In this document: positions 1-64,000 of the stretch, piece after piece | Numbering within the stretch: position 1 is the stretch's first letter | Layout: every line of letters starts with the position of its first letter | Source of the DNA: Myxococcota bacterium | GTDB taxonomy: Bacteria > Myxococcota_A > UBA9160 > SMWR01 | Direction: 5' to 3' | NCBI GenBank assembly: GCA_039030075.1 | Contig: JBCCEW010000005.1 | Span: 62,001 to 126,000 of the forward strand | Length of the DNA stretch: 64,000 bases | Made by a program: the position numbers and the translations under genes | The notes under the pieces: generated by a model | The model's input: only the letters and a program-made list of their open reading frames with translations | The model's database searches: none | Told to the model about the DNA's origin: nothing

Positions 1-300
1 GGAACCGCCGCCAACTTCAACCTGCCGGCGATTCCCATCTCCACCACGAACGCCGCGTTCTTCACGGCGGGTGAGAACTGCCTCGAGGTGGACGTCCACA
101 ACAACGGGAGCATCACGGGGTTGAACATCCAGGGGACCGTGACGAACGGAGCCGGCTGTCAGGTGCTGCCGGCACCGGCGCCACCGCCGCTGACGACCGT
201 ACCGTCGGCGACGCAGCACGGGCGTATGGCGCTGCTCGGCCTGCTCGTGCTGGGAGGTGCTTGGACCCTGCTGCGGCGAGGAGCCCGCACAGACCCCTAG
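1..300 (+). CDS. C-terminal end of an exported protein with an IPTL-type sorting tail (5' truncated)
   Basis: The frame is open from the first base to a TAG at 298-300, so only the last 99 residues are present. The protein ends with a short VPSATQHGR segment, a hydrophobic stretch (MALLGLLVLGG) and a basic LLRRGAR end. This is the layout of IPTL/PEP-CTERM sorting tails, in which a short motif, one transmembrane helix and an Arg cluster lead to cleavage by an exosortase-like enzyme. The upstream part is Asn/Thr-rich and has two Cys, as in extracellular beta-rich domains. The function of the ectodomain cannot be read. It converges on the gene ending at 432. Confidence 0.6.
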   Translation, partial: GTAANFNLPAIPISTTNAAFFTAGENCLEVDVHNNGSITGLNIQGTVTNGAGCQVLPAPAPPPLTTVPSATQHGRMALLGLLVLGGAWTLLRRGARTDP

Positions 301-314
301 ATCGCTTCGATCCC

Positions 315-371
315 GACCCCGGTACCGCTGTGTCGCGCGCCGCCAGGTGGCCCGGCACCGGTACCGGGGTC
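315..371. terminator. Large inverted repeat between convergent genes
   Basis: A perfect 13-bp inverted repeat (315-327 with 359-371, arms reading GACCCCGGTACCG) encloses a 31-base loop. A second smaller stem (378-383 with 393-398) follows. The site lies between two convergent genes ending at 300 and 432, so a bidirectional terminator or mRNA-end hairpin is likely. There is no T-run, so classic intrinsic termination is not certain. Confidence 0.45.
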
Positions 372-431
372 CTTCCCGGAGCCTCGTCTCTCGGCTCCAG
401 GCGGGGCTACCGCGTCGATGCGCCGCGCGCG

Positions 432-1217
432 CTAGGGTCGACGCCGCGCTGCCGCGAGACCGATCACGCCCGCCAGCAGCAGCGACGCGGTCGCCGGCTC
501 CGGCACCACCGTCCACACCAGGTCGCTGATGCCCATCAGCTGGCCGCTCGGGTTGGCCGGGGCGTCGTCGGTGGTGAAGTAGCGGATCGTCACCGAAGAC
601 ACGTTGGTGGTACCGAAGTCGAAGTCGATGTTGCTGTCGGTGCTGCCGTTGAAGGTGGCTTCGCCGTCGGCGATGTGGGCGACGCCCTCGAACTCGCCCA
701 GCCCTTCGTCGCCCACCTGCACATTGGGGCCCAACGAATAGAAGGCCGGGTTGCTCAGCACGTTCGGGCCGTCGTTGTAGGTGACGATCACGGCGTCGAT
801 GAAGTCGCGGGTGCCGAGCTGGCTGCGCTGGTCGATGTCGAGGAGCGAGAAGGTGAGACCGCCCACCGGCGTCGAGAATCCGAGCCGGATCTCGAGGTAG
901 TCGGCGGGATCGTCGGCCGTGTTGTCGAAGCCGAGGAAGCCGTAGCCCGCGTGGTTGCCGGTCGTGGCGTGCTCGGCCTTGAAGTAGAGCGGGTTCGTAC
1001 TGAAGGGGCTCTGGTCGGGGCCCGGGCCGCCGTTGTCCTGGTCCGATACGACGGCGGTCGTGATGTCGACCTGCACGTCGCCGGTGGTGGCGGCGTCGAC
1101 GGTCGCGCCCGAGATGTCCGCTTCGTCAGCGAAAGCGTTCTCCCAGACGAGAGTGCCCGCGGAAGCAGGAATGCACAGCAGCAACACCGCAAAGGCGGTG
1201 ACAACGTTTCGCAGCAT
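432..1217 (-). CDS. PEP-CTERM sorted exported protein
   Basis: This 261-residue protein has an N-terminal signal peptide (hydrophobic residues 5-20, ending SAG). Its C-terminus is a clear PEP-CTERM tail: VPEPATAS, then a hydrophobic helix, then AARRRP. The middle is Asp/Asn/Thr-rich and beta-strand-like, with no enzyme motif. Proteins of this class are exported and processed at the Pro-Glu-Pro motif by an exosortase, often in exopolysaccharide-producing bacteria. Paired inverted repeats lie just upstream (1246-1306). The ectodomain function is unknown. Confidence 0.8.
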   Translation of the reverse strand: MLRNVVTAFAVLLLCIPASAGTLVWENAFADEADISGATVDAATTGDVQVDITTAVVSDQDNGGPGPDQSPFSTNPLYFKAEHATTGNHAGYGFLGFDNTADDPADYLEIRLGFSTPVGGLTFSLLDIDQRSQLGTRDFIDAVIVTYNDGPNVLSNPAFYSLGPNVQVGDEGLGEFEGVAHIADGEATFNGSTDSNIDFDFGTTNVSSVTIRYFTTDDAPANPSGQLMGISDLVWTVVPEPATASLLLAGVIGLAAARRRP

Positions 1218-1245
1218 GGGGGGTGTCCAACGAGCGCAGGAGTGC

Positions 1246-1306
1246 GCACCCCTTCCATCGGGGTGCTACGCGGAACACCTGAGTTGAAAATCCCACATTC
1301 CGCGTA
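1246..1306 (-). promoter_or_regulatory. Two inverted repeats upstream of a PEP-CTERM gene
   Basis: Two perfect inverted repeats lie 29-90 bp upstream of the start codon at 1217. The first has GCACCCC arms at 1246-1252 and 1260-1266 with a 7-base loop. The second has TACGCGGAA arms at 1267-1275 and 1298-1306 with a 22-base spacer that holds the only A/T-rich stretch of the region. This arrangement fits an operator or enhancer pair for the minus-strand gene, but a hairpin in the leader is also possible. Confidence 0.4.
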
Positions 1307-1404
1307 CAGGGCGCGGTGCTGCCTGCGCGTTGCGCGTGCTTTGCCGCAGGTTTGCGCGCGGCCTGCGGTTCGCCTGCGCACGCCCGAGGGCGAAGAGTCC
1401 GGCG

Positions 1405-1818
1405 CTACGCGTCGGCGCCCTCGTCGAGCGAAACGCTCGCCTCGCCCGAGCGGATCGTCAGGAAGTCCATGCCGGCGTCACCGCAGGTGAAGCCGTAACG
1501 GGTATGGGCGTGGATCACGATGCTGTCGCCCGGGCCGAGCGTCATCTCCCCGTCGTCGAACACGCATCCGCCGGTCAGGCACACGAGCAGCTCGTCGTGG
1601 TCGTGATGGTGCGCCGGCACCCGAAAGCCCGGGCTCATCAGCGAGCGGTTCATGAAGAAGCCGCCCTCGCCGCGCACGATGCGCTTGCGTCGCGTGCCCT
1701 TCGAGCGACGCGCCTTCGCGACGAGCTCCTTCGGCGGGCGCTTGTCGGGCGGCACCGATGCGAGCGGGTCGTCCCAGTCGAGGGCATCCCAACGGAACAC
1801 GGCGGGCGGGTTCGGCAC
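1405..1818 (-). CDS. Small cupin-domain protein
   Basis: This 137-residue protein has a single cupin barrel. The metal-binding stretch HHHDHDELL followed by a glycine-containing CLTGG strand is typical of cupin motif 1, and GDSIVIHAHTRYGF resembles motif 2. Single cupins act as dioxygenases, isomerases or small-molecule sensors. The GTG start at 1818 was chosen because it follows the stop of the upstream gene (1821) by 2 bp, the same tight spacing as at other junctions in this operon. It is the last gene of the minus-strand operon that begins with the MarR gene at 9372. Confidence 0.7.
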   Translation of the reverse strand: MPNPPAVFRWDALDWDDPLASVPPDKRPPKELVAKARRSKGTRRKRIVRGEGGFFMNRSLMSPGFRVPAHHHDHDELLVCLTGGCVFDDGEMTLGPGDSIVIHAHTRYGFTCGDAGMDFLTIRSGEASVSLDEGADA

Positions 1819-1820
1819 GT

Positions 1821-2333
1821 CTACTTCCCCTGAGCCGCGAGGGCGCGCTCGGCTGCTTCCGCGAGCCGGGCGACCTCGTCGAGGGCGGTGTCGATCGCTC
1901 GCGTGTCGAGTTCCGACGCGATTGCAGCGCCACCCGAGTAGGTGAGCATCGGCCCGAGCCGGTGTCGCAGCTGCCCCAACGTCCACGGCAGCATCTCGCC
2001 GAGGGCCGCGGGGTCGAAGTCGACGATCGTCTGCCGTTCGCCCGAGGGTTCGATGTAGTGGTAGTGCGGACCCTCGCGGAAGCAGTCGAAGCGCAGGTAC
2101 TCGTGGCCGTCCCCCGCGCCCAGGACGTGGATGGACACCCCGTGGTCGTCGACGTCGTCCGTCTTCAGGTTCGCCTGGATCTCGTCCATCGCCTCGCCCT
2201 CGTAGTTCGCGGCGAGCTCGGCGTCGTCGAGCAGGCGCCACTCGACGCCGAAGCGCAGAGTTCCCGCGTCGACGTAGGTGGTGTGCTGGGGGTCCGGCGG
2301 AATCGGCGGGACGCTGTAGACCGTACCGGGCAT
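1821..2333 (-). CDS. Conserved-looking protein of unknown function
   Basis: This 170-residue soluble protein has no signal peptide or membrane segment. It has a His/Tyr-containing middle (GPHYHYIEP), an acidic N-terminal half and a helical Ala-rich C-terminus. I do not recognise the family. Its tight placement (28 bp after the amidohydrolase, 2 bp before the cupin) indicates co-translation with a catabolic operon, so a role as an accessory or ligand-binding protein for the same substrate is an inference. Confidence 0.6.
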   Translation of the reverse strand: MPGTVYSVPPIPPDPQHTTYVDAGTLRFGVEWRLLDDAELAANYEGEAMDEIQANLKTDDVDDHGVSIHVLGAGDGHEYLRFDCFREGPHYHYIEPSGERQTIVDFDPAALGEMLPWTLGQLRHRLGPMLTYSGGAAIASELDTRAIDTALDEVARLAEAAERALAAQGK

Positions 2334-2360
2334 GCGTGCCTCCTGGTCTCGGGGTGAGGG

Positions 2361-3218
2361 TCAGTCGCGTGCGAGCGCGGGAAAGACGCGGCGCGCGTTG
2401 CCGCCGAGCAGGGCTTCGCGGGTCGCCGCGTCGAGCTCGAGCGCGTCGAGGCGGCCGAGCGCCTGGCGGTGGCCGACGACGGGAAAGCTCGTGCCGAAGA
2501 GCGTCTTCGTGCGTCCCGGCCCGCGCAGGAAGTCGACGACGGCCGGCGGCCAGTGGTGCGGCGGGTAGGCGGCGGTGCCGAGGAAGACGTTGCGGTGCTT
2601 GAGGGCCATCGCGATCGCCTCGTCGACCCAGGGCCAGCCCGTGTGGGACAGCACGAAGGGCGTGTCCTCGAAGAAGAGCGCCGGCCGGTCGATGCCGATC
2701 GGGCGGCCGCACTCGCTCGCCATGCGTCCACCCGACGTGCCCGCCTGCACGACGACCGCGAGGTCGTGTTCCGCCGCCAGCGCATAGAACGGGTAGAGGT
2801 CGCGATGATCGAAGCGCCGATCGAAGCTGTGGGTGTGGAGGTGCAGGCCGACGATCGGCAGGCCCTCGACGAGGGTACGGGTGGCGGCGAGACCGCGGAC
2901 CCCTTCCGTCGGGTCGAGGCTCGCGAGCCCGACGAAACGCCCCGGGTGGGCCGACGCCCACTTCCCCAGCTCGGCGGGCGACGTGGCGTAGCGCTCGTAG
3001 GCGAAAGGTTCGGCGCGCTCGGGCACCTCGGCGCACGGCAACACGAGGGTGTCGATGCCGAGCGCGTCCATGCGCTCCACCATCACCTCGAGCGTGGCGA
3101 AGCGGTCGTCGTCGTCGCTGCGGACCTTGAGCGGGATTCCCTGGGCGGCGATCGCGTCGTCCCAGAGTGGGCTCCGGTCGGGGGCGAACGCATTGCACCA
3201 GTAATCGATCGCGCCCAC
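2361..3218 (-). CDS. Amidohydrolase-2 family metal-dependent hydrolase or decarboxylase
   Basis: This 285-residue protein resembles the Amidohydro_2/ACMSD-like TIM-barrel family. Family-type landmarks are HLHTHSF in the middle, SHTGWPWVDEA (the strand-6 His region) and LFGTSFPVV near the C-terminus where the catalytic Asp/Thr loop sits. The usual N-terminal D-x-H metal pair is replaced by an IDYWCNAF segment, so the metal site may be altered. The GTG at 3218 follows the previous stop by 2 bp and has GAGAGG just upstream. It is co-transcribed with the ligase and with a second amidohydrolase, suggesting consecutive hydrolysis or decarboxylation steps. Confidence 0.75.
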   Translation of the reverse strand: MGAIDYWCNAFAPDRSPLWDDAIAAQGIPLKVRSDDDDRFATLEVMVERMDALGIDTLVLPCAEVPERAEPFAYERYATSPAELGKWASAHPGRFVGLASLDPTEGVRGLAATRTLVEGLPIVGLHLHTHSFDRRFDHRDLYPFYALAAEHDLAVVVQAGTSGGRMASECGRPIGIDRPALFFEDTPFVLSHTGWPWVDEAIAMALKHRNVFLGTAAYPPHHWPPAVVDFLRGPGRTKTLFGTSFPVVGHRQALGRLDALELDAATREALLGGNARRVFPALARD

Positions 3219-3220
3219 GT

Positions 3221-4600
3221 TCAGCCCTCTCGCTCGTCGCGGAAGCGCTTCGGCTTCGGCGAGGTGTGGATCTCGGTCCAGGCGTCGAGGGATCCCGGCG
3301 GCCAGACCTCGGCGCGGATCCTCACGCCGAAACGCTCCTTGAGACGCTCCTCGGCGCGCTGCGCCAGATCGGCATGTTCCGGCGCGCCGGCGCGGCTCGT
3401 CAAGTGCACGATCATCTCGTCGCGGGTGCCTTCGCGGACGGCGCGCACGAAGTAGTCGTGCTCGAGCTGGGGATCGTCGAGGGCGATCTCCCCGATCGCC
3501 TCGGGCCAGACGTTCACGCCGCGCAGCTTCACCATGTTGTCGGCGCGCCCGGCGAAGGGCGCCATGCGCCGCAGCCAACTGCCACAGGCGCACTGCTCGC
3601 GCGGGTAGAGGGTCGAGAGGTCTTGGATGTTGTACCGGAACTGAGGGCTGCCGGTCTTGTAGGTCTCGGTGATGCAGAGGCAGCCGGGGGTGCCGTCGGG
3701 GACGGGCTCTCCCGTCTCGCGATCCACCACTTCGACGATGAACGCATCCTCGAAGATGTGGAGGCCCTGTCGCTCGGGGCACTCGACGGAGACCCACTGC
3801 ACTTCGTGGAAGCCGTAGGACTGGTAGTTGGGGACGCCGAAGGTCTCTTCGAGCACGGCGCGGTCGCCGATGTTGGGCAGCGCCTTGAGGGCGAGATCCT
3901 TCTTCGGGTCGAGCCCCATCTCGCGGGCCACTTCGGCCAGGTGCACCAGGTAGTCGCCCGTCGTGAGGATCGCGCTCGCCTGGTACTGATGCGCGAGCTC
4001 GACCTGACGGCGACTGCTGGTGACCGTGCCCGTGCCCGTCGTCAGCACCACGCACTGGAGCCACTTCTGGAGCGCTTCGTCGAAGGCGAAGGCCCCGTTG
4101 TGGGTCGAGTAGGCCCAGGCGTTCACCACCACGTCGCCGGGCCGGACGCCCTGGAGGTAGAGCGCGCGCGCCATCAGGATGGCGCCGGCTTCGCGGTCCC
4201 ACTGGGTATAGAGGGTGGGGCGCGGTGCGCCGGTGGTGGCTCCCGACATGAAGAGGCGCAGGGGCTGTTCGCCCGCGTCGCCGAGGCCGACCCCCTGGTA
4301 ATCGCCGAGCGGCGGGTGGGCCTCGACGCTGGCCCGGATGTCGTCGACGTCGTAGCTGGGCACCTGGCGCAGGTCGTCGAGGGAGCCGAGAGCATCCGGG
4401 TGGAAGCCGGCGGCGTCCCAGCGCTTGCGGAAGAAGGGCACCTCGTAGGCACGCCGGGCGCGATCCTGCACGGCGGCGAGCTGGCGCGCTTCGATGGCCT
4501 CCGGGTCGAGTCGCCAGTCGCCCTCGAAGTACTCCGGCGGCGGCTGGTGGCGTTGCACCAGGCGGTCGAAGTCGACGCTCTCGTACCAGCGCGGGGCCAC
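3221..4600 (-). CDS. Phenylacetate-CoA ligase (PaaK)-like AMP-forming ligase
   Basis: This 459-residue adenylate-forming enzyme activates a carboxylic acid as an acyl-AMP and then as a CoA thioester. Features are the ATP P-loop MSGATTGAPR (the usual S-S-G-T-T-G-K-P motif in degenerate form), YGFHEVQW in the A5 region, and the PaaK-type CACGSWLRRM ... GRADNMVKLRGVNVWP block with its Cys pair and the family's RGVNV motif. A C-terminal mobile domain follows. The substrate is unknown, but PaaK relatives prefer aryl or arylacetic acids. The GTG start at 4600 is 2 bp after the previous stop. Context: between two amidohydrolases in the MarR-led operon. Confidence 0.8.
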   Translation of the reverse strand: MAPRWYESVDFDRLVQRHQPPPEYFEGDWRLDPEAIEARQLAAVQDRARRAYEVPFFRKRWDAAGFHPDALGSLDDLRQVPSYDVDDIRASVEAHPPLGDYQGVGLGDAGEQPLRLFMSGATTGAPRPTLYTQWDREAGAILMARALYLQGVRPGDVVVNAWAYSTHNGAFAFDEALQKWLQCVVLTTGTGTVTSSRRQVELAHQYQASAILTTGDYLVHLAEVAREMGLDPKKDLALKALPNIGDRAVLEETFGVPNYQSYGFHEVQWVSVECPERQGLHIFEDAFIVEVVDRETGEPVPDGTPGCLCITETYKTGSPQFRYNIQDLSTLYPREQCACGSWLRRMAPFAGRADNMVKLRGVNVWPEAIGEIALDDPQLEHDYFVRAVREGTRDEMIVHLTSRAGAPEHADLAQRAEERLKERFGVRIRAEVWPPGSLDAWTEIHTSPKPKRFRDEREG

Positions 4601-4602
4601 GC

Positions 4603-5766
4603 TTAGCCCGTGGCCTCCTCGAACTTCGTCGGCAGCTGCGATTCGGGGAAGCGGTAGAAGTCGAGGGCGTTGTCCCAGAGGACCTTGCGCTTGCTCTCGT
4701 CGCTGAGCCTCTCCTGGGAGAGGAAGGTCTCGACCGCGTGCGGGTACTTCGAGTCGGGGTGGGGGTAGTCGGTCTCGAAGAGGATGCGCTCGTCGCCCAT
4801 CTCTTCGATCACGTGGTGCACCAGGTGCTCGTCGCACTCGGTGGTCACCCAGCAGTTCTTCTGGAAGTACTCGGCTGGCTCCTTCGTGCACTCGGGCGTC
4901 TCGAGCCAGCCCGCGAGCTCCACGTGCTCCTCGATCCGGTGCAGCCAGGACGGCAGCCAGGCCGAGCCGGCTTCCATGTAGGCCACGCGCAGGCGCGGGA
5001 AGCGCTCGTACACGCCGTTCACGATCATCGCGAGCATGGCCATCTGCGCTTCCATCTGGTGCACGCAGCTGTGCCACTCGACGAAGCTCGAGAAGCGGTC
5101 GTTCCCCGCCGAGGTGCCCGCCAGGCCCATGAACTCGTGGGTGGCGAAGGAGACGTCGAGGTCCTGCAGGATCTCCCAGAGCGGGTCGTAGTAGCGATCG
5201 CCGAGGGTGCGCTGATTGAACGGGTTGGGGCGGGCCCAGAAGCAGCGCACGCCCAGCTTTTCGTAGGCGTAGCGCACCTCTTCGACGGCGCGGGTGATGT
5301 CGTTCAGCGGGACGGGGGCTGCCGTGAGCACGCGCCCGCCCGAGGTCTCGCGCATCTCCTCGCCCCACCGGTTGTAGGCGCGCGCCATCCCCGCCTGGAG
5401 GTCGGGGTCGATGCCGTCGACCCACATGTCGTAGCCGGGGCCGTAGAGCACCATCAGGTCGACACCTTCGACCTTCATGCTCTGGGCCACGCTCGCTCCG
5501 TCGAAGCCCTTGTGCACGACGTCGCCGTACTTCGCGACCATCGCTTCGGTCGTCCAGCGCACGGCCTCCTGCTGGTTGCCGTAGAGCGTCTTGTGACTCT
5601 GGGTGTAGCGCCCGTCGACGGTGGCGGGGCGGAAGCGGTCCATGCCCTCGAAGGGCTGCTTCCACGACACCCGGTGCTGGTAGCGCTGGTCGAGGAAGCG
5701 CTCCCAGAGGTCCTTGGGCTCGACGACATGGGCGTCGGCATCGAAGACTTTGAATCCGTTTCGCAT
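4603..5766 (-). CDS. Amidohydrolase-2 family protein
   Basis: This 387-residue TIM-barrel metal hydrolase or decarboxylase belongs to the ACMSD-like superfamily. The N-terminal FDADAHVVEP supplies the D-x-H metal-binding pair, SFATHEFMG and YMEAGSAWLPSWLHR mark later strands, and ILFETDYPHPDSKYP near the C-terminus is the conserved catalytic Asp block of this family. It has the usual family length. It starts the second half of the operon, separated from the upstream cupin by a 71-bp gap that contains the 26-bp tandem repeats. Relatives act on ring-cleavage products or aromatic acids; the substrate here is unknown. Confidence 0.8.
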   Translation of the reverse strand: MRNGFKVFDADAHVVEPKDLWERFLDQRYQHRVSWKQPFEGMDRFRPATVDGRYTQSHKTLYGNQQEAVRWTTEAMVAKYGDVVHKGFDGASVAQSMKVEGVDLMVLYGPGYDMWVDGIDPDLQAGMARAYNRWGEEMRETSGGRVLTAAPVPLNDITRAVEEVRYAYEKLGVRCFWARPNPFNQRTLGDRYYDPLWEILQDLDVSFATHEFMGLAGTSAGNDRFSSFVEWHSCVHQMEAQMAMLAMIVNGVYERFPRLRVAYMEAGSAWLPSWLHRIEEHVELAGWLETPECTKEPAEYFQKNCWVTTECDEHLVHHVIEEMGDERILFETDYPHPDSKYPHAVETFLSQERLSDESKRKVLWDNALDFYRFPESQLPTKFEEATG

Positions 5767-5785
5767 GGGGGTTCTCCTGGTGCGG

Positions 5786-5863
5786 CTAGTCGCGCGTGTC
5801 TTCGATCGGGTTCAGTTGCGGGTATCTTCGATCGGGCCTAATTGCGTGTATCTTCGATCCACG
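5786..5863 (-). repeat. Three tandem 26-bp repeats, each encoding I-E-D-T-R-N/D-stop
   Basis: Three units start exactly 26 bp apart (5786, 5812, 5838). The unit at 5838 is the real 3' end of the cupin gene. On the minus strand each unit reads Ile-Glu-Asp-Thr-Arg-(Asn, Asn, Asp)-stop with stops TAG, TGA and TAG. Most differences between units fall at third codon positions. Since 26 is not a multiple of 3, only the first copy is in frame with the gene. Confidence 0.85.
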
Positions 5864-6308
5864 AGGGAAGCTCGATCGGAGGATTGGGGAGGCGTTTCGC
5901 GTTCTTCGCTTCGAGGAGACGCTCGAAACCCTCGGTGTCGGAAGGCCATGAGCGCGGGTCGCCCATCATCACCTCGAAGAGCGTCACGCCGTTCGGACCC
6001 GCAACGAACGGGCCGAAAGACGCGCCCTGTTCGAGGGTGATGTGCATGCCGGCCGTGCAGTGGACGTCGCCACAGTGCATGTCGCCTTCGATCACGAACA
6101 CGACGTGGTCCGAGTTGTGGCCGTGCTTGTGGATCATCATGCCTGGATCCCACTTCGCGTAGAGCGACAAGAACGCGGGCGTGAAGTCGAGCCACTTCTC
6201 GAGGACGACCGCGCGCCGGCCCTCGACCTCGATGGCCCGGACCTCCTGCCACTTCTCGTCGTCGGCGTGACGAAACCGGACTTCGGGCTCTTTCCGTTCC
6301 TGCGTCAT
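5838..6308 (-). CDS. Cupin-domain protein
   Basis: This 156-residue protein has one cupin domain. Motif 1 is seen in MIHKHGHNSDHVVFVIEGDM (two His, a third His and a Glu-Gly) and motif 2 in CTAGMHITLEQGASFGP. Cupins of this size act as dioxygenases or bind small ligands. Its ATG overlaps the TauD stop codon (ATGA at 6305-6308), so the two are translationally coupled. The last codons and the stop are repeated twice more downstream in other frames. Confidence 0.75.
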   Translation of the reverse strand: MTQERKEPEVRFRHADDEKWQEVRAIEVEGRRAVVLEKWLDFTPAFLSLYAKWDPGMMIHKHGHNSDHVVFVIEGDMHCGDVHCTAGMHITLEQGASFGPFVAGPNGVTLFEVMMGDPRSWPSDTEGFERLLEAKNAKRLPNPPIELPSWIEDTRN

Positions 6309-7129
6309 TTCGGGCGCTCTCCATCCAGCGTCACGCGGTGCATGACGCGGCGTGTGTCGTAGTCGGGCACCGCGTAGTGCTGGACGACGCGGTTGTCCCA
6401 GAAGGCGATCGAGTCGGTGTCCCACTGGAAGCGGCACTGGAACGCCGGGTCGCGTACGTGATCGAGCAGCATCGGCAGGAGCGCTGCGTTCTCGCGCTCG
6501 GAGAGACCCGCGATGTGGGTGGTCGAATTGCCGTTCACGAAGAGCGCCTTGCGTCCGGTGATCGGGTGGGTGCACGCCACGGGGTGCGTGACGGGCGGCC
6601 ACTGGGCCTGCAGCTCGGCGAGCTTGGCGTTGCTGTGACCGGCGGCAATCGCCTTCTGCAGCGGCTTCGTGATGTCGTGGACGGCCTCGAGCCCGTCGAT
6701 CCAAGCGCGAATCGAAGGCGAGAGCGCGTCGTAGGCGGCCTGCATGTTGGCGAAGCAGGTATCGCCGCCCACCTCGGGCAGCTGCACGGCCTTCAGGATC
6801 GAACCCATCGGTGGCTCGGGCATGAAGGTGTTGTCGCTGTGCCAATTGTCGGCGCCCTCGCCCTTCGGCGACACCTGGTCGAGCACGACCAGCTCCGGAT
6901 CGTCGCCGTACTTCGGCGAGAACGCCGGGATCTGGATCTTCCCGAGCTGTCGTGCAAGCGCGAGCTGCTCGGACGGAGTGAGCGGCTGGTTGCGGAAGAA
7001 GAGCACGCCGTAGTGCGCGACACCTTCCTGCAGCGCCTTGCGATCGTCAGCGCCGAGCGGCTTGCGGAGGTCGACGCCGCGCACTTCGGCGCCGACCACG
7101 GCGGTCACGCGGGTGAAATCACAAGCCAT
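6305..7129 (-). CDS. TauD/TfdA-family alpha-ketoglutarate-dependent dioxygenase
   Basis: This 274-residue Fe(II)/2-oxoglutarate oxygenase has the H-x-D iron ligands in NWHSDNTFMPEPP and a distal His-Arg region in VMHRVTLDGERPK. FWDNRVVQHYAVPDY is the usual TauD C-terminal block. Members hydroxylate taurine, alkyl sulfates, aryloxyacetates and related compounds, releasing the leaving group. The gene starts immediately after the stop of the deacylase-like gene (7130) and overlaps the cupin by 4 bp. The substrate is not determinable; the position suggests an oxidative step after amide hydrolysis. Confidence 0.85.
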   Translation of the reverse strand: MACDFTRVTAVVGAEVRGVDLRKPLGADDRKALQEGVAHYGVLFFRNQPLTPSEQLALARQLGKIQIPAFSPKYGDDPELVVLDQVSPKGEGADNWHSDNTFMPEPPMGSILKAVQLPEVGGDTCFANMQAAYDALSPSIRAWIDGLEAVHDITKPLQKAIAAGHSNAKLAELQAQWPPVTHPVACTHPITGRKALFVNGNSTTHIAGLSERENAALLPMLLDHVRDPAFQCRFQWDTDSIAFWDNRVVQHYAVPDYDTRRVMHRVTLDGERPK

Positions 7130-8863
7130 CTACGCGGCGCCCGCACGGAAGGGCTGAAGCACCTGGCCGGGGAGCGCGCTGGTGAGCTTGCCCTCCAACA
7201 CGATCGGTTCGCCGCCCACGATCGTCGCGACGAAGCCGCGCGGCCGCGCGCTGAAGCGCTCTTCCCCCGACGGGAAGTCGGCGACGCGGCGCTTCGTGCC
7301 GGGGCCGACCTGGCTCGGGTCGAAGATCATGAGGTCGGCGGCATAGCCCGGCGCGACGAGGCCGCGATCCGTGAACCCGGCGAGTGCGGCCGGGACCTGT
7401 GTGAGCTGGCGAATGCCCTCTTCGAGGGTCCACTCGGCTTCGTCGAGGACCCAGTGGCGAAGGAAGTAGGTCGACCAGTCGCTGCCGTCGTCGCGATCGA
7501 GGTGCGCGCCGCCGTCGGAGACGCCCATCAGCATCGAGGGGTGCTTCATGCTCTCGCGCACGGCGTCCGACCACTCGGGCGTGCGGTTCTCCCAACGGAA
7601 GCGGATGCGAAGCTCTTCGGCGAGGGCCAGGTCGAGCATGGCGTCGGCCGGCGCCACGCCGCGCTCGGCCGCAATGTCGGCGATGCTGCGGCGCAGCAGC
7701 GGCTCGTGATCGGGCAGGCTGACTTCGTCGACGAAGGTGACGTCCCAATGCGGCGGCGGCAGGGTCGAGCCGGCCTGGGGGTCGCGGTTGGGGTGCTCGA
7801 CGGCGTGGCGCAACACGTCACGCGCGGCCGGGTCGGCCAGGCGCGCCAGCTTCTCGTCGCGCGAGAGCTTCATGAAGTCGGCCCAGGGGAAGACGCCCGC
7901 GTAGAGCGGACAGCCCTCGTCGAGATCGATCGGTCGATCGAAGGGGTGGTTGCGGAGCAGGGAGAAGATCGCGGCGCCGGCATCGCCCGCACGGTCGAGG
8001 AAGGCCTTTGCGTTGTCCCAGCCCGCGGTTGGCGCGTCGACCTTGTCGCGACCGCCCACGCCCTGGATCACCACGGGCAGCCGGCTCCGCGTGCCGATCT
8101 CGATCAGCAGGTCTTCGTCGCGGGTGTCGAGGCCGCCGATCACGCTCTCGGGGAGGTAGGCGATGCTGCCGGCTCCGGCTTCGCCCGCCGCCTGGGCGAG
8201 TGCGAGCAGCTCCGCCTTTGCGGCGAAGCGACTTGCGATCGGCCGATCGTCGCCGTCGACCTGGGTGGGCACATCCGACGACGAGAAGCCGGCCGCGCCC
8301 GCAGACACCGCTTCGCGCACCAACGCGCACATGCGCTCGACCTCGTCGGGGGTGGCCTCGCGTTCGGACCCGTCGGCGCCCATCACATGGCGGCGCAGGG
8401 TCGAGTGGCCGACGTAGCAGGCGAGGTTCACGCCGAGCTTGCCGCGCCGCGCAGCGAGGTAATCGGGGAAGCTCTCGAAGTCCCAGACCACGCCGTCGAG
8501 GGCCGCGGGGGCCATGCCTTCGACCTTCGCGAACATCGCCTTCAAGTAGTCGCGGCCGGCAGGCACCACCGGTGCGATCGAGAACCCGCAGTTGCCCGCC
8601 AGGACGGTGGTGACGCCGTGGTAGCAGGACGACGTCGCGTACGGATCGAAGGTCAGCTGCGGGTCGTAGTGGGTGTGGAGGTCGACGATCCCCGGCGCCA
8701 CGATGCAACCGCCGGCGTCGATCACGCGAGCGTCGCCTGCGGCCCGGCCGAGGTGTCCGACGGCCGCGATCTTCCCGCCGCGCACCCCGACATCCGCGCG
8801 TCGTCGCGCCAGTCCGGTCCCGTCGACGACGACACCACCGCGGATCACCAGGTCGAAGCTCAT
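7130..8863 (-). CDS. N-acyl-D-amino-acid deacylase-like amidohydrolase (family 3)
   Basis: This 577-residue metal-dependent hydrolase hydrolyses amide bonds. It starts with the composite beta-domain FDLVIRGGVVVDGTG and has the zinc pair in GIVDLHTHYDPQ. A conserved NCGFSIAPV segment and GVSDGGAHLDRDDGSDWSTY, containing the catalytic Asp, follow. The C-terminal GLVAPGYAADLMIFDP is the closing beta-domain of D-aminoacylase and dihydroorotase relatives. The length fits the family. ATGA overlap with the MarR gene stop (8860-8863) couples it to the regulator. It is probably the entry reaction of the operon. Confidence 0.85.
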   Translation of the reverse strand: MSFDLVIRGGVVVDGTGLARRRADVGVRGGKIAAVGHLGRAAGDARVIDAGGCIVAPGIVDLHTHYDPQLTFDPYATSSCYHGVTTVLAGNCGFSIAPVVPAGRDYLKAMFAKVEGMAPAALDGVVWDFESFPDYLAARRGKLGVNLACYVGHSTLRRHVMGADGSEREATPDEVERMCALVREAVSAGAAGFSSSDVPTQVDGDDRPIASRFAAKAELLALAQAAGEAGAGSIAYLPESVIGGLDTRDEDLLIEIGTRSRLPVVIQGVGGRDKVDAPTAGWDNAKAFLDRAGDAGAAIFSLLRNHPFDRPIDLDEGCPLYAGVFPWADFMKLSRDEKLARLADPAARDVLRHAVEHPNRDPQAGSTLPPPHWDVTFVDEVSLPDHEPLLRRSIADIAAERGVAPADAMLDLALAEELRIRFRWENRTPEWSDAVRESMKHPSMLMGVSDGGAHLDRDDGSDWSTYFLRHWVLDEAEWTLEEGIRQLTQVPAALAGFTDRGLVAPGYAADLMIFDPSQVGPGTKRRVADFPSGEERFSARPRGFVATIVGGEPIVLEGKLTSALPGQVLQPFRAGAA

Positions 8864-9372
8864 TCGGCGCTTCCCCCGTCCCCGAGGTAGTCCTCGAAGC
8901 GATCGAGCAGCGCGCGCAGCAGGGTGTCGAGATCGCGCTTCTCTCGCCGCGGCAGGGAGCCGAGCAGGTCGTTGCTCGCGGCGAGGAAGGCGTTGAACAC
9001 CGACTCCTGCACACGCAGGCCGGCCGGCGTCAGCGACACGAGCAGCCCGCGCCCGTCGTCGGGGTCGGGCACCCGCCCGACCAGCCCGCGTTCCTCGAGC
9101 CGCTTCAGCATCTTCGTGAGCCCCCCGGACGAGTGCTGGAGGCGGCTCACCAGCAGACTGGGCGACGCCCGGTAGGGCTTCCCCGCCCGCCGCAGCATGG
9201 CGAGCACCGAATAGTCCGACGCGCTCAGCTCGAAGGGCTCGAGCACGGCCCGCTGGAAGCGCTCGAGCAGCACCGCGAGTCGGGCCAGGCGCACGAGCGG
9301 CGGCATCGCCGAGCTGTCGAGTTCCGGGTATTCTCGCCGCCAGGCCCGCGCGATCTCGTCGATCCAGTCCAC
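8860..9372 (-). CDS. MarR-family transcriptional regulator
   Basis: This 170-residue winged-helix regulator has LSASDYSVLAMLRRAGKPYRASPSLLVSRLQHSSGGLTKMLKRLEERGLVGRVP as helix-turn-helix and wing, followed by DPDDGRGLLVSLTPAG, the canonical MarR wing. These proteins repress as dimers and release on binding phenolic or other small ligands. The GTG start at 9372 has no Shine-Dalgarno sequence. A perfect palindrome at 9393-9414 lies 20 bp upstream and is very probably its own operator. It is the first gene of the minus-strand operon running to 1405. Confidence 0.88.
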   Translation of the reverse strand: MDWIDEIARAWRREYPELDSSAMPPLVRLARLAVLLERFQRAVLEPFELSASDYSVLAMLRRAGKPYRASPSLLVSRLQHSSGGLTKMLKRLEERGLVGRVPDPDDGRGLLVSLTPAGLRVQESVFNAFLAASNDLLGSLPRREKRDLDTLLRALLDRFEDYLGDGGSAE

Positions 9373-9392
9373 GCGACCAGCCTAGGCTGAAT

Positions 9393-9414
9393 TTTATCTT
9401 TCGCGCAAGATAAA
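9393..9414. promoter_or_regulatory. Palindromic operator upstream of marR-type operon
   Basis: This is a perfect inverted repeat, TTTATCTT (9393-9400) and AAGATAAA (9407-9414) around a 6-base spacer, in an otherwise GC-rich region. The size and position are typical of a MarR dimer site. On the minus strand a weak promoter can be read as TTGCGC, 18 bp, TAGGCT (-10 at 9379-9384). That would put transcription start at or near the GTG at 9372 and give a leaderless mRNA. Confidence 0.7.
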
Positions 9415-9431
9415 TCGGCGTTGCAAGCAGG

Positions 9432-9452
9432 CCCCGGACCCGCGGTCCGGGG
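9432..9452 (-). terminator. Strong GC hairpin downstream of the TSP3 gene
   Basis: A perfect 9-bp stem CCCCGGACC / GGTCCGGGG with a 3-base loop lies about 100 nt downstream of the stop at 9551 and 60 nt before the MarR gene. It could end the TSP3-protein transcript before the regulated operon. No T-run follows. Confidence 0.45.
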
Positions 9453-9550
9453 GCTGGTTAGGGCAGGCCCGCCGCGCGTAGCGCCTGGACCATCTGGGTT
9501 ATCGCCTCGGGCGAAACGACATCGGGCTCGCCCGCGGTCCTCGTTCGCGT

Positions 9551-11071
9551 CTAGTACCGGCCCCGACGTTGGCGCGCAACGCAGCCGTCGCGGCTGACGC
9601 GACAGTTGCGGCGGATCGTGTCGCCGGGGCCCTGCCAGTCGGCCAGCCAGCAGGCCTGGCGCCAGCGTCGAGCGTCTTCGGAGATGGCCGCGCAGAACTG
9701 GTCGACCGAGCAGCCGTCGGCATCGACGACCGTGCCCGCGGGCGTCGCCACACAGCGGTCGAGCCGGTCGAGCACACCGTCGCCATCCGTGTCGCGCTCG
9801 AGCTCGTCGCGGCAGAGCGCGAGCTCGGTCAGCACGATGGCGAGGTCGGCTTCGCACGCAGCGGCGCGGTTGTTCGCATCTTCGGGGAAGCGGTCGCAGA
9901 CGTCGCCGAGCCCGTCGGCGTCGAAGTCCTGTTGATCCGGGTCGAAGTCCTCGGGGCAGAGGTCCAGTGCGTCGGCGAAGTCGTCGCCGTCGATGTCTTC
10001 GAAGTCGTTGCAGGCATCGCCGACGCCGTTGCCGTCGAGATCGGCTTGATCGACGTTCACGACGTCGTCGCAGTTGTCGAGTCCGTCGGGAATGCCATCG
10101 CTGTCGGTATCGGGTTGGAAGAAGCCTTCGGGGATCAGCGCGATCTGGCGGGGTAGCTCTTCGCTCGCGGGCGGCGGCGCGCGGAAGATCTCCTCGGCCG
10201 TGTCGGTCTCCGGGTCGTAGAGCACGAGGGTGCGGTCGGCCACACCTGGGGTGAACAGACAGTTTCTGCCGCCGTTGGCGATCACCAACCGACCATCCGG
10301 GCGGATGATGCTGCTCGTTGGGTTACCGGTGGTCGCGGCGTTGGGCGCGTTGGGGTCGCATCGGTAGATGAACTCCCCCGGCTGGAGAAAAACGATCGGA
10401 CTTCGAAACGCGCCCGAGTAGACGAAGTCGTCGGTGATCGCGACCGAGAAGCGCGTCACGGTTCCACCGAACCGAAAGCCGATGAAGCTCGGCGGAGAGA
10501 TCGGCCGCATTCGACCGAGCGGGCCCTGGAACGAGACGATCCATGCGCCGGTGGGTCGTTGGGCGAGGCCGAAGATCTCCGTGACGTTCGCTGGGTCGGC
10601 AGGGGCGGAGAAGAACGGAGCCCGCTCTCTGGTCGCCGTGTCGAGGGTCAGGATCTCGAGCTGGGTCTGGGTGGGGTCGATCGCGTTGTTCTGCGCGACA
10701 TAGAGGAGCCCGTCCTGGCCGAACGTGATGGCGGCGACGCCATCGATGGCGGCCCCCGTTCCCACGCTCGCGGAAGCGATGGTGGTCTGGGCACCGGTCA
10801 GAGGATCGATGTGCACGACGGCGTCCGGGTGTGAGACATAGATCTCGCCGTCCGGGGCGACCGCGAGGTCGTTGGGCACGAAGGGCGGGCTCGCGTCCTG
10901 GGTCGACACGATCTCGAATGCTTCGCTGCGCGCGATGTCGTAGAGAACGACGCGATCGCCTTCGAGCACGACCGCATCGCCACCTCGCACTTCGACGGGT
11001 GCGCCGCTGGCCGCGAGCGCGAAGCCCGCCCACAAGAGAACCCAAGCGATCGACGTCATCGTGTGTCGCAT
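9551..11071 (-). CDS. Secreted protein with thrombospondin type-3 calcium-binding repeats
   Basis: This 506-residue protein has a signal peptide (hydrophobic AWVLLWAGFALAASG). A beta-propeller-like N-terminal region (LAVAPDGEIYVSHPDAVV, FGQDGLLYVAQN, IRPDGRLVIANGG) is followed at about residue 340 by TSP3-type repeats such as DTDSDGIPDGLDNC and DLDGNGVGDAC, whose Asp pattern binds calcium. The Cys-rich C-terminal end has no sorting tail. The ATG at 11071 was chosen over one at 11101 because it has GAAGGG in front and starts the signal peptide directly. The function is likely extracellular and structural. Confidence 0.75.
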   Translation of the reverse strand: MRHTMTSIAWVLLWAGFALAASGAPVEVRGGDAVVLEGDRVVLYDIARSEAFEIVSTQDASPPFVPNDLAVAPDGEIYVSHPDAVVHIDPLTGAQTTIASASVGTGAAIDGVAAITFGQDGLLYVAQNNAIDPTQTQLEILTLDTATRERAPFFSAPADPANVTEIFGLAQRPTGAWIVSFQGPLGRMRPISPPSFIGFRFGGTVTRFSVAITDDFVYSGAFRSPIVFLQPGEFIYRCDPNAPNAATTGNPTSSIIRPDGRLVIANGGRNCLFTPGVADRTLVLYDPETDTAEEIFRAPPPASEELPRQIALIPEGFFQPDTDSDGIPDGLDNCDDVVNVDQADLDGNGVGDACNDFEDIDGDDFADALDLCPEDFDPDQQDFDADGLGDVCDRFPEDANNRAAACEADLAIVLTELALCRDELERDTDGDGVLDRLDRCVATPAGTVVDADGCSVDQFCAAISEDARRWRQACWLADWQGPGDTIRRNCRVSRDGCVARQRRGRY

Positions 11072-11228
11072 GACCACCCTTCGAATCTCCCCTTCAGCCA
11101 TTCGCCCCAGCGTAGGCTGAATCGACCGCCTACGGGAGTCCTCGCCAGGCTCGTGAGCCGGCGACGACGCGTGCGGTCGTCGCCGCGCAAGGTACGTTGC
11201 AGCTCGCGCTCCGCTCGATGGTGATGTG

Positions 11229-11672
11229 ATGAAGGTCGTCTTCCTAGACATCGACGGCGTCCTGAACGCGACGGGTGTCCGGTATCCCGAACAGGAGCAC
11301 CCGCTCGATCCGCTGCTCCTCGCGCTCGTGAACCGGATCGGCATGGCGACGGGCGCCGTGGGAGTGCTCACCACGACCTGGCGCATGTTGTACCCGTGGC
11401 CCGAGACGCGTGACATCCTCGTGCGTCACGGGCTCACGCTTCCGATCGTGAGCGAGACGCGAGACCTCTGGGCCGACGGAGAAGAGCCAGAACGGGCGCG
11501 CCGCCGAGAGATCGAAGCCTGGCTCGCGAATCACGACGCCGACCGCTATGTGATCCTCGACGACCTCCCGGTCTACGCCGACGATCACCCCTGCTTCGTC
11601 CGTACTGACGAATCCCTGCGCCTCACGGATGCGGATGCGGGGCGCGCCCGCATGATCCTGGGAGACGCCTAG
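11229..11672 (+). CDS. HAD-fold hydrolase-like protein
   Basis: This 147-residue protein begins VVFLDIDGVLNA, the HAD motif I with the two catalytic Asp. Motif II is seen as LTTTWRM and a later acidic motif as VILDDLPVYADD. It resembles the compact HAD domains found alone or in RNA-repair fusion proteins rather than classic large phosphatases. An in-frame GTG lies one codon upstream at 11226; the ATG at 11229 is preferred. It stands alone on the plus strand between divergent and convergent neighbours. Confidence 0.7.
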   Translation: MKVVFLDIDGVLNATGVRYPEQEHPLDPLLLALVNRIGMATGAVGVLTTTWRMLYPWPETRDILVRHGLTLPIVSETRDLWADGEEPERARRREIEAWLANHDADRYVILDDLPVYADDHPCFVRTDESLRLTDADAGRARMILGDA

Positions 11673-11754
11673 CCGGCGGGCCCGTCCCTCGGACACGCCT
11701 CCAGGCCTGCGCGCATCTGGGCAAGCGGTTTGAGAGTCCCGCGCTGCAGCCGAC

Positions 11755-11784
11755 TTGACCCTCGCTCGGGAACTGCGGTCTAAT
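11755..11784 (+). promoter_or_regulatory. Sigma-70-like promoter of the glycine-rich PEP-CTERM gene
   Basis: TTGACC (11755-11760) and TCTAAT (11779-11784) are separated by 18 bp and lie 31 bp before the ATG at 11816. It is one of the few good -35/-10 pairs in this GC-rich window. Confidence 0.5.
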
Positions 11785-11815
11785 CGCGTCGGGAAGGGCC
11801 TCGAGGCTCTGCAGC

Positions 11816-14290
11816 ATGCCCCATTGCTTCGCCCTTCCGGCCGGGCCGATATCGGCCTCACCCGTGCGCGTCTGCCCGCGCTTCCTCCTCCTACTCGCGC
11901 TGTTCGGACTCTCGGTCGGCTCCCCCGTGTTCGCGCAGCCGATCGTCGAGACGGGGGACCCCGGAGCAGACGGGATCGACGGCGGTCCGAATGCAGACGG
12001 AACGGACGGCAACCCGGGGGAGTCCGTTGCCTTGACGTTGACCCGCATTGGCCCGGGTTCGATCGATCTGGAGGTGGTCGGCGGGCGCGGCGGGAGCGGT
12101 GGCGACGGCGGCCCGCCGAATGGCAGCGGCGGCCGGGGCGGTCCAGGCGGTGATGCCTCCGCAACTGCGGAAGACTTCGGCGCGACGACCCGCGCGACCG
12201 GTGGACGCGGTGGCGCGGGAGGCGCGAACTCCGGCAACGGCACGGGTGGGAACGGAGGTCATGGCGGGAACGCCGCAGCTCGGTCGACGGTGCCGGCAGG
12301 CTTTTCACTGCCGAACGCGGCGAACAACAGCGCGTTCGCGCGAGGGGGCTTGGGAGGGAGCGCAAGCGGCCCGGGCGCCCGGGCAGGAAATGGGGGGACG
12401 GCGACCGCCTTTGCGGGGCCGGGGACGGTCTCGAGTTCCGGAACGGCGAACACCGAGGTGATCGGCGGAGGGGGAGGTAGTGGATTCGCTGGAGCCGATG
12501 CGGGCGATGGTGCAGACGCCACGCTCGGGAACGAATCCGTGTCGTTGTCATCGCTTGGCTTCAACCGTGTGAACCTCGTCGCGAGGGCCGGGAGCGGAGG
12601 CCTCTCGCAGGGGGGAGTCGCAGGTCGCGCGGGTGAGGCCGTCGCTGCGTTCGAAGCGGACGACATGAGCGGTACGGCGCTAGATCTCGGACTGGTGAGC
12701 GAGGGAGGCGCCGGCGGAAACGGAGTCCTCGGGGGTGTGGGAAGCGCCGGGGGAAGCGCGACTTCGCGCGCGCACGTTGTCTTCGATGGGGGGCTCAACA
12801 CGGACACGGCGGCGACAGGGGGGGAAGGCGGGGAAAACCACGGTCAGTCCGGCAACCATGGCGGAGAAGCGGTCGCTCATGCAATCGGCATATCCACCGA
12901 GCCCGGTGCCGTCGTCGCAATGACGGCCAACGCTGTCGGTGGTGCCGGTGCGGCGGCCAATTCTCCAGGAACTCGCGGCGGCAACGGCGGTCGCGCGACC
13001 GGGGCTGCGGTCGCGATGGGATCTGGATCGACACGCGCGTTCGTCACCCTTCGCGGCGGTCGAGGCGGTGGGGGGTTCGGCGGGGCGGATGGCGGTGACG
13101 GCGCAGACGCGGTGCTAGACAACGCGGCCGTTGCATCGGGCGCGAGCATCCGCATCGACCAGGTTGCGAACGCTGGGAGGGCGGGTCTTTCCAACGCTGG
13201 TCGTTCGGGCCGCGCCGGGAAGGCCATTTCGCGTGTGGATACGGAGAATCCGAACGGCGACGCGATCATCACGTCGCGCGCCGTCGGGGGCGTTGGGGCC
13301 GAGGGCGTTCGGGGCGGAACTGCCGAGTCGACTGTCGTGGTCACCGCGGCCGGCGCCGTCGACGCGCGGTCGACGGCGGTGGGCGGGGCAACGCGGGCCC
13401 GGTTCAGCACCGGCTTCCGCGTCACTCCAGAGCCCGATCTCGGGCCGGTCGGCCCTCCAGACGAGGGTGCCGATCGCCATGCCACCGCGATGGTTCATGC
13501 GGTTGGTGCGGGCGAGAGCGAAGCGCGGGCCATCGCGAATCTGGAGGAGGTACCAACGCTGCGCACCGTGCAGGCGGTGGACGTCGGACAGACGGCGAGC
13601 GCCCGCGCCCGCGCTTCGGGCCACTCGGGTCTCGCTGAATCGACCGCGAGCGGACTCGGGGGTGAGGTGGATGAGCAGGGGTTCTTCGTCAATACCCTCG
13701 CTACGACTCCCGTGCTCGGTTCGGCCTCGAGCTGGGCGCGGGTCGGTGCAGAGGTCGACGACGTCCTCGCCAGTGACGCGGACGCCACCGCGTTCGCGAC
13801 CGGCGCGCACCGCCGTGCGGGCGAGTGGGGACGCGTGGGGCTGCAGCTCCTCGATCGCGGCGGCGACGCCGACATCGCGCTGCGCTCCGAGGCGCGCTTC
13901 GCGAACGAGCTCGCCGTGCGCGACAGCCTCGACGGCCTGTTCCTGACCTTCCTCGATCACGAAGTCGAGGATCTCGACGTCGAGCAGGCGAGTTTCCGCA
14001 TCGAGAGTGAGGGGCAGCTGCTGCTCGAGCGAGTGTTCGAGAACGTGGCCGCGGTCGTCGATTTCTTTTCGGAAGCGCTCGCCCTCGGCGACTTCGACGA
14101 TGACCTCACCACGACGAAGGTCGACCTGCGCGTCCTCCTCGAACTCGAGGGCGGGAACGCGGGAGCCCGGATCGGGGCCATCTTCGCATTGGGGACCCGG
14201 ATCGTGCCCGAGCCCGGAACCGGCTGGCTCGTCGTCTTCGGCCTGGTGGTGCTGAGCCGCCGCCGTCGGCGGGACGTTCGGGTCCACTGA
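11816..14290 (+). CDS. Large glycine-rich PEP-CTERM surface protein
   Basis: This 824-residue exported protein has a signal peptide around residues 20-40 (FLLLLALFGLSVGSPVFAQ). Residues about 45-520 are rich in GGxGG and GNGG runs interspersed with Ala, Thr and Asp, recalling the PGRS-type glycine domains of other bacteria. Residues about 520-790 form a non-repetitive beta-rich region. The end is a PEP-CTERM tail: VPEPGTGWLVVFGLVVLSRRRRR. The structural role is probably in matrix or cell envelope; no catalytic motif was seen. A promoter lies at 11755. Confidence 0.8.
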   Translation: MPHCFALPAGPISASPVRVCPRFLLLLALFGLSVGSPVFAQPIVETGDPGADGIDGGPNADGTDGNPGESVALTLTRIGPGSIDLEVVGGRGGSGGDGGPPNGSGGRGGPGGDASATAEDFGATTRATGGRGGAGGANSGNGTGGNGGHGGNAAARSTVPAGFSLPNAANNSAFARGGLGGSASGPGARAGNGGTATAFAGPGTVSSSGTANTEVIGGGGGSGFAGADAGDGADATLGNESVSLSSLGFNRVNLVARAGSGGLSQGGVAGRAGEAVAAFEADDMSGTALDLGLVSEGGAGGNGVLGGVGSAGGSATSRAHVVFDGGLNTDTAATGGEGGENHGQSGNHGGEAVAHAIGISTEPGAVVAMTANAVGGAGAAANSPGTRGGNGGRATGAAVAMGSGSTRAFVTLRGGRGGGGFGGADGGDGADAVLDNAAVASGASIRIDQVANAGRAGLSNAGRSGRAGKAISRVDTENPNGDAIITSRAVGGVGAEGVRGGTAESTVVVTAAGAVDARSTAVGGATRARFSTGFRVTPEPDLGPVGPPDEGADRHATAMVHAVGAGESEARAIANLEEVPTLRTVQAVDVGQTASARARASGHSGLAESTASGLGGEVDEQGFFVNTLATTPVLGSASSWARVGAEVDDVLASDADATAFATGAHRRAGEWGRVGLQLLDRGGDADIALRSEARFANELAVRDSLDGLFLTFLDHEVEDLDVEQASFRIESEGQLLLERVFENVAAVVDFFSEALALGDFDDDLTTTKVDLRVLLELEGGNAGARIGAIFALGTRIVPEPGTGWLVVFGLVVLSRRRRRDVRVH

Positions 14291-14400
14291 CGCCCCCGCG
14301 GGCAAACCCGTTCTCCGACGGAGCCGCGGGCATTGCCTGCCGGCATCCCGCGCGCGTAGGCTGGTGTTCCCGATCTCCGAAGCTGCACTGGAGGATCCCG

Positions 14401-14994
14401 ATGCTTCTCTCGACGCTGCGACGTGCTGCCCTCGTGCTCTTGATGTCGACCCTGGCCTGGCCCGCGCTGGCGGCGACCACCCTCGACTTCGGTGGCGACC
14501 CGAACGCGCTCGGCCTGGCGCTGGGGCGGATCGCTTCCCCCGCGGCGGTGTCGCAGGACGGCATCGCGCTTTCGATCCGCGGCTTCGACGGCGCCATGGA
14601 AGAGGCGTTGAACCGCAACCGGGGCTTCGGTCTCGGTGTGGACGGCGCACCGAACGGCGGCAGCCTCGGTCGCGGCGAAGCGATCGAGTTCTCGTTCCTC
14701 GGCGACGTCCTGGCCATCGACGCGCTGGTGCTCGAGGGCGGCGGCACGGGTGCCCTCGACGTGCTGGTCGACGGTGTGCTGCGGAAGACGATCACCTGGT
14801 CGTCGAACGGCACGCGACTCGAAGACCTGGGCGGATTGCGCGGATCGGCCTTCCGCTTCGTGGGTCAGCGCGGGGGCGTGCGGATCGCGAAGCTCACCGT
14901 CGAGAAGCCGGTCCCCGAGCCGAGCGCGGCGCTCGTGTTCGTGGCGGGCCTGCTGGTGGCGAGCCGCCGGATGCGTCGCGGCCGACGCCGCTAG
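14401..14994 (+). CDS. PEP-CTERM exported protein
   Basis: This 197-residue protein has a signal peptide (residues 1-24, ending ALA) and a VPEPSAALVFVAGLLVASRR tail typical of PEP-CTERM substrates. The ectodomain is a small beta-sandwich-like region with Asp/Gly turns and no recognised catalytic motif. A GGAGGATCCCG ribosome site precedes the ATG. The last bases of this gene (from 14980) are also found before the gene ending at 18870, as part of a duplicated segment. Confidence 0.78.
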   Translation: MLLSTLRRAALVLLMSTLAWPALAATTLDFGGDPNALGLALGRIASPAAVSQDGIALSIRGFDGAMEEALNRNRGFGLGVDGAPNGGSLGRGEAIEFSFLGDVLAIDALVLEGGGTGALDVLVDGVLRKTITWSSNGTRLEDLGGLRGSAFRFVGQRGGVRIAKLTVEKPVPEPSAALVFVAGLLVASRRMRRGRRR

Positions 14995-15015
14995 CGCGCG
15001 AGCAGGCGCCGTGAC

Positions 15016-15156
15016 CTAGGGCGCCGCGACCGCGTGGGCGATCATCGTGGTGCCTTCGAAGACGGCCTCGTCGAGCAAGTTGCGCTCGTCGACCACGCCG
15101 GGCTCGGGTTCGGCGCCGTCGGCACGGTGATCTCGACGTTTCCTTGGGTGGCGGCG
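15016..15156 (-). pseudogene. Truncated, decayed copy of the gene at 18870-19337
   Basis: The sequence from 14980 to about 15156 matches 18834 to about 19074, including the stop codon region and the 3' end of the 155-residue exported-protein gene. The left copy lacks exactly 60 bp (after GTCGAC), has a one-base deletion and several substitutions, and loses similarity before the 5' half of the gene. It directly abuts the stop of the TPM/TPR gene at 15172. It is a gene relic with no intact frame. Confidence 0.75.
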
Positions 15157-15171
15157 TCGCGGAAACGCGAC

Positions 15172-17190
15172 CTACTGGGCGTAGAGGTCGAGACGCCCGT
15201 CCGTACATTGACGTCGTTCGCTGGTCGCTTTCCAGCACACGTCGAAAACATACGAGATCTGCTCGTTGCCCTGGGGAACGGTGAAGCCCCAGCTCTGGGA
15301 GAGCGTGATGGATTCGCCCGGTCCGATCCGGTGCGTATTACCCGAAAACGGAAACTGGCCTCGGATGTCGCCCTGGCCGGCGTAGGACACCGTTCCAGTG
15401 GAACTGAAGCCGATCCTCGCGATCTCGACTGGACGGGCACTCGTGTTCTTCAGTGTGACACCGAAGGAGCTGTGATCGTAGAGCGACCCGGACTCGATCT
15501 GGATCGGCAACCCCGGGTCGAAGGTCGGCCGCGCGGGAGCGAACTGGATCGTCACAGGATCCTGTGGACGATGGGGGTTCGCACGAATCGCCGCGATCTG
15601 ACGCATGATGCCGGACGCCCCGTCGAGATCGCCGGTCTCCTCCGCGAGGGTCCGCACCAGCTCGAGCACCTCGATTCGGTACGGGTCGCGCTCCATCAGC
15701 TTCCGCGCCGTGGCAAGAGCCGCTTCCGGATCTCCCGCATTGCGCTGCGCGTGGGCCAGCTTCCACCAGCCCCGGGCGTGGAGTTTCTCGTAGGCGCTGA
15801 CTGCCAGATCATGGAAGCCGATGTAGCTCGCACGATCTCCCAGCGTCTCCCGGAAGAATTGGCTGTTCGGTGCCAGCTCCAGGGCGCGCTCGTAGTGCGT
15901 GAGTGCCTCGAGCGGAAGCCAGCAGTTTCGATAGAGGAGCTCGCCCTGCTGGAAGGCGTCGAGTGCCCCGGGTCGTGCGTTGAGCGCGTCGATGGCCTGG
16001 GGTAGGCGGAGTTCCCCGAGCTGCCAGGCGCGGAGGTCGTGGTTGGCGCCTGCGCCGAAGCGGTGAAGCCCGAAGCGGTATGGATGGCTCGCGTTCTTGT
16101 GCCAGTAATCACCGTCTGCGTCGAAGAACAGGTTCTTCCAGGTCTCGGCGAGATCCACGCGCCAGAGACCGTCCCGTTTGGCGAGCAGGATGGGCACGAA
16201 ACCGTGGGCGGGCCGCTTCGAGTCGAGTACCGCGTGGTCTCCCTGCACGGTCACCTCGAAGGGTTTCGACCCCTCGTACCGACGCAGCCTCTCGAATTGC
16301 TCGAACGGCGCGAAGGGAACCCCGTCCCGCATGCACTGGCTTCCTGGGGTGAACAGAGGAAGGGTCGGGTCCCCGATGCCATCCCGCAGCGTGCGGAGGA
16401 ACGCCTCGGCACTCTCTCGTGGGTCTTCCGAGGGCGCGTATCGCGCTCGCTTTGCAGCAGGCACGACCGCCTTCCAGTCACGATCGAGCAACGCAGCCGC
16501 ATCGAAGAAGTCGGCCTGGGCGCCGGCACCGCCCGAGAGGTAGCGAGCCTTCTCCTTGTACTCTTGTCGCTCGCGCAGCGTGGCGTCGAGTTCCAGATTC
16601 CCGGCGTGCGCTTGCAGGTAGGCGTAGTCCTTCAAGAAGTGAAGGACGTCCATGACCGCCATGCCGACGGCCCGGTACGCGGCATAGGGCGCGAGCTGGT
16701 TGCGAGCCAGACGTCCCACGATGAGGTCCGGGAAGACGTGCTCGAGCTCGTAGGAGACTTCGATCCGTGCTTCGTGGCGCGCCGGGTTGACGAGGATCAG
16801 CAGTCCTCCCGAGGGCGCATCGGCGCCGATGCGCCGCGCCGAGAAGAGCTCCTCGGCCAGCGGTGCGATCTCATGATCGGGCGCGCGCAGAGACAAGACG
16901 TGAACCGAGATGCCGAGATCGTCCCGCCACGACTGGGTCTGCCATTCGAGGGTATGGCCGAATCCGCCGAAGACGCCAGCCAGGTCCTCGACGGCGCCCG
17001 GGGCGGCCTCGATGGACGCGTCGGACGGACCGTGGACCTCGGGCGAGGTGGGCGCCGGCGCTGCATTCTCGACGGCCGCCGGCACCTCGACACTGGCCAC
17101 GGGCACCGGGGGCAGAGGGTCTTCTTGGATGCCGACCCAGGCGACGAACGCGACGGTGATCGAGAGAAGCGTCAGCAGCAGCGCGCGCAT
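15172..17190 (-). CDS. Membrane-anchored TPM-domain protein with TPR region
   Basis: This 672-residue protein has an N-terminal signal anchor (residues 3-20) and a Pro/Ala linker to about residue 65. A TPM-type alpha/beta domain follows (about 65-190; WRDDLGISVHVLSLRAP and a conserved GGLLILVNPARHEARIEVS strand). A mid-region NTF2-like segment (VDLAETWKNLFFDADGD) is followed by TPR-like helices (about 410-540) and a C-terminal beta domain. TPM domains occur in photosystem repair and cell-envelope proteins. Nine bp separate it from the upstream TPR lipoprotein, so they form one operon. The substrate or partner is unknown. Confidence 0.7.
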   Translation of the reverse strand: MRALLLTLLSITVAFVAWVGIQEDPLPPVPVASVEVPAAVENAAPAPTSPEVHGPSDASIEAAPGAVEDLAGVFGGFGHTLEWQTQSWRDDLGISVHVLSLRAPDHEIAPLAEELFSARRIGADAPSGGLLILVNPARHEARIEVSYELEHVFPDLIVGRLARNQLAPYAAYRAVGMAVMDVLHFLKDYAYLQAHAGNLELDATLRERQEYKEKARYLSGGAGAQADFFDAAALLDRDWKAVVPAAKRARYAPSEDPRESAEAFLRTLRDGIGDPTLPLFTPGSQCMRDGVPFAPFEQFERLRRYEGSKPFEVTVQGDHAVLDSKRPAHGFVPILLAKRDGLWRVDLAETWKNLFFDADGDYWHKNASHPYRFGLHRFGAGANHDLRAWQLGELRLPQAIDALNARPGALDAFQQGELLYRNCWLPLEALTHYERALELAPNSQFFRETLGDRASYIGFHDLAVSAYEKLHARGWWKLAHAQRNAGDPEAALATARKLMERDPYRIEVLELVRTLAEETGDLDGASGIMRQIAAIRANPHRPQDPVTIQFAPARPTFDPGLPIQIESGSLYDHSSFGVTLKNTSARPVEIARIGFSSTGTVSYAGQGDIRGQFPFSGNTHRIGPGESITLSQSWGFTVPQGNEQISYVFDVCWKATSERRQCTDGRLDLYAQ

Positions 17191-17200
17191 CCCGGCCCTC

Positions 17201-18700
17201 CTACGGGTTCTGGGTTCCCGACAAACGCGCCAGGCCCGGTAGCTCGGCGGGGTCTTGCGGAAGGGGCGGTTCTGCCAAGAGTGTTCGCGCTCGGTTCACG
17301 TACCACTCCTCGCGCGGGATCGATTGTGCCGACTCGATGTACGCCGCGAGGATTTCCGCGCCTCTGGGGTCGCCGAGCGCTTGCAGGGCGCGACCGAGGT
17401 GGAACCAGGCGTTGGGCCAGTTCGGGTTGAGGGTGATCCACTTCTCGATGTAGGGAATCGCTTCCTCGTACCGGCCGAGCGTTCCCAGGGTGCTGGCGAC
17501 CCCGGCCACTGCGGTGAGGTTCTCCGGCTCGAACCCGAGACTGTGGTGCCAGTCTTCGAGGGCACCTTCGTAGTTCTTCGTCCAGTCTCGGACCATGCCT
17601 CGGTTGTTCCGGATCCAAACGTTGTCGGGGAGCAGAGAGACCGATTGATCGAGTCGCTGCAGCGCTGCATCGGGTTGGTCCAACCGGAACAGGGTCAGGC
17701 CCTGCCAACTCATGGCCGTGGCGTCGTCGGGAACGTCGGAGAGCCAGAACTCGATCGCCTCGGCAGCGCCGCTCCAGTCGCGGGCCCAGTAGAGGCGAGA
17801 CACCAGCGAGTTGTGCCAGCCGTGGTGATAGCCGTATCCAACGGCCCGACGGAAGTTCGCGACGGCTTCGGCGCGCCGACCCGCGCGTTCATCGACCTCC
17901 GCCTGGGCGGCGCTGGCGTAACCAAGCAGATAGATCAAACGCGGGGCGCGGCGCGCCTCGGCTTGCGCGTCGCGCGCGATCGCGTGCAGGCGCTCCGCGT
18001 CCTCTCCTTCGCGCGGCCAGAGTGCCTGGAGAGCGCGCCTGCGGGTGCCGTAGTTGGCGGGATCGCGGCCGAGCACTCGATTCAGCATGGCGACGACCGC
18101 ATCTCGATCCCCTAGCGCGCCGAGCGCTTCGATCGCGTGCCCATAGGCGAGGTAGGAGCGATATTCGAGCTGGACGGCGGCTTCGACGTCACGCGAGGCG
18201 AGCACCAGGGCTTCGCGCGCGGTGACCTCCCCGCCGCCCGGCGCCGCGATCCGGTTCCGCACCTCGTTGCGCCAGTAGGCCGCGCGCACGCTTCGAGCTG
18301 CCCACGATTTCGGCCGCTCCGCCACCCAGCGGTCGAGCGGTTCGACATCGTGGAGTCGTTCGATCCATTCGCTCAGGACCCAGAGGTGGGGCTCACAGGC
18401 GCGGTCCTCGAGGTAGGCCTCGAGGTAGCGCGCATGCTGGTCATCCAGGGCGTTGAACTGGCCGGCGCGAAGCTGCGCCTGGGTCGTTTCCATCTCGGGA
18501 GAGGGCATCCCGCACTGCTCGACCAGCGCCGGGGTCGTGGGCGCCCGCGGCGACGGGGGCGCCTGCGCAACCACGGCCTCTACGGCCTCGGTGGCGGGCG
18601 CGGATAGCGCCGGAGCGTTGGACGGTTCCGTCTCGGGTCCACATCCCCAGGCGACAACGCCCCAGAGCGCTACCCACGTCGTACTCCACAGCCTGCGCAT
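17201..18700 (-). CDS. TPR-repeat probable lipoprotein
   Basis: This 499-residue protein starts with a short signal ending VVAWGCG, a possible lipobox with Cys at the cleavage point. A Pro/Ala-rich linker is followed by helical tetratricopeptide-type repeats over most of the length. Later units are the clearest (AMSWQGLTLFRLDQPDAALQ, WIRNNRGMVRDWTKNYEGAL, AWFHLGRALQALGDP). TPR proteins assemble complexes. It is the first gene of a two-gene operon with the TPM protein; the pair is bounded by direct repeats. Confidence 0.7.
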   Translation of the reverse strand: MRRLWSTTWVALWGVVAWGCGPETEPSNAPALSAPATEAVEAVVAQAPPSPRAPTTPALVEQCGMPSPEMETTQAQLRAGQFNALDDQHARYLEAYLEDRACEPHLWVLSEWIERLHDVEPLDRWVAERPKSWAARSVRAAYWRNEVRNRIAAPGGGEVTAREALVLASRDVEAAVQLEYRSYLAYGHAIEALGALGDRDAVVAMLNRVLGRDPANYGTRRRALQALWPREGEDAERLHAIARDAQAEARRAPRLIYLLGYASAAQAEVDERAGRRAEAVANFRRAVGYGYHHGWHNSLVSRLYWARDWSGAAEAIEFWLSDVPDDATAMSWQGLTLFRLDQPDAALQRLDQSVSLLPDNVWIRNNRGMVRDWTKNYEGALEDWHHSLGFEPENLTAVAGVASTLGTLGRYEEAIPYIEKWITLNPNWPNAWFHLGRALQALGDPRGAEILAAYIESAQSIPREEWYVNRARTLLAEPPLPQDPAELPGLARLSGTQNP

Positions 18701-18833
18701 ACGTCCCCCCCTGCCTTCAGGAATCGACGCGCCGGTCGGGGTCCTTGAGGTAGGGGTGGAGGGCGCGCCGAGACGGGACAGTGACCGCGCACGGTGTTCC
18801 TGTCCCGCGGGGCGAAACGGAGGGCGTGGGCCG

Positions 18834-19074
18834 GGCCGACGCCGCTAGCGCGCGAGCAGGCGCCGTGACCTAGGGCGCCGCGACCGCGTGGGCGATCATC
18901 GTGGTGCCTTCGAAGACGGCCTTGTCGAGCACGTTGCGCTCGTCGACGAAGACGAAGTCGAAGGTCTCGTCGTTGTTGACGTCCTGGTGGAGCATCACCA
19001 GGTACATCACGCCGGGCTCGGGTTCGGGCGCCGTCTGCACGGTGATCTCGACGTTCTCGTGGGTGCCCGCGGCG
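18834..19074. repeat. Right copy of direct repeat flanking the TPM/TPR module
   Basis: This segment includes the 3' part of the intact gene 18870-19337 and matches 14980-15156 in the same orientation, with a 60-bp deletion in the left copy. The first about 45 bases after GGCCGAC are identical. The two copies flank 3.7 kb holding only the two TPM/TPR genes. Confidence 0.75.
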
Positions 19075-19337
19075 AGGTAGGTGGCACCGACGTAGATCGC
19101 GCCCACGGGCTTGCCGTCCTTGAAGGGGTGGAGCACGAGCCAGCTGTTGTCGGCCACGACCACCTCGCGGAAGGTGAGCACCCGACCGTCGCGCGCGAGC
19201 CCGTCGGTCACGATCCGGTTGTGCTCACCGTCGCCCATCGAGAGCTTCGGCGCGGCGGGCTTCGCGTCTTCGGCCACCGCCGGAGCGCAGGCGAGGCAGG
19301 CGAAGAAGAGGATCGAGACGGCGAGGCGCAGGGTCAT
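18870..19337 (-). CDS. Small exported protein (DUF7282-like)
   Basis: This 155-residue protein has a signal peptide (LAVSILFFACLACAPAVAE). One beta-sandwich domain follows, with the sequence pattern of the DUF7282 type: a conserved DNSWLVLHP segment, a THENVEITV strand and an acidic MLHQDVNNDETFDF end resembling a calcium-binding loop. It is an envelope or extracellular protein of unknown role. A decayed copy lies at 15016-15156. Confidence 0.65.
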   Translation of the reverse strand: MTLRLAVSILFFACLACAPAVAEDAKPAAPKLSMGDGEHNRIVTDGLARDGRVLTFREVVVADNSWLVLHPFKDGKPVGAIYVGATYLAAGTHENVEITVQTAPEPEPGVMYLVMLHQDVNNDETFDFVFVDERNVLDKAVFEGTTMIAHAVAAP

Positions 19338-19539
19338 GACGAACTCCTAGGGCGTGGGCTTCGGGGGACGATGCGCTGCCGCCGCCGGCGATGTCAAGCG
19401 GGTTGCGCGCATGCTCCTCAGCGCGAAACCTCCCACGAGCGCAAGGGTCCCTCGGTTCTGCACGTGGATTCCTCTCGCCTCTTCGACCCGTCGGCGAGTG
19501 TACTCTGAGAGGCCACCGACACGGTGGAGACAAGCACCC

Positions 19540-19977
19540 ATGGCCAACGAAGAGATCGAGATCCCCGACGCCCACAAGGACGTGCTCGCGCGCAACGTGT
19601 TCGGGGTGGTGACGACCTTGCGCGCAAAGGACGGCCTGCTCTCGAGCAACCCGGTCAGCTACGTCTTCGACGGAGACTGCGTGCGCATCTCCACCCTGAA
19701 GAACCGGGTGAAGTTCCGGAACCTCGAGGGCGACGACCGGGTCACCTTCTGCGTGATGGATGCGAAGGACCCGACGGTCTACGTCGAGCTACGTGGCCGC
19801 GCGTCGCTGGAGGACGACCCGGATCGCGCGTTCCTCCGGCGTCAGTTTCGCGCGGGTTCGGGAGGGCAGGAACCGCCGGAGGATCTCGACCCGGCCGGTT
19901 CCGAGCGCGCGATCATTCGCATCCACCCGGTGCAGTCGTCGAGCCCGTCGCTCTATGGGGGTCGCTTCGCGCGCTAG
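19540..19977 (+). CDS. PPOX-class (F420- or FMN-dependent) oxidoreductase-like protein
   Basis: This 145-residue split-barrel protein fits the pyridoxamine-phosphate-oxidase-like fold. Typical features are VFGVVTTLRAKDGLLSSNPVSYVFDGDCVRISTLKNRVKFRNLEGDDRVTFCV and the C-terminal SLYGGRFAR. Relatives that use F420 reduce small organic molecules or biliverdin. The ATG at 19540 lies after a GGTGGAGA. It ends in a CTAG shared with the stop of the convergent PEP-CTERM gene. Confidence 0.75.
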   Translation: MANEEIEIPDAHKDVLARNVFGVVTTLRAKDGLLSSNPVSYVFDGDCVRISTLKNRVKFRNLEGDDRVTFCVMDAKDPTVYVELRGRASLEDDPDRAFLRRQFRAGSGGQEPPEDLDPAGSERAIIRIHPVQSSSPSLYGGRFAR

Positions 19978-20639
19978 TGGCGTCGGCGCGCGATCGAGGC
20001 CCGTGAGAGCAGGGCACCGACGGCGAAGATCAGCGCTGCGCTCGGTTCCGGGATCGGAGGCGTTTCGAAGCGCAGGTCATCGATCGAGAACGACCCGTTC
20101 CCTGTGATCCGCGACACCTCCAGCACGTCGATGCCGCCCATCACGAACAGGCCTGCGAACCGCGAGGGGATCGTTCCGCCGGGCGCGACCGTGTCGGGGA
20201 CCACGTGGATCGCGTCGACGAGCATGCCGTCGCGAAACGCCTCGAGGCGAATCGTGTCGACGGAGTTCTGCTGACCTCCGACCCACATCCCCACCAACTC
20301 GGGTGAAGAGAGGAACGAGATGGAGATCGGATTCTGGATGGGCTCACCCGACGCAAAGTTGGCGCCTTCCTGATTGCCCTGGATCGAGGTGAAGCCGAAG
20401 GCATCGCCGAAGAGCCCGCCGGCGAAGCGGACGCCCTCTGCCGCGTACTGGTCGGTGATCAACTCGTTCGGCGCGATGTCCTCGAAATCGATCACGGTCT
20501 CGTTCCCCGAGAACGCATCGAAGTCGATGCCCGAAGCCGTCGCCACGCTGGGCAAGACCAGCATCCAGCAGCACACCGCCGCCCAGAGTCGCTTCGAATC
20601 CGGCTTGCCCACGCTCACGTCGATCGCACCCCAGCTCAT
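19974..20639 (-). CDS. PEP-CTERM exported protein
   Basis: This 221-residue protein has a signal peptide at about residues 18-36 (AAVCCWMLVLPSVATAS) and a sorting tail IPEPSAALIFAVGALL ... ARRRH. The ectodomain (TVIDFEDIAPNELITDQYAAEGVRF) looks like the beta-sandwich seen in many PEP-CTERM proteins. Its stop codon is interlocked with the facing gene in CTAG (19974-19977). The function of the domain is unknown. Confidence 0.78.
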   Translation of the reverse strand: MSWGAIDVSVGKPDSKRLWAAVCCWMLVLPSVATASGIDFDAFSGNETVIDFEDIAPNELITDQYAAEGVRFAGGLFGDAFGFTSIQGNQEGANFASGEPIQNPISISFLSSPELVGMWVGGQQNSVDTIRLEAFRDGMLVDAIHVVPDTVAPGGTIPSRFAGLFVMGGIDVLEVSRITGNGSFSIDDLRFETPPIPEPSAALIFAVGALLSRASIARRRH

Positions 20640-20901
20640 TCGTCGCTCCAGACTGCGCGTCCCGCCCCGCGTCGAGGCGCCAGGCTATCACCGGCTGGGG
20701 CGAAGCGGGCGTCCGTTGAGGGGGATTCGCCGCGACCATTGGATCTCGGTACCGCTTCAGGTGAGCTTGCTCGGATGCGTCTGACTCCCTCCAAGCTCGT
20801 CCGATCGAAGCACCGGCTTCGACCGAGGGGTTTCCGCATCGCTCGGCCCTGACAACGAGCGGCGTCACGCCCTACCATTCGCGCGGTCAGGGGGGCTCTG
20901 G

Positions 20902-23900
20902 GTGGGGTGGGGTTTCTTCAGGCGAGGTGCGCGCGCGGCCACGGCTTCGAAGTCGAACGCCGTTCTGTCGCCTGTGACCGTCCCGCGTTCGTCTGAGCGG
21001 CCGCGCCCCCCGGTTCCGCGTGCATTCGGCCTTCGCGCCGCGCTCCTGGTCGCGCTCGCGGTGTCGTGGTGCGCCGCGTTCGCCGCCAACGGCCAGCCCT
21101 ACGAGATCACGCGGATGATCACGGACCACGAACGTCCGTACATCTACGCGTTGGCGCCGACCGGGGGAATCTTCAACCGGGCCGCGGTGTTGTTCATCAA
21201 CACCGACACGGGAGAGATCGAGGACTCGGTCGACCTTTCGTACCCGGGCGGTACGGACATGGCGATCCACTACGACGCGGAATGGCTCATGATCGCTCAG
21301 CCCTCGGGCTGGATCTCGCGGGTTCGGCTCGGGCCGAATCCGGGGAGCGCAGGCGCACAGCGGGTCGACGATGTGTTCCGCGTCGACGCGGGGGAGCGCC
21401 GCACCTACTACGAGACGTCGCCGTCCTTCAGCTTCGCGCGCGCGTTCATCGCGAGAACCGACGCCAGGACCGTCATCCGGCAGTTGACCCAGGTCGAGGA
21501 GCGCGGGGATGCGGCGGTCGACCCCACCGGCCGCTTCTACTACCACAGCGACGAGAACGTCCCCGACGCCAAGGTGATCAAGCTGAACGTCGAGTCCGAC
21601 CGCTCGACGCTCGTGGCCGAGAGCGCGGTACGCGGCCCAGGCGGGGAGAATCTCGTCCTCAGCGCCGACGGCAGCCGCCTGTTCTGGCACGGGGTCGTCT
21701 ACGACGAGGATCTCAACGAGCTCCGGGAACTCGGCGAGGAGATCTACGCGACCAGCCTGCGCGGGAGCCTGGCCTTTGGCGCGCAGAACGTCTACGACAC
21801 ACGAACCGGCGAGGTCGCGTACACGCTGCCCGTCGAGACGACGGTCATGGCCGTCTCGAACGATCAGTCGACGCTCTACTACTTCGACCCCACCACCGGC
21901 AGCGTCGAGACGATCCCGATCGCCGACATCGCGGAAGTGCCGCCGGCAGGCCTCGACCCGCGCCCCGCTCCGGACTCGGGGGTCCTTCCCAGTCTGTCGG
22001 CGCTCCGCTGGGAAAGAAGCCCGCTCGCGACGAGGTACCGCGTCTACTTCGGCACGGACCCGGACGCACTGCCCTGGGTCGCGAACACCGAGGACACGGA
22101 GTGGAGCTTGCCCGCGCCGCTCGATCCCGGACGCACGTACTACTGGCGGATCGATATCGACAGCATCTCGGGCCACCTCACCGGCGACATCTGGTCCTTC
22201 GACACCAGCTGGGTCTCGATGGCGCCCGACGCGCTCGTGTTGACGTCGCCGACCACCATCGCGCCTCCACCGCAACAGGTGGCAGTCACGTCCCTCGATC
22301 CTCAGATTGGCTGGAACTTCGTGGGAGCGCCGGAGTGGGTCGACGTCACGCCGGTCGCGGGCGCCGTGCCGGGCGCCGTCACGATCACGTTCGACACCGT
22401 CGGGCTACCCGCCGGGGCATATCGCGATTTCGTCCGCTTCGCGGCCGGAGGGGTGGAGTTCGGCCTGCCGATCGAGCTCGAGCTCTTCGACCTCGAGCTC
22501 GTGAAGATGGTCGCGGATCCCGAGCGGCCCTACGTCTACGCGCTCCACCGCGGCAGCGGACACGGGGCTCCTGGGCGGCTGCTCTTCCTCCGCACCGACA
22601 CGGGCGACGTCGAGAAGACCCTCGATGTGGGCACGAACCCCACCGATCTCGCGGTTCACACGGGAGAAGGGCGCCTCTACATCACCAACCAGGGCACGCC
22701 GCTGACCCGGGTGGTGGACCTCGCCACGCAAGCAGAACTCGAGCCGTTCTCCTTGGGGACCGACGTTGCCTCCGTCAGCGCGGGGCGTCCGGGCCGTCTC
22801 TACTTCGAGGGGGACCGCAGCAGCGTCACCGACATCCGAAGCGTCGATACCACGAATGGCGAGCTCGGCCCGTTGATCCAGCGGCACGTGCGCGTCGGCG
22901 ACGCCGCCACGGGCCCGACCGGGGACTTCTACTACCACGCCGACGGCAGCGGCTCGAGTGCCGAGCTCACGAAGTACGACGTGCGCACCGACCGCGCGAT
23001 GGAAGTCGCGAGCGCGCGCCAGCCCGTCGGATCGTCCAACCTCGTGATCAGCGCCGACGGCACGCGGCTCTTCTGGCAAGGGGCGATCTACGACGCCGAT
23101 CTGAACGAGCTCGACTTCCTCGGGGAAGAGATCTACGCGGCGAGCCCGCGCGGCAATCTCGCCGTGACCGAAGAGCAGGTGCTCGATCTCCGCAGCGGGG
23201 AACCGGTCTTCGATCTCCCCGTTCCGACGACGGTGTCCGCCTTCGGCGGCGACCTCGCGAACCTCTACGTCTTCGATCCGGTCGCCCACGCGATCGACGC
23301 CATCCCGGTGGCCTCGATCGCTTCGGTTCCCGGGCCTGGGTTCAATCCGCACCCCGCCGGCGCGGGCCTCGAGGTCCTTCCGCTGCCGCAGCTTCGCTGG
23401 GCCACGCGCCCCGCGGCCGTGGCGTACCGCGTCTACTTCGGCAGCGACCCCGGCGCCCTCTCACTCGTCGGCGAGACCAGCGAGACGGCGATCGATCTGC
23501 CACCACCCCTGGTTCCGGGGCAGACCTACTACTGGCAGATCGAGGAGGTGCGCTACTCGGGGGTCGTGGCGAGTCCGGTCTGGAGCTTCGCGACGGCGCC
23601 GGTTCGGGTCGAACCCGACGCACTCCGGACCACGGCCATCCCGGGGCTGCCCGCGGTCGTCCGTCGCGTCGCCCTCTCGGCGCCGGATCCGCAAATCGGC
23701 TGGAGCGTGAGCGAGAACCTGAGCTGGCTCTCGGTCGCGCCTTCGAGCGGGGGCGTCCCCGAAACGCTCGAGCTCGTCTTCGATCCCAACGGCCTAGCCC
23801 TGGGCGAGTACGCGGGAACGTTGGATTTCTCCTCGGGGGGTGTCTCCTTCTCGATTCCGGTCTCGCTCTCCGTCGTCGAGTTGGAGATCACCCAGCTGCT

Positions 23901-26900
23901 CGCCGACCCGGATCGCCCCGTGGTGTATGGGCTCCAACGCGGTTCCGAAGCGCCGGAGAGTGCCTTGCTGCTCCTCCTCGATCCGACGACAGGCGAGGCG
24001 AGCGAGGTGCTCGCGATTGGGTCGAACGCGACGGACATGACCTTGCAGCGAGAAGAGGGACGCCTCTACGTCAGCAACTTCGGGAGCGACGCGACGCAGG
24101 TCGTGGACCTCGAGCTCCGCGAGGTGCTCGCGCCACTGCGCCTCGGACCGGGTGTCTTCCGGCTCAACGCCGGGCGACCGGGGCGCCTCTACTTCCACGA
24201 TGACGGACCGTCGTCGACGGTCCAACCCTCGATCGCCGATACCCAGACGGGCAGCGTGGTGGGCAGCGTCGGCTTCTTTCCGCGCGGCGACGCCGAAGTC
24301 GACCCCAGCGGCAGCGACTACTACCACGCAGAGTTCACCCTGAGCCGGGCCGACCTGATCCGGTACGACATTCGGACCGATATCCCGCGCATCGCCGGCG
24401 CCCTGCGGCGCGACGGCGCCTTCGGGGCGCTCGTGCTCACCCGTGACGGCAGCCGCCTCTACTGGGGGAGTCGGGCCTACGACCGGGATCTCGAAGAGCA
24501 GGTCGAGTTCGGCGAGCCGATCTACTCGGCCAGCGGACGCGGTGAACTGGCCGTGGCCGACGTTCGGGTCTTCAACGGGCGCAGCGGCGCACCCCTCTTC
24601 GATCTGCCGGTACGAACGCAGATCCACGCCGTCCATGACGCGAGGGCGACGCTCCTCTACTTCGACGCCCAGCGGAAAACGATCGAGTCGATTCCGGTGG
24701 ACGCGATCGCACCCGCGCCGGTCCCGAGCTCCACGCCTTCCCCACCGGACGGCAGCAGCCAGGCGCTCCCCCTGACCCGCCTTTCGTGGGCACCGCTGCC
24801 CACGGCGTTCTCGTACCGCGTGTTCTTCGGGACCGCGCCCGATGCCCTGACCCTGCTGGGCGAAGTCGAAGGCGACTCCATCGCGCTCCCCGACCCGCTC
24901 GAGCCCGGCCAGGTCTACTACTGGCGTGTCGACGCGGTGGGTTTCACCGAGACGACTCCGGGCCCGGTGTGGAGTCTGCGCGCGGCGCCCCTGGTGGTCA
25001 CGCCCAACACGGTCGGGGTTCGTCTCCTCACGAACCTGCCGCCCCAGATGCGAACGCTCTCCCTGTCGTCCCCAGATCTGCAGCTCGGCTGGAGCGTTTC
25101 GGAGAACATCGACTGGCTCGAGGTCGATCGCAGCTCCGGCGCCGTGCCTTCCGAGCTCGTCCTGACCATCGACGTGGAGGGTCTCTCCGCCGGGAGCTAC
25201 GCGGGCGAGCTCGTCTTTTCGGCGGATGGCTCCGACTTCGTCGTTCCGGTCGAGCTCGACCTGCGCCAGATGAACCTCACCCAGATGGCGACCGACTACC
25301 AGCGGCCCTTCGTGTACGCGCTGCATCGGGGAACGGGCGAGACCGACGACGCCTTCCTGTTGATCCTCGACGACACGACGGCCGAGGTGGAGACACTCAT
25401 CCCGGTCGGCACGAACGCCACCGATATGACGGTGCACGAAGCCGAAGGCCGTCTCTACGTCGCGAATCACGGACAACTCGAGACGCGGGTGGTCGATCTC
25501 GAGAACCGGACGCTGCTCGCTCCACTCCCCCTCGGCACCGACGTCTACACGGTGAACGCCGGTCGGGCGGGGCGTCTCTACACCGAAGGACGGAGACACG
25601 GGACCACGCCCATCCGCGTCTTCGATACCAGCACGGGGATCGAAGTCGATCGCACCAGCAGCGTACGGATCGGCGACGCGGAGACCGACGCGACCGGCCG
25701 GTACTACTTCCACAGCGACGATTCGCTGTTCTCCTCGGCCCAGATCCGCAAGTACGACATCCAGCTCGACGAACCAAACCTGGTGGCGACGAGCCCGATC
25801 CGGACTCCCGGCTCGTCGAACCTGCGGGTGAGCCGGTCGGGCGATCGGATCTTCTGGGTGGGAAGCGTCTACGACGGCGAGCTCGTCGAGATTGGGGTAC
25901 TCGGGAGCGAGGTCTACGCGACGACGCGCGCGGGTCGGCTCGCGTTCTCCGAGGATCAGCTCTACGACGTCGTTCGGGAAACCGCGCTGCTTCCTCTTCC
26001 CTTCTCGAGCGCGGTGTGGGCCGTTTCGCGCGACGGTGAACGGGCGCTGGGCTTCGACCCCGCGACTTCCCGGCCGCGCGTCTACGTCCTCGACGATGCG
26101 CGGCTGGACTCGGACGGCGACGCGCTGCCCATTCAACTCGACAACTGTCCCTACATCGCAAACGCGGACCAGGCCGATCTCGACGGGGATGGGATCGGAG
26201 ACGTGTGCGACGCGTGCCCGGGCGACGCCGAGAACGATCTCGAGTCCGACGGCGTGTGCGGCGACGTCGACGTCTGCCCGCTGGCCTTCGACCCGGACCA
26301 GCGAGACACGGACCAGGACGGCGCCGGGGACGCGTGCGACGCCGACGACGACGGCGATGCGCTGCCTGATGCGGACGACAACTGCCCGCAGGTGGCCAAC
26401 TCGGACCAGGCCGACGATGACGCTGACGGCTTTGGAAACGCGTGCGACAACTGCATCGACGCACCGAACGGAACGCTCACGCTCGAAGGCCTCGTGAGTC
26501 GGCTTCAGTCGACCCACCCCGCGATCACGGCGTTGGTGCCGGACCGCTTCGACTTCACGGAAGGCGAGACGGGTTCGGGGATCTCCGACGGCGGCAACGA
26601 CATGTACGACTGGGGCAACCGGCTGTCGACGAACAGCTGGAGCTCGCTCGCCTACCAGAACGGGAGCATCGCCGAGCGCGGCTTCGGGCCGGACGGTCGT
26701 TACACCACGCTGAAGTTCCCGGGCCTCTTCGCCCTGATGGCCGAACAGGTGTCGATCGACTCGTTCCAGATTTCGGGCGGGCTCGGCGCGGATGGCGTCG
26801 GAGAGGCTGAGGCGAAGGCGCTGCCCCTCTCGGACGGGTTCACGCTCTACTTGAAGCGGGTCTGGGGCGCTCCGAATCCTTCGGTCAACCACCTCATCCT

Positions 26901-29805
26901 GATTCCGACGCCGTCCGGGCGGGTGGAGCAGCTGGCGTCCGTGGACACGAACCTGGACTACCACGAGCTGCGCGGGCTCGGGGCGATCGATCGGCTGTTC
27001 TACCTGCTGGTCTCTCGCGAGGCCGGCGGCTTCCTGGAAGATGCCGACGCGATCGCCATCGCCGAAGCCTTCCTCGACAACCTCGCCCAGTCCGACGGCG
27101 ATGGCGACGGGGTCGGCAACGTCTGCGACGCGTGCCCCGACGTGAACAACCCGGACCAACGTCTCCAGGACGACGACGGGGACGGGCTGCTCAACCCCTG
27201 CGACGCCTGTCCCCTCGACGCGGAGAACGACATCGACGGCGACGGGCTTTGCGCCGACGTCGACAACTGTCCCTTGGTCGCGAACCCGGACCAGGCGGAC
27301 CTGGTCCACCCCAACGGGGTTGGCGACGTCTGCGACGATCCGGACGGCGATGGTGTCGTCGACAGCTTCGACAACTGCGTGTCGACGGCGAATGCCGATC
27401 AGGCGGACCGGATCCATCCGAACGGCGTCGGCGACACCTGCGACGATCCGGACCTCGACGGCATCTTCGATGCGGCGGACAACTGCGCCGATTTGGTGAA
27501 CCCGGGCCAGGCGAACGGCGACAGCGACAACCGCGGGGACCTCTGCGATTCCTGCCCGTCGGTTGCGAATCCGGGTCAAGACGAGCCCGCGGCGTGCTTC
27601 GAGGTTTCGACCGCGCCGACCGGGGCCTGCGTCGACCTGCGCATCGATCTCGTGTCGGGCACCCAGCCGGGCGTGATCGAGCTGCTGCCGAGGCAGTTCG
27701 AGCGGCCCGAGCGGCTGGTCTTCGAGGTCCTCTCGGACACCTTCCGCACCTTCTCCGACACGGTGACGGCGTACCTGAACGGTCAGATGCTCTTCTCGAC
27801 GACGGTACGTCCCCAATCGAACAGCGGCTGCACGAACATTCCCGAGATCTTCGTGGTGGATGACCCGGCGCTGCTCGCGGCGTGGAATCCGGAAGGCCCC
27901 AACCGCGTCCGTATGACCGGCGTCGGAATCTGGACGTGGTACGCGTGGGTACGCGTGCGGGCAGAGACGTCGTTCGGCGAAAGCGAAGCCTGCCTCTACG
28001 ACGCGGGCGGCGAGCGCTGTGAGGACGTCGGCATCTGCAACGCGGGCCAGTCGCTGGACGACTTCGACGAGGAAGTCGAGCTGGACGCGCTCTTCCAGAA
28101 CACGTTGGTGGCGGAAGCGGAGATCCGGCCCGAGGCTCCGCAGCTGCAGGTTCCGCTCGATGGTCTGGCTCCGGGCCCGGTCGATTTGTGCGTCCGCACC
28201 GAGTTGCCCGAGGCGTTCTACGCACTGGATGAAGACGGCGAGGTTTTCGCGGTGGATCCCGAAGCGGGCTTGGTGTCGCCCGTTGGCACCCTGCCCTTCG
28301 CCGCGTCCGCGCTCACCTTCGATCCGAAGACGCGACGGCTGATGGCGCAGGGCCCGGACGGCGCGCCCTGGCTCCAGGCGTTCCGGGTCGAGGACGCGGG
28401 GGTCGGACCGAACCTCGTAGAGCCAGCCACCGCGTTCAGGACGATCGGCCGGTTCGCGGGGGATGCGGTGGTGGTCCAGGGGCTCCCCCCGAACGTCAGC
28501 GGCGCCTTCGAAACCGCCGTGGCGGTGGACCTGGTGACGGGCGCTACGACCCCGGCCGCGTCGATCGCACGGATCTTCGAGGAGTGGGCCTACGAAGACG
28601 ACACCGGGATCGTCTTCGGGATCGACGCGGAGCAGCAGCTCCACCGTCAAGTCCCTCCCTTCCGGACGAGCAACGTCCTCATCGTCGGTCCGTTGCTGCC
28701 GGGGATCGAGACCCTCGGCGTCGACGCAGCCGGCTCGCTCTACGGCGGAGGCCGCGGGCCCGAATCCGGCCGCTTCTACCGCATCGATCGCGAGACGGGA
28801 GCCGCGACGCTGGTCTTTACCTGGGACGAAGGGGACATCATCGATCTGGTGCCCATTCCGGCGGGCACGTACCGCGACTGCACGACGTTCGCGAAGGACC
28901 AGGAGATCGGCCTCGCGATCAATGGCGCGTCGTGCCAGGCCCCGGTGGCTCAGGCGATCGTGCCGAACGAGGTGGAATGCACCGAGCCCGGTGGCGCGAC
29001 GGTGCGACTCGAAGCGGCCGACACGCGCCCGGGCGACACGGTCGCGTGGTACGCGGACGTCGGGGGCGCGAACGAGCGCTGGCTCGGTGAGGGCGCCGTC
29101 GTCGACGCGCCTCTCGAGATGGGTGCTCATGTGGTGACGCTGCAGGTCACGGACGCGTCGGGTGCGATGGCGAGCGACACGGTGCCCGTCGAAGTCCACG
29201 ACACCGAGCCGCCCGATCTCTCCGTGGTGCTGAGCCCGGGCGCTCTCTGGCCCGCAGACGGTTCGCTGGTGCCGATCGCGGCGGCGGTGCAGGCGAACGA
29301 TCGTTGCGGCCCGAGCAGCGTCGCGCTGCTTGCGGTGATGAGCAACGAGCCCGAGTCGATGGACGCCGGCGACCCCAGCGGCGATGTACAGGGCGTGACT
29401 CCGGGCACGCTGGACCTGGACTTCGCGGTTCGGTCGGAGGTCGCGCGGCCCGCCACGGGTCGCCGCTACGAGGTGCGCTACCGGGCGGTCGACGCGGCCG
29501 GGAACGCACGCGAGAACACCCGCTTCTTGAACGTGACGCCGGCGGTGGCCGATGACCAGGACGGTGATGGCATCGCCGACGCGATCGAGCGGGACGTCTA
29601 CGGCACGGATCCCCTGGACGCCGACAGCGACGACGATCGCATTCCCGACGACGTCGAGATCGCGCGGGGCAGCGATCCGCTGCAGCCGTTCTCGGCGGTG
29701 GCCGTGCCTGGGTTGAGCCTCGCCGCGCGGGCCTTGCTGGCGCTGGCCCTCCTCGGTTGGGGGTGGCGGCGGAGCCGCGCGTCGCGTTTGCTTTCGGCAC
29801 CCTAG
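20902..29805 (+). CDS. Giant exported multi-repeat protein with calcium-binding TSP3 regions
   Basis: This 2967-residue protein has an N-terminal signal (about residues 44-62, LRAALLVALAVSWCAAFAA). Four copies of an about 462-residue module follow, starting near residues 64, 533, 994 and 1457. Each opens with a D-x-x-R-P-y-v-Y-A-L segment and has propeller-like strands. The first three continue with a fibronectin-III-like part (YRVYFGTDPDAL ... YYWRIDIDS) and a BACON-like part (IGWSVSENLSWLSV). TSP3 blocks lie near 1736-1855 and 2065-2230, then a further propeller-like and an Ig-like region, and a C-terminal hydrophobic helix with WRRSRASR. The GTG start is provisional. Confidence 0.8.
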   Translation: MGWGFFRRGARAATASKSNAVLSPVTVPRSSERPRPPVPRAFGLRAALLVALAVSWCAAFAANGQPYEITRMITDHERPYIYALAPTGGIFNRAAVLFINTDTGEIEDSVDLSYPGGTDMAIHYDAEWLMIAQPSGWISRVRLGPNPGSAGAQRVDDVFRVDAGERRTYYETSPSFSFARAFIARTDARTVIRQLTQVEERGDAAVDPTGRFYYHSDENVPDAKVIKLNVESDRSTLVAESAVRGPGGENLVLSADGSRLFWHGVVYDEDLNELRELGEEIYATSLRGSLAFGAQNVYDTRTGEVAYTLPVETTVMAVSNDQSTLYYFDPTTGSVETIPIADIAEVPPAGLDPRPAPDSGVLPSLSALRWERSPLATRYRVYFGTDPDALPWVANTEDTEWSLPAPLDPGRTYYWRIDIDSISGHLTGDIWSFDTSWVSMAPDALVLTSPTTIAPPPQQVAVTSLDPQIGWNFVGAPEWVDVTPVAGAVPGAVTITFDTVGLPAGAYRDFVRFAAGGVEFGLPIELELFDLELVKMVADPERPYVYALHRGSGHGAPGRLLFLRTDTGDVEKTLDVGTNPTDLAVHTGEGRLYITNQGTPLTRVVDLATQAELEPFSLGTDVASVSAGRPGRLYFEGDRSSVTDIRSVDTTNGELGPLIQRHVRVGDAATGPTGDFYYHADGSGSSAELTKYDVRTDRAMEVASARQPVGSSNLVISADGTRLFWQGAIYDADLNELDFLGEEIYAASPRGNLAVTEEQVLDLRSGEPVFDLPVPTTVSAFGGDLANLYVFDPVAHAIDAIPVASIASVPGPGFNPHPAGAGLEVLPLPQLRWATRPAAVAYRVYFGSDPGALSLVGETSETAIDLPPPLVPGQTYYWQIEEVRYSGVVASPVWSFATAPVRVEPDALRTTAIPGLPAVVRRVALSAPDPQIGWSVSENLSWLSVAPSSGGVPETLELVFDPNGLALGEYAGTLDFSSGGVSFSIPVSLSVVELEITQLLADPDRPVVYGLQRGSEAPESALLLLLDPTTGEASEVLAIGSNATDMTLQREEGRLYVSNFGSDATQVVDLELREVLAPLRLGPGVFRLNAGRPGRLYFHDDGPSSTVQPSIADTQTGSVVGSVGFFPRGDAEVDPSGSDYYHAEFTLSRADLIRYDIRTDIPRIAGALRRDGAFGALVLTRDGSRLYWGSRAYDRDLEEQVEFGEPIYSASGRGELAVADVRVFNGRSGAPLFDLPVRTQIHAVHDARATLLYFDAQRKTIESIPVDAIAPAPVPSSTPSPPDGSSQALPLTRLSWAPLPTAFSYRVFFGTAPDALTLLGEVEGDSIALPDPLEPGQVYYWRVDAVGFTETTPGPVWSLRAAPLVVTPNTVGVRLLTNLPPQMRTLSLSSPDLQLGWSVSENIDWLEVDRSSGAVPSELVLTIDVEGLSAGSYAGELVFSADGSDFVVPVELDLRQMNLTQMATDYQRPFVYALHRGTGETDDAFLLILDDTTAEVETLIPVGTNATDMTVHEAEGRLYVANHGQLETRVVDLENRTLLAPLPLGTDVYTVNAGRAGRLYTEGRRHGTTPIRVFDTSTGIEVDRTSSVRIGDAETDATGRYYFHSDDSLFSSAQIRKYDIQLDEPNLVATSPIRTPGSSNLRVSRSGDRIFWVGSVYDGELVEIGVLGSEVYATTRAGRLAFSEDQLYDVVRETALLPLPFSSAVWAVSRDGERALGFDPATSRPRVYVLDDARLDSDGDALPIQLDNCPYIANADQADLDGDGIGDVCDACPGDAENDLESDGVCGDVDVCPLAFDPDQRDTDQDGAGDACDADDDGDALPDADDNCPQVANSDQADDDADGFGNACDNCIDAPNGTLTLEGLVSRLQSTHPAITALVPDRFDFTEGETGSGISDGGNDMYDWGNRLSTNSWSSLAYQNGSIAERGFGPDGRYTTLKFPGLFALMAEQVSIDSFQISGGLGADGVGEAEAKALPLSDGFTLYLKRVWGAPNPSVNHLILIPTPSGRVEQLASVDTNLDYHELRGLGAIDRLFYLLVSREAGGFLEDADAIAIAEAFLDNLAQSDGDGDGVGNVCDACPDVNNPDQRLQDDDGDGLLNPCDACPLDAENDIDGDGLCADVDNCPLVANPDQADLVHPNGVGDVCDDPDGDGVVDSFDNCVSTANADQADRIHPNGVGDTCDDPDLDGIFDAADNCADLVNPGQANGDSDNRGDLCDSCPSVANPGQDEPAACFEVSTAPTGACVDLRIDLVSGTQPGVIELLPRQFERPERLVFEVLSDTFRTFSDTVTAYLNGQMLFSTTVRPQSNSGCTNIPEIFVVDDPALLAAWNPEGPNRVRMTGVGIWTWYAWVRVRAETSFGESEACLYDAGGERCEDVGICNAGQSLDDFDEEVELDALFQNTLVAEAEIRPEAPQLQVPLDGLAPGPVDLCVRTELPEAFYALDEDGEVFAVDPEAGLVSPVGTLPFAASALTFDPKTRRLMAQGPDGAPWLQAFRVEDAGVGPNLVEPATAFRTIGRFAGDAVVVQGLPPNVSGAFETAVAVDLVTGATTPAASIARIFEEWAYEDDTGIVFGIDAEQQLHRQVPPFRTSNVLIVGPLLPGIETLGVDAAGSLYGGGRGPESGRFYRIDRETGAATLVFTWDEGDIIDLVPIPAGTYRDCTTFAKDQEIGLAINGASCQAPVAQAIVPNEVECTEPGGATVRLEAADTRPGDTVAWYADVGGANERWLGEGAVVDAPLEMGAHVVTLQVTDASGAMASDTVPVEVHDTEPPDLSVVLSPGALWPADGSLVPIAAAVQANDRCGPSSVALLAVMSNEPESMDAGDPSGDVQGVTPGTLDLDFAVRSEVARPATGRRYEVRYRAVDAAGNARENTRFLNVTPAVADDQDGDGIADAIERDVYGTDPLDADSDDDRIPDDVEIARGSDPLQPFSAVAVPGLSLAARALLALALLGWGWRRSRASRLLSAP

Positions 29806-29860
29806 AAACTCCTCGGGTACGGTGGATCTCTCCGCCTCCCTGGAAGGGCGGAGCGTCTCT

Positions 29861-30619
29861 ATGAGTCGAATGGAAGGGAAGGTCGCCATCGTCACCGGCG
29901 CCGCCGGGGGGCTTGGCGCAGCCGACGCCAGGCTGCTCGCGGCCGAGGGCGCGCGGGTGGTCGTGACCGACATCGATGCCGACGGCGGCGCCCGGGTGGC
30001 GGCGGGCGTTGGCGGCCGCTTCGTCTCCCACGACGTCTCCGACGAGGCACGCTGGGCGGAAGTCATCGACGGGGTGATGCGCGACGAGGGCCGGCTCGAC
30101 GTGCTGGTGAACAACGCGGGGATCGCCCCGATCGCCGACGTCGAGCACACGAGCACCGAGGTCTGGCGACGCACGTTGGCGGTGCATCTCGACGGCACCT
30201 TCTTCGGCTGTCGCGCGGCGATTCCGGCGATGCGCGAGAGCGGCGGTGGCTCGATCGTCAACATGTCGTCGACCGCCGCCCTGGTGGGGCTCCCGCCCTT
30301 CTTCGCCTACTCGGCGGCAAAGGGGGGCATCCGCTCGCTCACGAAGTCGGTGGCGATCCACTGCCGGCAGGAGCGCAACGGCATCCGCTGCAACTCGGTG
30401 CATCCGGGGAGCATCGACACGCCGATGGTCGAGAACGCGCTCGAGAACCTGCGCGATCTGAAGATCGCGGACGCCCCGGATCGGGAGGGGTTGCGCAAGA
30501 AGCTGGGCATCGGCGAACCCGACGACGTGGCCGAGATGGTGCTGTTCCTGGCTTCGGACGCCTCGAAGCACGTGACCGGCGCCGAGTTCGTCGTCGACAA
30601 CGGCGACACCGTCGTCTAG
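29861..30619 (+). CDS. Short-chain dehydrogenase/reductase
   Basis: This 252-residue classical SDR has the NAD(P) motif TGAAGGLGAA (TGxxxGxG), the NNAG motif, the catalytic Ser in VNMSSTAALVG and YSAAKGG (Tyr-x3-Lys). An Asp after the second strand (VTDIDAD) suggests NAD rather than NADP preference. The ATG at 29861 is preceded by a GGAAGGGCGGAG ribosome site; an in-frame GTG at 29822 is less likely. It runs with the VOC protein and the P450 immediately downstream, so an alcohol of the P450 product is a plausible substrate (inference). Confidence 0.85.
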   Translation: MSRMEGKVAIVTGAAGGLGAADARLLAAEGARVVVTDIDADGGARVAAGVGGRFVSHDVSDEARWAEVIDGVMRDEGRLDVLVNNAGIAPIADVEHTSTEVWRRTLAVHLDGTFFGCRAAIPAMRESGGGSIVNMSSTAALVGLPPFFAYSAAKGGIRSLTKSVAIHCRQERNGIRCNSVHPGSIDTPMVENALENLRDLKIADAPDREGLRKKLGIGEPDDVAEMVLFLASDASKHVTGAEFVVDNGDTVV

Positions 30620-30632
30620 CGAGCGGCAGCCG

Positions 30633-31094
30633 ATGCATCTCCGCGGCCTCGTCCACGTCAACATCAACTGCAGCGACTTCGAGCGCTCCCGCGCGTTCTA
30701 CGAAGCGCTCGGCTTCGAACGCTTCCTCGACGTACCGGAACGCAACTCGCCCGCGGTCGAAGCGGCGGTCGGGCTGCCCGACTACCGGGTGCGCGGTGGT
30801 CTCTTGCGCCTGCGCGGCGCGAAGCCTCCGCTCGTCATCGACCTCCTCGAATGGAGGTCGCCGTCGGACGCCGAGCCTCCCTACGCCCGCTTGAACCACC
30901 TCGGCATCGCGCGCCTCGCGATCGCGACCAGCGACCTCGACGCCGACGTCGCCGCGCTGCGCGCGCGGGGGGTCGAGCTGCTCTCGGAGCCCGCCACCGT
31001 CGAATGGGAGGGCCGGGCCCACTCGCGCTTCGTCTGCTTCAAGGATCCGGATGGCACGGTGCTCGAGCTGGTGCAGGACGTCTCGCCGGGGTGA
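30633..31094 (+). CDS. VOC-superfamily (glyoxalase/dioxygenase-fold) protein
   Basis: This 153-residue protein has two beta-alpha-beta-beta-beta units. LVHVNINCSDFERSRAFYEALGFE is the typical N-terminal VOC signature with a metal His, and FVCFKDPDGTVLELVQD the C-terminal one with Asp-Pro-Asp-Gly and Glu. The HLGIARLAIATSDLDADVAAL middle supplies the second half. Family members isomerise, epimerise or cleave small molecules. It lies 13 bp after the SDR and is probably co-transcribed. Confidence 0.8.
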   Translation: MHLRGLVHVNINCSDFERSRAFYEALGFERFLDVPERNSPAVEAAVGLPDYRVRGGLLRLRGAKPPLVIDLLEWRSPSDAEPPYARLNHLGIARLAIATSDLDADVAALRARGVELLSEPATVEWEGRAHSRFVCFKDPDGTVLELVQDVSPG

Positions 31095-31150
31095 CCCGAC
31101 ACCGGCGCAGGCCTTGGGAGTAGAATGGAGGCCCACCCCGGAGGCCCTCC

Positions 31151-32437
31151 ATGAGCGAAGCGACCGAAGCGCCCCCCTCGCTGTTTCCCCCGTCGAAGGG
31201 CCAGGCCACCGCCGACCCCCAGTCGATCCCGCTCGAGCACATCGACGTCTCGGACTCGGAGCTCTTCGAGACCAACACGCTGTGGGGCTACTTCGAGCGG
31301 CTCCGCAACGAGGCGCCGGTCCACTACTGCGCCGAGAGCGACTTCGGGCCGTACTGGTCGGTCACGAAGTTCGACGACATCGTCCACGTCGAGAAGGACC
31401 CGGAGACCTACTCGTCGAAGGGCAGCATCGTGATCGGGGATCCGAACCCGGACTTCCCGCTCTCGCCCGGGTTCATCGCGATGGATGGCCCGCGCCACAG
31501 CGCCCAGCGCGCGGTGTGTCAGCCAGCGGCTGCGCCGCGGAACCTGAAGGTCCTCGAGCCCCTGATCCGGGAGCGCGTGGTGGACATCCTCGAGGGTCTG
31601 CCGGTCGGCGAGACCTTCAACTGGGTCGACCACGTCTCGATCGAGCTCACGACCGCGATGCTCGCGACCCTCTTCGACTTCCCCCAGGAGGAGAAGCACA
31701 AGCTCACCTTCTGGTCCGACATGGCCACCTCGAGCCCCGGGCAGACCGGCGTCGTGGGCGTGACCGAAGAGGCGCGTCAGGCGGCACTGCTCGAGTGTCT
31801 CGACACCTTCACCGCCATGTGGAAGGAGCGCGCCGACGCGCCGCCGCGCGAGCGCATCGATCTCGTGACCGCGTTGGCGAAGGGCGAGGCCACGAAGGAT
31901 CTCCAGCCGATGGAATACCTCGGCAACCTCGTGCTGCTCATCGTGGGCGGCAACGACACGACGCGGAACTCGATCTCGGGCGGGGTGCTGGCGCTCAACG
32001 AGTACCCGGACGAGTACGCGAAGCTGCGGAACGACGCGTCGGTGATCCCGAACATGGTGAGCGAGATGATCCGCTGGCAGACGCCGCTCGCGCACATGCG
32101 CCGCACCGCCACCCGGGACGCCGAGCTCGCCGGTCAGCAGATCCGCGCGGGCGACAAGGTGGTGATGTGGTACGTCTCGGCGAACCGCGACGAAGACGCC
32201 ATCCCGCGCGCGAACGAGTTTCGGATCGATCGCAAGAACGCGAAGCACCACCTCTCCTTCGGCTGGGGCGTGCACTTCTGCATGGGCAGCCGACTCGCCG
32301 AGATGCAGCTGCGCATCCTCTGGGAAGAGATCCTGGCGCGTTTCGAGACGGTCGAGGTCGTGGGCGAGCCCGTGCGCGTGCGCTCGAACTTCGTGAAGGG
32401 CTTCACCGAGCTCCCGACCCGCGTGGTGCCGCGCTAG
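31151..32437 (+). CDS. Cytochrome P450 (actinobacterial CYP125/CYP142-like type)
   Basis: This 428-residue soluble P450 has I-helix GGNDTTRNS (acid-alcohol pair Asp-Thr), K-helix E-x-x-R in EMIRW, and heme loop FGWGVHFCMGSRLAEMQ with the Cys thiolate. An FIAMDGPRHSAQR segment, typical of the class, is present. The sequence style recalls steroid- and fatty-acid-oxidising families, but the substrate is unknown. No partner ferredoxin gene lies next to it. It is the third gene in the plus-strand SDR-VOC-P450 run. Confidence 0.88.
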   Translation: MSEATEAPPSLFPPSKGQATADPQSIPLEHIDVSDSELFETNTLWGYFERLRNEAPVHYCAESDFGPYWSVTKFDDIVHVEKDPETYSSKGSIVIGDPNPDFPLSPGFIAMDGPRHSAQRAVCQPAAAPRNLKVLEPLIRERVVDILEGLPVGETFNWVDHVSIELTTAMLATLFDFPQEEKHKLTFWSDMATSSPGQTGVVGVTEEARQAALLECLDTFTAMWKERADAPPRERIDLVTALAKGEATKDLQPMEYLGNLVLLIVGGNDTTRNSISGGVLALNEYPDEYAKLRNDASVIPNMVSEMIRWQTPLAHMRRTATRDAELAGQQIRAGDKVVMWYVSANRDEDAIPRANEFRIDRKNAKHHLSFGWGVHFCMGSRLAEMQLRILWEEILARFETVEVVGEPVRVRSNFVKGFTELPTRVVPR

Positions 32438-32578
32438 CGACGGCGTCCGGACCAGCGCTCAGCTGGGCATCGCAAAGCACAAGGACGAGCTGCGTTGCAC
32501 GGCGGCTGCGGCTGCGTTGCCGGTCCGTGTCGGGGATCGCGCCACAGCGGGGGTCGCAGCGCCACTCATGGTCGCAAG

Positions 32579-32599
32579 GCGCGGCTGCTTTCGCCGCGC
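32579..32599. terminator. Hairpin between P450 and PEP-CTERM genes
   Basis: A perfect 7-bp stem GCGCGGC / GCCGCGC with a 7-base loop lies 140 bp after the P450 stop and 21 bp before the next start codon. It may end the P450 transcript or sit in the leader of the next gene. Confidence 0.35.
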
Positions 32600-32620
32600 T
32601 TCGACCTCGAGGTGCGCGAC

Positions 32621-33178
32621 GTGGATTCGAAGCTCCGACCCTCTTTCTGGCTGGGCGCCGTGACGGCCTTCTCGCTGCTCTGCGCCGCCGCGTCCTCACA
32701 CGCACTCCAGGCCACCTACGTCTGGGAGCCCGACGCGGGCTTCGCGGGCAGCGGCACGTTGGTGCTCGACGATCCCAACATCACGGACGCCGCGAACTTC
32801 GGCTTCCCGGGCGCGATCGTCGACGACGACTCCCTGGTCTCCCTGGCCTTCTCGTTTCCTGCGAACGCCGAGACCTTCGACCTCGCGGCCTTCGATCTCC
32901 AGAACGTCGCGAACGATCTGGCCGTGGGTGCCGGGGGCTGGTCGGCCAGCGGCGGCGTCCTGACCAACGTCTTCCTGTTCTCGGGCGACGACCCGATGGG
33001 CGGCATCCAGCTGGTCCGGCTGGGCAGCGACGGTCCCGCTGCCTTCGCCGATCTTTCCCTCGTGTCGGGGGGCTTCGAGGAACACCGCGGGCGCTGGCGG
33101 CTCGTACCCGAGCCGTCGACGGGAGCGCTCTTCGCCCTCGGCCTGGGCTTCCTGGCGACGCGGCGCCGCCGGGCCTAG
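32621..33178 (+). CDS. PEP-CTERM exported protein
   Basis: This 185-residue protein has a signal peptide (FWLGAVTAFSLLCAAASSHA) and a VPEPSTGALFALGLGFLATRRRRA sorting tail. The ectodomain is a beta-rich region with Asp/Asn turns. The GTG at 32621 was chosen because it starts at the signal peptide and has GAGGTG upstream; an earlier in-frame GTG exists at 32612. Its stop shares CTAG (33175-33178) with the convergent P450 gene. Confidence 0.7.
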   Translation: MDSKLRPSFWLGAVTAFSLLCAAASSHALQATYVWEPDAGFAGSGTLVLDDPNITDAANFGFPGAIVDDDSLVSLAFSFPANAETFDLAAFDLQNVANDLAVGAGGWSASGGVLTNVFLFSGDDPMGGIQLVRLGSDGPAAFADLSLVSGGFEEHRGRWRLVPEPSTGALFALGLGFLATRRRRA

Positions 33179-34329
33179 CGCAGCCGCGCGCGAAGCTCGG
33201 GGTGGGAGCGCGCCCAGCGCGAGGTCACCCAACGGCCCGTGTCTTCGATCGCATATTGCGGGAAGCGCTCGAGGAAGGTCTCGAAGGCGACGCGCGCCTC
33301 CATCCGGGCCAGCGACGCGCCCATACAGAAGTGGGACCCCTGACCGAGCGAGAGGTGGCGGTTGGGATTGCGCGCGATGTCGAAGCGGCCCGGGTCGTCG
33401 AAGGCGCGCTCGTCGTGGTTTGCGGCACCAAAGTGCAGGAAGACGCGGGAATCGGCCGGGATCCGAACGCCGTGGAGTTCCACGTCGCGGGTCGTGCAGC
33501 GGGGAAGGGCCTGGGTCGGCGCCTCGATCCGCAGCATCTCCTCGATCGCCGGCGGCAGGCGTGACGGGTCGTCGAGCAGTGTCCGCCGCGCTTCCGGGTG
33601 ATCCATCAACAGCGCCAGGCCGTTCCCGATCAGGTTCATCGTGGTGTCGTTGCCGCCCACGACGAGCAGGAAACAGAAGCCGAGGAGTTCGGCTTCCGAG
33701 AGCGCTTCGCCGTCGATCTCTGCGTCGAGGAGCGCGCTCATCAAGTCGTCGCGTCGTTCCTTGCGCCGCTCGTTCAGCAGCTCGGAGAACTGGGCGAAGA
33801 TCGCGGCCGCGGGGTCGCGGATGTCGTTCCCGTCGACGCCGGCCTGCAGCATCTCCTCGGTGTGGTGGAGGAAGATCGGCCGCCGCTCCTCGGGAATCCC
33901 GATCAGCGCCGCGATCACGCAGCTCGGCAGCTGGGACGCGAACTGGGACATCAGGTCGACCGGGGCGTCGGCATTCATCGCGTCGAGCAGGCCGCCCGCA
34001 AGGGAACGCACCTGGCCCTCGAGCGACGCCACGCGCCTTGGGGTGAAACCGCGCGACACCAGGTTGCGCAGTGCATCGTGCCGCGGCCCGTCGAGGTACA
34101 CGAGCATGGGCGGAAGCATCTTCGCTTCTTCGAGGCGCTCGACGCTGAAGGTCGCCTCGTCGAGGAGCGCTGCCTTCACGTCGTCGTAGCGCGAGATCAT
34201 CCACAGCTCGCGTTCCGCGTTGTAGTACACGGGGTGCTCGTCGCGCAGCTCGCGGTGGATCTCGCGCAGGTCGCGCTGGTATTCGGGTGTGTGCGGATCG
34301 CACACGAATGCCGCAGTAGGGATCGCCAA
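33175..34329 (-). CDS. Cytochrome P450
   Basis: This 384-residue bacterial P450 has I-helix GGNDTTMN, K-helix EEMLRIEAP with E-x-x-R, and heme loop LGQGSHFCMGASLARME containing the Cys. YLDGPRHDALRNLVSRGFTP is the family's C-helix region. It is of normal length for a soluble class I enzyme needing external redox partners. The gene follows a PEP-CTERM gene on the same strand by 51 bp. The substrate is unknown. Confidence 0.88.
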   Translation of the reverse strand: MAIPTAAFVCDPHTPEYQRDLREIHRELRDEHPVYYNAERELWMISRYDDVKAALLDEATFSVERLEEAKMLPPMLVYLDGPRHDALRNLVSRGFTPRRVASLEGQVRSLAGGLLDAMNADAPVDLMSQFASQLPSCVIAALIGIPEERRPIFLHHTEEMLQAGVDGNDIRDPAAAIFAQFSELLNERRKERRDDLMSALLDAEIDGEALSEAELLGFCFLLVVGGNDTTMNLIGNGLALLMDHPEARRTLLDDPSRLPPAIEEMLRIEAPTQALPRCTTRDVELHGVRIPADSRVFLHFGAANHDERAFDDPGRFDIARNPNRHLSLGQGSHFCMGASLARMEARVAFETFLERFPQYAIEDTGRWVTSRWARSHPELRARLR

Positions 34330-34380
34330 GGCCCGAGCCTCCCGGGCGCAAGCGTCGTTGCGCCCGCCCTGGGAAGTCTC

Positions 34381-35055
34381 TCAGCTTATCCGACGACGCC
34401 GTTCAAGCGGGAAACAACCGAGCCACGCGAGCCCGAACGCGAGCAGTGCAGCGGAGCCGGGTTCGGGAACGACCTGCCAGGAGGTGATGCTTCCAAAGAA
34501 CTTGGACTGCAAGGTGCGTCCCGGAGGCACGTACTCGAAGAGCGTGAACCCGATGCTGGACCACGGGGCATCGCTGGTCGGAAACAGGAAGTCCGTCGAC
34601 GCGTGGATCGTCTGGGTGTCATCGGCGAACCCGATCAGAAGGAAGAGATCGCCTCCGGTGCCCAACGCGGGCGTGGAGAGGAGGCCTTCGATCGCCACGA
34701 GCACCTCGTCGGAGGCGGTGGAAATCTCGTCGTCCAGGATCGTCGTCGTGCCCGTTCCCGCGAACGCGAGGGTCAGGTTGCCCGTGCTCAGGGTGAAGCC
34801 GCTGATCGGGACCCGATAGCTCGCCTGGTTCGGAATCGGGATCGGCGAGTTCGGAGGCTCGGGGGTGACGCCGTCGAGATCGGCCTCGAAGCTGCCCGTG
34901 AAGGCCTGCCCGGATTGGACCGATGGATCGACATTGCCGGCCGGGTTGACGAACCCGAGGCGTCCGGAGAACTCGATCCGCGTCGGGGTCGCGGTGGCGG
35001 GCGCAGCGGCCCACAGGGTCAGGCAGACAGAGATCGCCGCGATTCCGATCCGCAT
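34381..35055 (-). CDS. PEP-CTERM exported protein
   Basis: This 224-residue protein has a signal peptide (IAAISVCLTLWAAAPATA) and a VPEPGSAALLAFGLAWLG ... RRR tail. The ectodomain contains FSGRLGFVNPAGNVDPSV and Thr/Ser-rich strands resembling the frequent PEP-CTERM beta-sandwich. GGAGGACCCG precedes the ATG at 35055. The start faces the divergent Tat amidase gene, which carries an almost identical GGAGGA ribosome site. Confidence 0.78.
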   Translation of the reverse strand: MRIGIAAISVCLTLWAAAPATATPTRIEFSGRLGFVNPAGNVDPSVQSGQAFTGSFEADLDGVTPEPPNSPIPIPNQASYRVPISGFTLSTGNLTLAFAGTGTTTILDDEISTASDEVLVAIEGLLSTPALGTGGDLFLLIGFADDTQTIHASTDFLFPTSDAPWSSIGFTLFEYVPPGRTLQSKFFGSITSWQVVPEPGSAALLAFGLAWLGCFPLERRRRIS

Positions 35056-35179
35056 CGGGTCCTCCGGGCCGTTTCCGAGCCCTCGGGGAAGTGTCCCGAA
35101 ACGGGGCTGGGGTGTCACAGCCGGCTCGAACGTTGACGCAGGGGCGCCGCCGCCCCAGGGTGTCGGCCCGGAGGACGCC

Positions 35180-36712
35180 ATGGCGAGCATTTCGAGACGG
35201 GAATTGCTGGTGGGGGGAGCGTCGCTGGCGCTCACGACGGCCTGTCGCGCCCCGGCAGCCCTGGCGTCGGGGCGGGGCGCAGCGCTCTCCTTCGAGGAGT
35301 ACGTCGCCCAGGACGCGGTCGGCCTGGCGGCTCTCGTGGCCCGCAAGGAGGTCACCCCGGCCGAGCTGCTCGAGGTGGCGATCGCCCGCACCGAGGCGGT
35401 GGACCCGAAGCTCAACGCCGTGGTGATCCGCCACTTCGACGCAGCCCGCGCGGTCGCAAACATGGATCTACCAGCGGGACCGCTGTCGGGCGTGCCCTGG
35501 CTCCTGAAGGATCTGCATCTCTACGTGCGCGGCACGGTCACCAGCAACGGGTCGGTGGCCTGGAAGGACCGGGTCGCCGACTACGACAGCACGCTGGTCG
35601 AGCGCTATCGCGCGGCGGGTCTCGTGATCTTCGGGAAGACGGCGAGCCCCGAGTTCGGAGCGACGGCGGTCACCGAGTCGACGCTCTGGGGCGCGACCCG
35701 CAACCCGTGGAATCTCGCGCATACGCCGGGGGGTTCGTCGGGCGGGTCGGCGGCAGCGGTCGCGGCCGGGATCGTTCCGGCGGCGAATGCCAGCGATGGC
35801 GGTGGCTCGATCCGCATCCCCGCGTCGTGCTGCGGCCTCTTTGGTTTGAAGCCGACCCGGGGTCGGGTGCCGCGCGGACCGCACAGCTACTCGGCCCATT
35901 CCTTCTCTTGCATCCACGCGGTCACCCGCAGCGTGCGCGACAGCGCGGTGCTGCTCGATGCGTCGCGCGGGTCCGCGCCCTATGACTACACGGCGGCTCC
36001 GCCGGTCGCGCGGCCCTTCGCCGAAGAAGTGGGCCGCGACCCGGGCCCGCTGCGCGTCGGCTGGGTGAAGACACCGGTGACACGGCTGCCCGTCCATGTC
36101 GACTGCGAAGCCGCGGCCGCCCAGGTGGCGAAGCAGTGTGCCTCGTGGGGCCACACGGTCGAAGAGGTCGCGCTCCCCGTCGAGCCGCGCAAGTACTACA
36201 CCGCGGTCGGGATCAACAACGCGGTGCACACGGCGCGTCGCATCCGTGCGCGCGGCGAGGAACGCGGCCGTCCGGTCGGCCCCGACGAGATCGAACCGGG
36301 CAACTGGTCGAAGCTGGCCCAGGCCGACGGGTTGAGCGCCGATGATCTCGCGAGCGCCGAGGCGACCTTCCGCAAGACGGCGGCCGACATGGCGACCCTG
36401 ATGCAGCGCTACGACGTGCTGCTGTCGCCGACGATGGCGGCGCCGCCGGTGAAGATCGGCGTGATGAGCCTCTCGAACCCGGATCAAGAGGAATTCATCA
36501 CGGCCGCCACCGCCGCCTCGGCGTTCACCATGCTCTACAACGTGAGTGGCCAACCGGCGATGTCGCTGCCCCTGCACTGGAACGCCGCCGGCCTCCCGAT
36601 CGGCGTGATGTTCGCGGCCGCGTTCGGCCGTGAGGATCTGCTCTTCCGCCTGGCGAGCCAGATCGAGGGCGAGCTTCCCTGGTTCGGCAAGCGCCCGCCG
36701 CTCGCCGGCTGA
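35180..36712 (+). CDS. Tat-exported amidase (amidase-signature family)
   Basis: This 510-residue serine amidase hydrolyses C-N amide bonds. It starts with a twin-arginine-like signal ([21 protein letters not shown]). The family signature is complete enough to recognise: Lys in [25 protein letters not shown] holding the cis-Ser and Ser nucleophile region, and [21 protein letters not shown]. The length is usual for the family. GGAGGACGCC precedes the ATG. The predicted periplasmic location suggests action on an external amide or nitrile product. Confidence 0.87.
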
Positions 36713-36743
36713 CCGCGCACCGGTTCATGCGAGAATCGGGGCC

Positions 36744-38369
36744 ATGACCGCGCATGCGCCTGCTGCTGCCCGCTGGTTCGTGGGCCCGGCGACCGATCTC
36801 CTGCTGGGCTGCGGACTCGCCTATGCCGGGTTGCTCTTGGTGTTCCTCGCGTTCGGCGACGTCTTCCTTGCCGCGACCCCGGCGTTTCTCGCGCCGCTCT
36901 TGATCCTCCTGTTCAGCTTTCCCCACTACGGCGCCACGCTGCTGCGCGTCTACGCCGAGCGACAGCAGCGGCGGCGGTACGCATTCTTTGCGTTGTGGGC
37001 GACCCTGGCGATCGTCGGCTGGTTCGTCGGCAGTCTGTACGTGCCGCTGCTGGGCTCGCTGCTGTTGACGCTCTACGTGAGTTGGAGCCCCTGGCACTAC
37101 ACCGGTCAGAATTTCGGCATCGCCGTCGCGTTCCTGCGACGCCGCGGCGTGGCCCTCGACGGCAGCGTGCGCCGCGCGCTCCACCTGTCGTTCGTGTGTT
37201 CGTTCCTGCTCTTCTTCGGCGCCATGCACGAGACGGCGAGTTGGGCGGTGAGCCGTCGGCTGCCGTTGGAGGGCGAGGGTCTCCGCTTCCTGGCCCTCGG
37301 CATCTCGCCGTGGTTCACGACGCTCGCCGCCATCGGCTACGCGGTCTCGACGCTGTGGGCCGGGATCGGGCTCGCGCGTCGGGCCCCGTTGGGGGAGCTC
37401 TTGCCGGCCGCGCTCCTGGTGCTCAGCCAGGCGCTCTGGTTCGCCGTGCCCGCGGCCGTGCGCCACTGGGGGGGCCAACCGGGGGGGCCCTTCGACCCGG
37501 CTCAGGGCGTCCTCTTCTTCTACTGGATCGCCGTGGCGCACTCGGTGCAGTACCTCTGGATCACGCGCTTCTATGCGAAGGGGAGCGCCGCCGACGCCCA
37601 GCCGGTCCCCTACTTCGGGCGCACCTTCCTCGCGGGCACCGCGCTCTGGACACTGCCCTTCGTGGTCTTCTCCCCCGGTCTCTCGGGCGGCGTGAGCCTC
37701 GAGGCGGGGTTGGCGTTGCTCGTCGCCTCGGCGATCAACGTGCACCACTTCGTCCTCGACGGCGCAATCTGGAAGCTCCGCGACGGACCCGTCGCACGGA
37801 TCCTGATCCGCGACGGCGGGCCCGACGCCGATGCTGCGTCCGCGCCGGGTCCGTCGCGCGCTGGCTGGGCGTCCGCCGTCTGGGGGACCGCGGCGCTCGG
37901 ATCCCTGTTGGCCGTCGGCGTCTACGCGATCGAACAGCACGTGCTCCCGGCGGCGGTGGCGCGCAGCGACGCGCCGGCCGCTTCGCGTTGGCTCGGCACG
38001 CTCGCGTGGCTCGGACGCGAACCGGCGAGCGGTCGCGCGACCGCGGCGCAGCTCTACCTCCGCGCCGGAGACCAGCGGTCGGCGATCCTCGAGCTCGAAC
38101 GCAGCGTGACGGCCCAGCCTGCCACGCTGCGCTTCGGTGCGCTGGTCGAGCTCCTGCTCTCGGAGGGGCGCGACGAAGAAGCTGCGGAGTGGGCGCAGCG
38201 GATGGTCGACTTCGCGCCCGAGGATCGCGCCGCGTTGGAGCTGGCCGCGCGCGCGTTCGCGCAGGCGGGTCGCGCCGAGGACGCCCGCACCATGCAGGCC
38301 CGTGCCCGAGCCCTGGCCGCCGCCCCGGCTGGCGCGCGCGCGCCGGAGGGCCGCGCCCTCGTCTACTGA
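36744..38369 (+). CDS. Polytopic membrane protein with conserved His motifs and TPR-like tail
   Basis: This 541-residue protein has about ten hydrophobic helices in residues 10-430. Several helices carry His in ordered motifs: FSFPHYGATLLR, SWSPWHYTGQNFG, VAHSVQYLW and NVHHFVLDGAIWKLRD. This pattern recalls membrane di-iron or zinc enzymes such as carotenoid oxygenase-like Brp/Blh proteins, though I cannot confirm homology. The C-terminal about 100 residues are helical repeats of TPR type. I do not recognise a named family. The ATG at 36744 follows the amidase by 31 bp. Confidence 0.6.
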   Translation: MTAHAPAAARWFVGPATDLLLGCGLAYAGLLLVFLAFGDVFLAATPAFLAPLLILLFSFPHYGATLLRVYAERQQRRRYAFFALWATLAIVGWFVGSLYVPLLGSLLLTLYVSWSPWHYTGQNFGIAVAFLRRRGVALDGSVRRALHLSFVCSFLLFFGAMHETASWAVSRRLPLEGEGLRFLALGISPWFTTLAAIGYAVSTLWAGIGLARRAPLGELLPAALLVLSQALWFAVPAAVRHWGGQPGGPFDPAQGVLFFYWIAVAHSVQYLWITRFYAKGSAADAQPVPYFGRTFLAGTALWTLPFVVFSPGLSGGVSLEAGLALLVASAINVHHFVLDGAIWKLRDGPVARILIRDGGPDADAASAPGPSRAGWASAVWGTAALGSLLAVGVYAIEQHVLPAAVARSDAPAASRWLGTLAWLGREPASGRATAAQLYLRAGDQRSAILELERSVTAQPATLRFGALVELLLSEGRDEEAAEWAQRMVDFAPEDRAALELAARAFAQAGRAEDARTMQARARALAAAPAGARAPEGRALVY

Positions 38370-38416
38370 GTGGGAGCCGCGTCGCAATGCGCGGCGAGAT
38401 GCGGGAAGCTTCGGCC

Positions 38417-38800
38417 ATGGCCCGTTTCCGCAAGCCTCTGCTCTATCTCTTGTCGGCGAACCTCTGCTTCGTCGGCTTCCTCCACTTGCTCTCGCCCGAC
38501 TTCTTCGTGTCGATCATTCCCGCGAAGTTGCCGAACCCCGAGTGGCTCAACGTGCTGGCCGGTCTCGCCGAGATCGTGATCGGCGTGTACCTGCTCGAGC
38601 CACGCACGCGCGTCTTTGCGGCCTGGGGTGCGATCGCGCTCGCCATCGCCGTCTTCCCCGCCAACGTGAACATGGCCCTCGAGAACATCGGCCCCGACGG
38701 GCCGGGCACGGGCACGCCCTTCGCGAACTGGGTGCGCCTGCCCTTCCAGGCGGTGTTCATCCTCTGGGCCTGGTGGTTCACCCAGCCCGACCCGGAGTAG
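38417..38800 (+). CDS. DoxX-like small membrane protein
   Basis: This 127-residue protein has four hydrophobic helices in the DoxX/DUF pattern: LLYLLSANLCFVGFLHLLSP with a typical F-L-H-L kink, AGLAEIVIGVYLLEPRTRV, AIALAIAVFPANVNMALE, and PFQAVFILWAWWF. This family often accompanies redox or lipid metabolism genes. The ATG at 38417 gives the first helix at once; an in-frame ATG at 38387 is possible. It follows the His-rich membrane protein by 47 bp. Confidence 0.7.
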   Translation: MARFRKPLLYLLSANLCFVGFLHLLSPDFFVSIIPAKLPNPEWLNVLAGLAEIVIGVYLLEPRTRVFAAWGAIALAIAVFPANVNMALENIGPDGPGTGTPFANWVRLPFQAVFILWAWWFTQPDPE

Positions 38801-38828
38801 GCCACTCGGGCTTCGGCCGTCGAACGGT

Positions 38829-39626
38829 CTACGCGCCGATCGCCAGCTGCCGACTGATCGCGACGAGGGTGCCGTCGGCGGTCCAGAGCTCGCCGTCCTC
38901 TTCGAGGTAGCCCGATGCGCCGTGGCGCGTGACGAAGCGGGCGAGGATCCAGTCGCCGGGTTGCCAGGGCACGCGCTCGAGGTCGGCGCGCAGGTGGACC
39001 GTGAGGTCGAGGGTCGGCACGCCGAGCGCTGGCATCGCGACCATGAAGATCGGCGGGGGCAGTGCGTCCGCCATCGCCGCGAGCATCGGTCCGTCGAGCG
39101 AGCGGTGGGCCGGCGGACGAATCCACCAGGACATGTCCGCTTCTTCGCCGCGACCGAAGGGCACGCCGGTGATCGAACGGATGTCCCATTGTCGGTGGAT
39201 CGGAAAGCTCGAGTCGCTGCCGCGGATGTGGGTCATCGTGGGGCAGTCTTCCGGCGGCTTCGCCTCGGGCATGGGCCAGGCGTCGTGGTGCACCCCTTCC
39301 CGTGGCAAAGCCCAGGTCCCCGTCGCGGTGGCGATCGTCTGCTCGCCCTGGAGCAGATCGACGCGCAGGAACGCGACCGATCGGCCGGTGCGCAGCGTCG
39401 TCGCCGCGAGGGTGGCGGGCGCGGCCTCGGGTCGGCTCAGGTAGTGAACGGTGAGCCCGCGGAGTTGCCGGCTGGGATCGGCCAGGTGGACGTCGCCCGC
39501 GTGGGCCAGCAGCGCCGCCAGGTAGCCGCCGTTCGGACCGGCGACGAGCCAGTAGTTGCGACTGATCTCGCAGCCGAAGCGGCCGGGCTCCAGCGGAGAG
39601 AGCCGGATGTCGTCATCGAGCGCCAT
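38829..39626 (-). CDS. Acyl-CoA thioesterase-like protein (hotdog fold, TesB type)
   Basis: This 265-residue double-hotdog protein has an N-terminal unit (ISRNYWLVAGPNGGYLAALLAHAG) and strand pattern RGLTVHYLSRPEAAPATLAATTLRTGRSVAFLRVDLLQGEQTIATATGTW, followed by a second unit ending LWTADGTLVAISRQLA. This is the pattern of TesB/4HBT-3 thioesterases that hydrolyse acyl-CoA thioesters. The nearby CoA ligases and P450s make a lipid or aromatic acyl-CoA substrate plausible. Confidence 0.75.
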   Translation of the reverse strand: MALDDDIRLSPLEPGRFGCEISRNYWLVAGPNGGYLAALLAHAGDVHLADPSRQLRGLTVHYLSRPEAAPATLAATTLRTGRSVAFLRVDLLQGEQTIATATGTWALPREGVHHDAWPMPEAKPPEDCPTMTHIRGSDSSFPIHRQWDIRSITGVPFGRGEEADMSWWIRPPAHRSLDGPMLAAMADALPPPIFMVAMPALGVPTLDLTVHLRADLERVPWQPGDWILARFVTRHGASGYLEEDGELWTADGTLVAISRQLAIGA

Positions 39627-39635
39627 GATCGGGGC

Positions 39636-40082
39636 TCAGGTGTAGCTCGGATCGAGCTGGATCCCGGTGTCGGCGGTCCAGGCGGCGAGTGCCTGGTTCG
39701 TGGCAGCCTCGTCGTAGCTGTCCACCAGCCGCGCGATCACGCCGTCCCGGTACTCGACGCGGGAGCGACCCTCGAGCACGAAATCGGGTAGCCCCGGCTT
39801 GTGGTAGATGATCGACCAATCGACCTCGAGGGAGTCGTCTTCGATCTCGGGGTCGCTCGGCCTGACGTCGCGACTCTCGAAGACGCGGTCGAAGCCGTCG
39901 AGCGACTTCTTCATTCCCGCGAAGATCGCGTCGGGCCCCGTCAGCTCGGCGCCGAAGCGGTCGGACTCGACGAGGTAGACGGAATCCTCGGCGAAGTAGG
40001 GGGTCAATCGCGCCCAGTCGTCGTCGACGAGGGTCTTCTCGAAATCGGCGGCGTAGGGGAGAAAGCGCTCGAGGGGGGTCAT
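39636..40082 (-). CDS. SnoaL/NTF2-like protein
   Basis: This 148-residue protein has the cone-shaped NTF2-like fold signature: N-terminal FEKTLVDDDWARLTPYFAEDSVYLVE, PDAIFAGMKKSL and C-terminal beta strands with EGRSRVEYRDGVIARLVDSYDE. Such proteins act as isomerases or dehydratases or as small-molecule binders. It precedes the thioesterase by 9 bp in the same operon. The ATG at 40082 was chosen over an upstream start without a domain. Confidence 0.75.
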   Translation of the reverse strand: MTPLERFLPYAADFEKTLVDDDWARLTPYFAEDSVYLVESDRFGAELTGPDAIFAGMKKSLDGFDRVFESRDVRPSDPEIEDDSLEVDWSIIYHKPGLPDFVLEGRSRVEYRDGVIARLVDSYDEAATNQALAAWTADTGIQLDPSYT

Positions 40083-40181
40083 GAGGGCTCCAGTGGGGCG
40101 CGCTTCGCGAGCATACCGCGCTCCCCGGCGCACACCGGCGCGCCGCTAAGTCCCCGGTTTCGGAGCCGTTAATGGCGCTAC

Positions 40182-40207
40182 GGGAGTCTGCTGGTGCGGC
40201 GGCTCCC
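40182..40207 (+). promoter_or_regulatory. Leader hairpin before an IPTL-tailed gene
   Basis: GGGAGTC (40182-40188) pairs with GGCTCCC (40201-40207) with one G-U pair, leaving a 12-base loop. It lies 18 bp before the ATG at 40226, and a GCGGAGG ribosome site follows directly. It could modulate translation; no known riboswitch was recognised. Confidence 0.3.
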
Positions 40208-40225
40208 CCAAAGCGGAGGTTCTTC

Positions 40226-40798
40226 ATGCGGCGCATCCTCGTTTGTCTCGTCTTGCTGCTGCCCGGTGGGGCGCTGGCCGACATCACCCAGCAGATCGAC
40301 TTCACCTTCAACGTGTCGGCGAGCGCTCCCCAGACCCCGATCAGCGGATCGATCCAGGTCCTGGCGGACGAGACCAACAACAACCTGCCGACGGCGATCC
40401 TGTCGATCGATCTGACGATCGATGGGAACGTCTACGCGGTGGGCGACGTGGGCATCTCGGCCTCTGGCTCGACGGCGACGATCGGGGGGCTGTTGAACGG
40501 GCCCGAGATCGTGGCGAGTGGGGGACACGACTTCGGGATCACCTACAACGCGTCGACGGGGGCGCCCTCGTTCTTCCCCTTCACATTCGCGACGCCGACT
40601 TCGGGACCCTGGCAGAGCATTCCGCCCGTGCCCGAGTTCACGATCACGACGATCTCGAGCCCCGCACCCGTCCCGAGTCTGCGCCCGTGGGCGATCAACG
40701 TGTTGGCGGCACTCGCCGTCTTCCTGCTCGGACGCAGCCTGCTGCAGACGTTCCGCGACGACGACGCCGCGTCCGAGGAGCCGAGAACCGAGCGCTAG
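40226..40798 (+). CDS. Exported protein with IPTL-like sorting tail
   Basis: This 190-residue protein has a signal peptide (RRILVCLVLLLPGGALA). A Thr/Ser-rich beta ectodomain follows. The tail VPSLRPWAINVLAALAVFLLGRSL plus an acidic/basic end resembles IPTL-type sorting signals more than PEP-CTERM. A hairpin and a strong GGAGG site precede the ATG. Its stop TAG lies in CTAG (40795-40798), shared with the facing SnoaL-like gene. Confidence 0.7.
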   Translation: MRRILVCLVLLLPGGALADITQQIDFTFNVSASAPQTPISGSIQVLADETNNNLPTAILSIDLTIDGNVYAVGDVGISASGSTATIGGLLNGPEIVASGGHDFGITYNASTGAPSFFPFTFATPTSGPWQSIPPVPEFTITTISSPAPVPSLRPWAINVLAALAVFLLGRSLLQTFRDDDAASEEPRTER

Positions 40799-41355
40799 GC
40801 CTCGATGTCGGCGATCTCCGAGAACCAGTCGTACTCGCTCGCGCGAGTCCAGCCCGGCATCTTCGAGCCCTTCTTCATGCGCTCGAGCATTTTCTCGGTG
40901 AGCTGACCGTTCTGGGCCATCGCGCCGAACACGGCGCCGGCGCAGGCGTGGTCGAAGAAGTCGCGCTGCCAGGCCCACTTGAAGTCGCCCCCGTAGCGGA
41001 ACCAGGATCCGCCGGTGCCGCGGATCTCGTAGTTCACCCCGTCGGGGTCCTTGACGGGGGCGACCTGGCGCCAGATGCCGATGAACTCGGCCTTCTGATC
41101 ATCGATCAGGGTGCGGACGTAGGGGTAGGTCCAGTGCTCGAGGCCGGCCATCTCGGTGCCGAAGGCCCATTCCTTGATCTGCTGCTTGCCGCGCGCGACG
41201 AAGTCCCAGTTGGGACCGGTGGTCCAGGTATAGACGGCGTCGTCGGTGAAGAACTCGGCCATCGGCGACCAGTCACCGGTGCGACCGGCCTCGTTGTTGG
41301 CGGCGACCCAGCGGTCGACCATCTCTTGCAGCTCTTCGCGGGGAAACGCGGGCAT
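40795..41355 (-). CDS. SnoaL-like protein, partner of the CYP51-ferredoxin gene
   Basis: This 186-residue NTF2-fold protein has LQEMVDRWVAANNEAGRTGDWSPMAEFFTDDAVYTW as the helical half and YEIRGTGGSWFRYGGDFKWAWQRDFFDHACAG in the sheet. The ATG at 41355 is 2 bp downstream of the P450 stop (41358), so the two are coupled. Similar small proteins are found with P450s and steroid enzymes, for example ketosteroid isomerase relatives; that function here is an inference. Confidence 0.75.
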   Translation of the reverse strand: MPAFPREELQEMVDRWVAANNEAGRTGDWSPMAEFFTDDAVYTWTTGPNWDFVARGKQQIKEWAFGTEMAGLEHWTYPYVRTLIDDQKAEFIGIWRQVAPVKDPDGVNYEIRGTGGSWFRYGGDFKWAWQRDFFDHACAGAVFGAMAQNGQLTEKMLERMKKGSKMPGWTRASEYDWFSEIADIEA

Positions 41356-41357
41356 CG

Positions 41358-42989
41358 TCAAGACTCCTCGAGGGTGAGTGCCCGGGTCGGGCAGTGTTGG
41401 ACGGCGGTTTCGACCCGGGCGCGCTCGTCGGCGTCCGGGGTTTCCTGCAGCAGGACGACCTTGCGCTCGGCGTCGTCGACGCGAAACACGCCCGGTGCCT
41501 CGGCCATGCAGACGCCGTGGCCCTGGCAGAGGTCGAGGTCGACCGAGACGCGGCAACCGCCTGCCGGGACGTCGGAACGCGACGCGGCTCTCGCGGCCGC
41601 AGCCGTCTGTGTCGCCTTGCGGCGCCGGTAGCGCACGCGACAGGGCTGCTCGAGCTGCACGACCATCTTCGAGTGGTCGTTGCGGTAGGACGCGGGCGGC
41701 TGGGCCAGCTCGAACTCGTAGGCGCGTAGCAGGTCGCTGAAGATCGCCTTCAGCTGCATCATCGCAAAGGCCGAACCGACGCAGCGGTGGCGGCCGGCGC
41801 CGAAGGGGATGTAGGCGAAGAGCTGCTTGTCTTCCTCCCGGCCTTTCTCGTAGCGCCCCGGGTCGAAGCGGTCGGGATCGGGGAAGCACTCGGGCATCCG
41901 GTTCGATACCGCGGGCGACACACCGACGAGCTTTCCCGCAGGCACCGTCCAGCCCTTGTAGTGGAAATCGTGGACCACCTTCCGCATCAGGATGATCAGC
42001 GGCGGGTGGAGTCGCAGCGCTTCCTGGATGGCGTTCTCGAGCTGGGGGATCTCGCGCAGGGCCTGGTAGCTGATCTCGCGGCCGTCGGCGTAGAGCTCGT
42101 CGAGCTCTTCCACGACCGGCTTCAGGGTGTGCGGGTTGCGCAGGAGCTCGATCAGCGTCCAGGCCGCCGTGCCCGAGGTGGTGTGGTGACCGGCGAACAT
42201 CAGCGAGATGAACATCCCGGTGATCTGATCGACCGTGTAGCGGGGCTGGCCATCCTTGTCCTTCAGGCCGAGCAACACGTCGAAGAGCTCGGGCTTCGTG
42301 TCGGGGTCGTTGCGACGTCGCTCGAACACACCGGTCAAGAGCTCGACCAGGCGACGCCGCGCGCGATCGCGCTGCCAGAAGACCGGCAGCGGAAGGTGGG
42401 GGTTCACGTAGGCGAGGGCGTCGGTGCCCTTCTCGAGTTCGTAGAAGGTGGCGTAGTACTCGTCGGTGAGTTCTTCGCGGAACTCGGGCCCGATCAGACA
42501 CGCGCTCGAGGTGTACATGGTGAGCTCGGAGAAGAAGTCGAGCAGATCGACCTCCCCCGCATCTCCGAGCCGCTCCAGCATGCGCTGGGTCTCGCGCGAG
42601 ATGGTGTCGGCGTGGCCCTTCATGTACTCGGCGCGCAGGGACTGGTTGCGGAGCGCTTGCTTGCGCTGCTCCGGAGTCGCGTCGAAGACGACGCCCTCTC
42701 CGAATACCGGTGTCATGAATGGGTAGGCGGCGGCCTGGTCGAGCTGCTCGTCGGGCGCGCGGAAGAAGGCCTCCTGGGCCTCTTCGCCCATCAGCATCAC
42801 CACCCGGTTGCCCGCGAAGTCGATCTCGCCGATCTCCCCGAGCTCGTCGCGCACGCGCTGGAAGAGCTCGATCGGACGCTTGCGCAGCTCGAGCAGGTGC
42901 CCGAGCAGCGGCCAGTGGCGCGACAGGGGGGGCGGCGCGGCACCGCCTGCAGCGTCGGTGGGCGGCGGGGAAGCGGCGGCAGAGGCCAT
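41358..42989 (-). CDS. CYP51-type cytochrome P450 fused to a [3Fe-4S] ferredoxin
   Basis: This 543-residue fusion has residues about 20-460 as a P450. The I-helix AGHHTTSGTAAWTLIEL and heme loop FGAGRHRCVGSAFAMMQ (Cys near 403) match bacterial sterol 14-alpha-demethylases. After an Arg/Ala-rich linker, residues about 480-543 form a single-cluster ferredoxin with C-x5-C (LCQGHGVC) and CPTRAL. Fused CYP51-ferredoxin is known from Methylococcus capsulatus. It would remove the sterol 14-methyl group with built-in electron transfer. GAGGA precedes the ATG. The operon continues with a SnoaL-like gene and diverges from TetR. Confidence 0.85.
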   Translation of the reverse strand: MASAAASPPPTDAAGGAAPPPLSRHWPLLGHLLELRKRPIELFQRVRDELGEIGEIDFAGNRVVMLMGEEAQEAFFRAPDEQLDQAAAYPFMTPVFGEGVVFDATPEQRKQALRNQSLRAEYMKGHADTISRETQRMLERLGDAGEVDLLDFFSELTMYTSSACLIGPEFREELTDEYYATFYELEKGTDALAYVNPHLPLPVFWQRDRARRRLVELLTGVFERRRNDPDTKPELFDVLLGLKDKDGQPRYTVDQITGMFISLMFAGHHTTSGTAAWTLIELLRNPHTLKPVVEELDELYADGREISYQALREIPQLENAIQEALRLHPPLIILMRKVVHDFHYKGWTVPAGKLVGVSPAVSNRMPECFPDPDRFDPGRYEKGREEDKQLFAYIPFGAGRHRCVGSAFAMMQLKAIFSDLLRAYEFELAQPPASYRNDHSKMVVQLEQPCRVRYRRRKATQTAAAARAASRSDVPAGGCRVSVDLDLCQGHGVCMAEAPGVFRVDDAERKVVLLQETPDADERARVETAVQHCPTRALTLEES

Positions 42990-43029
42990 GGCAGGTCCTC
43001 GCGGCGCGGAGAACCCGCGCGACACGGGA

Positions 43030-43076
43030 AGCCTATGCCATTTACCATTTCCAGTCAATGTAAATGGTGATAGACT
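43030..43076. promoter_or_regulatory. Divergent promoters with palindromic operator (CYP51-ferredoxin / TetR)
   Basis: CCATTTAC (43038-43045) and GTAAATGG (43060-43067) form a perfect inverted repeat in an AT-rich island. The minus-strand promoter reads TTGACT, 17 bp, TAGGCT (43058 to 43030) toward the P450 gene. The plus-strand promoter reads TTTCCA, 17 bp, TAGACT (43048-43076) toward TetR. The repeat overlaps both -35 elements, so one TetR dimer could shut both. Confidence 0.65.
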
Positions 43077-43139
43077 CTGCGGCGTTCGGAGGGCCCGGGT
43101 CGGGCCCGGGAGGCCGTCATCGCCGCTACCAAGCCCGCC

Positions 43140-43745
43140 ATGCGCGTGACGGCTCCGCCGCGCCGGCGACGCAGTCACGCCGAACGCACGGCGGAGACGC
43201 GGGGCCGCGTGCTCGCTGCCGTCGTCGCCTGCATCGCCGAACTCGGCTTCCAGCGCACCACCGGCGGCGAGATCGCGCGCCGCGCGGGCGTGAGCTGGGG
43301 AGCGATCCAGCATCACTTCGGCGACAAGAACGGGGTGCTCGCTGCGGCGCTCGAAGCGTCGTTCGCGCGCTTCGCCGAGGCCCTCGGTGAACCGGATGCG
43401 ACGGGCAGCGTTTCCGAGCGGGTCGACACCTTCGTCGACCGCGCCTGGCACCACTTCCGCAGCGATCACTACCGCACCACCTTCGAGATCCTGCTGAACC
43501 TGCCGCCCGAGCTGGACGCGCGCTGGGCGGTCGGCACACTGCGCACCTGGAGCCGGATCTGGCAGGACTTCTTCCCCGAGAGTCGGCTCTCGAAACGCGA
43601 GACGACCGACCTGATGCACTACGCGACGTCGGTGCTCTCGGGCCTCGCCACGGCGAACGTGCTCGAGGGCCGCAGCCCGCAGGTCGCCGCCCGCAGTCTC
43701 GCCTTCTTGAAGGACACGTTGGTCCGCGAGCTGCAGCAGCGTTGA
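43140..43745 (+). CDS. TetR-family transcriptional regulator
   Basis: This 201-residue protein has an N-terminal helix-turn-helix: ETRGRVLAAVVACIAELGFQRTTGGEIARRAGVSWGAIQHHFGDKNGVLAAAL. The C-terminal helical ligand domain holds Trp/Phe-rich segments. It is divergent from the CYP51-ferredoxin operon and probably controls it through the site at 43038-43067. No clear Shine-Dalgarno sequence precedes the ATG. Confidence 0.88.
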   Translation: MRVTAPPRRRRSHAERTAETRGRVLAAVVACIAELGFQRTTGGEIARRAGVSWGAIQHHFGDKNGVLAAALEASFARFAEALGEPDATGSVSERVDTFVDRAWHHFRSDHYRTTFEILLNLPPELDARWAVGTLRTWSRIWQDFFPESRLSKRETTDLMHYATSVLSGLATANVLEGRSPQVAARSLAFLKDTLVRELQQR

Positions 43746-43774
43746 ACGCCGCGGGCGGATCGACCCGGCCGGCG

Positions 43775-44448
43775 CTACTGGGCCCAGCCGCCGCTGAATG
43801 GCCGACGAAGAAGTCGCTCTCGTCCGAAGCGAGGAAGAGCGCAAAGAGGGCGTCTTCTCGCGGAGTCGCGAGTCGCCCCAACGGCACGTGGCGGTCGAGG
43901 AGTTCGCGGAAGGTGTCGGTCGCGACGAACTCGGGCGGAAAGTAGGCCGGGTTCTCGACCCAGTTCTGGGCGATCAGATTGATCTGCACGTTGTGTCGCG
44001 CGGCCTCGGTGCCCGCGTTGCGGACGTAGCCGACCTGAGCCGAGCGCGCCGCGGCATAGGCCGACACGCCTTCGAGCGCCTTCAGCCCCGTCGCGCTTCC
44101 GAACACGACGATCTTCCCCGCGCGTCGCTCGATCATCTGCGGCAGCACCGCGCGGGTCAGCCGATGCAGCGGATGCACCATGGTCTCGAACATGTCGAGC
44201 CAGATCGTGTCGTCGAGGTCCGTCACCCCGACGCCCAGATGCGCGGGCGCGGCCAGGTTCGCGACGAGCACGTCGACCCGACCGGCCTCGGCGACGAGCT
44301 CCGCGGGAGCGTCGGCGGGTCGGGGATCGCGCGCATCGGCGATCACCTCGGCGCCGTGCTCGCGAAACAGGGGGACGGTGGCCGGTCCCATGTAGCTCTC
44401 GGCGCAAGTCACCAGCACCCGCTTCCCTGCCAGGCGTCGATCGGTCAT
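43775..44448 (-). CDS. Halohydrin dehalogenase (HHDH) with a frameshifted 3' end
   Basis: This is an SDR-like protein with the defining halohydrin dehalogenase motifs. T14-x4-Y19-x-G21 (TCAESYMG) replaces the Gly-rich cofactor loop, and Ser118-x12-Tyr131-x3-Arg135 is the Ser-Tyr-Arg catalytic triad, instead of the Tyr-x3-Lys of ordinary SDRs. NWVENPAYFPPEF resembles the halide-site loop. HHDHs convert vicinal haloalcohols to epoxides without a cofactor. After DFFVGH the frame breaks near 43798; the next frame supplies the expected FSGGWAQ and TAG at 43775. Without correction the frame runs to 43126 across TetR. It is 19 bp after the histidine kinase. Confidence 0.8.
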
Positions 44449-44467
44449 CGCGCGGTCCAGTCGTTCC

Positions 44468-46141
44468 TCACACGGCGTCCGCGGCCGGCCAGCTGGTGGA
44501 GAAGCGGGCGCCCTGGCCCGGCTCGGACTCGACCCGCACCTCGCCGCCGTGTCCGGTGACGATCCCGTGGACGATCGCGAGGCCCAGGCCGGTGCCGGTG
44601 CGCTTGCGCGAGTAGAACGGATCGAAGATGCGGTCGCGGGTTTCGGCGTCCATGCCGGCGCCATCGTCGACGATCTCGATCTCGATCTGGCGTCCGCGAT
44701 CGATGGTGTGTGCGGCGATCGTCACCCGACCCTCGCCCGCCGTGGCATCGCGCGCATTGAGGAGGAGGTTCGAGAACACCCGCTCCAACTGCGTTGGGTC
44801 CGCATAGACCCGAAGCCCAGGCTCGGTGACGTCCACCCGGACGGCGAGCGAGCGCGGCAGCTGGGGTCGCATCGTCTGGATCAAGTCGTCGAGGAAACCG
44901 CGCACCGAGACCTCGCTGCGGGCCCGGGGAGCGGCCTGGGCGAAGTCGAGGAGGTCCTGGGTGAGGTTGCTGCAGTACTCCGCTGCGTGCTCGAGGTCTG
45001 CGAGCATCGCCTGGCGGGAGTCCGTCGGCTCGAAGGACTCGCGCAACACCGATGCGTTCCCCAGCACTGCCGTCAGCTTGTTGTTGAAGTCGTGGGCGAC
45101 GCCGCCGGCCAGGCGACCGAGGGTTTCGAGTCGTCGCGAGCGGCCGAGCTGCTCCTGCAAGCGGCGCTCCTCGGTGACATCGGCGAGGAGCCACAGCGAA
45201 CCCATCGGTTCGCCGTCGCGCCCGTGGACCGGGCGCACGTCGGAGACGACGAGGCGTCCGTCTTCGAGCTGTAGCTCCCGCGGTTCGAGGGCGAGGGGCG
45301 ATTTCTTTGCCGGGAGGGCCGCGAAGATGGCGCGGCTGGGATCGTGCAGGAGCTGCGCGAGGCGCCGATGCAGGGGCTCGAGGCTTCCGCCGAGGAACGC
45401 GGTCGGATCATCGAGGCCGAGGAGCTTCGCAAACACCGGGTTCACGGTTTGCACCCGTCCGCGCGAGTCGCAGAGCACCAGACCGAAGGGGGTGGAGCCG
45501 ATCAACGCCTCGAGCGAGGCGCGCGAGCGTTCGGACGCCTGTTCGAGGCGGATCAACAGGCAGCCCGCCTGGATGCCGCCGAGCAGGATGCCGCCGAGGA
45601 GCCACGCGAACAGGCCATGGGTCGGTGGGGCGCCGATGACCTTGCCGTAGGCGTAGGCGGCGGAAACGAGGGGGATCGAAAGCGTGCCCCAGGCGATGGC
45701 GCGATCGCACTTCGGCGAGTTACCGAGTCGCGCGCCGCGCCAGACGAGCCCGGCGGCGAAGCCGAGGGCGAGCGCGATCACGGCCGTGCCGAGCACCTGG
45801 GTGGCGCCCTCGGTGAGGAAGGGCTGCAACACGATCCGCAGCAGGGCCACGCTGATCGCTGTCCCCCAGAGCCACTCGGGGACCGGGACGCCGCGATAGC
45901 GCGCGGCGCCTGCGATGGTCAGGGCACAGTAGGCGGTGGCGAGAATCGGGTAGCCGGGACGCAGCCACGGCTGGACCTCGCTCAACGTGACGCACAGACC
46001 CGAGAGCCACAGGCACACCCACCCGAGTGCCCAGTCGCGGCCACCACTGTTGCGACCGACCCGATCCATCACGATCGCCAGGATGCCCAGGAAGACCAGG
46101 CCGCCGACCAGGATCGCGGAAGCGCCGAGCACGGGTTGCAT
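44468..46141 (-). CDS. Membrane sensor histidine kinase with PAS domain
   Basis: This 557-residue protein has several N-terminal membrane helices (about 1-200). A PAS-like domain follows (LEALIGSTPFGLVLCDSRGRVQTVNPVFAKLLGL, about 215-320). A HisKA helix with phospho-His is in GGVAHDFNNKLTAVLGNA, and an HATPase domain has the N-box NLLLNARDA, DDGAGMD and the G-box TGTGLGLAIV. No response regulator gene lies next to it. It precedes the HHDH gene by 19 bp, so co-transcription is possible. Confidence 0.87.
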   Translation of the reverse strand: MQPVLGASAILVGGLVFLGILAIVMDRVGRNSGGRDWALGWVCLWLSGLCVTLSEVQPWLRPGYPILATAYCALTIAGAARYRGVPVPEWLWGTAISVALLRIVLQPFLTEGATQVLGTAVIALALGFAAGLVWRGARLGNSPKCDRAIAWGTLSIPLVSAAYAYGKVIGAPPTHGLFAWLLGGILLGGIQAGCLLIRLEQASERSRASLEALIGSTPFGLVLCDSRGRVQTVNPVFAKLLGLDDPTAFLGGSLEPLHRRLAQLLHDPSRAIFAALPAKKSPLALEPRELQLEDGRLVVSDVRPVHGRDGEPMGSLWLLADVTEERRLQEQLGRSRRLETLGRLAGGVAHDFNNKLTAVLGNASVLRESFEPTDSRQAMLADLEHAAEYCSNLTQDLLDFAQAAPRARSEVSVRGFLDDLIQTMRPQLPRSLAVRVDVTEPGLRVYADPTQLERVFSNLLLNARDATAGEGRVTIAAHTIDRGRQIEIEIVDDGAGMDAETRDRIFDPFYSRKRTGTGLGLAIVHGIVTGHGGEVRVESEPGQGARFSTSWPAADAV

Positions 46142-46175
46142 CCGCGCCCATCATATTCCGGCGACACCGCCGGAG

Positions 46176-46250
46176 GAAGCCATTCCGAAGCCTGGGATCG
46201 AAGCCATTCCGGACGCCGGGATCGAAGGCATTCCGACACACGCCGGGAAG
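46176..46250. repeat. Three tandem imperfect 24-27 bp repeats in a divergent promoter region
   Basis: Units start at 46176, 46200 and 46224, each opening GAAGCCATTCCG or GAAGGCATTCCG and ending GGGATC or CCGGG. A further ATTCCG lies at 46154-46160. They lie between the divergent histidine kinase and sulfotransferase genes, so could be repeated binding sites or a slippage-prone minisatellite. Confidence 0.6.
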
Positions 46251-46339
46251 AAGAGGGATCGCCGGCGCAGCAACGGCGTATGATGCAGCGTTCCCCGGTC
46301 GGCGCGTGGGTCCGATCGAGCGCTGGAGGAGCGGGCAAC

Positions 46340-47590
46340 ATGGCAGGCGAGATCATTCGCATCACCGATCTGGCGCAGCCCGAACTGGGCGACGTCCAAC
46401 GCGCGGCCCTGAACTACGCCGACGGCCTCGATCTCGATCTCAGCGTCTCGGCCGTGCTCACCAAGGCCCGCGAAGCGACCGGACTGGACGACTTCGGGCC
46501 CGACGATTTCGAGGAGCGCCTCGCCCTCTGGCTCTCGGAACCCGACGAAGACCCGGACCGCACGAACCTGGGCCGCCTCTCCCTCTTCAACGATTGCGTC
46601 CGCTACGCGACGAACCGCCTGCGCATCCACGCACTCTTGAAGGAACACCCGGAGATCCACGACATCGAGATCAAGGCGCCCATCATCGTGGTGGGGCTGC
46701 CGCGCTCCGGGACGACGCACCTCGTGAACCTGATCGCCGCCGATCCGCGACTGCGCTCGATGCCGTTGTGGGAAGGCCAGGCACCGGTCGCCGAGGAGAA
46801 CCCCACCCGCGACGCCGCCGATCCGCGCTTCCAACGCTGCCAGAAAGCCTGGGAGCAGATGCAGATGATGTCACCGCTCACGGCGGCGATGCATCCGATG
46901 AACCCCGACCACGTACACGAAGAACTCGAGCTCATGCTGCCCGACTTCTCGAGCTACAACCAGGAGTGGGTGGGGCGCGTGCCGAAGTGGGTCGAGTACT
47001 ACCGCAGCCACGATCAGCGGCCCCACTACGAGTACATGAAGACAGGGCTGAAGATCCTGCAGTGGTACGCGCCGCGGGAGCGTTGGGTGCTGAAGTGTCC
47101 CCAGCACCTGGAACAACTCGGCCCCCTGGCCGACTGTTTCCCCGACGCGACCTTCGCCGTCACCCACCGCGACCCGGTCGCGGTGATCCAGTCGGCCGCG
47201 ACGATCACCTGCTACGGCGCGCGCATGAGCTACAAGACGACGCCGCCCGAGTGGTACCTCGAGTACTGGAGCCAGCGGATCGAGCAGCTGCTCGCCGCCT
47301 CGGTGCGCGATCGCGACCGACTCCCCGCCGATCGCACCATCGACGTCCTCTTCCACGAGTTCATGGCCGACGACTTCGCGATGGTCGAGCGCATCTACGA
47401 CCTGGCGGGCCTGCCCATGAACGCGGAAGTGCGTCGGCAGATCCAGGACCACCTCGCGTCCCATCAGCGCGGCAAGCACGGACGCGTCGTGTACGACCTT
47501 CGCGAGGACTTCGGGGCCGAGCCGAAGCAGGTGCGGGCCGCCTTCGACTTCTACCTGGAGCGCTTCCCGGTCAACCTCGAGGTCGACTGA
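46340..47590 (+). CDS. Sulfotransferase-family protein
   Basis: This 416-residue protein has the PAPS 5'-phosphosulfate loop GLPRSGTT at residues 119-126. The 3'-phosphate site is in FAVTHRDPVAVIQS, with the Arg-Asp-Pro motif. WVLKCPQHLEQL is the intervening conserved block. It is of the Sulfotransfer_3 type common in Deltaproteobacteria and Actinobacteria, with a helical N-terminal extension. The acceptor is unknown. GGAGGAGCGGG lies upstream of the ATG. It precedes an acyl-CoA synthetase on the same strand by 88 bp. Confidence 0.83.
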   Translation: MAGEIIRITDLAQPELGDVQRAALNYADGLDLDLSVSAVLTKAREATGLDDFGPDDFEERLALWLSEPDEDPDRTNLGRLSLFNDCVRYATNRLRIHALLKEHPEIHDIEIKAPIIVVGLPRSGTTHLVNLIAADPRLRSMPLWEGQAPVAEENPTRDAADPRFQRCQKAWEQMQMMSPLTAAMHPMNPDHVHEELELMLPDFSSYNQEWVGRVPKWVEYYRSHDQRPHYEYMKTGLKILQWYAPRERWVLKCPQHLEQLGPLADCFPDATFAVTHRDPVAVIQSAATITCYGARMSYKTTPPEWYLEYWSQRIEQLLAASVRDRDRLPADRTIDVLFHEFMADDFAMVERIYDLAGLPMNAEVRRQIQDHLASHQRGKHGRVVYDLREDFGAEPKQVRAAFDFYLERFPVNLEVD

Positions 47591-47678
47591 GCGCCGCGGG
47601 GCGCCCCGCAACGGCTCGGAAGCCGCCCAGCCGAGCGCCTGTTCGCGCTAGGATGCTCGGGCTCGACGGAGGCTTCCC

Positions 47679-49319
47679 ATGACCATGCAACGCACCCCCC
47701 TGCTGATGCACCGCCTGCTCGACCGCGGTGCGCGCGTTTCCCCGGACGTCGAGGTGGTCACGAAGACCACCGACGGCACCCACCGCCAGTCCCTTGCGCA
47801 GACCCACGCACGGGCCAGCCAGCTCGCGAACGCCCTCGCCGCCGCGGGCGTCGCGGTCGGCGACCGGGTGGCCAGCTTCTGCTGGAACAACCACTACCAC
47901 CTCGAGATGTACCAGGGCGTACCGTCGATGGGCGCGGTGCTGCACACGCTCAACATCCGACTCTCGCCGGGTGAGCTCGAGTACATCATCAACCACGCCG
48001 AAGATCGCATCATCCTGGTCGACCAGGACCTGCTGCCGCTCCTCGAGCCCCTCGTCGGGAAGATCCCGACGGTCGAGAAGGTCGTGGTGTGCGCCGAGCC
48101 GGGCGCGGAGAAGTGGGACACGGCTCTGCCCGGCGCCGTCGACTACGACGAGTGGATCTCTTCCCAGTCCACCGAGTACGAGTGGCCCCAGATCGACGAG
48201 AACGCGCCGATGGGTCTCTGCTACACGAGCGGCACGACGGGTCACCCGAAAGGGGTGATGTACACGCACCGCTCGACCTACCTGCACACGATGGCCGTCT
48301 GCATGACCGACTCGATGTCGCTCTCGGCCACCGACTCGATGCAGGCGATCGTGCCGATGTTCCACGCGATGAGCTGGGGGCTTCCCTTCGCAGGGCTGAT
48401 GCTCGGAACGAAGACGGTCCTGCCCCACAAGTTCATGACGCCCGATGCGCTACTCGATCTGATGGCCGAGGAGAAGGTCACGATCTCGGCGGGCGTCCCG
48501 ACGATCTGGCAGGGCGCGATGGCGGCGATTCAGGCCGAGCCGAAGCGCTGGGACCTCTCGACCGTCACGCGACTCACCTGTGGTGGCTCGGCTCCGCCGC
48601 CGGCCCTGATCCAGTGGTTCTTCCAGCAGCTCGGCTGCGAGATGATCCAGGGCTGGGGCATGACCGAGACGAACCCGCTCGCGACGGTCTCGCGCCGCAT
48701 TGCGAAGCGCGCGCACCTGACGATGCTCGACGAAGAGCGCATCGCCAACCAATGCAAGGCGGGCCTCGTGATCCCCGGCCTCGAAGTCGAGATCTTCGAC
48801 GAAGAATGGAACCCGCTGCCCCACGACGGCAAGAGCGTGGGCGAGGTGTGCATTCGCGGCCCGTGGATCTGCAGCGAGTACTACAACAACCCGCAGCCCG
48901 ACAAGTTCCACGAAGACTGGCTCGTCACCGGCGACGTCGGGATGATCGATCCCGAGGAGTACCTGATCCTCACGGACCGCTCGAAGGACCTGATCAAGAG
49001 CGGGGGAGAGTGGATCAGCTCGATCGATCTCGAGAACCACATCTGCGCGCTGCCGTCGGTGGCCCAGGCAGCGGTGGTGGCGGCGCCCCACCCGAAGTGG
49101 GACGAGCGCCCGATCGCCATCGTGGTGGCGGCGGCGGGCCAGGAGCCGACGCCCGACGAGATCCTCGCCCACTGCACCGAGCGTTTCGCGAAGTGGCAGC
49201 TGCCCGACGAGGTGCTCTTCCGCGAGAGCATTCCGCTCACGTCGACCGGCAAGATCGACAAGAAGAACATCCGGGCCGATCTGGACCAGGAGGGGTATCA
49301 ACTCCCCGACCTGCGCTAG
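47679..49319 (+). CDS. Long/medium-chain acyl-CoA synthetase (AMP-forming)
   Basis: This 546-residue adenylate-forming enzyme has the P-loop YTSGTTGHPKGVMYTH, the A5 motif QGWGMTETNP, the A7 motif WLVTGDVG, the A8 region DRSKDLIKSGGEWIS and the terminal catalytic Lys in TSTGKIDKKN. This matches FadD-like synthetases for fatty or related acids (DMSP- and benzoate-like paralogs are possible). It activates a carboxylate to its CoA ester using ATP. The gene starts at an ATG after GGAGGCTTCCC. Confidence 0.88.
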   Translation: MTMQRTPLLMHRLLDRGARVSPDVEVVTKTTDGTHRQSLAQTHARASQLANALAAAGVAVGDRVASFCWNNHYHLEMYQGVPSMGAVLHTLNIRLSPGELEYIINHAEDRIILVDQDLLPLLEPLVGKIPTVEKVVVCAEPGAEKWDTALPGAVDYDEWISSQSTEYEWPQIDENAPMGLCYTSGTTGHPKGVMYTHRSTYLHTMAVCMTDSMSLSATDSMQAIVPMFHAMSWGLPFAGLMLGTKTVLPHKFMTPDALLDLMAEEKVTISAGVPTIWQGAMAAIQAEPKRWDLSTVTRLTCGGSAPPPALIQWFFQQLGCEMIQGWGMTETNPLATVSRRIAKRAHLTMLDEERIANQCKAGLVIPGLEVEIFDEEWNPLPHDGKSVGEVCIRGPWICSEYYNNPQPDKFHEDWLVTGDVGMIDPEEYLILTDRSKDLIKSGGEWISSIDLENHICALPSVAQAAVVAAPHPKWDERPIAIVVAAAGQEPTPDEILAHCTERFAKWQLPDEVLFRESIPLTSTGKIDKKNIRADLDQEGYQLPDLR

Positions 49320-49352
49320 CGGGCGCGGAGCGTTCCCGAGTCCGGTGGCAGG

Positions 49353-50585
49353 CTAGAGGTCCGCGAGCCAGTCGGCGAAGTCGAGCCGATCGATGGCGGC
49401 GAGGCTGCGGCGCAGGATGGTGCGCACGGTTTCGGTGCGCTCGGTGAGCGAACCGAGGCCGAGGGTCGTCACGGCGACGAGCAGGGTCTGCAGACTTGCG
49501 GCGCGATACTGCGCGCGAGCGCGCTCGTCCGAGAGCGCGACGCCATGTCGTGCGAGCGCGGCGCGGTAGCGATCGAGCAGCTCGGTTTCGCATTCGGCCA
49601 GCACGTCGGGCTCCAACGAGTTGGTGAGGCAGTACTGGATGTCGCGCGTGCCCGGGCACCAGTGGGTTCCCTGGAAATCCAACAAGCCGACGCGCCGTCC
49701 GTCTGCGCCCGCGTACTCGAAGCAGTTCGCAAGGTGACTGTCGCCGTGGACCAGGGTGAGGGGCTCGCGGTACCAGGCCTCGAGCACGGCGTTCCACTTG
49801 CGCACGGCTTCCCGCAAGAGGGCGACGTGGTCGTCGCGCAGGAGGTCGGGGGCGGCGCGTCGGGCGGGTTCGATCGCGACGGAGGCGAGGGCTCGGCTGC
49901 GCCGGCGGGCACCCGGCGCGAAGTAGGGGTGCAGGGATTCCGGAAAGCGCGCTTCGCGGGCGTCGCGCGGCCAGTCCCAGCAGGCCGCGTGGAGTTCGGC
50001 GAAGGTGTCGATGCAGCGCGCGGCCTGTTCCGGCGTGGTCCCGTTGGCCATGTCGCGGTTGTCGAAGAGCACGACGTCGGGCTCGGCGCTGAGGTCTTCG
50101 AGGAGGAGGACGAAGCGGCTGCCCTGCTGGGTGGCGGCGTAGACGCGCGGCACGCGCACGGGGACGTGGTTCGCGACGTCGCGACAGAAGGTCACCTCGA
50201 CGCTCCAGAAGCCGACGGCGTTCGCGAACAGGCGCGTGGCGCGTTCGCGACAGGGGAGCTTCGCGTAGAGGGTGGCCGGCGCGTGGACCGGGTCGTCCGC
50301 AGGCGTCGCGTACTCGAGGGCGAGCAGGAAGTTCTGACAGTTGCTGCTCTCGAAGCTGCGACCAGCGAGCCGGACCGCGCGGAGCGGGGCCAGCGCGGGC
50401 GCTCCCGTCGGCGCCGCCTCGCGCAGCAGTCGCTCCGCCAGCGGAACCAGCGCCTCGGGCGTCCGTGGCAGTCCGGGGCGCGCCAGGTCGCGGAGCCGGT
50501 CTCCGAGCAGCTGCCCGCCGGCCCGGGCCACCGGTCCGAGCCAGGCCGCCGCGTCCCGCCAGGCGCTTCCCTGTCCGGCTGCCAT
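49353..50585 (-). CDS. Aminoglycoside/ecdysteroid-kinase-like phosphotransferase
   Basis: This 410-residue kinase-fold protein has an N-lobe with LYAKLPCRE (Lys) and a VLLLEDLSAE hinge. The catalytic loop is LTLVHGDSHLANCFE (H-G-D-x-H-x-x-N) and the metal site LLDFQGTHWCPGTRDIQY. This layout is characteristic of the APH/EcKL family that phosphorylates alcohols on steroids, amino sugars or choline-like molecules. The ATG at 50585 was chosen because an alternative at 50681 would lie inside the operator at 50673-50703. It diverges from the TetR gene at 50718. Confidence 0.78.
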   Translation of the reverse strand: MAAGQGSAWRDAAAWLGPVARAGGQLLGDRLRDLARPGLPRTPEALVPLAERLLREAAPTGAPALAPLRAVRLAGRSFESSNCQNFLLALEYATPADDPVHAPATLYAKLPCRERATRLFANAVGFWSVEVTFCRDVANHVPVRVPRVYAATQQGSRFVLLLEDLSAEPDVVLFDNRDMANGTTPEQAARCIDTFAELHAACWDWPRDAREARFPESLHPYFAPGARRRSRALASVAIEPARRAAPDLLRDDHVALLREAVRKWNAVLEAWYREPLTLVHGDSHLANCFEYAGADGRRVGLLDFQGTHWCPGTRDIQYCLTNSLEPDVLAECETELLDRYRAALARHGVALSDERARAQYRAASLQTLLVAVTTLGLGSLTERTETVRTILRRSLAAIDRLDFADWLADL

Positions 50586-50672
50586 TCCGTACGCGACCTC
50601 CCCGGACCCGCGGCGCTCTCCTTCTCCGGGCGCCTCGCCCGAAAACTCGCCCGCCGAGTCGGTCCGGGTCAA

Positions 50673-50710
50673 ACTTATCATTTGATTAGATCGCGTGATA
50701 AGTGAATACT
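50673..50710. promoter_or_regulatory. Operator and promoter between phosphotransferase and TetR genes
   Basis: ACTTATCA (50673-50680) and TGATAAGT (50696-50703) form a perfect inverted repeat with a 15-base spacer. It lies in the promoter TTGATT (50682-50687), 17 bp, AATACT (50705-50710). Transcription would begin about 7 bp later, near the ATG at 50718, so the TetR mRNA may be leaderless. TetR autoregulation is likely. Confidence 0.65.
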
Positions 50711-50717
50711 GCGCCCC

Positions 50718-51329
50718 ATGGCAAGAGCCTCGGCCCGCGAACGTCTGCTCGACTGCGCCGAGGCGCTCTTCGCGGACCACGGCCTGTCGGGGGTTTCGCT
50801 GCGGGCGATCAACGCCGAGGCGGGGCTCTCGCCGGCGGCGCTCCACTACCACTTCGGGAGCCAGCGCTCCCTGGTGGAAGCCCTGCTCGAGCGCCGCATG
50901 CCGTCCCTGATGGGGCGGCGCCAGCAGCTGCTCGACAGTCTGGAAGCGTCGGCCGAGGCGCCGAGCACGCGCGCCGTGCTCGAGGCATTGATGCAACCCC
51001 TCGCCGAGCTGCTTGCCGAAGGCGGGGCCGACGGCGCGCGCTACCTGCGCCTCATTCACCGCTTGCGCGCCGACGGCGATCTCGACCCGGCCTTCGTCGT
51101 GGCGCGCTGGCCCGGCGGCGTCGATCGCCTCGTCCCGCTCCTGGCACGCGCCAACCCGGCGTTGCCCAGGCCCCTCGTCGAGCTGCGGTTGGCCTGGGCG
51201 ATCGACCTCTTGTTGCGCAGCCTCGCCCACGGCCCCGCTCCCGACGGCGGCCTCGAAGCCCATGCGAATGCCCTGCTCGATTTTCTCACCGGCGCTTTCG
51301 AGGCTCCGGTCACGTCCCCCCACGCCTGA
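50718..51329 (+). CDS. TetR-family transcriptional regulator
   Basis: This 203-residue regulator has the N-terminal HTH RERLLDCAEALFADHGLSGVSLRAINAEAGLSPAALHYHFGSQRSLVEALL, with the Y-H-F recognition helix typical of TetR. It has an Ala/Leu-rich C-terminal ligand domain. It is followed by the TauD-sulfatase-SDR run on the same strand (11 bp to TauD). A palindrome at 50673-50703 overlaps its own promoter, consistent with control of both the divergent phosphotransferase and the downstream genes. Confidence 0.87.
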   Translation: MARASARERLLDCAEALFADHGLSGVSLRAINAEAGLSPAALHYHFGSQRSLVEALLERRMPSLMGRRQQLLDSLEASAEAPSTRAVLEALMQPLAELLAEGGADGARYLRLIHRLRADGDLDPAFVVARWPGGVDRLVPLLARANPALPRPLVELRLAWAIDLLLRSLAHGPAPDGGLEAHANALLDFLTGAFEAPVTSPHA

Positions 51330-51339
51330 GGAGGCCCGG

Positions 51340-52182
51340 ATGTCCGAACTCGAATCCCACCCGATCTCCGGCGCGCTTGGTGCCGAGCTGCGCGGACTCG
51401 ATCTGTCCCGACCGTTGGCGCCCGAACAGTCCAGCGCCGTGCTCGATGCCCTCTACACCCACAAGGTGGTCTTCTTTCGCGGTCAAGACCTGACGCCCGA
51501 ACAGCACGTCGCGTTCAGTGCGGGGCTCGCGCCCGTGTTCACCGACCACCCCGCCTACCTGCCCACCCTCGACGGCCACCGCGAGATCGTGGTGCTCGAA
51601 GGGCAAGAGGGCGGTAGGGCGAATCTGTGGCACAGCGATGTGTCGATCTCGCCGAAGCCGCCGATGGGTTCGGTGCTCTACATGAAGCAGTGCCCCGAGA
51701 GTGGCGGCGACACCATGTGGGCCGACATGACCGCCGCCTACGAGGCGCTCTCGGATCGCATGAAGGCCTATCTCGACGGGCTCGAGGCGGTCCACGATCT
51801 CGCGGGCACCGTTCGCAACGTGGTGCGCGAGCGGTCCCAGGCGACGAAGTCGCCGACCGGCGCGATGCCCGACATGAGCGGCCTGCCCCGGGCGATCCAC
51901 CCGGTCGTGCGGACCCATCCCGCGACGGGAAGGAAGATCCTCTACGTGAATCCCACCTTCACGGCGCATCTCGAAGGGCTGCCGCCGGCCGAGGCCGACG
52001 CGCTGCTGGCGTTCCTCTTCCAGCACCAGAACCAGCCCGAATTCCAGTGTCGCTGGCGGTGGCAGACGGGGGACGTCGCCATCTGGGACAACCGCGCCAC
52101 CCACCACTACGCGATCGCCGACTACGGAGACGCCCCGCGCACGATCCACCGCACCACCCTCGAAGGGGAGGCCCCGTTCTGA
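51340..52182 (+). CDS. TauD/TfdA-family alpha-ketoglutarate-dependent dioxygenase
   Basis: This 280-residue Fe(II)/2-oxoglutarate oxygenase has NLWHSDVSISPKPPMGS with the H-x-D ligands and IWDNRATHHYAIADY before the distal His (TIHRTTLEGE). Members cleave C-S, C-O or C-N bonds by hydroxylation. The stop TGA overlaps the ATG of the sulfatase by one base (TGATG at 52180-52184), so the pair is coupled, which suggests an organosulfur or sulfate-ester substrate. GAGGAGG lies 6 bp before the ATG at 51340. It is a paralog of the gene at 6305-7129. Confidence 0.87.
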   Translation: MSELESHPISGALGAELRGLDLSRPLAPEQSSAVLDALYTHKVVFFRGQDLTPEQHVAFSAGLAPVFTDHPAYLPTLDGHREIVVLEGQEGGRANLWHSDVSISPKPPMGSVLYMKQCPESGGDTMWADMTAAYEALSDRMKAYLDGLEAVHDLAGTVRNVVRERSQATKSPTGAMPDMSGLPRAIHPVVRTHPATGRKILYVNPTFTAHLEGLPPAEADALLAFLFQHQNQPEFQCRWRWQTGDVAIWDNRATHHYAIADYGDAPRTIHRTTLEGEAPF

Positions 52183-53804
52183 TGCGCCGCCTATCCCTGC
52201 GTTCCGTCGCGACCACCGGTCTTGCGCTGCTGGCGCTCGCCGCCACCGCCGCCGCAGCCGAGAAGCCGAACGTCGTGATCTTCCTCGCCGACGACCTCGG
52301 CTGGTCGGACGTCGGCTTTCACGGCGAAGAGGTGATCGAGACCCCATCGCTCGACAGGTTGGCCGCCGAAGGCGTGCAGCTCGATCGCTTCTACACCACG
52401 CCCATCTGCTCGCCCACGCGTGCGGCGCTGATGACCGGCCGCGACCCGATGCGACTGGGCGTGACCTACGGCGTGATCATGCCCTGGCACACCGTCGGCA
52501 TTCACCCCGATGAGGTGATGCTGCCCGAAGCGTTCCGACGCTCGGGGTACCAGACGGCCATGGTCGGCAAATGGCACCTGGGCCACGCGCAGGAGACCTA
52601 TCACCCGAACCAGCGCGGCTTCGAGCATTTCTACGGTCACCTCCACACCGAGGTCGGCTACTTCCCGCCCTTCGCCAACCAGGGGGGCCGCGACTTCCAA
52701 CGCAACGGCGTGACGATCGATGACGAGGGCTACGAGACCTACCTGCTGGGCAAGGAAGGCGCGCGCTGGATTCGAGACCGCGACAAGGAGAAGCCGTTCC
52801 TGCTCTACATGCCCTTCATCGCTCCCCACACGCCACTCGAAGCGCCCGACGACCTGCTCGAGAAGTACGCGGACATGGAAGACGATCGCAAGCCGGCGCG
52901 CAGCGCCCAGACCGACGACTCGCGGCGCATCAACCGGCTGATGCTGCGGGACAGCGCGCGCCCGGTGTACGCCGCCGTGGTCGACGCGATGGATCAGGCG
53001 GTCGGCATGGTGCTGAAGGCACTCGATGAGGAGGGCGTCGCCGAGAACACGATCGTGCTCTTCTTCAGCGACAACGGCGGGGCCGCCTACGCGACCGGCG
53101 GGGCCGACAACGTGCCGCTACGCGGCGGCAAGGGAGACACCTTCGAGGGCGGAATCCGCGTGGTGTCCGTACTGCGCTACCCGGCGAAGCTGAAGGCCGG
53201 CACCGTGAACGAGAGCATCATGTCGGCGATGGACGTCTTTCCGACCTTCGCCGAAGCCGCCGGCGTGCCCGTGGAGACGAAGTACGAACAGAACGGGCGC
53301 AGTCTCTGGCAGGAGCTCGAGCAGGGCTCGCGCAAGGCCCGTGAGGAGTACCTCTTCTTCGCGTCCGAGACGCCGATCCGCGGCCATTTCAACATCACCG
53401 CCTTCAACGACGAATGGAAGCTCGTCCAGGTGATCGACCAGGGGCTACTCGGTGCGGACGTCCAGACGCATCTGTTTCGCATCGCCGAGGACCCCTACGA
53501 GCACAACAACGTGGCGAGCGCCCACCCCGATGTCGTGGCCGAGATGTCCGAAGCGATTCACGAGTGGCGCAACCTCTACCCCGTGTCGGGCACCCGGCAC
53601 AGTCTGGTTCCGCCGCCGGGTTGGCGCGCGCCGAAGGATTGGTCGACCTACCCCGTTCCCGTCGAGGATCTCCAGGAAGAGCCGGCGCCCGGGATGGCCC
53701 CCACCTACGCGCTCCCGGTGCTCGACTATCAGCACGGGGAGGCGGGGCGCTTGATCTATGACTGCGAGCCGTATGCGATCCTCGGCGGCGGTCTCTGCAA
53801 GTAG
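52182..53804 (+). CDS. Exported type I sulfatase
   Basis: This 540-residue protein has a signal peptide (residues about 6-26, TTGLALLALAATAAAAE). It has the sulfatase metal site PNVVIFLADDLGW and the formylglycine signature C-S-P-T-R with Cys76, followed by TGRDPMR and GKWHLG with the catalytic Lys-His pair. The later acidic site is FFSDNGG. The enzyme would hydrolyse a sulfate ester outside the cytoplasm after Cys oxidation by a formylglycine-generating enzyme, which is not in this window. It is coupled to the TauD gene upstream and followed by an SDR. Confidence 0.9.
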   Translation: MRRLSLRSVATTGLALLALAATAAAAEKPNVVIFLADDLGWSDVGFHGEEVIETPSLDRLAAEGVQLDRFYTTPICSPTRAALMTGRDPMRLGVTYGVIMPWHTVGIHPDEVMLPEAFRRSGYQTAMVGKWHLGHAQETYHPNQRGFEHFYGHLHTEVGYFPPFANQGGRDFQRNGVTIDDEGYETYLLGKEGARWIRDRDKEKPFLLYMPFIAPHTPLEAPDDLLEKYADMEDDRKPARSAQTDDSRRINRLMLRDSARPVYAAVVDAMDQAVGMVLKALDEEGVAENTIVLFFSDNGGAAYATGGADNVPLRGGKGDTFEGGIRVVSVLRYPAKLKAGTVNESIMSAMDVFPTFAEAAGVPVETKYEQNGRSLWQELEQGSRKAREEYLFFASETPIRGHFNITAFNDEWKLVQVIDQGLLGADVQTHLFRIAEDPYEHNNVASAHPDVVAEMSEAIHEWRNLYPVSGTRHSLVPPPGWRAPKDWSTYPVPVEDLQEEPAPGMAPTYALPVLDYQHGEAGRLIYDCEPYAILGGGLCK

Positions 53805-53818
53805 GAGGCGTACGCGCC

Positions 53819-54622
53819 ATGGAACACTTCGAAGGAAAGGTCGCCGTGATCACGGGCGGCGCGCGCGGCATCGGTCTGGGGATTGCGCGGGCCTTCGCGG
53901 CGGAGGGGATGCGGGTCCTGCTCGGGGATATCGACGCAGCAACCGTCGAAGCCGCGGCCGACGAGTTGCGCCAGGGCGGTGCCCAGGCCCACGGTGTGGC
54001 GGTCGACGTGCGCGATGCCGAATCGGTCGAGGCCCTGGTCGCTGCAAGCCAGGAGCACTTCGGCGGCGCCGACGTCGTCGTGAACAACGCCGGGGTCTAC
54101 CTCGGCGGGCCGATGAGCGGGCTCACCTTCGACGATTGGCGCTTCGTGCTCGACGTGAACCTCGACGGGATGTTCCGGGTGGGTCAGCGCTTCGCGCAGC
54201 TCCTACGCGAGCAGGGACGCGGCGGCCACGTCGTGAACACGGCCTCCATCGGCGGCTTCCTTTCCCACGGTGAGGGCGTGGCGTACGCGGTGAGCAAGTA
54301 CGGCGTCGTCGCCTACTCCGAAGCGCTCCGGGGGGAACTCGAGCCCCACGGCATCGGGGTGTCCACCCTGTGTCCGGGTCCGATCGACACGGAGCTACCG
54401 GCCTCCGACCGGCTGCGCAGCGCCTCCGACCAGAGTGGCGCGGTGTCGGAAGCCCTCGCCCCGTTCATCCGCGATGGCATGAAGCCCGACGACGTCGGTC
54501 CGATCGTCGTCCGCGGAATCCGCAAGAACCTCGCCTACATCTTCACCCACGACGACATGCGCGAGCTCTTCGCAACGCGCTTCCAGAACGTATTGAACGC
54601 GATGGACGAAATTTCTGGCTGA
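53819..54622 (+). CDS. Short-chain dehydrogenase/reductase
   Basis: This 267-residue classical SDR has TGGARGIGLG, NNAG, the Ser in NTASIGGFL and YAVSKYGVV with Tyr-x3-Lys. An Asp in LLGDIDAA suggests NAD use. It lies 14 bp after the sulfatase, last in the TetR-TauD-sulfatase-SDR run. The likely role is oxidising the alcohol released by desulfation or hydroxylation; that is an inference from context. Confidence 0.85.
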   Translation: MEHFEGKVAVITGGARGIGLGIARAFAAEGMRVLLGDIDAATVEAAADELRQGGAQAHGVAVDVRDAESVEALVAASQEHFGGADVVVNNAGVYLGGPMSGLTFDDWRFVLDVNLDGMFRVGQRFAQLLREQGRGGHVVNTASIGGFLSHGEGVAYAVSKYGVVAYSEALRGELEPHGIGVSTLCPGPIDTELPASDRLRSASDQSGAVSEALAPFIRDGMKPDDVGPIVVRGIRKNLAYIFTHDDMRELFATRFQNVLNAMDEISG

Positions 54623-54739
54623 AGCGCTCGCGAGCTGGCATCGCTAGCGACGAGCAAGGCACAGAACCGAGCAAGCCGCTCCCACGCGGGCGCGGTCTCG
54701 GGCTTCCCCGTGCCACCGCCAGCGCTCGCTCGGCGCGCA

Positions 54740-54758
54740 GCGTCCGCAACGCGGACGC
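54740..54758. terminator. Hairpin between convergent SDR and LLM genes
   Basis: A 7-bp stem GCGTCCG / CGGACGC with a 5-base loop lies between the stops at 54622 and 54764. Without a T-run on either side it is at best a weak bidirectional terminator. Confidence 0.4.
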
Positions 54759-54763
54759 GGAGA

Positions 54764-55771
54764 CTAAAGAACGATCTCCGCGACGGCGCGAAGCGTTTCT
54801 ACGTTGGTGGGCTGCACCAGGATCGACGTGACCGGCGTTTCCTTCCAGGCGTCGAGACGATCGCGAATCCGCTCGATCGGGCCGGTGAGCGTGATCTCGT
54901 CGGCGAACTCGTTCGGGACGGCCTGGGCGGCTTCGTTGCGCTTGCCCGCCATGAACAGCTCCTGGATCTGGTCGGCTTCGGCCTCGAAGCCCATCCGCGC
55001 CATCAGCTCTTTGTGGAAGTTGCGCTTCTTCGCGCCCATCCCGCCGATGTAGAAGCCCAGCATGAACTTCGTCGCCATCAAGCCGGCCTCGACGTCGTCG
55101 GTGATGTTGACGCTGGTGCCCACCGCGATCTCGAAGCCTGGCTTCAGGCTTCCGAGCGACTCGCTGTACACCTCGGGTCGGAAGGGGGAGTAGTAGAGGG
55201 GAAGCCAGCCGTCGGCGACTTCAGCCGCGAGCGCGACGTTCTTCGGACCCTCCGCGCCAAGGTAGATCGGGACGTCGGCGCGCAGCGGGTGGGTGATCGG
55301 GCGCAGGGGCTTCCCGAGCCCCCAGCTTCCCTCGCCCTTGTAGGGGAGCGGGTAGTGGGGTCCGGCGCTCTCGACGGGTTTCTCGCGCTTCAAGACCTGG
55401 CGCACGATGTCGACGTACTCGCGGGTCCGCGACAGCGGCTTCGAGAAGGGCTGGCCGTACCAGCCTTCGACGACCTGGGGCCCGCTCACGCCCAGGCCGA
55501 GGAGCAGCCGGCCCTTCGAGAGATGGTCGAGGGTGAGGGCGTGCATCGCCGTCGACGTGGGGGTGCGCGCCGAGATCTGGACGATCGCCGTGCCCAGCTT
55601 GATGCGCTCGGTGTGGGCGCCGATCCAGGCGAGCGGGGTGAAGGCGTCCGAGCCCCAGGCCTCGGCGGTCCAGACCGAGTCGTAGCCGCAGCGTTCGGCC
55701 TCCTGGGCGAGTTCGACGAAGTTGGGATTGGGCTGGGCCTGCCAGTATCCGAGCTGCACTCCGAGCTTCAC
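54764..55771 (-). CDS. LLM-class F420-dependent oxidoreductase-like protein
   Basis: This 335-residue luciferase-like TIM-barrel oxidoreductase begins MKLGVQLGYW and has the family pattern VELAQEAERCGYDSVWTAEAWGSDAFTPLAWIGAHTERIKLGTAIVQ, LDHLSKGRLLLGLGVSGPQ and PIYLGAEGPKNVALAAEVADGWLP. The F420 subgroup is favoured over FMN monooxygenases by this arrangement, but cofactor use is an inference. It is the last gene before the convergent SDR. It starts 69 bp after a P450 gene on the same strand. Confidence 0.8.
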   Translation of the reverse strand: MKLGVQLGYWQAQPNPNFVELAQEAERCGYDSVWTAEAWGSDAFTPLAWIGAHTERIKLGTAIVQISARTPTSTAMHALTLDHLSKGRLLLGLGVSGPQVVEGWYGQPFSKPLSRTREYVDIVRQVLKREKPVESAGPHYPLPYKGEGSWGLGKPLRPITHPLRADVPIYLGAEGPKNVALAAEVADGWLPLYYSPFRPEVYSESLGSLKPGFEIAVGTSVNITDDVEAGLMATKFMLGFYIGGMGAKKRNFHKELMARMGFEAEADQIQELFMAGKRNEAAQAVPNEFADEITLTGPIERIRDRLDAWKETPVTSILVQPTNVETLRAVAEIVL

Positions 55772-55839
55772 GGCGATTCTCCTTGGGGGCGCGCGGGGAC
55801 CGCGCGGCGAGGCCTATGGGCTAGCACAACGTCCCGGCG

Positions 55840-57123
55840 TCAGTCGGGGCGGGTCGCCACGACCCGCAGGGGGAGCGATTCGAGCCGCCGGACGAAGACG
55901 CTCGGCGCGAAGACGGGAGCGCCCGCCAGCGCGATCGACGACGTGCGGCCCAGCAGCTCCTCGAGGAGCACCCGCGCTTCGAGCCGTGCGAGCGGCGCCC
56001 CGATACAGAAGTGGCCGCCCCGACCGAAGCCCAGGTGCCGCTTCGGATGGCGGCGGTCGAGACGCAGCTGGTCTGCCGCCTCGAAGTGCTGCTCGTCGCG
56101 GTTCGCCGAGGCCCACAAGAGCATCAGCCGATCGCCCGGTTCCAGCCGCGCCCCGCCGAGCACGCAGCGGCGGCGAACCACCCGATAGTGGAAGCGAAAG
56201 GGGGATTCGAGACGCGCGACCTCCTCGACGAAGCGAGGGATCCCGCCCGGGTCGCGGCGCAGGCGTTCGACGAGCTCGGGACCCCGGGCGAGGACCCAGA
56301 CCGCTGACGCCAACAGCGCGGCCGTCGATTCACCACCCGCACCGAACATGACGATCGCGATGCCGACGGCCGCTTCGCGGGGGAGGTCTCCGGCCGCCGC
56401 GGCGCGCGCGAGCGCCACCCGCATGGGTTCGTCGTCGTCTCCGGCAGGCGCGGGCGCGTCGAGCGCGGCACCCAGGTAGTCGGCCATCGCTGCGGACTCG
56501 CGTGCGAGCAACCCGAGGCGCTCGGGCTCGAGGCGGCCGGCCAGCATCTCGCCCCCCATCATGGCCCAGCGCCGGTGTCGCTCGACATCGCCATCGGGCA
56601 ACCCGAGGATGCGCGCGACGGCGCGCGCCGGGATGCGTTCGGCGATCGGCACGAACTCCCCCCCACCCGCGGTGACGAACGGCCCCAGCGACTCGGAGGC
56701 CCAGCGACGGAGATCGGCCTCCAGCCGCGCGACCCGGGCAGGCGTGAGGCGCGGCTGGGCGATGCGGCGGTGGAGCGCGTGTTCGGGCTCGTCCGCCGTG
56801 GCGATCACGTGGCTCGCGCCCGAGTCGGGCAGCGGAAACGTACTCGGGGCGCCGTTCGCGTCGGCAACGAGCACGCCGGTGAGATTCGCCGAGAAGTCGT
56901 CCTCGCGGCCGAGCGCCTCCTCCACCAGGTCCCAGCTCGCGACGAGGTGGACCCCGGTGTCCGCGATGCGCGCGATGGGGGCATCGCGCCGGAGGCGGGC
57001 AAACAGGGGGTAGGGGTCGTCGAGGGTCTCGGTGCGCAGGAGCTCGCGCGCATCCTCCGAGTAGAGGCGCGCGCGCGGGGTCTCGGCTCCGTCGGGGGGT
57101 TCGGGCACCGCCGAATCCGTCAT
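55840..57123 (-). CDS. Cytochrome P450
   Basis: This 427-residue soluble P450 has I-helix GAGGESTAAL, where the acid-alcohol pair is Glu-Ser, not the usual Asp/Glu-Thr. It has K-helix VEEVARLESPF with Glu-x-x-Arg and heme loop FGRGGHFCIGAPLARLE containing the Cys. The Ser may change proton delivery. It is divergent from the MMPL gene (129 bp gap) and upstream of the LLM oxidoreductase, so a shared oxidative pathway is plausible. Confidence 0.87.
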   Translation of the reverse strand: MTDSAVPEPPDGAETPRARLYSEDARELLRTETLDDPYPLFARLRRDAPIARIADTGVHLVASWDLVEEALGREDDFSANLTGVLVADANGAPSTFPLPDSGASHVIATADEPEHALHRRIAQPRLTPARVARLEADLRRWASESLGPFVTAGGGEFVPIAERIPARAVARILGLPDGDVERHRRWAMMGGEMLAGRLEPERLGLLARESAAMADYLGAALDAPAPAGDDDEPMRVALARAAAAGDLPREAAVGIAIVMFGAGGESTAALLASAVWVLARGPELVERLRRDPGGIPRFVEEVARLESPFRFHYRVVRRRCVLGGARLEPGDRLMLLWASANRDEQHFEAADQLRLDRRHPKRHLGFGRGGHFCIGAPLARLEARVLLEELLGRTSSIALAGAPVFAPSVFVRRLESLPLRVVATRPD

Positions 57124-57252
57124 GACACTTCAACCCTTCCGTCGGGTCCCGCGTCTGAACGAAGCGCGGGGTTTCGCCCGCCGGACCGCGTGCACGAGCC
57201 AGTGTACGCTAGCGGGCCGCCCCATCGGGCGCGCCACCGTCGGGGAGGTTCC

Positions 57253-59688
57253 GTGTCCACGCGAGGGTCCCGAGGGTTTCGAAGCCGCATCGACGCCGGG
57301 ATCGCGGCGTGGTCGCTATGGGTCGTGCATCACCCGTGGCGCGTGATCTTCGTCTGCGCGCTCTTCTCGGCGTTCTGGATCGCCCAGCTGCCGGGATTGC
57401 GGGTCGACAACTCGAGCGAGGCTTTCCTCCACGAGGACGACACCGAACGCGCGCGCTACGACCGGTTCAAGGAGCAGTTCGATCGCGAGGATCGCGTCCT
57501 CGTACTGCTGGGCGCCGATGACGTCTTCGCACCGGATTTCGCGGCCTGGCTGCGCGAGGTTCACCGCGCCATCGAGGCCGAGGTGCCCTACGTCGAAGAG
57601 GTGCTGAGCCTCGTCAACGCCCGGAACACCCGCGGCGAGGGCGACGAGCTGATCGTCGAGGAGTTGATGGAGGACTGGCCGTCCTCGCCCGCCGACTTCG
57701 CCGAGCTGCGAGCGCGGGCGCTCGCGAACCCGTTCTATCAGGGGAACCTCGTGACGCCGGACAGCCGCTTCACGGTGATCTCGATCAAGCCCTTCACCTA
57801 CTCGACCCAGCACGATTCCGACGACGTGCTGTCGGGCTTCGAGGGAGCCGACGCGGTCGGCGAGGGCGCGTCACCCGAGTACCTGACCGACGTCGAAGGG
57901 AACGCCCTCTGCGACGCGCTCTACGCGTTGCTCGACCGGAACGGCCGAGACGACGTCGAGGTGCACGTGATCGGCGGACCGATCTTCGACCACCGCATGA
58001 ACGCGTTGCTCCAGAACGACGTGAGCGTGCTGATGTCGGTGTCGCTGGTGCTGGAAGCGCTGCTCCTCTTCTTCCTGTTCCGGCGCGTCTCCGGGATGCT
58101 CTTGCCCCTGCTCGTCGTCGTGCTCTCGATGCTCTCGACGATGGGCTTCATGGTATGGCTCGACATTCCGTTCTCGATCACGCTGAACGTCCTGCCGGCC
58201 TTCTTGCTCGTGGTGGGCGTCTGCGACGCCGTGCACATCCAATCGATCGCCTATCGGCGGCTCGATCAAGGCGATGCGAAGTCCGAGGCGATCGTGTTCG
58301 CCCTGCGCCATTCGGGTCTTGCGGTGGTGATGACGAGCCTGACGACCGCGGCCGGGCTCGCCTCGTTCGGACTCGCCGAGCTCGCGCCGATCGCCCAGCT
58401 CGGTGTGCTGGCCCCGGCCGGCGTGCTGCTGGCGATGTTCTACAGCCTGGCGCTCCTCCCGGCGTTGCTCTCGATCACGCCGCTCCGGGCGCGGACCGCG
58501 CGCGCCGGGAAGCACCAGCCCCGCCCGGCGGATCGCTTCCTCGCGGGCCTGGGTACGCTCTCGACGCGCCATCCGACGGCGGTGGTCGTGGCGACGGCGA
58601 TCCTCCTCGCGCTCGCGTGGCCGGGGTTTCGCCAGGTGCAGTTCAGCCACGATGGCATCCGCTGGTTCCCCGAAGAGGATCCCGTGCGCGTCGCCGAGGA
58701 GACCTTCGACGCCCACTTCCAGGGAGCATCGTCGCTGGAGGTGGTGATCACCACGCCCGGGGAAAACGGACTCTACGATCCGGACGGCATGGCGCGGATC
58801 GACCGGGCGATGCGCTTCAGCGAGTCGCTCGACGTCGCCGGGCGCCCGGTCGGCAAGGTGCTCTCCCTCGTCGACATCGTGAAAGAGACGCACCAGGCGC
58901 TGAACGGCGGCGACCCCGGCTTCTATCGGCTGCCAACCGAGCGCGCGGTGATCGCCCAGGAGATGCTGCTCTTCGAGAACAGCGGCAGCGACGACCTCGA
59001 AGAGTGGACCGATACCCGCTTCCAGCAGGCGCGGGTGACGGTGCGCACGCCCTGGGTGGACGCGCTCGAGTACCCGAGCTTCCTCGAGGCGATGCACCGT
59101 GGCTGGACCGAGATTCTGGGCGACGACCTCGCGTACGAGTTCACCGGGGGCGCCGTGCTCTTCACCCGCGTCTTCGAGGGTGTGATCTACAGCATGAGCC
59201 GCTCGTACGTGTTCGCACTGGCCGTGATCACGCCGCTGATGGTGTTCCTGATCGGCAATCTACGACGCGGGCTGGTCGCGATGATCCCCAACCTGATCCC
59301 CGTGTACCTGGTGCTCGCGCTGATGGGCTACTGGGGGGTCCCGATCGACGCGGGCACCCTCCTGATCGGTGGGGTGATCATCGGTCTGGCCGTCGACGAC
59401 ACGATCCACTTCATGCACCGCTTCGGCCGCTACTACGACGAAACCGGCGACGCCAGCTACGCCGTCCACGAGACTCTGCTGACGACGGGGACCGCCCTGC
59501 TCTTCACCTCGATCGTGCTCGCGATGGGCTTCAGCGTGTTCTTGCTCTCGTACATGCAGAACACGATGTGGTTCGGCGGACTGTCGCTCTTCGGGACGGT
59601 CGCCGCCTTCGGGGCCGATATCCTGCTCGCGCCGGCGTTGATGGTGCTGGTGACCCGCGCAGAGGGGAAGGCGCCATTGGCGGCCTAG
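57253..59688 (+). CDS. RND/MMPL-superfamily membrane transporter
   Basis: This 811-residue protein has two RND-type halves. Each has one helix and a large periplasmic loop followed by a helix bundle. NSSEAFLHEDDTERARYDRFKEQF is the start of the first loop. Motifs such as VGVCDAVHIQSIAYRRLDQG and IGLAVDDTIHFMHRFGRYY carry the proton-relay Asp pair of this superfamily. It belongs to the COG1033-type predicted exporters of hydrophobic molecules, possibly lipids or sterols. The GTG at 57253 has GGGGAGG 6 bp upstream. Confidence 0.82.
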   Translation: MSTRGSRGFRSRIDAGIAAWSLWVVHHPWRVIFVCALFSAFWIAQLPGLRVDNSSEAFLHEDDTERARYDRFKEQFDREDRVLVLLGADDVFAPDFAAWLREVHRAIEAEVPYVEEVLSLVNARNTRGEGDELIVEELMEDWPSSPADFAELRARALANPFYQGNLVTPDSRFTVISIKPFTYSTQHDSDDVLSGFEGADAVGEGASPEYLTDVEGNALCDALYALLDRNGRDDVEVHVIGGPIFDHRMNALLQNDVSVLMSVSLVLEALLLFFLFRRVSGMLLPLLVVVLSMLSTMGFMVWLDIPFSITLNVLPAFLLVVGVCDAVHIQSIAYRRLDQGDAKSEAIVFALRHSGLAVVMTSLTTAAGLASFGLAELAPIAQLGVLAPAGVLLAMFYSLALLPALLSITPLRARTARAGKHQPRPADRFLAGLGTLSTRHPTAVVVATAILLALAWPGFRQVQFSHDGIRWFPEEDPVRVAEETFDAHFQGASSLEVVITTPGENGLYDPDGMARIDRAMRFSESLDVAGRPVGKVLSLVDIVKETHQALNGGDPGFYRLPTERAVIAQEMLLFENSGSDDLEEWTDTRFQQARVTVRTPWVDALEYPSFLEAMHRGWTEILGDDLAYEFTGGAVLFTRVFEGVIYSMSRSYVFALAVITPLMVFLIGNLRRGLVAMIPNLIPVYLVLALMGYWGVPIDAGTLLIGGVIIGLAVDDTIHFMHRFGRYYDETGDASYAVHETLLTTGTALLFTSIVLAMGFSVFLLSYMQNTMWFGGLSLFGTVAAFGADILLAPALMVLVTRAEGKAPLAA

Positions 59689-59718
59689 GTCAAGAAGAAC
59701 GCAGGGCGTAGCGCACGC

Positions 59719-60129
59719 TCAGTCTGCTTCGCGCCGTACGCCGAGCTGTGTGATGAGCAGTGCGGCGCCGGTCATGGCGAGGCCCTTCAAGAAGAAGGAG
59801 AGCTGAATCGCGCGCATCCGCTCGGTATCGGCGTAGAGCATCTCGTAGCCATGCACGGTGAAGGTGACCGGCACCAGGAAGAGCACGATCAGCCAGCCGC
59901 CGAGGCGTGCGTGGCGATCGAAGAGGATCAGCACCGCGCCGGCCAGCTCGACCACTCCGGACACGAGCACCCAGAAGGTGCGGAACGGGATCTGCTCGTG
60001 CATCAGGGAGACATAGCCCTCGATGTCGGTGAAGTGGGTGACGCCCGAGAGAAAGAAGATCAGCGTGAAGAGCAGACGTCCCAGCCAGCCGATGGCGGGA
60101 TGCTCGGGAAGCGGGAGCGAGGTGGGCAA
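59719..60129 (-). CDS. DoxX-like small membrane protein
   Basis: This 136-residue protein has four hydrophobic helices: LLFTLIFFLSGVTHFTDIEGY (typical DoxX first helix with conserved H-F), WVLVSGVVELAGAVLILFDR, GWLIVLFLVPVTFTVHGYEM and QLSFFLKGLAMTGAALLITQL. A TTG at 60129 with an AAAGGAATC site was chosen as start because no in-frame ATG fits the first helix. It converges with the transporter ending at 59688. Confidence 0.75.
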   Translation of the reverse strand: MPTSLPLPEHPAIGWLGRLLFTLIFFLSGVTHFTDIEGYVSLMHEQIPFRTFWVLVSGVVELAGAVLILFDRHARLGGWLIVLFLVPVTFTVHGYEMLYADTERMRAIQLSFFLKGLAMTGAALLITQLGVRREAD

Positions 60130-60318
60130 GACGATTCCTTTCGCCGCCGACGCGAACAGCGGGCGTGACTCGGGGCGCGACCGAGGCGGTTCCGGGCGAT
60201 CGAAGCCGGCGCCGCCCGTGCCCGGATGCGTACCGTACCCGGGGAGCGGCCGCTCGCGTCGGGCCGGTCGGGCGACACGATGCTTGCAATGTCGCGGCGA
60301 AGGCCGAACCCTGCCGAG

Positions 60319-60951
60319 ATGAGCGCGCCCATCTCGACGCGAAGGGACCGCGCGAAGCAGCAGTTTCCCCAGGTGCTGCTCGCGGTGCTGGGGATCCTGC
60401 AGGCGCTCGCCCTCGAGCTCTTGTGGGAACGCGGGGTGCTGAGCCTCGACCGCTGGCGCGAGGTCGACGCCCTGGCGGCGGGCGTGCTCCAGGCCCTCGC
60501 CGTCTTCATGGGCGTGGTGGTGATCTGGGTGCTGTTCGCGACGGTCGTGCTGCGCTTCGAATGGCTGCCGCGCTTCCGGGACCTGATCTTCCCCTTCGTC
60601 CTCGGCGGCCTGCAGTTCATGCTCATCGAATCGATGGCGCCGGAGCACGCCGGGCGGTGGTTCCTGCTGCTCGCCGTGGTCTTCGGCGTCGCGTCGGTCG
60701 TGTCCTATCAGACCTTCACGGCGGCGATCGCCGAGGATCCGGTCGCGGATCCCGAGGTCGGCGTCGAGATCGAGAGCTTCGTGCCGAGCGTCGTGATGGT
60801 CGTCGCGCTCGGCCTTCTGGCCTGGCTCGTCTCGGCGACCGGCGCCGCGTCGGCGTGGACCCTCGGCGCGTTGGTCCTGGCGAACGCCGGGCTGGTCGTG
60901 CAGCTCTGGGTGCTGCGCGCCTACTGGCATCGGGACCTGGGGGACGGCTAG
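60319..60951 (+). CDS. Predicted membrane protein of unknown function
   Basis: This 210-residue protein has five or six hydrophobic segments (for example QVLLAVLGILQALALELLW, GVLQALAVFMGVVVIWVLFA, LLLAVVFGVASVV, PSVVMVVALGLLAWLV and TLGALVLANAGLVVQLWVL). No family motif was recognised. The start is uncertain: in-frame ATGs also occur at 60280 and 60289, none with a good ribosome site. It converges with the PilY1-like gene. Confidence 0.5.
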   Translation: MSAPISTRRDRAKQQFPQVLLAVLGILQALALELLWERGVLSLDRWREVDALAAGVLQALAVFMGVVVIWVLFATVVLRFEWLPRFRDLIFPFVLGGLQFMLIESMAPEHAGRWFLLLAVVFGVASVVSYQTFTAAIAEDPVADPEVGVEIESFVPSVVMVVALGLLAWLVSATGAASAWTLGALVLANAGLVVQLWVLRAYWHRDLGDG

Positions 60952-61002
60952 TGCGAAGCGGCAGCGGGGGCCCGGCGCCTGCCGGACCCCCGCTCATTCG
61001 AG

Positions 61003-64000
61003 CTAGTCGTTCGCGCGCCAGCTCCGGATCTGGATGCCGCTGGTGGGCAGCGATCCCGGACAGTCGTTCTCGATCTGACCGTCGCTGGTGATCACCACCA
61101 CCTTGTTCTTGCAGCCGCCCGATGCGCCGCCGGTGTTCAGGTCGCCCACCGAGACCCGCGGACGGGTCGGGAGACCCTGACCGATCGCCTTCCGGCGCTT
61201 GTCCTCGGCGGTGCCGGGGTTCGAGGGGAAGCCCGGATCGCCGCAGTCGAAGGAGAAGCGGTAGAGGAAGGATTGGCCGGTCGCGTTGCACAGGCTGGCC
61301 GAGGTGGGCGCCGGCACGTAGGACGTCGTGATGATGTCGCCGAGGAAGATCACGCTGTTCGAGATGAACTTCTCCCGGTCGCGACCCGTCACGAAGAACC
61401 CCTTGCCGATGTCCGTGCAGTTCTTCAAGCCCGAGTCGATGTCCGCGATGTCGAGCAGGTCGTCCTCGGTGATCACCGCCGCGGTTCCGCCAGCAGCCAG
61501 CGGGTCCGTGTCCTTCACCACGTAGAAGTGGTTGTTGTTGGACTTGCCCGCCGGCGGAGAGCCCGGCGTGTCGTCCACGCCCGCGTCAGGAGCCGCGCGC
61601 TCGCCCGCACCCCACGCCAGGGTCAGCGTGTTGCCCTTCTTCGTCGCCGTCGGCGGGAAGAAGAAGCTCTGGAAGTGCGTGCTGCTGTCCCACGCGGCGG
61701 GCGGGGAGACCTCGTCGTTGCTGTGGTTGGCCTTGAAGAAGAGCTGGAAGGGCCAGTCGGGCTGACCGAGGCTCTTGTTCGCGATGGCGTTGTTGACCGG
61801 GTCGTCGCCGACGGGGGAGACCACCCAGCGCCACATGTTGCCGCCCAGGTCTCCGATGTAGATGACGTCCGCGTAGCCGTCGAAGTTGGTATCGAAGACC
61901 GCGGGCTGCGACGCGAAGGCGAAGTTCATCTCGTCGTAGGTGACCTGGCCGCCGCCGACGCTCACGTCGGAGGTGTGGAAGGCCTTGATGCCGAGCAGCT
62001 CACCGGTGGTGATGTCGACCATCATGATGGCCCGACCCCGCAGGTACTTGTCCGGGTCGGCGCTGTCGCAGGCCAGCCCCGCCGTCTGCTGGTGGTAGGC
62101 GATGTTGTTCGGGTCGCCGCAGACGTCGTAGCCCCCGCCGAACACCGCTACCCAGCGGTCGTGGGAGCCGTTGGGGTCACCGTCGACCCGTACCCGCACG
62201 CGGGTGATCACCGGCTCGCTCCAGGTGTTCCCCATCAGCTGCTTCGGATCGGGGCCGCCGGTCACGACGTCGTCGTCCGAATTCGGGTTCACGGCGACGC
62301 CACAGCTCTGGCAGGGGAACTCCCAGAAGTAGCGCGGGTAGGCCGTGTCACTCGGGTCGGTGACGTCGAGGGCGTAGTAGCTGCGGCCGCCGTCGCGGAG
62401 ACCGCCGATCAGCACCGTGCGCCACTGCTCCTTCTGCTTCGTGGCGGCATCCGGGTCGACCACCGTCGTGAACTGACCGCCACTGATGGTGCGGTAGATC
62501 CAGACGTCGCCTGCGGCGAGCGGACCGTCCACGAACGTGTCGGTACGCACGCTGCCCGGCGGCTGACTGAGCGGCAGCGACCAGATCTTGTCGCGGATCT
62601 CGCTCGGCATGAAGCCCATCAGCTCGGCGCCAGTGCCGCGATCATGGCGCTTCGGCGTGAGCGCGTTGTCCCACATGCCGGCGTGGATGCCGTGTAGCCA
62701 GCCGTCGTTGGCGCCCGCGTAGATCACGCGGTCGCGCTCGCGGTAGTCGTTGGCGAAGAGCTTGTAGGAGAGGCTGTTGATGGGTGCGTTCGGCGAGTCC
62801 ACGATCACCGGAGTGGAGTGGAAGATGTCGCCGAGCAGCACGTCGTTGCCGTTCGCGTCTTCGCGGTTGTCGCAGTCGGTCCCCAAGAGGGTGCCGAACT
62901 GGCAGCCGGCGATCTGACTCACCAGCTGGGGCACCAGCCCGTCGAGATCTGCCGTGGAGTTCGGGTTCGGGAGGTTGAAGGGCGCCTTCGCCAGCTGGGC
63001 GTCGGGAGCCGTGTCGAGCCCGAGGGTTGCGCGCGTCTGGGTGTGGGTGATGGTGCCCGAGGAGTTGTTGAAGAAGTTCGAGGCGCCCGCACCGAAGGCC
63101 AGCGAGCTGAAGCCGACCCGCAGCTTGCGGTCCGCCGGGTCCGGGACCTCATCCGCGGCATCCCACACCGCGTTCGACTCGGTCAGCAGGTTGCCGTTGG
63201 TCGGGCAGGGCGGGTCGAGCGTATCGTCGCCGATCGCGCACTTGTCGTCGGCGGTCAGGATGTCGCCCGTCGCCGTGAACTTGAAGCTCTTGAGGTGGCC
63301 CTCCCAGAAGGGGGTCAGGCCGCTCGGGCGGAAGTAACTGGTGTAGAAGGAGTCGCCGTCGGTGGTCCGGCTCGCGGGCACCGTCGCCGAAGTGAAGGCC
63401 TGGGTCTTCTGGAGAATGTCGACGATCTGCTCGATCAGCGCGTCGGCGAGCTCTTCCGCGTTGTTGCTCTGGCGGAACAGGCCGTTGGCGACGTCCGCGG
63501 TCTTCTGCAGCAGCTGGTTCGCCGGGCCGCCGGTGGTGAAGCCCACCGTGTAGACGTCGATCGTCTGAGTCCCGGCAAAATCTTCCTGGAAGTCGGCCGT
63601 CTGCATGTACATCGCGAGGTCGTCGAGGTACAGCGAGGTGTCGTTGCAGAAAGAGCAGGAGTCGTCGGGCTCTTCGTCGCCGGCCTCCGGCAGCAGGTCG
63701 TCGGGGTTGAAGTTGCCGACGAGGTCGTCGTAGCTGCCGTCCATGTTGTTGAAGTCGTCCTTCGTCGGCTCACCGTCGGTGATGATCACGACGAAGTTCC
63801 TCTGGCACTCGAGCTGGACTGGCGTGACAGGCGCACTCGCAATCGCCACTTCGACACCGGCGGTATCGAAGTCGTAGGCCGGGAAATCGTTGGTGTCGAC
63901 GCCGTCCGCGGGGTTCGTGCGACTCTGGAAGTAGCGGTAGACGTTGTAGAGGGTCTCGGCGAGGGGCGTCCACGTCTCACCCGAGAGGTCGTCGATGAAG
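61003..64000 (-). CDS. PilY1-like type IV pilus biogenesis/adhesin protein (N-terminus beyond window)
   Basis: The frame is open through the window end, so 999 residues of the C-terminal part are present. A von Willebrand factor A-like segment has FVVIITDGEPTKDDF. The C-terminal beta-propeller domain of PilY1/PilC carries DTNFDGYADVIYIGDLGGNMWRW, a D-x-N-x-D-G calcium loop. RDRVIYAGANDGWLHGIHAGMWD is a conserved PilY1 block. PilY1 sits at the type IV pilus tip, binds calcium and aids adhesion and pilus extension. No pilus gene is adjacent on this side. Confidence 0.85.
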   Translation of the reverse strand, partial: FIDDLSGETWTPLAETLYNVYRYFQSRTNPADGVDTNDFPAYDFDTAGVEVAIASAPVTPVQLECQRNFVVIITDGEPTKDDFNNMDGSYDDLVGNFNPDDLLPEAGDEEPDDSCSFCNDTSLYLDDLAMYMQTADFQEDFAGTQTIDVYTVGFTTGGPANQLLQKTADVANGLFRQSNNAEELADALIEQIVDILQKTQAFTSATVPASRTTDGDSFYTSYFRPSGLTPFWEGHLKSFKFTATGDILTADDKCAIGDDTLDPPCPTNGNLLTESNAVWDAADEVPDPADRKLRVGFSSLAFGAGASNFFNNSSGTITHTQTRATLGLDTAPDAQLAKAPFNLPNPNSTADLDGLVPQLVSQIAGCQFGTLLGTDCDNREDANGNDVLLGDIFHSTPVIVDSPNAPINSLSYKLFANDYRERDRVIYAGANDGWLHGIHAGMWDNALTPKRHDRGTGAELMGFMPSEIRDKIWSLPLSQPPGSVRTDTFVDGPLAAGDVWIYRTISGGQFTTVVDPDAATKQKEQWRTVLIGGLRDGGRSYYALDVTDPSDTAYPRYFWEFPCQSCGVAVNPNSDDDVVTGGPDPKQLMGNTWSEPVITRVRVRVDGDPNGSHDRWVAVFGGGYDVCGDPNNIAYHQQTAGLACDSADPDKYLRGRAIMMVDITTGELLGIKAFHTSDVSVGGGQVTYDEMNFAFASQPAVFDTNFDGYADVIYIGDLGGNMWRWVVSPVGDDPVNNAIANKSLGQPDWPFQLFFKANHSNDEVSPPAAWDSSTHFQSFFFPPTATKKGNTLTLAWGAGERAAPDAGVDDTPGSPPAGKSNNNHFYVVKDTDPLAAGGTAAVITEDDLLDIADIDSGLKNCTDIGKGFFVTGRDREKFISNSVIFLGDIITTSYVPAPTSASLCNATGQSFLYRFSFDCGDPGFPSNPGTAEDKRRKAIGQGLPTRPRVSVGDLNTGGASGGCKNKVVVITSDGQIENDCPGSLPTSGIQIRSWRAND

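Follow-up and report, generated by a model that had tools for sequence, protein, structure and literature searches.

A B-type halohydrin dehalogenase gene in a Myxococcota genome, its assembled copy likely disabled by a 10-bp deletion

The window, i.e., the 64,000-nucleotide stretch of a Myxococcota genome analysed here, very probably carries a B-type halohydrin dehalogenase (HHDH) gene of the HheB lineage whose assembled copy is broken by a recent 10-bp deletion, with a product that is likely unstable or inactive. The gene is part of a minus-strand open reading frame from 44664 to 43126, in which an internal ATG at 44448 opens MTDRRLAGKRVLVTCAESYMGPATV and gives an SDR-like protein of 216 residues before the lesion. 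An initial annotation had placed an HHDH at 43775-44448; these coordinates are right, with the minus strand as coding strand and ATG 44448 as start. The features that define the family are as follows.

43801..44448, minus strand: HheB-type halohydrin dehalogenase body, residues 1-216 (MTDRRLAGKR...SDESDFFVG)
44386..44409, minus strand: motif 1, T14-x4-Y19-x-G21 (TCAESYMG, residues 14-21), from a regular-expression check
44044..44097, minus strand: motif 2, S118-x12-Y131-x3-R135 (SATGLKALEGVSAYAAAR, residues 118-135), the catalytic triad
43927..43953, minus strand: segment NPAYFPPEF, residues 166-174, aligned with NKEYFWPER of HheB

The published HHDH patterns are T-x4-F/Y-x-G and S-x12-Y-x3-R (PMC11976700). 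The window protein fits both exactly, and S118, Y131 and R135 are numbered as the initial annotation had claimed. In contrast, the TGxxxGxG loop and the Tyr-x3-Lys of classical NAD(P)-dependent SDRs (e.g., FabG) are absent, with the HHDH motifs in their place; motif 1, at the position of the SDR TGxxxGxG, lines the pocket for the nucleophile (halide). The previously noticed NPAYFPPEF segment is also present and aligns, besides its HheB counterpart, with NPTYFPEET of HheD2. Here, the NPTYFPxE loop of HheD2 and HheD8 is closer to the window's loop than that of HheB is.

Within a phmmer search, the best solved relative, at a similarity that chance would not produce, is HheB from Corynebacterium sp. 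N-1074 (PDB 4ZD6, 5B12; E 1.3e-78 and 61% identity over the body for 4ZD6), which aligns end to end up to residue 216 and resembles the window protein in both motifs, in clade and in length to this residue. The next solved matches are HheD2 (7B73; E 1.8e-62) and HheD8 (8XXB; E 5.5e-57), both about 50% identical and with the same motifs. The first protein after this HHDH trio is 6a41 (E 1.2e-23), itself annotated as a dehalogenase, while FabG-type SDRs score E 1.5e-22 or weaker. HheA and HheG rank low in both the sequence and the fold search. HheC from Agrobacterium radiobacter AD1 (PDB 1PWX) shares the catalytic triad motif and serves as the mechanism model, but its sequence is distant from the window protein.

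For the phylogenetic placement, 47 relatives were taken from genome contigs, about 40 of them at 51-79% identity. Both HHDH motifs are kept in all relatives checked (43/43). The maximum-likelihood tree comprises the relatives together with HheB, HheC, HheD2, HheD8 (8XXB) and seven SDRs, i.e., its HHDH references are of types B, C and D. The window falls into a 12-row clade with HheB (support 99/96), which also takes in Myxococcota, Alphaproteobacteria and Gammaproteobacteria loci, and the HheD pair lies outside of this clade. The SDRs split off at 99/97, i.e., the window protein does not group with cofactor-binding SDRs. Since the HheC branch is very long (6.19), its position was given no weight. 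Three HHDH-like loci from the window's own order (L061, L062 and L063 from genomes G067, G042 and G048; 48-49% identical, both motifs) form a deeper branch outside the HheB/HheD group.

The AlphaFold model (mean pLDDT 85) gives a similar picture. The fold search is topped by HheB (5b12/4zd6, Z 31.8/31.5, 1.7-1.9 A over 223 residues), which is also the top Foldseek match (E 9e-25, 61% identity). HheD follows with Z 30, and NAD(P)-dependent SDRs, which share the overall Rossmann fold, reach about Z 26. That is, tree placement and fold comparison as well as motifs and sequence search support that the window gene belongs to the HHDH lineage and is of B-type, and the annotated family is borne out.

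Only the profile libraries point elsewhere. Among the matches listed, Pfam and NCBIfam give generic SDR models, which lie far under the NCBIfam cut-offs, and no HHDH model. This would suit an ordinary SDR that binds a cofactor and only looks like an HHDH; since no HHDH model is among these matches, the two libraries do not discriminate between HHDH and SDR. Given that TGxxxGxG and YxxxK are absent, that the E-values of solved HHDHs are over 50 orders of magnitude better than those of FabG-type SDRs and that the tree excludes the SDRs, such an identity is almost certainly wrong, and we rejected it on sequence search and tree.

The B-type gene is, however, incomplete at its end. The respective features are listed below.

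43795..43804, minus strand: 10-bp deletion site, window GTC-GGC-CA-TTC versus relatives GTN-GGN-CAR-NNN-NNN-CCN-TTY
43775..43801, minus strand: out-of-frame remnant of the family C-terminus, PFSGGWAQ plus stop
43126..43800, minus strand: frame read beyond the deletion, 224 residues, for the most part antisense to the TetR gene
43140..43745, plus strand: TetR-family regulator, convergent with the dehalogenase

A strict DNA pattern, with loci fetched twice counted once, identified 39 distinct relative loci with one common spacing around VGQ-x-x-P-F, from which exactly 10 bp are missing in the window. Where the end of a relative is complete, it reads FFVGQAIPFSGGWAQ or a close variant followed by a stop. 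HheB keeps the 11 C-terminal residues that the window gene loses through the frameshift; judged by the intact C-terminus (F)FVGQ-x-x-P-F-x-G-G-W, the window gene is thus not a full-length HheB-type gene. The stop of the remnant ends at 43775, i.e., at the lower coordinate initially given, but this TAG is in a frame different from that of the dehalogenase body, which reads HSAAAGPSSAGR... past the lesion and runs on to 43126. What had been an aside on a "frame-corrected protein" is therefore the key caveat. It had also been concluded that the gene implies dehalogenation of haloalcohols in this organism, which does not follow because the assembled gene is frameshifted 11 residues before its end.

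By analogy to HheB and HheC, Ser118 of the inherited enzyme would hold the hydroxyl of the haloalcohol, Tyr131, with its pKa lowered by Arg135, would remove the proton, and the resulting alkoxide would displace the neighbouring halide to give the epoxide. The halide would sit in a pocket whose lining comes from motif 1 and a loop at about residues 161-174, and no nicotinamide cofactor would take part. In the assembled sequence, the recent deletion has taken out Gln-x-x and a part of the Pro codon and shifted the frame, such that the product lacks the family's last 11 residues and carries an antisense-encoded tail instead. While motifs, homology, tree placement, the deletion in the assembly and the lack of a conserved context are observed, we infer the catalysis by the inherited enzyme, its loss here and that living populations of the organism carry the deletion.

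In SDRs, the C-terminal end provides the final core-sheet strand and helps to build the tetramer, and its loss should thus matter. In HheC, the C-terminus is extended and reaches into the neighbouring subunit (PMC4989007). The AlphaFold model of the window protein has pLDDT values below 50 nearly throughout residues 215-236, while the model of an intact Myxococcota relative (L059) shows a mean of 81 over residues 211-220 and of 55 for the last six. This contrast lends modest support to a disordered tail in the window protein, whose model tail is superposable on the HheB C-terminus at low confidence. Due to the loss of the last 11 residues and the antisense-encoded tail in their stead, the assembled product would most likely be unstable or inactive. 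Some activity is conceivable, since all active-site residues are upstream of the lesion.

This position of the catalytic residues, together with the frame being open to 43126, could also be taken to mean that the protein works despite its shifted frame, be it by read-through to 440 residues or through recovery of PFSGGWAQ by a -1 frameshift. At the deletion site, such a -1 shift would regain 8 of the 11 lost residues, but three (Q-x-x of the strand) would still be missing, and no standard slippery heptamer was seen there. The 224-residue tail is antisense to TetR and without a Pfam match, and its GC content by codon position (0.69/0.89/0.56) differs from that of the body (0.74/0.46/0.87), i.e., from its base pattern the read-through region does not appear coding-like. 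A functional read-through tail was rejected on the missing Pfam match and the non-coding base composition, and we consider a working shifted protein very unlikely.

HHDH genes are sparse in the phylum, with 9/379 genomes carrying one (the window's own included) and 0/16 among the other genomes of the family. No second intact copy was found in the source genome, whose closest other SDR reaches 34% identity. Among the relatives, L009 (Myxococcota, 69% identity) scores highest in BLAST; it is on a contig of G049, a genome listed in the window's order. The L009 gene (4312-4983) is interrupted near codon 49 by an in-frame TAG, while its C-terminus is intact, and is thus a second damaged copy in the phylum. 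These observations suggest a patchy, dispensable gene. The initial description of HHDHs as a small family with few members in nature no longer holds: dozens were on record by 2016 according to a review (PMC4989007), a more recent paper calls them "a plethora" (PMC11976700), and a single scan here yielded at least about 40 B/D-like HHDH loci.

To date the lesion, we compared the body with five relatives (Nei-Gojobori). Respective values are 0.24-0.29 for dN and 0.76-2.64 for dS, with ratios of 0.11-0.37; dS is near saturation for some pairs, and third-position identity is low. These ratios indicate that the body was under purifying selection until recently. Therefore, the lesion is either recent or an artefact of assembly or strain mixture. 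In the latter case, the gene of the living organism would be intact and a normal HheB-type enzyme would be made from a kinase-dehalogenase transcript. Such an artefact fits a selected body without any other lesion as well as a fragmented source genome (55 contigs, 95% complete, 3.3% contamination) in which strain mixing is possible; and an epoxide product could be used given the genes described below. On the other hand, base-calling errors do not typically take the form of a clean 10-bp loss, the nearest Myxococcota relative is disabled as well, and the absence from the other family members fits a dispensable gene. We thus regard an artefact as the less probable, if still serious, explanation and retain the recent deletion.

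Elsewhere in the source genome, we found epoxide hydrolases of EHN type (two) and LEH type (two or three) and, above cut-off, four haloalkane-dehalogenase-like genes; none of them lies on the window's contig. Halogen or epoxide metabolism of the organism is therefore possible without the window's HHDH gene. According to a survey, hydrolytic dehalogenase genes occur in the Myxococcota order UBA9160 (PMC10919026).

Upstream of the dehalogenase, the window holds a further gene on the same strand.

44468..46141, minus strand: sensor histidine kinase (PAS, HisKA, HATPase_c; hydrophobic N-terminal part)

The kinase ends 19 bp upstream of the dehalogenase, and given this distance and the shared strand, co-transcription is plausible. 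The initial annotation had highlighted this neighbour; the adjacency is confirmed, but a meaningful link is not, since the neighbour is not conserved near relatives. That is, we clustered the ORFs of about 40 relative loci and ran blastp with the kinase, TetR, P450, SnoaL and sulfotransferase proteins of the neighbourhood. The sole kinase match is generic (in L009, 28% identical, about 3 kb away), TetR matches are weak only, and no P450, SnoaL or sulfotransferase matches were found among these ORFs. In seven additional Myxococcota loci, inspected visually on the basis of ORF starts, no shared neighbour is evident. With no matching kinase beside an HHDH in any relative examined, a functional link was dropped, and the sensor kinase looks like a merely local neighbour. 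It is highly improbable that both genes are co-transcribed and functionally linked, i.e., that a sensor of halogenated compounds or epoxides is paired with a cofactor-free SDR-like dehalogenase with an unusually long C-terminus. If true, this would point to HHDHs having a role in physiology besides the breakdown of xenobiotics.

Further genes of the surroundings were recorded. At 41358-42989 (minus strand), the window encodes a cytochrome P450 with a C-terminal single-cluster ferredoxin domain, whose best solved relatives are mycobacterial CYP51 (E 1e-174); the CYP51 chain 6mcw aligns along nearly its whole length, ferredoxin part included. A SnoaL-like (NTF2-fold) protein (40795-41355, minus strand) starts just downstream, and both genes possibly form one operon. 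The source genome also has a squalene/hopene-cyclase-like gene, while the squalene epoxidase family PF08491 gave no match in it. Among the relatives, nine gammaproteobacterial loci (L012, L017, L018, L019, L021, L025, L026, L028, L032) have a glyoxalase-family-like and a glutathione-S-transferase-like protein downstream of the HHDH, both named from their sequence starts only. These neighbours are a possible lead on the physiological role.

The natural role of HHDHs is unsettled, and few are linked to epoxide hydrolases (PMC4989007). The gene studied here adds a B-type HHDH from Myxococcota, where such genes are sparse and sometimes damaged, and intact Myxococcota relatives (e.g., L059, L057) are better enzyme candidates than the window copy. 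An HHDH gene that is patchy, variably placed and sometimes broken fits a dispensable accessory function.
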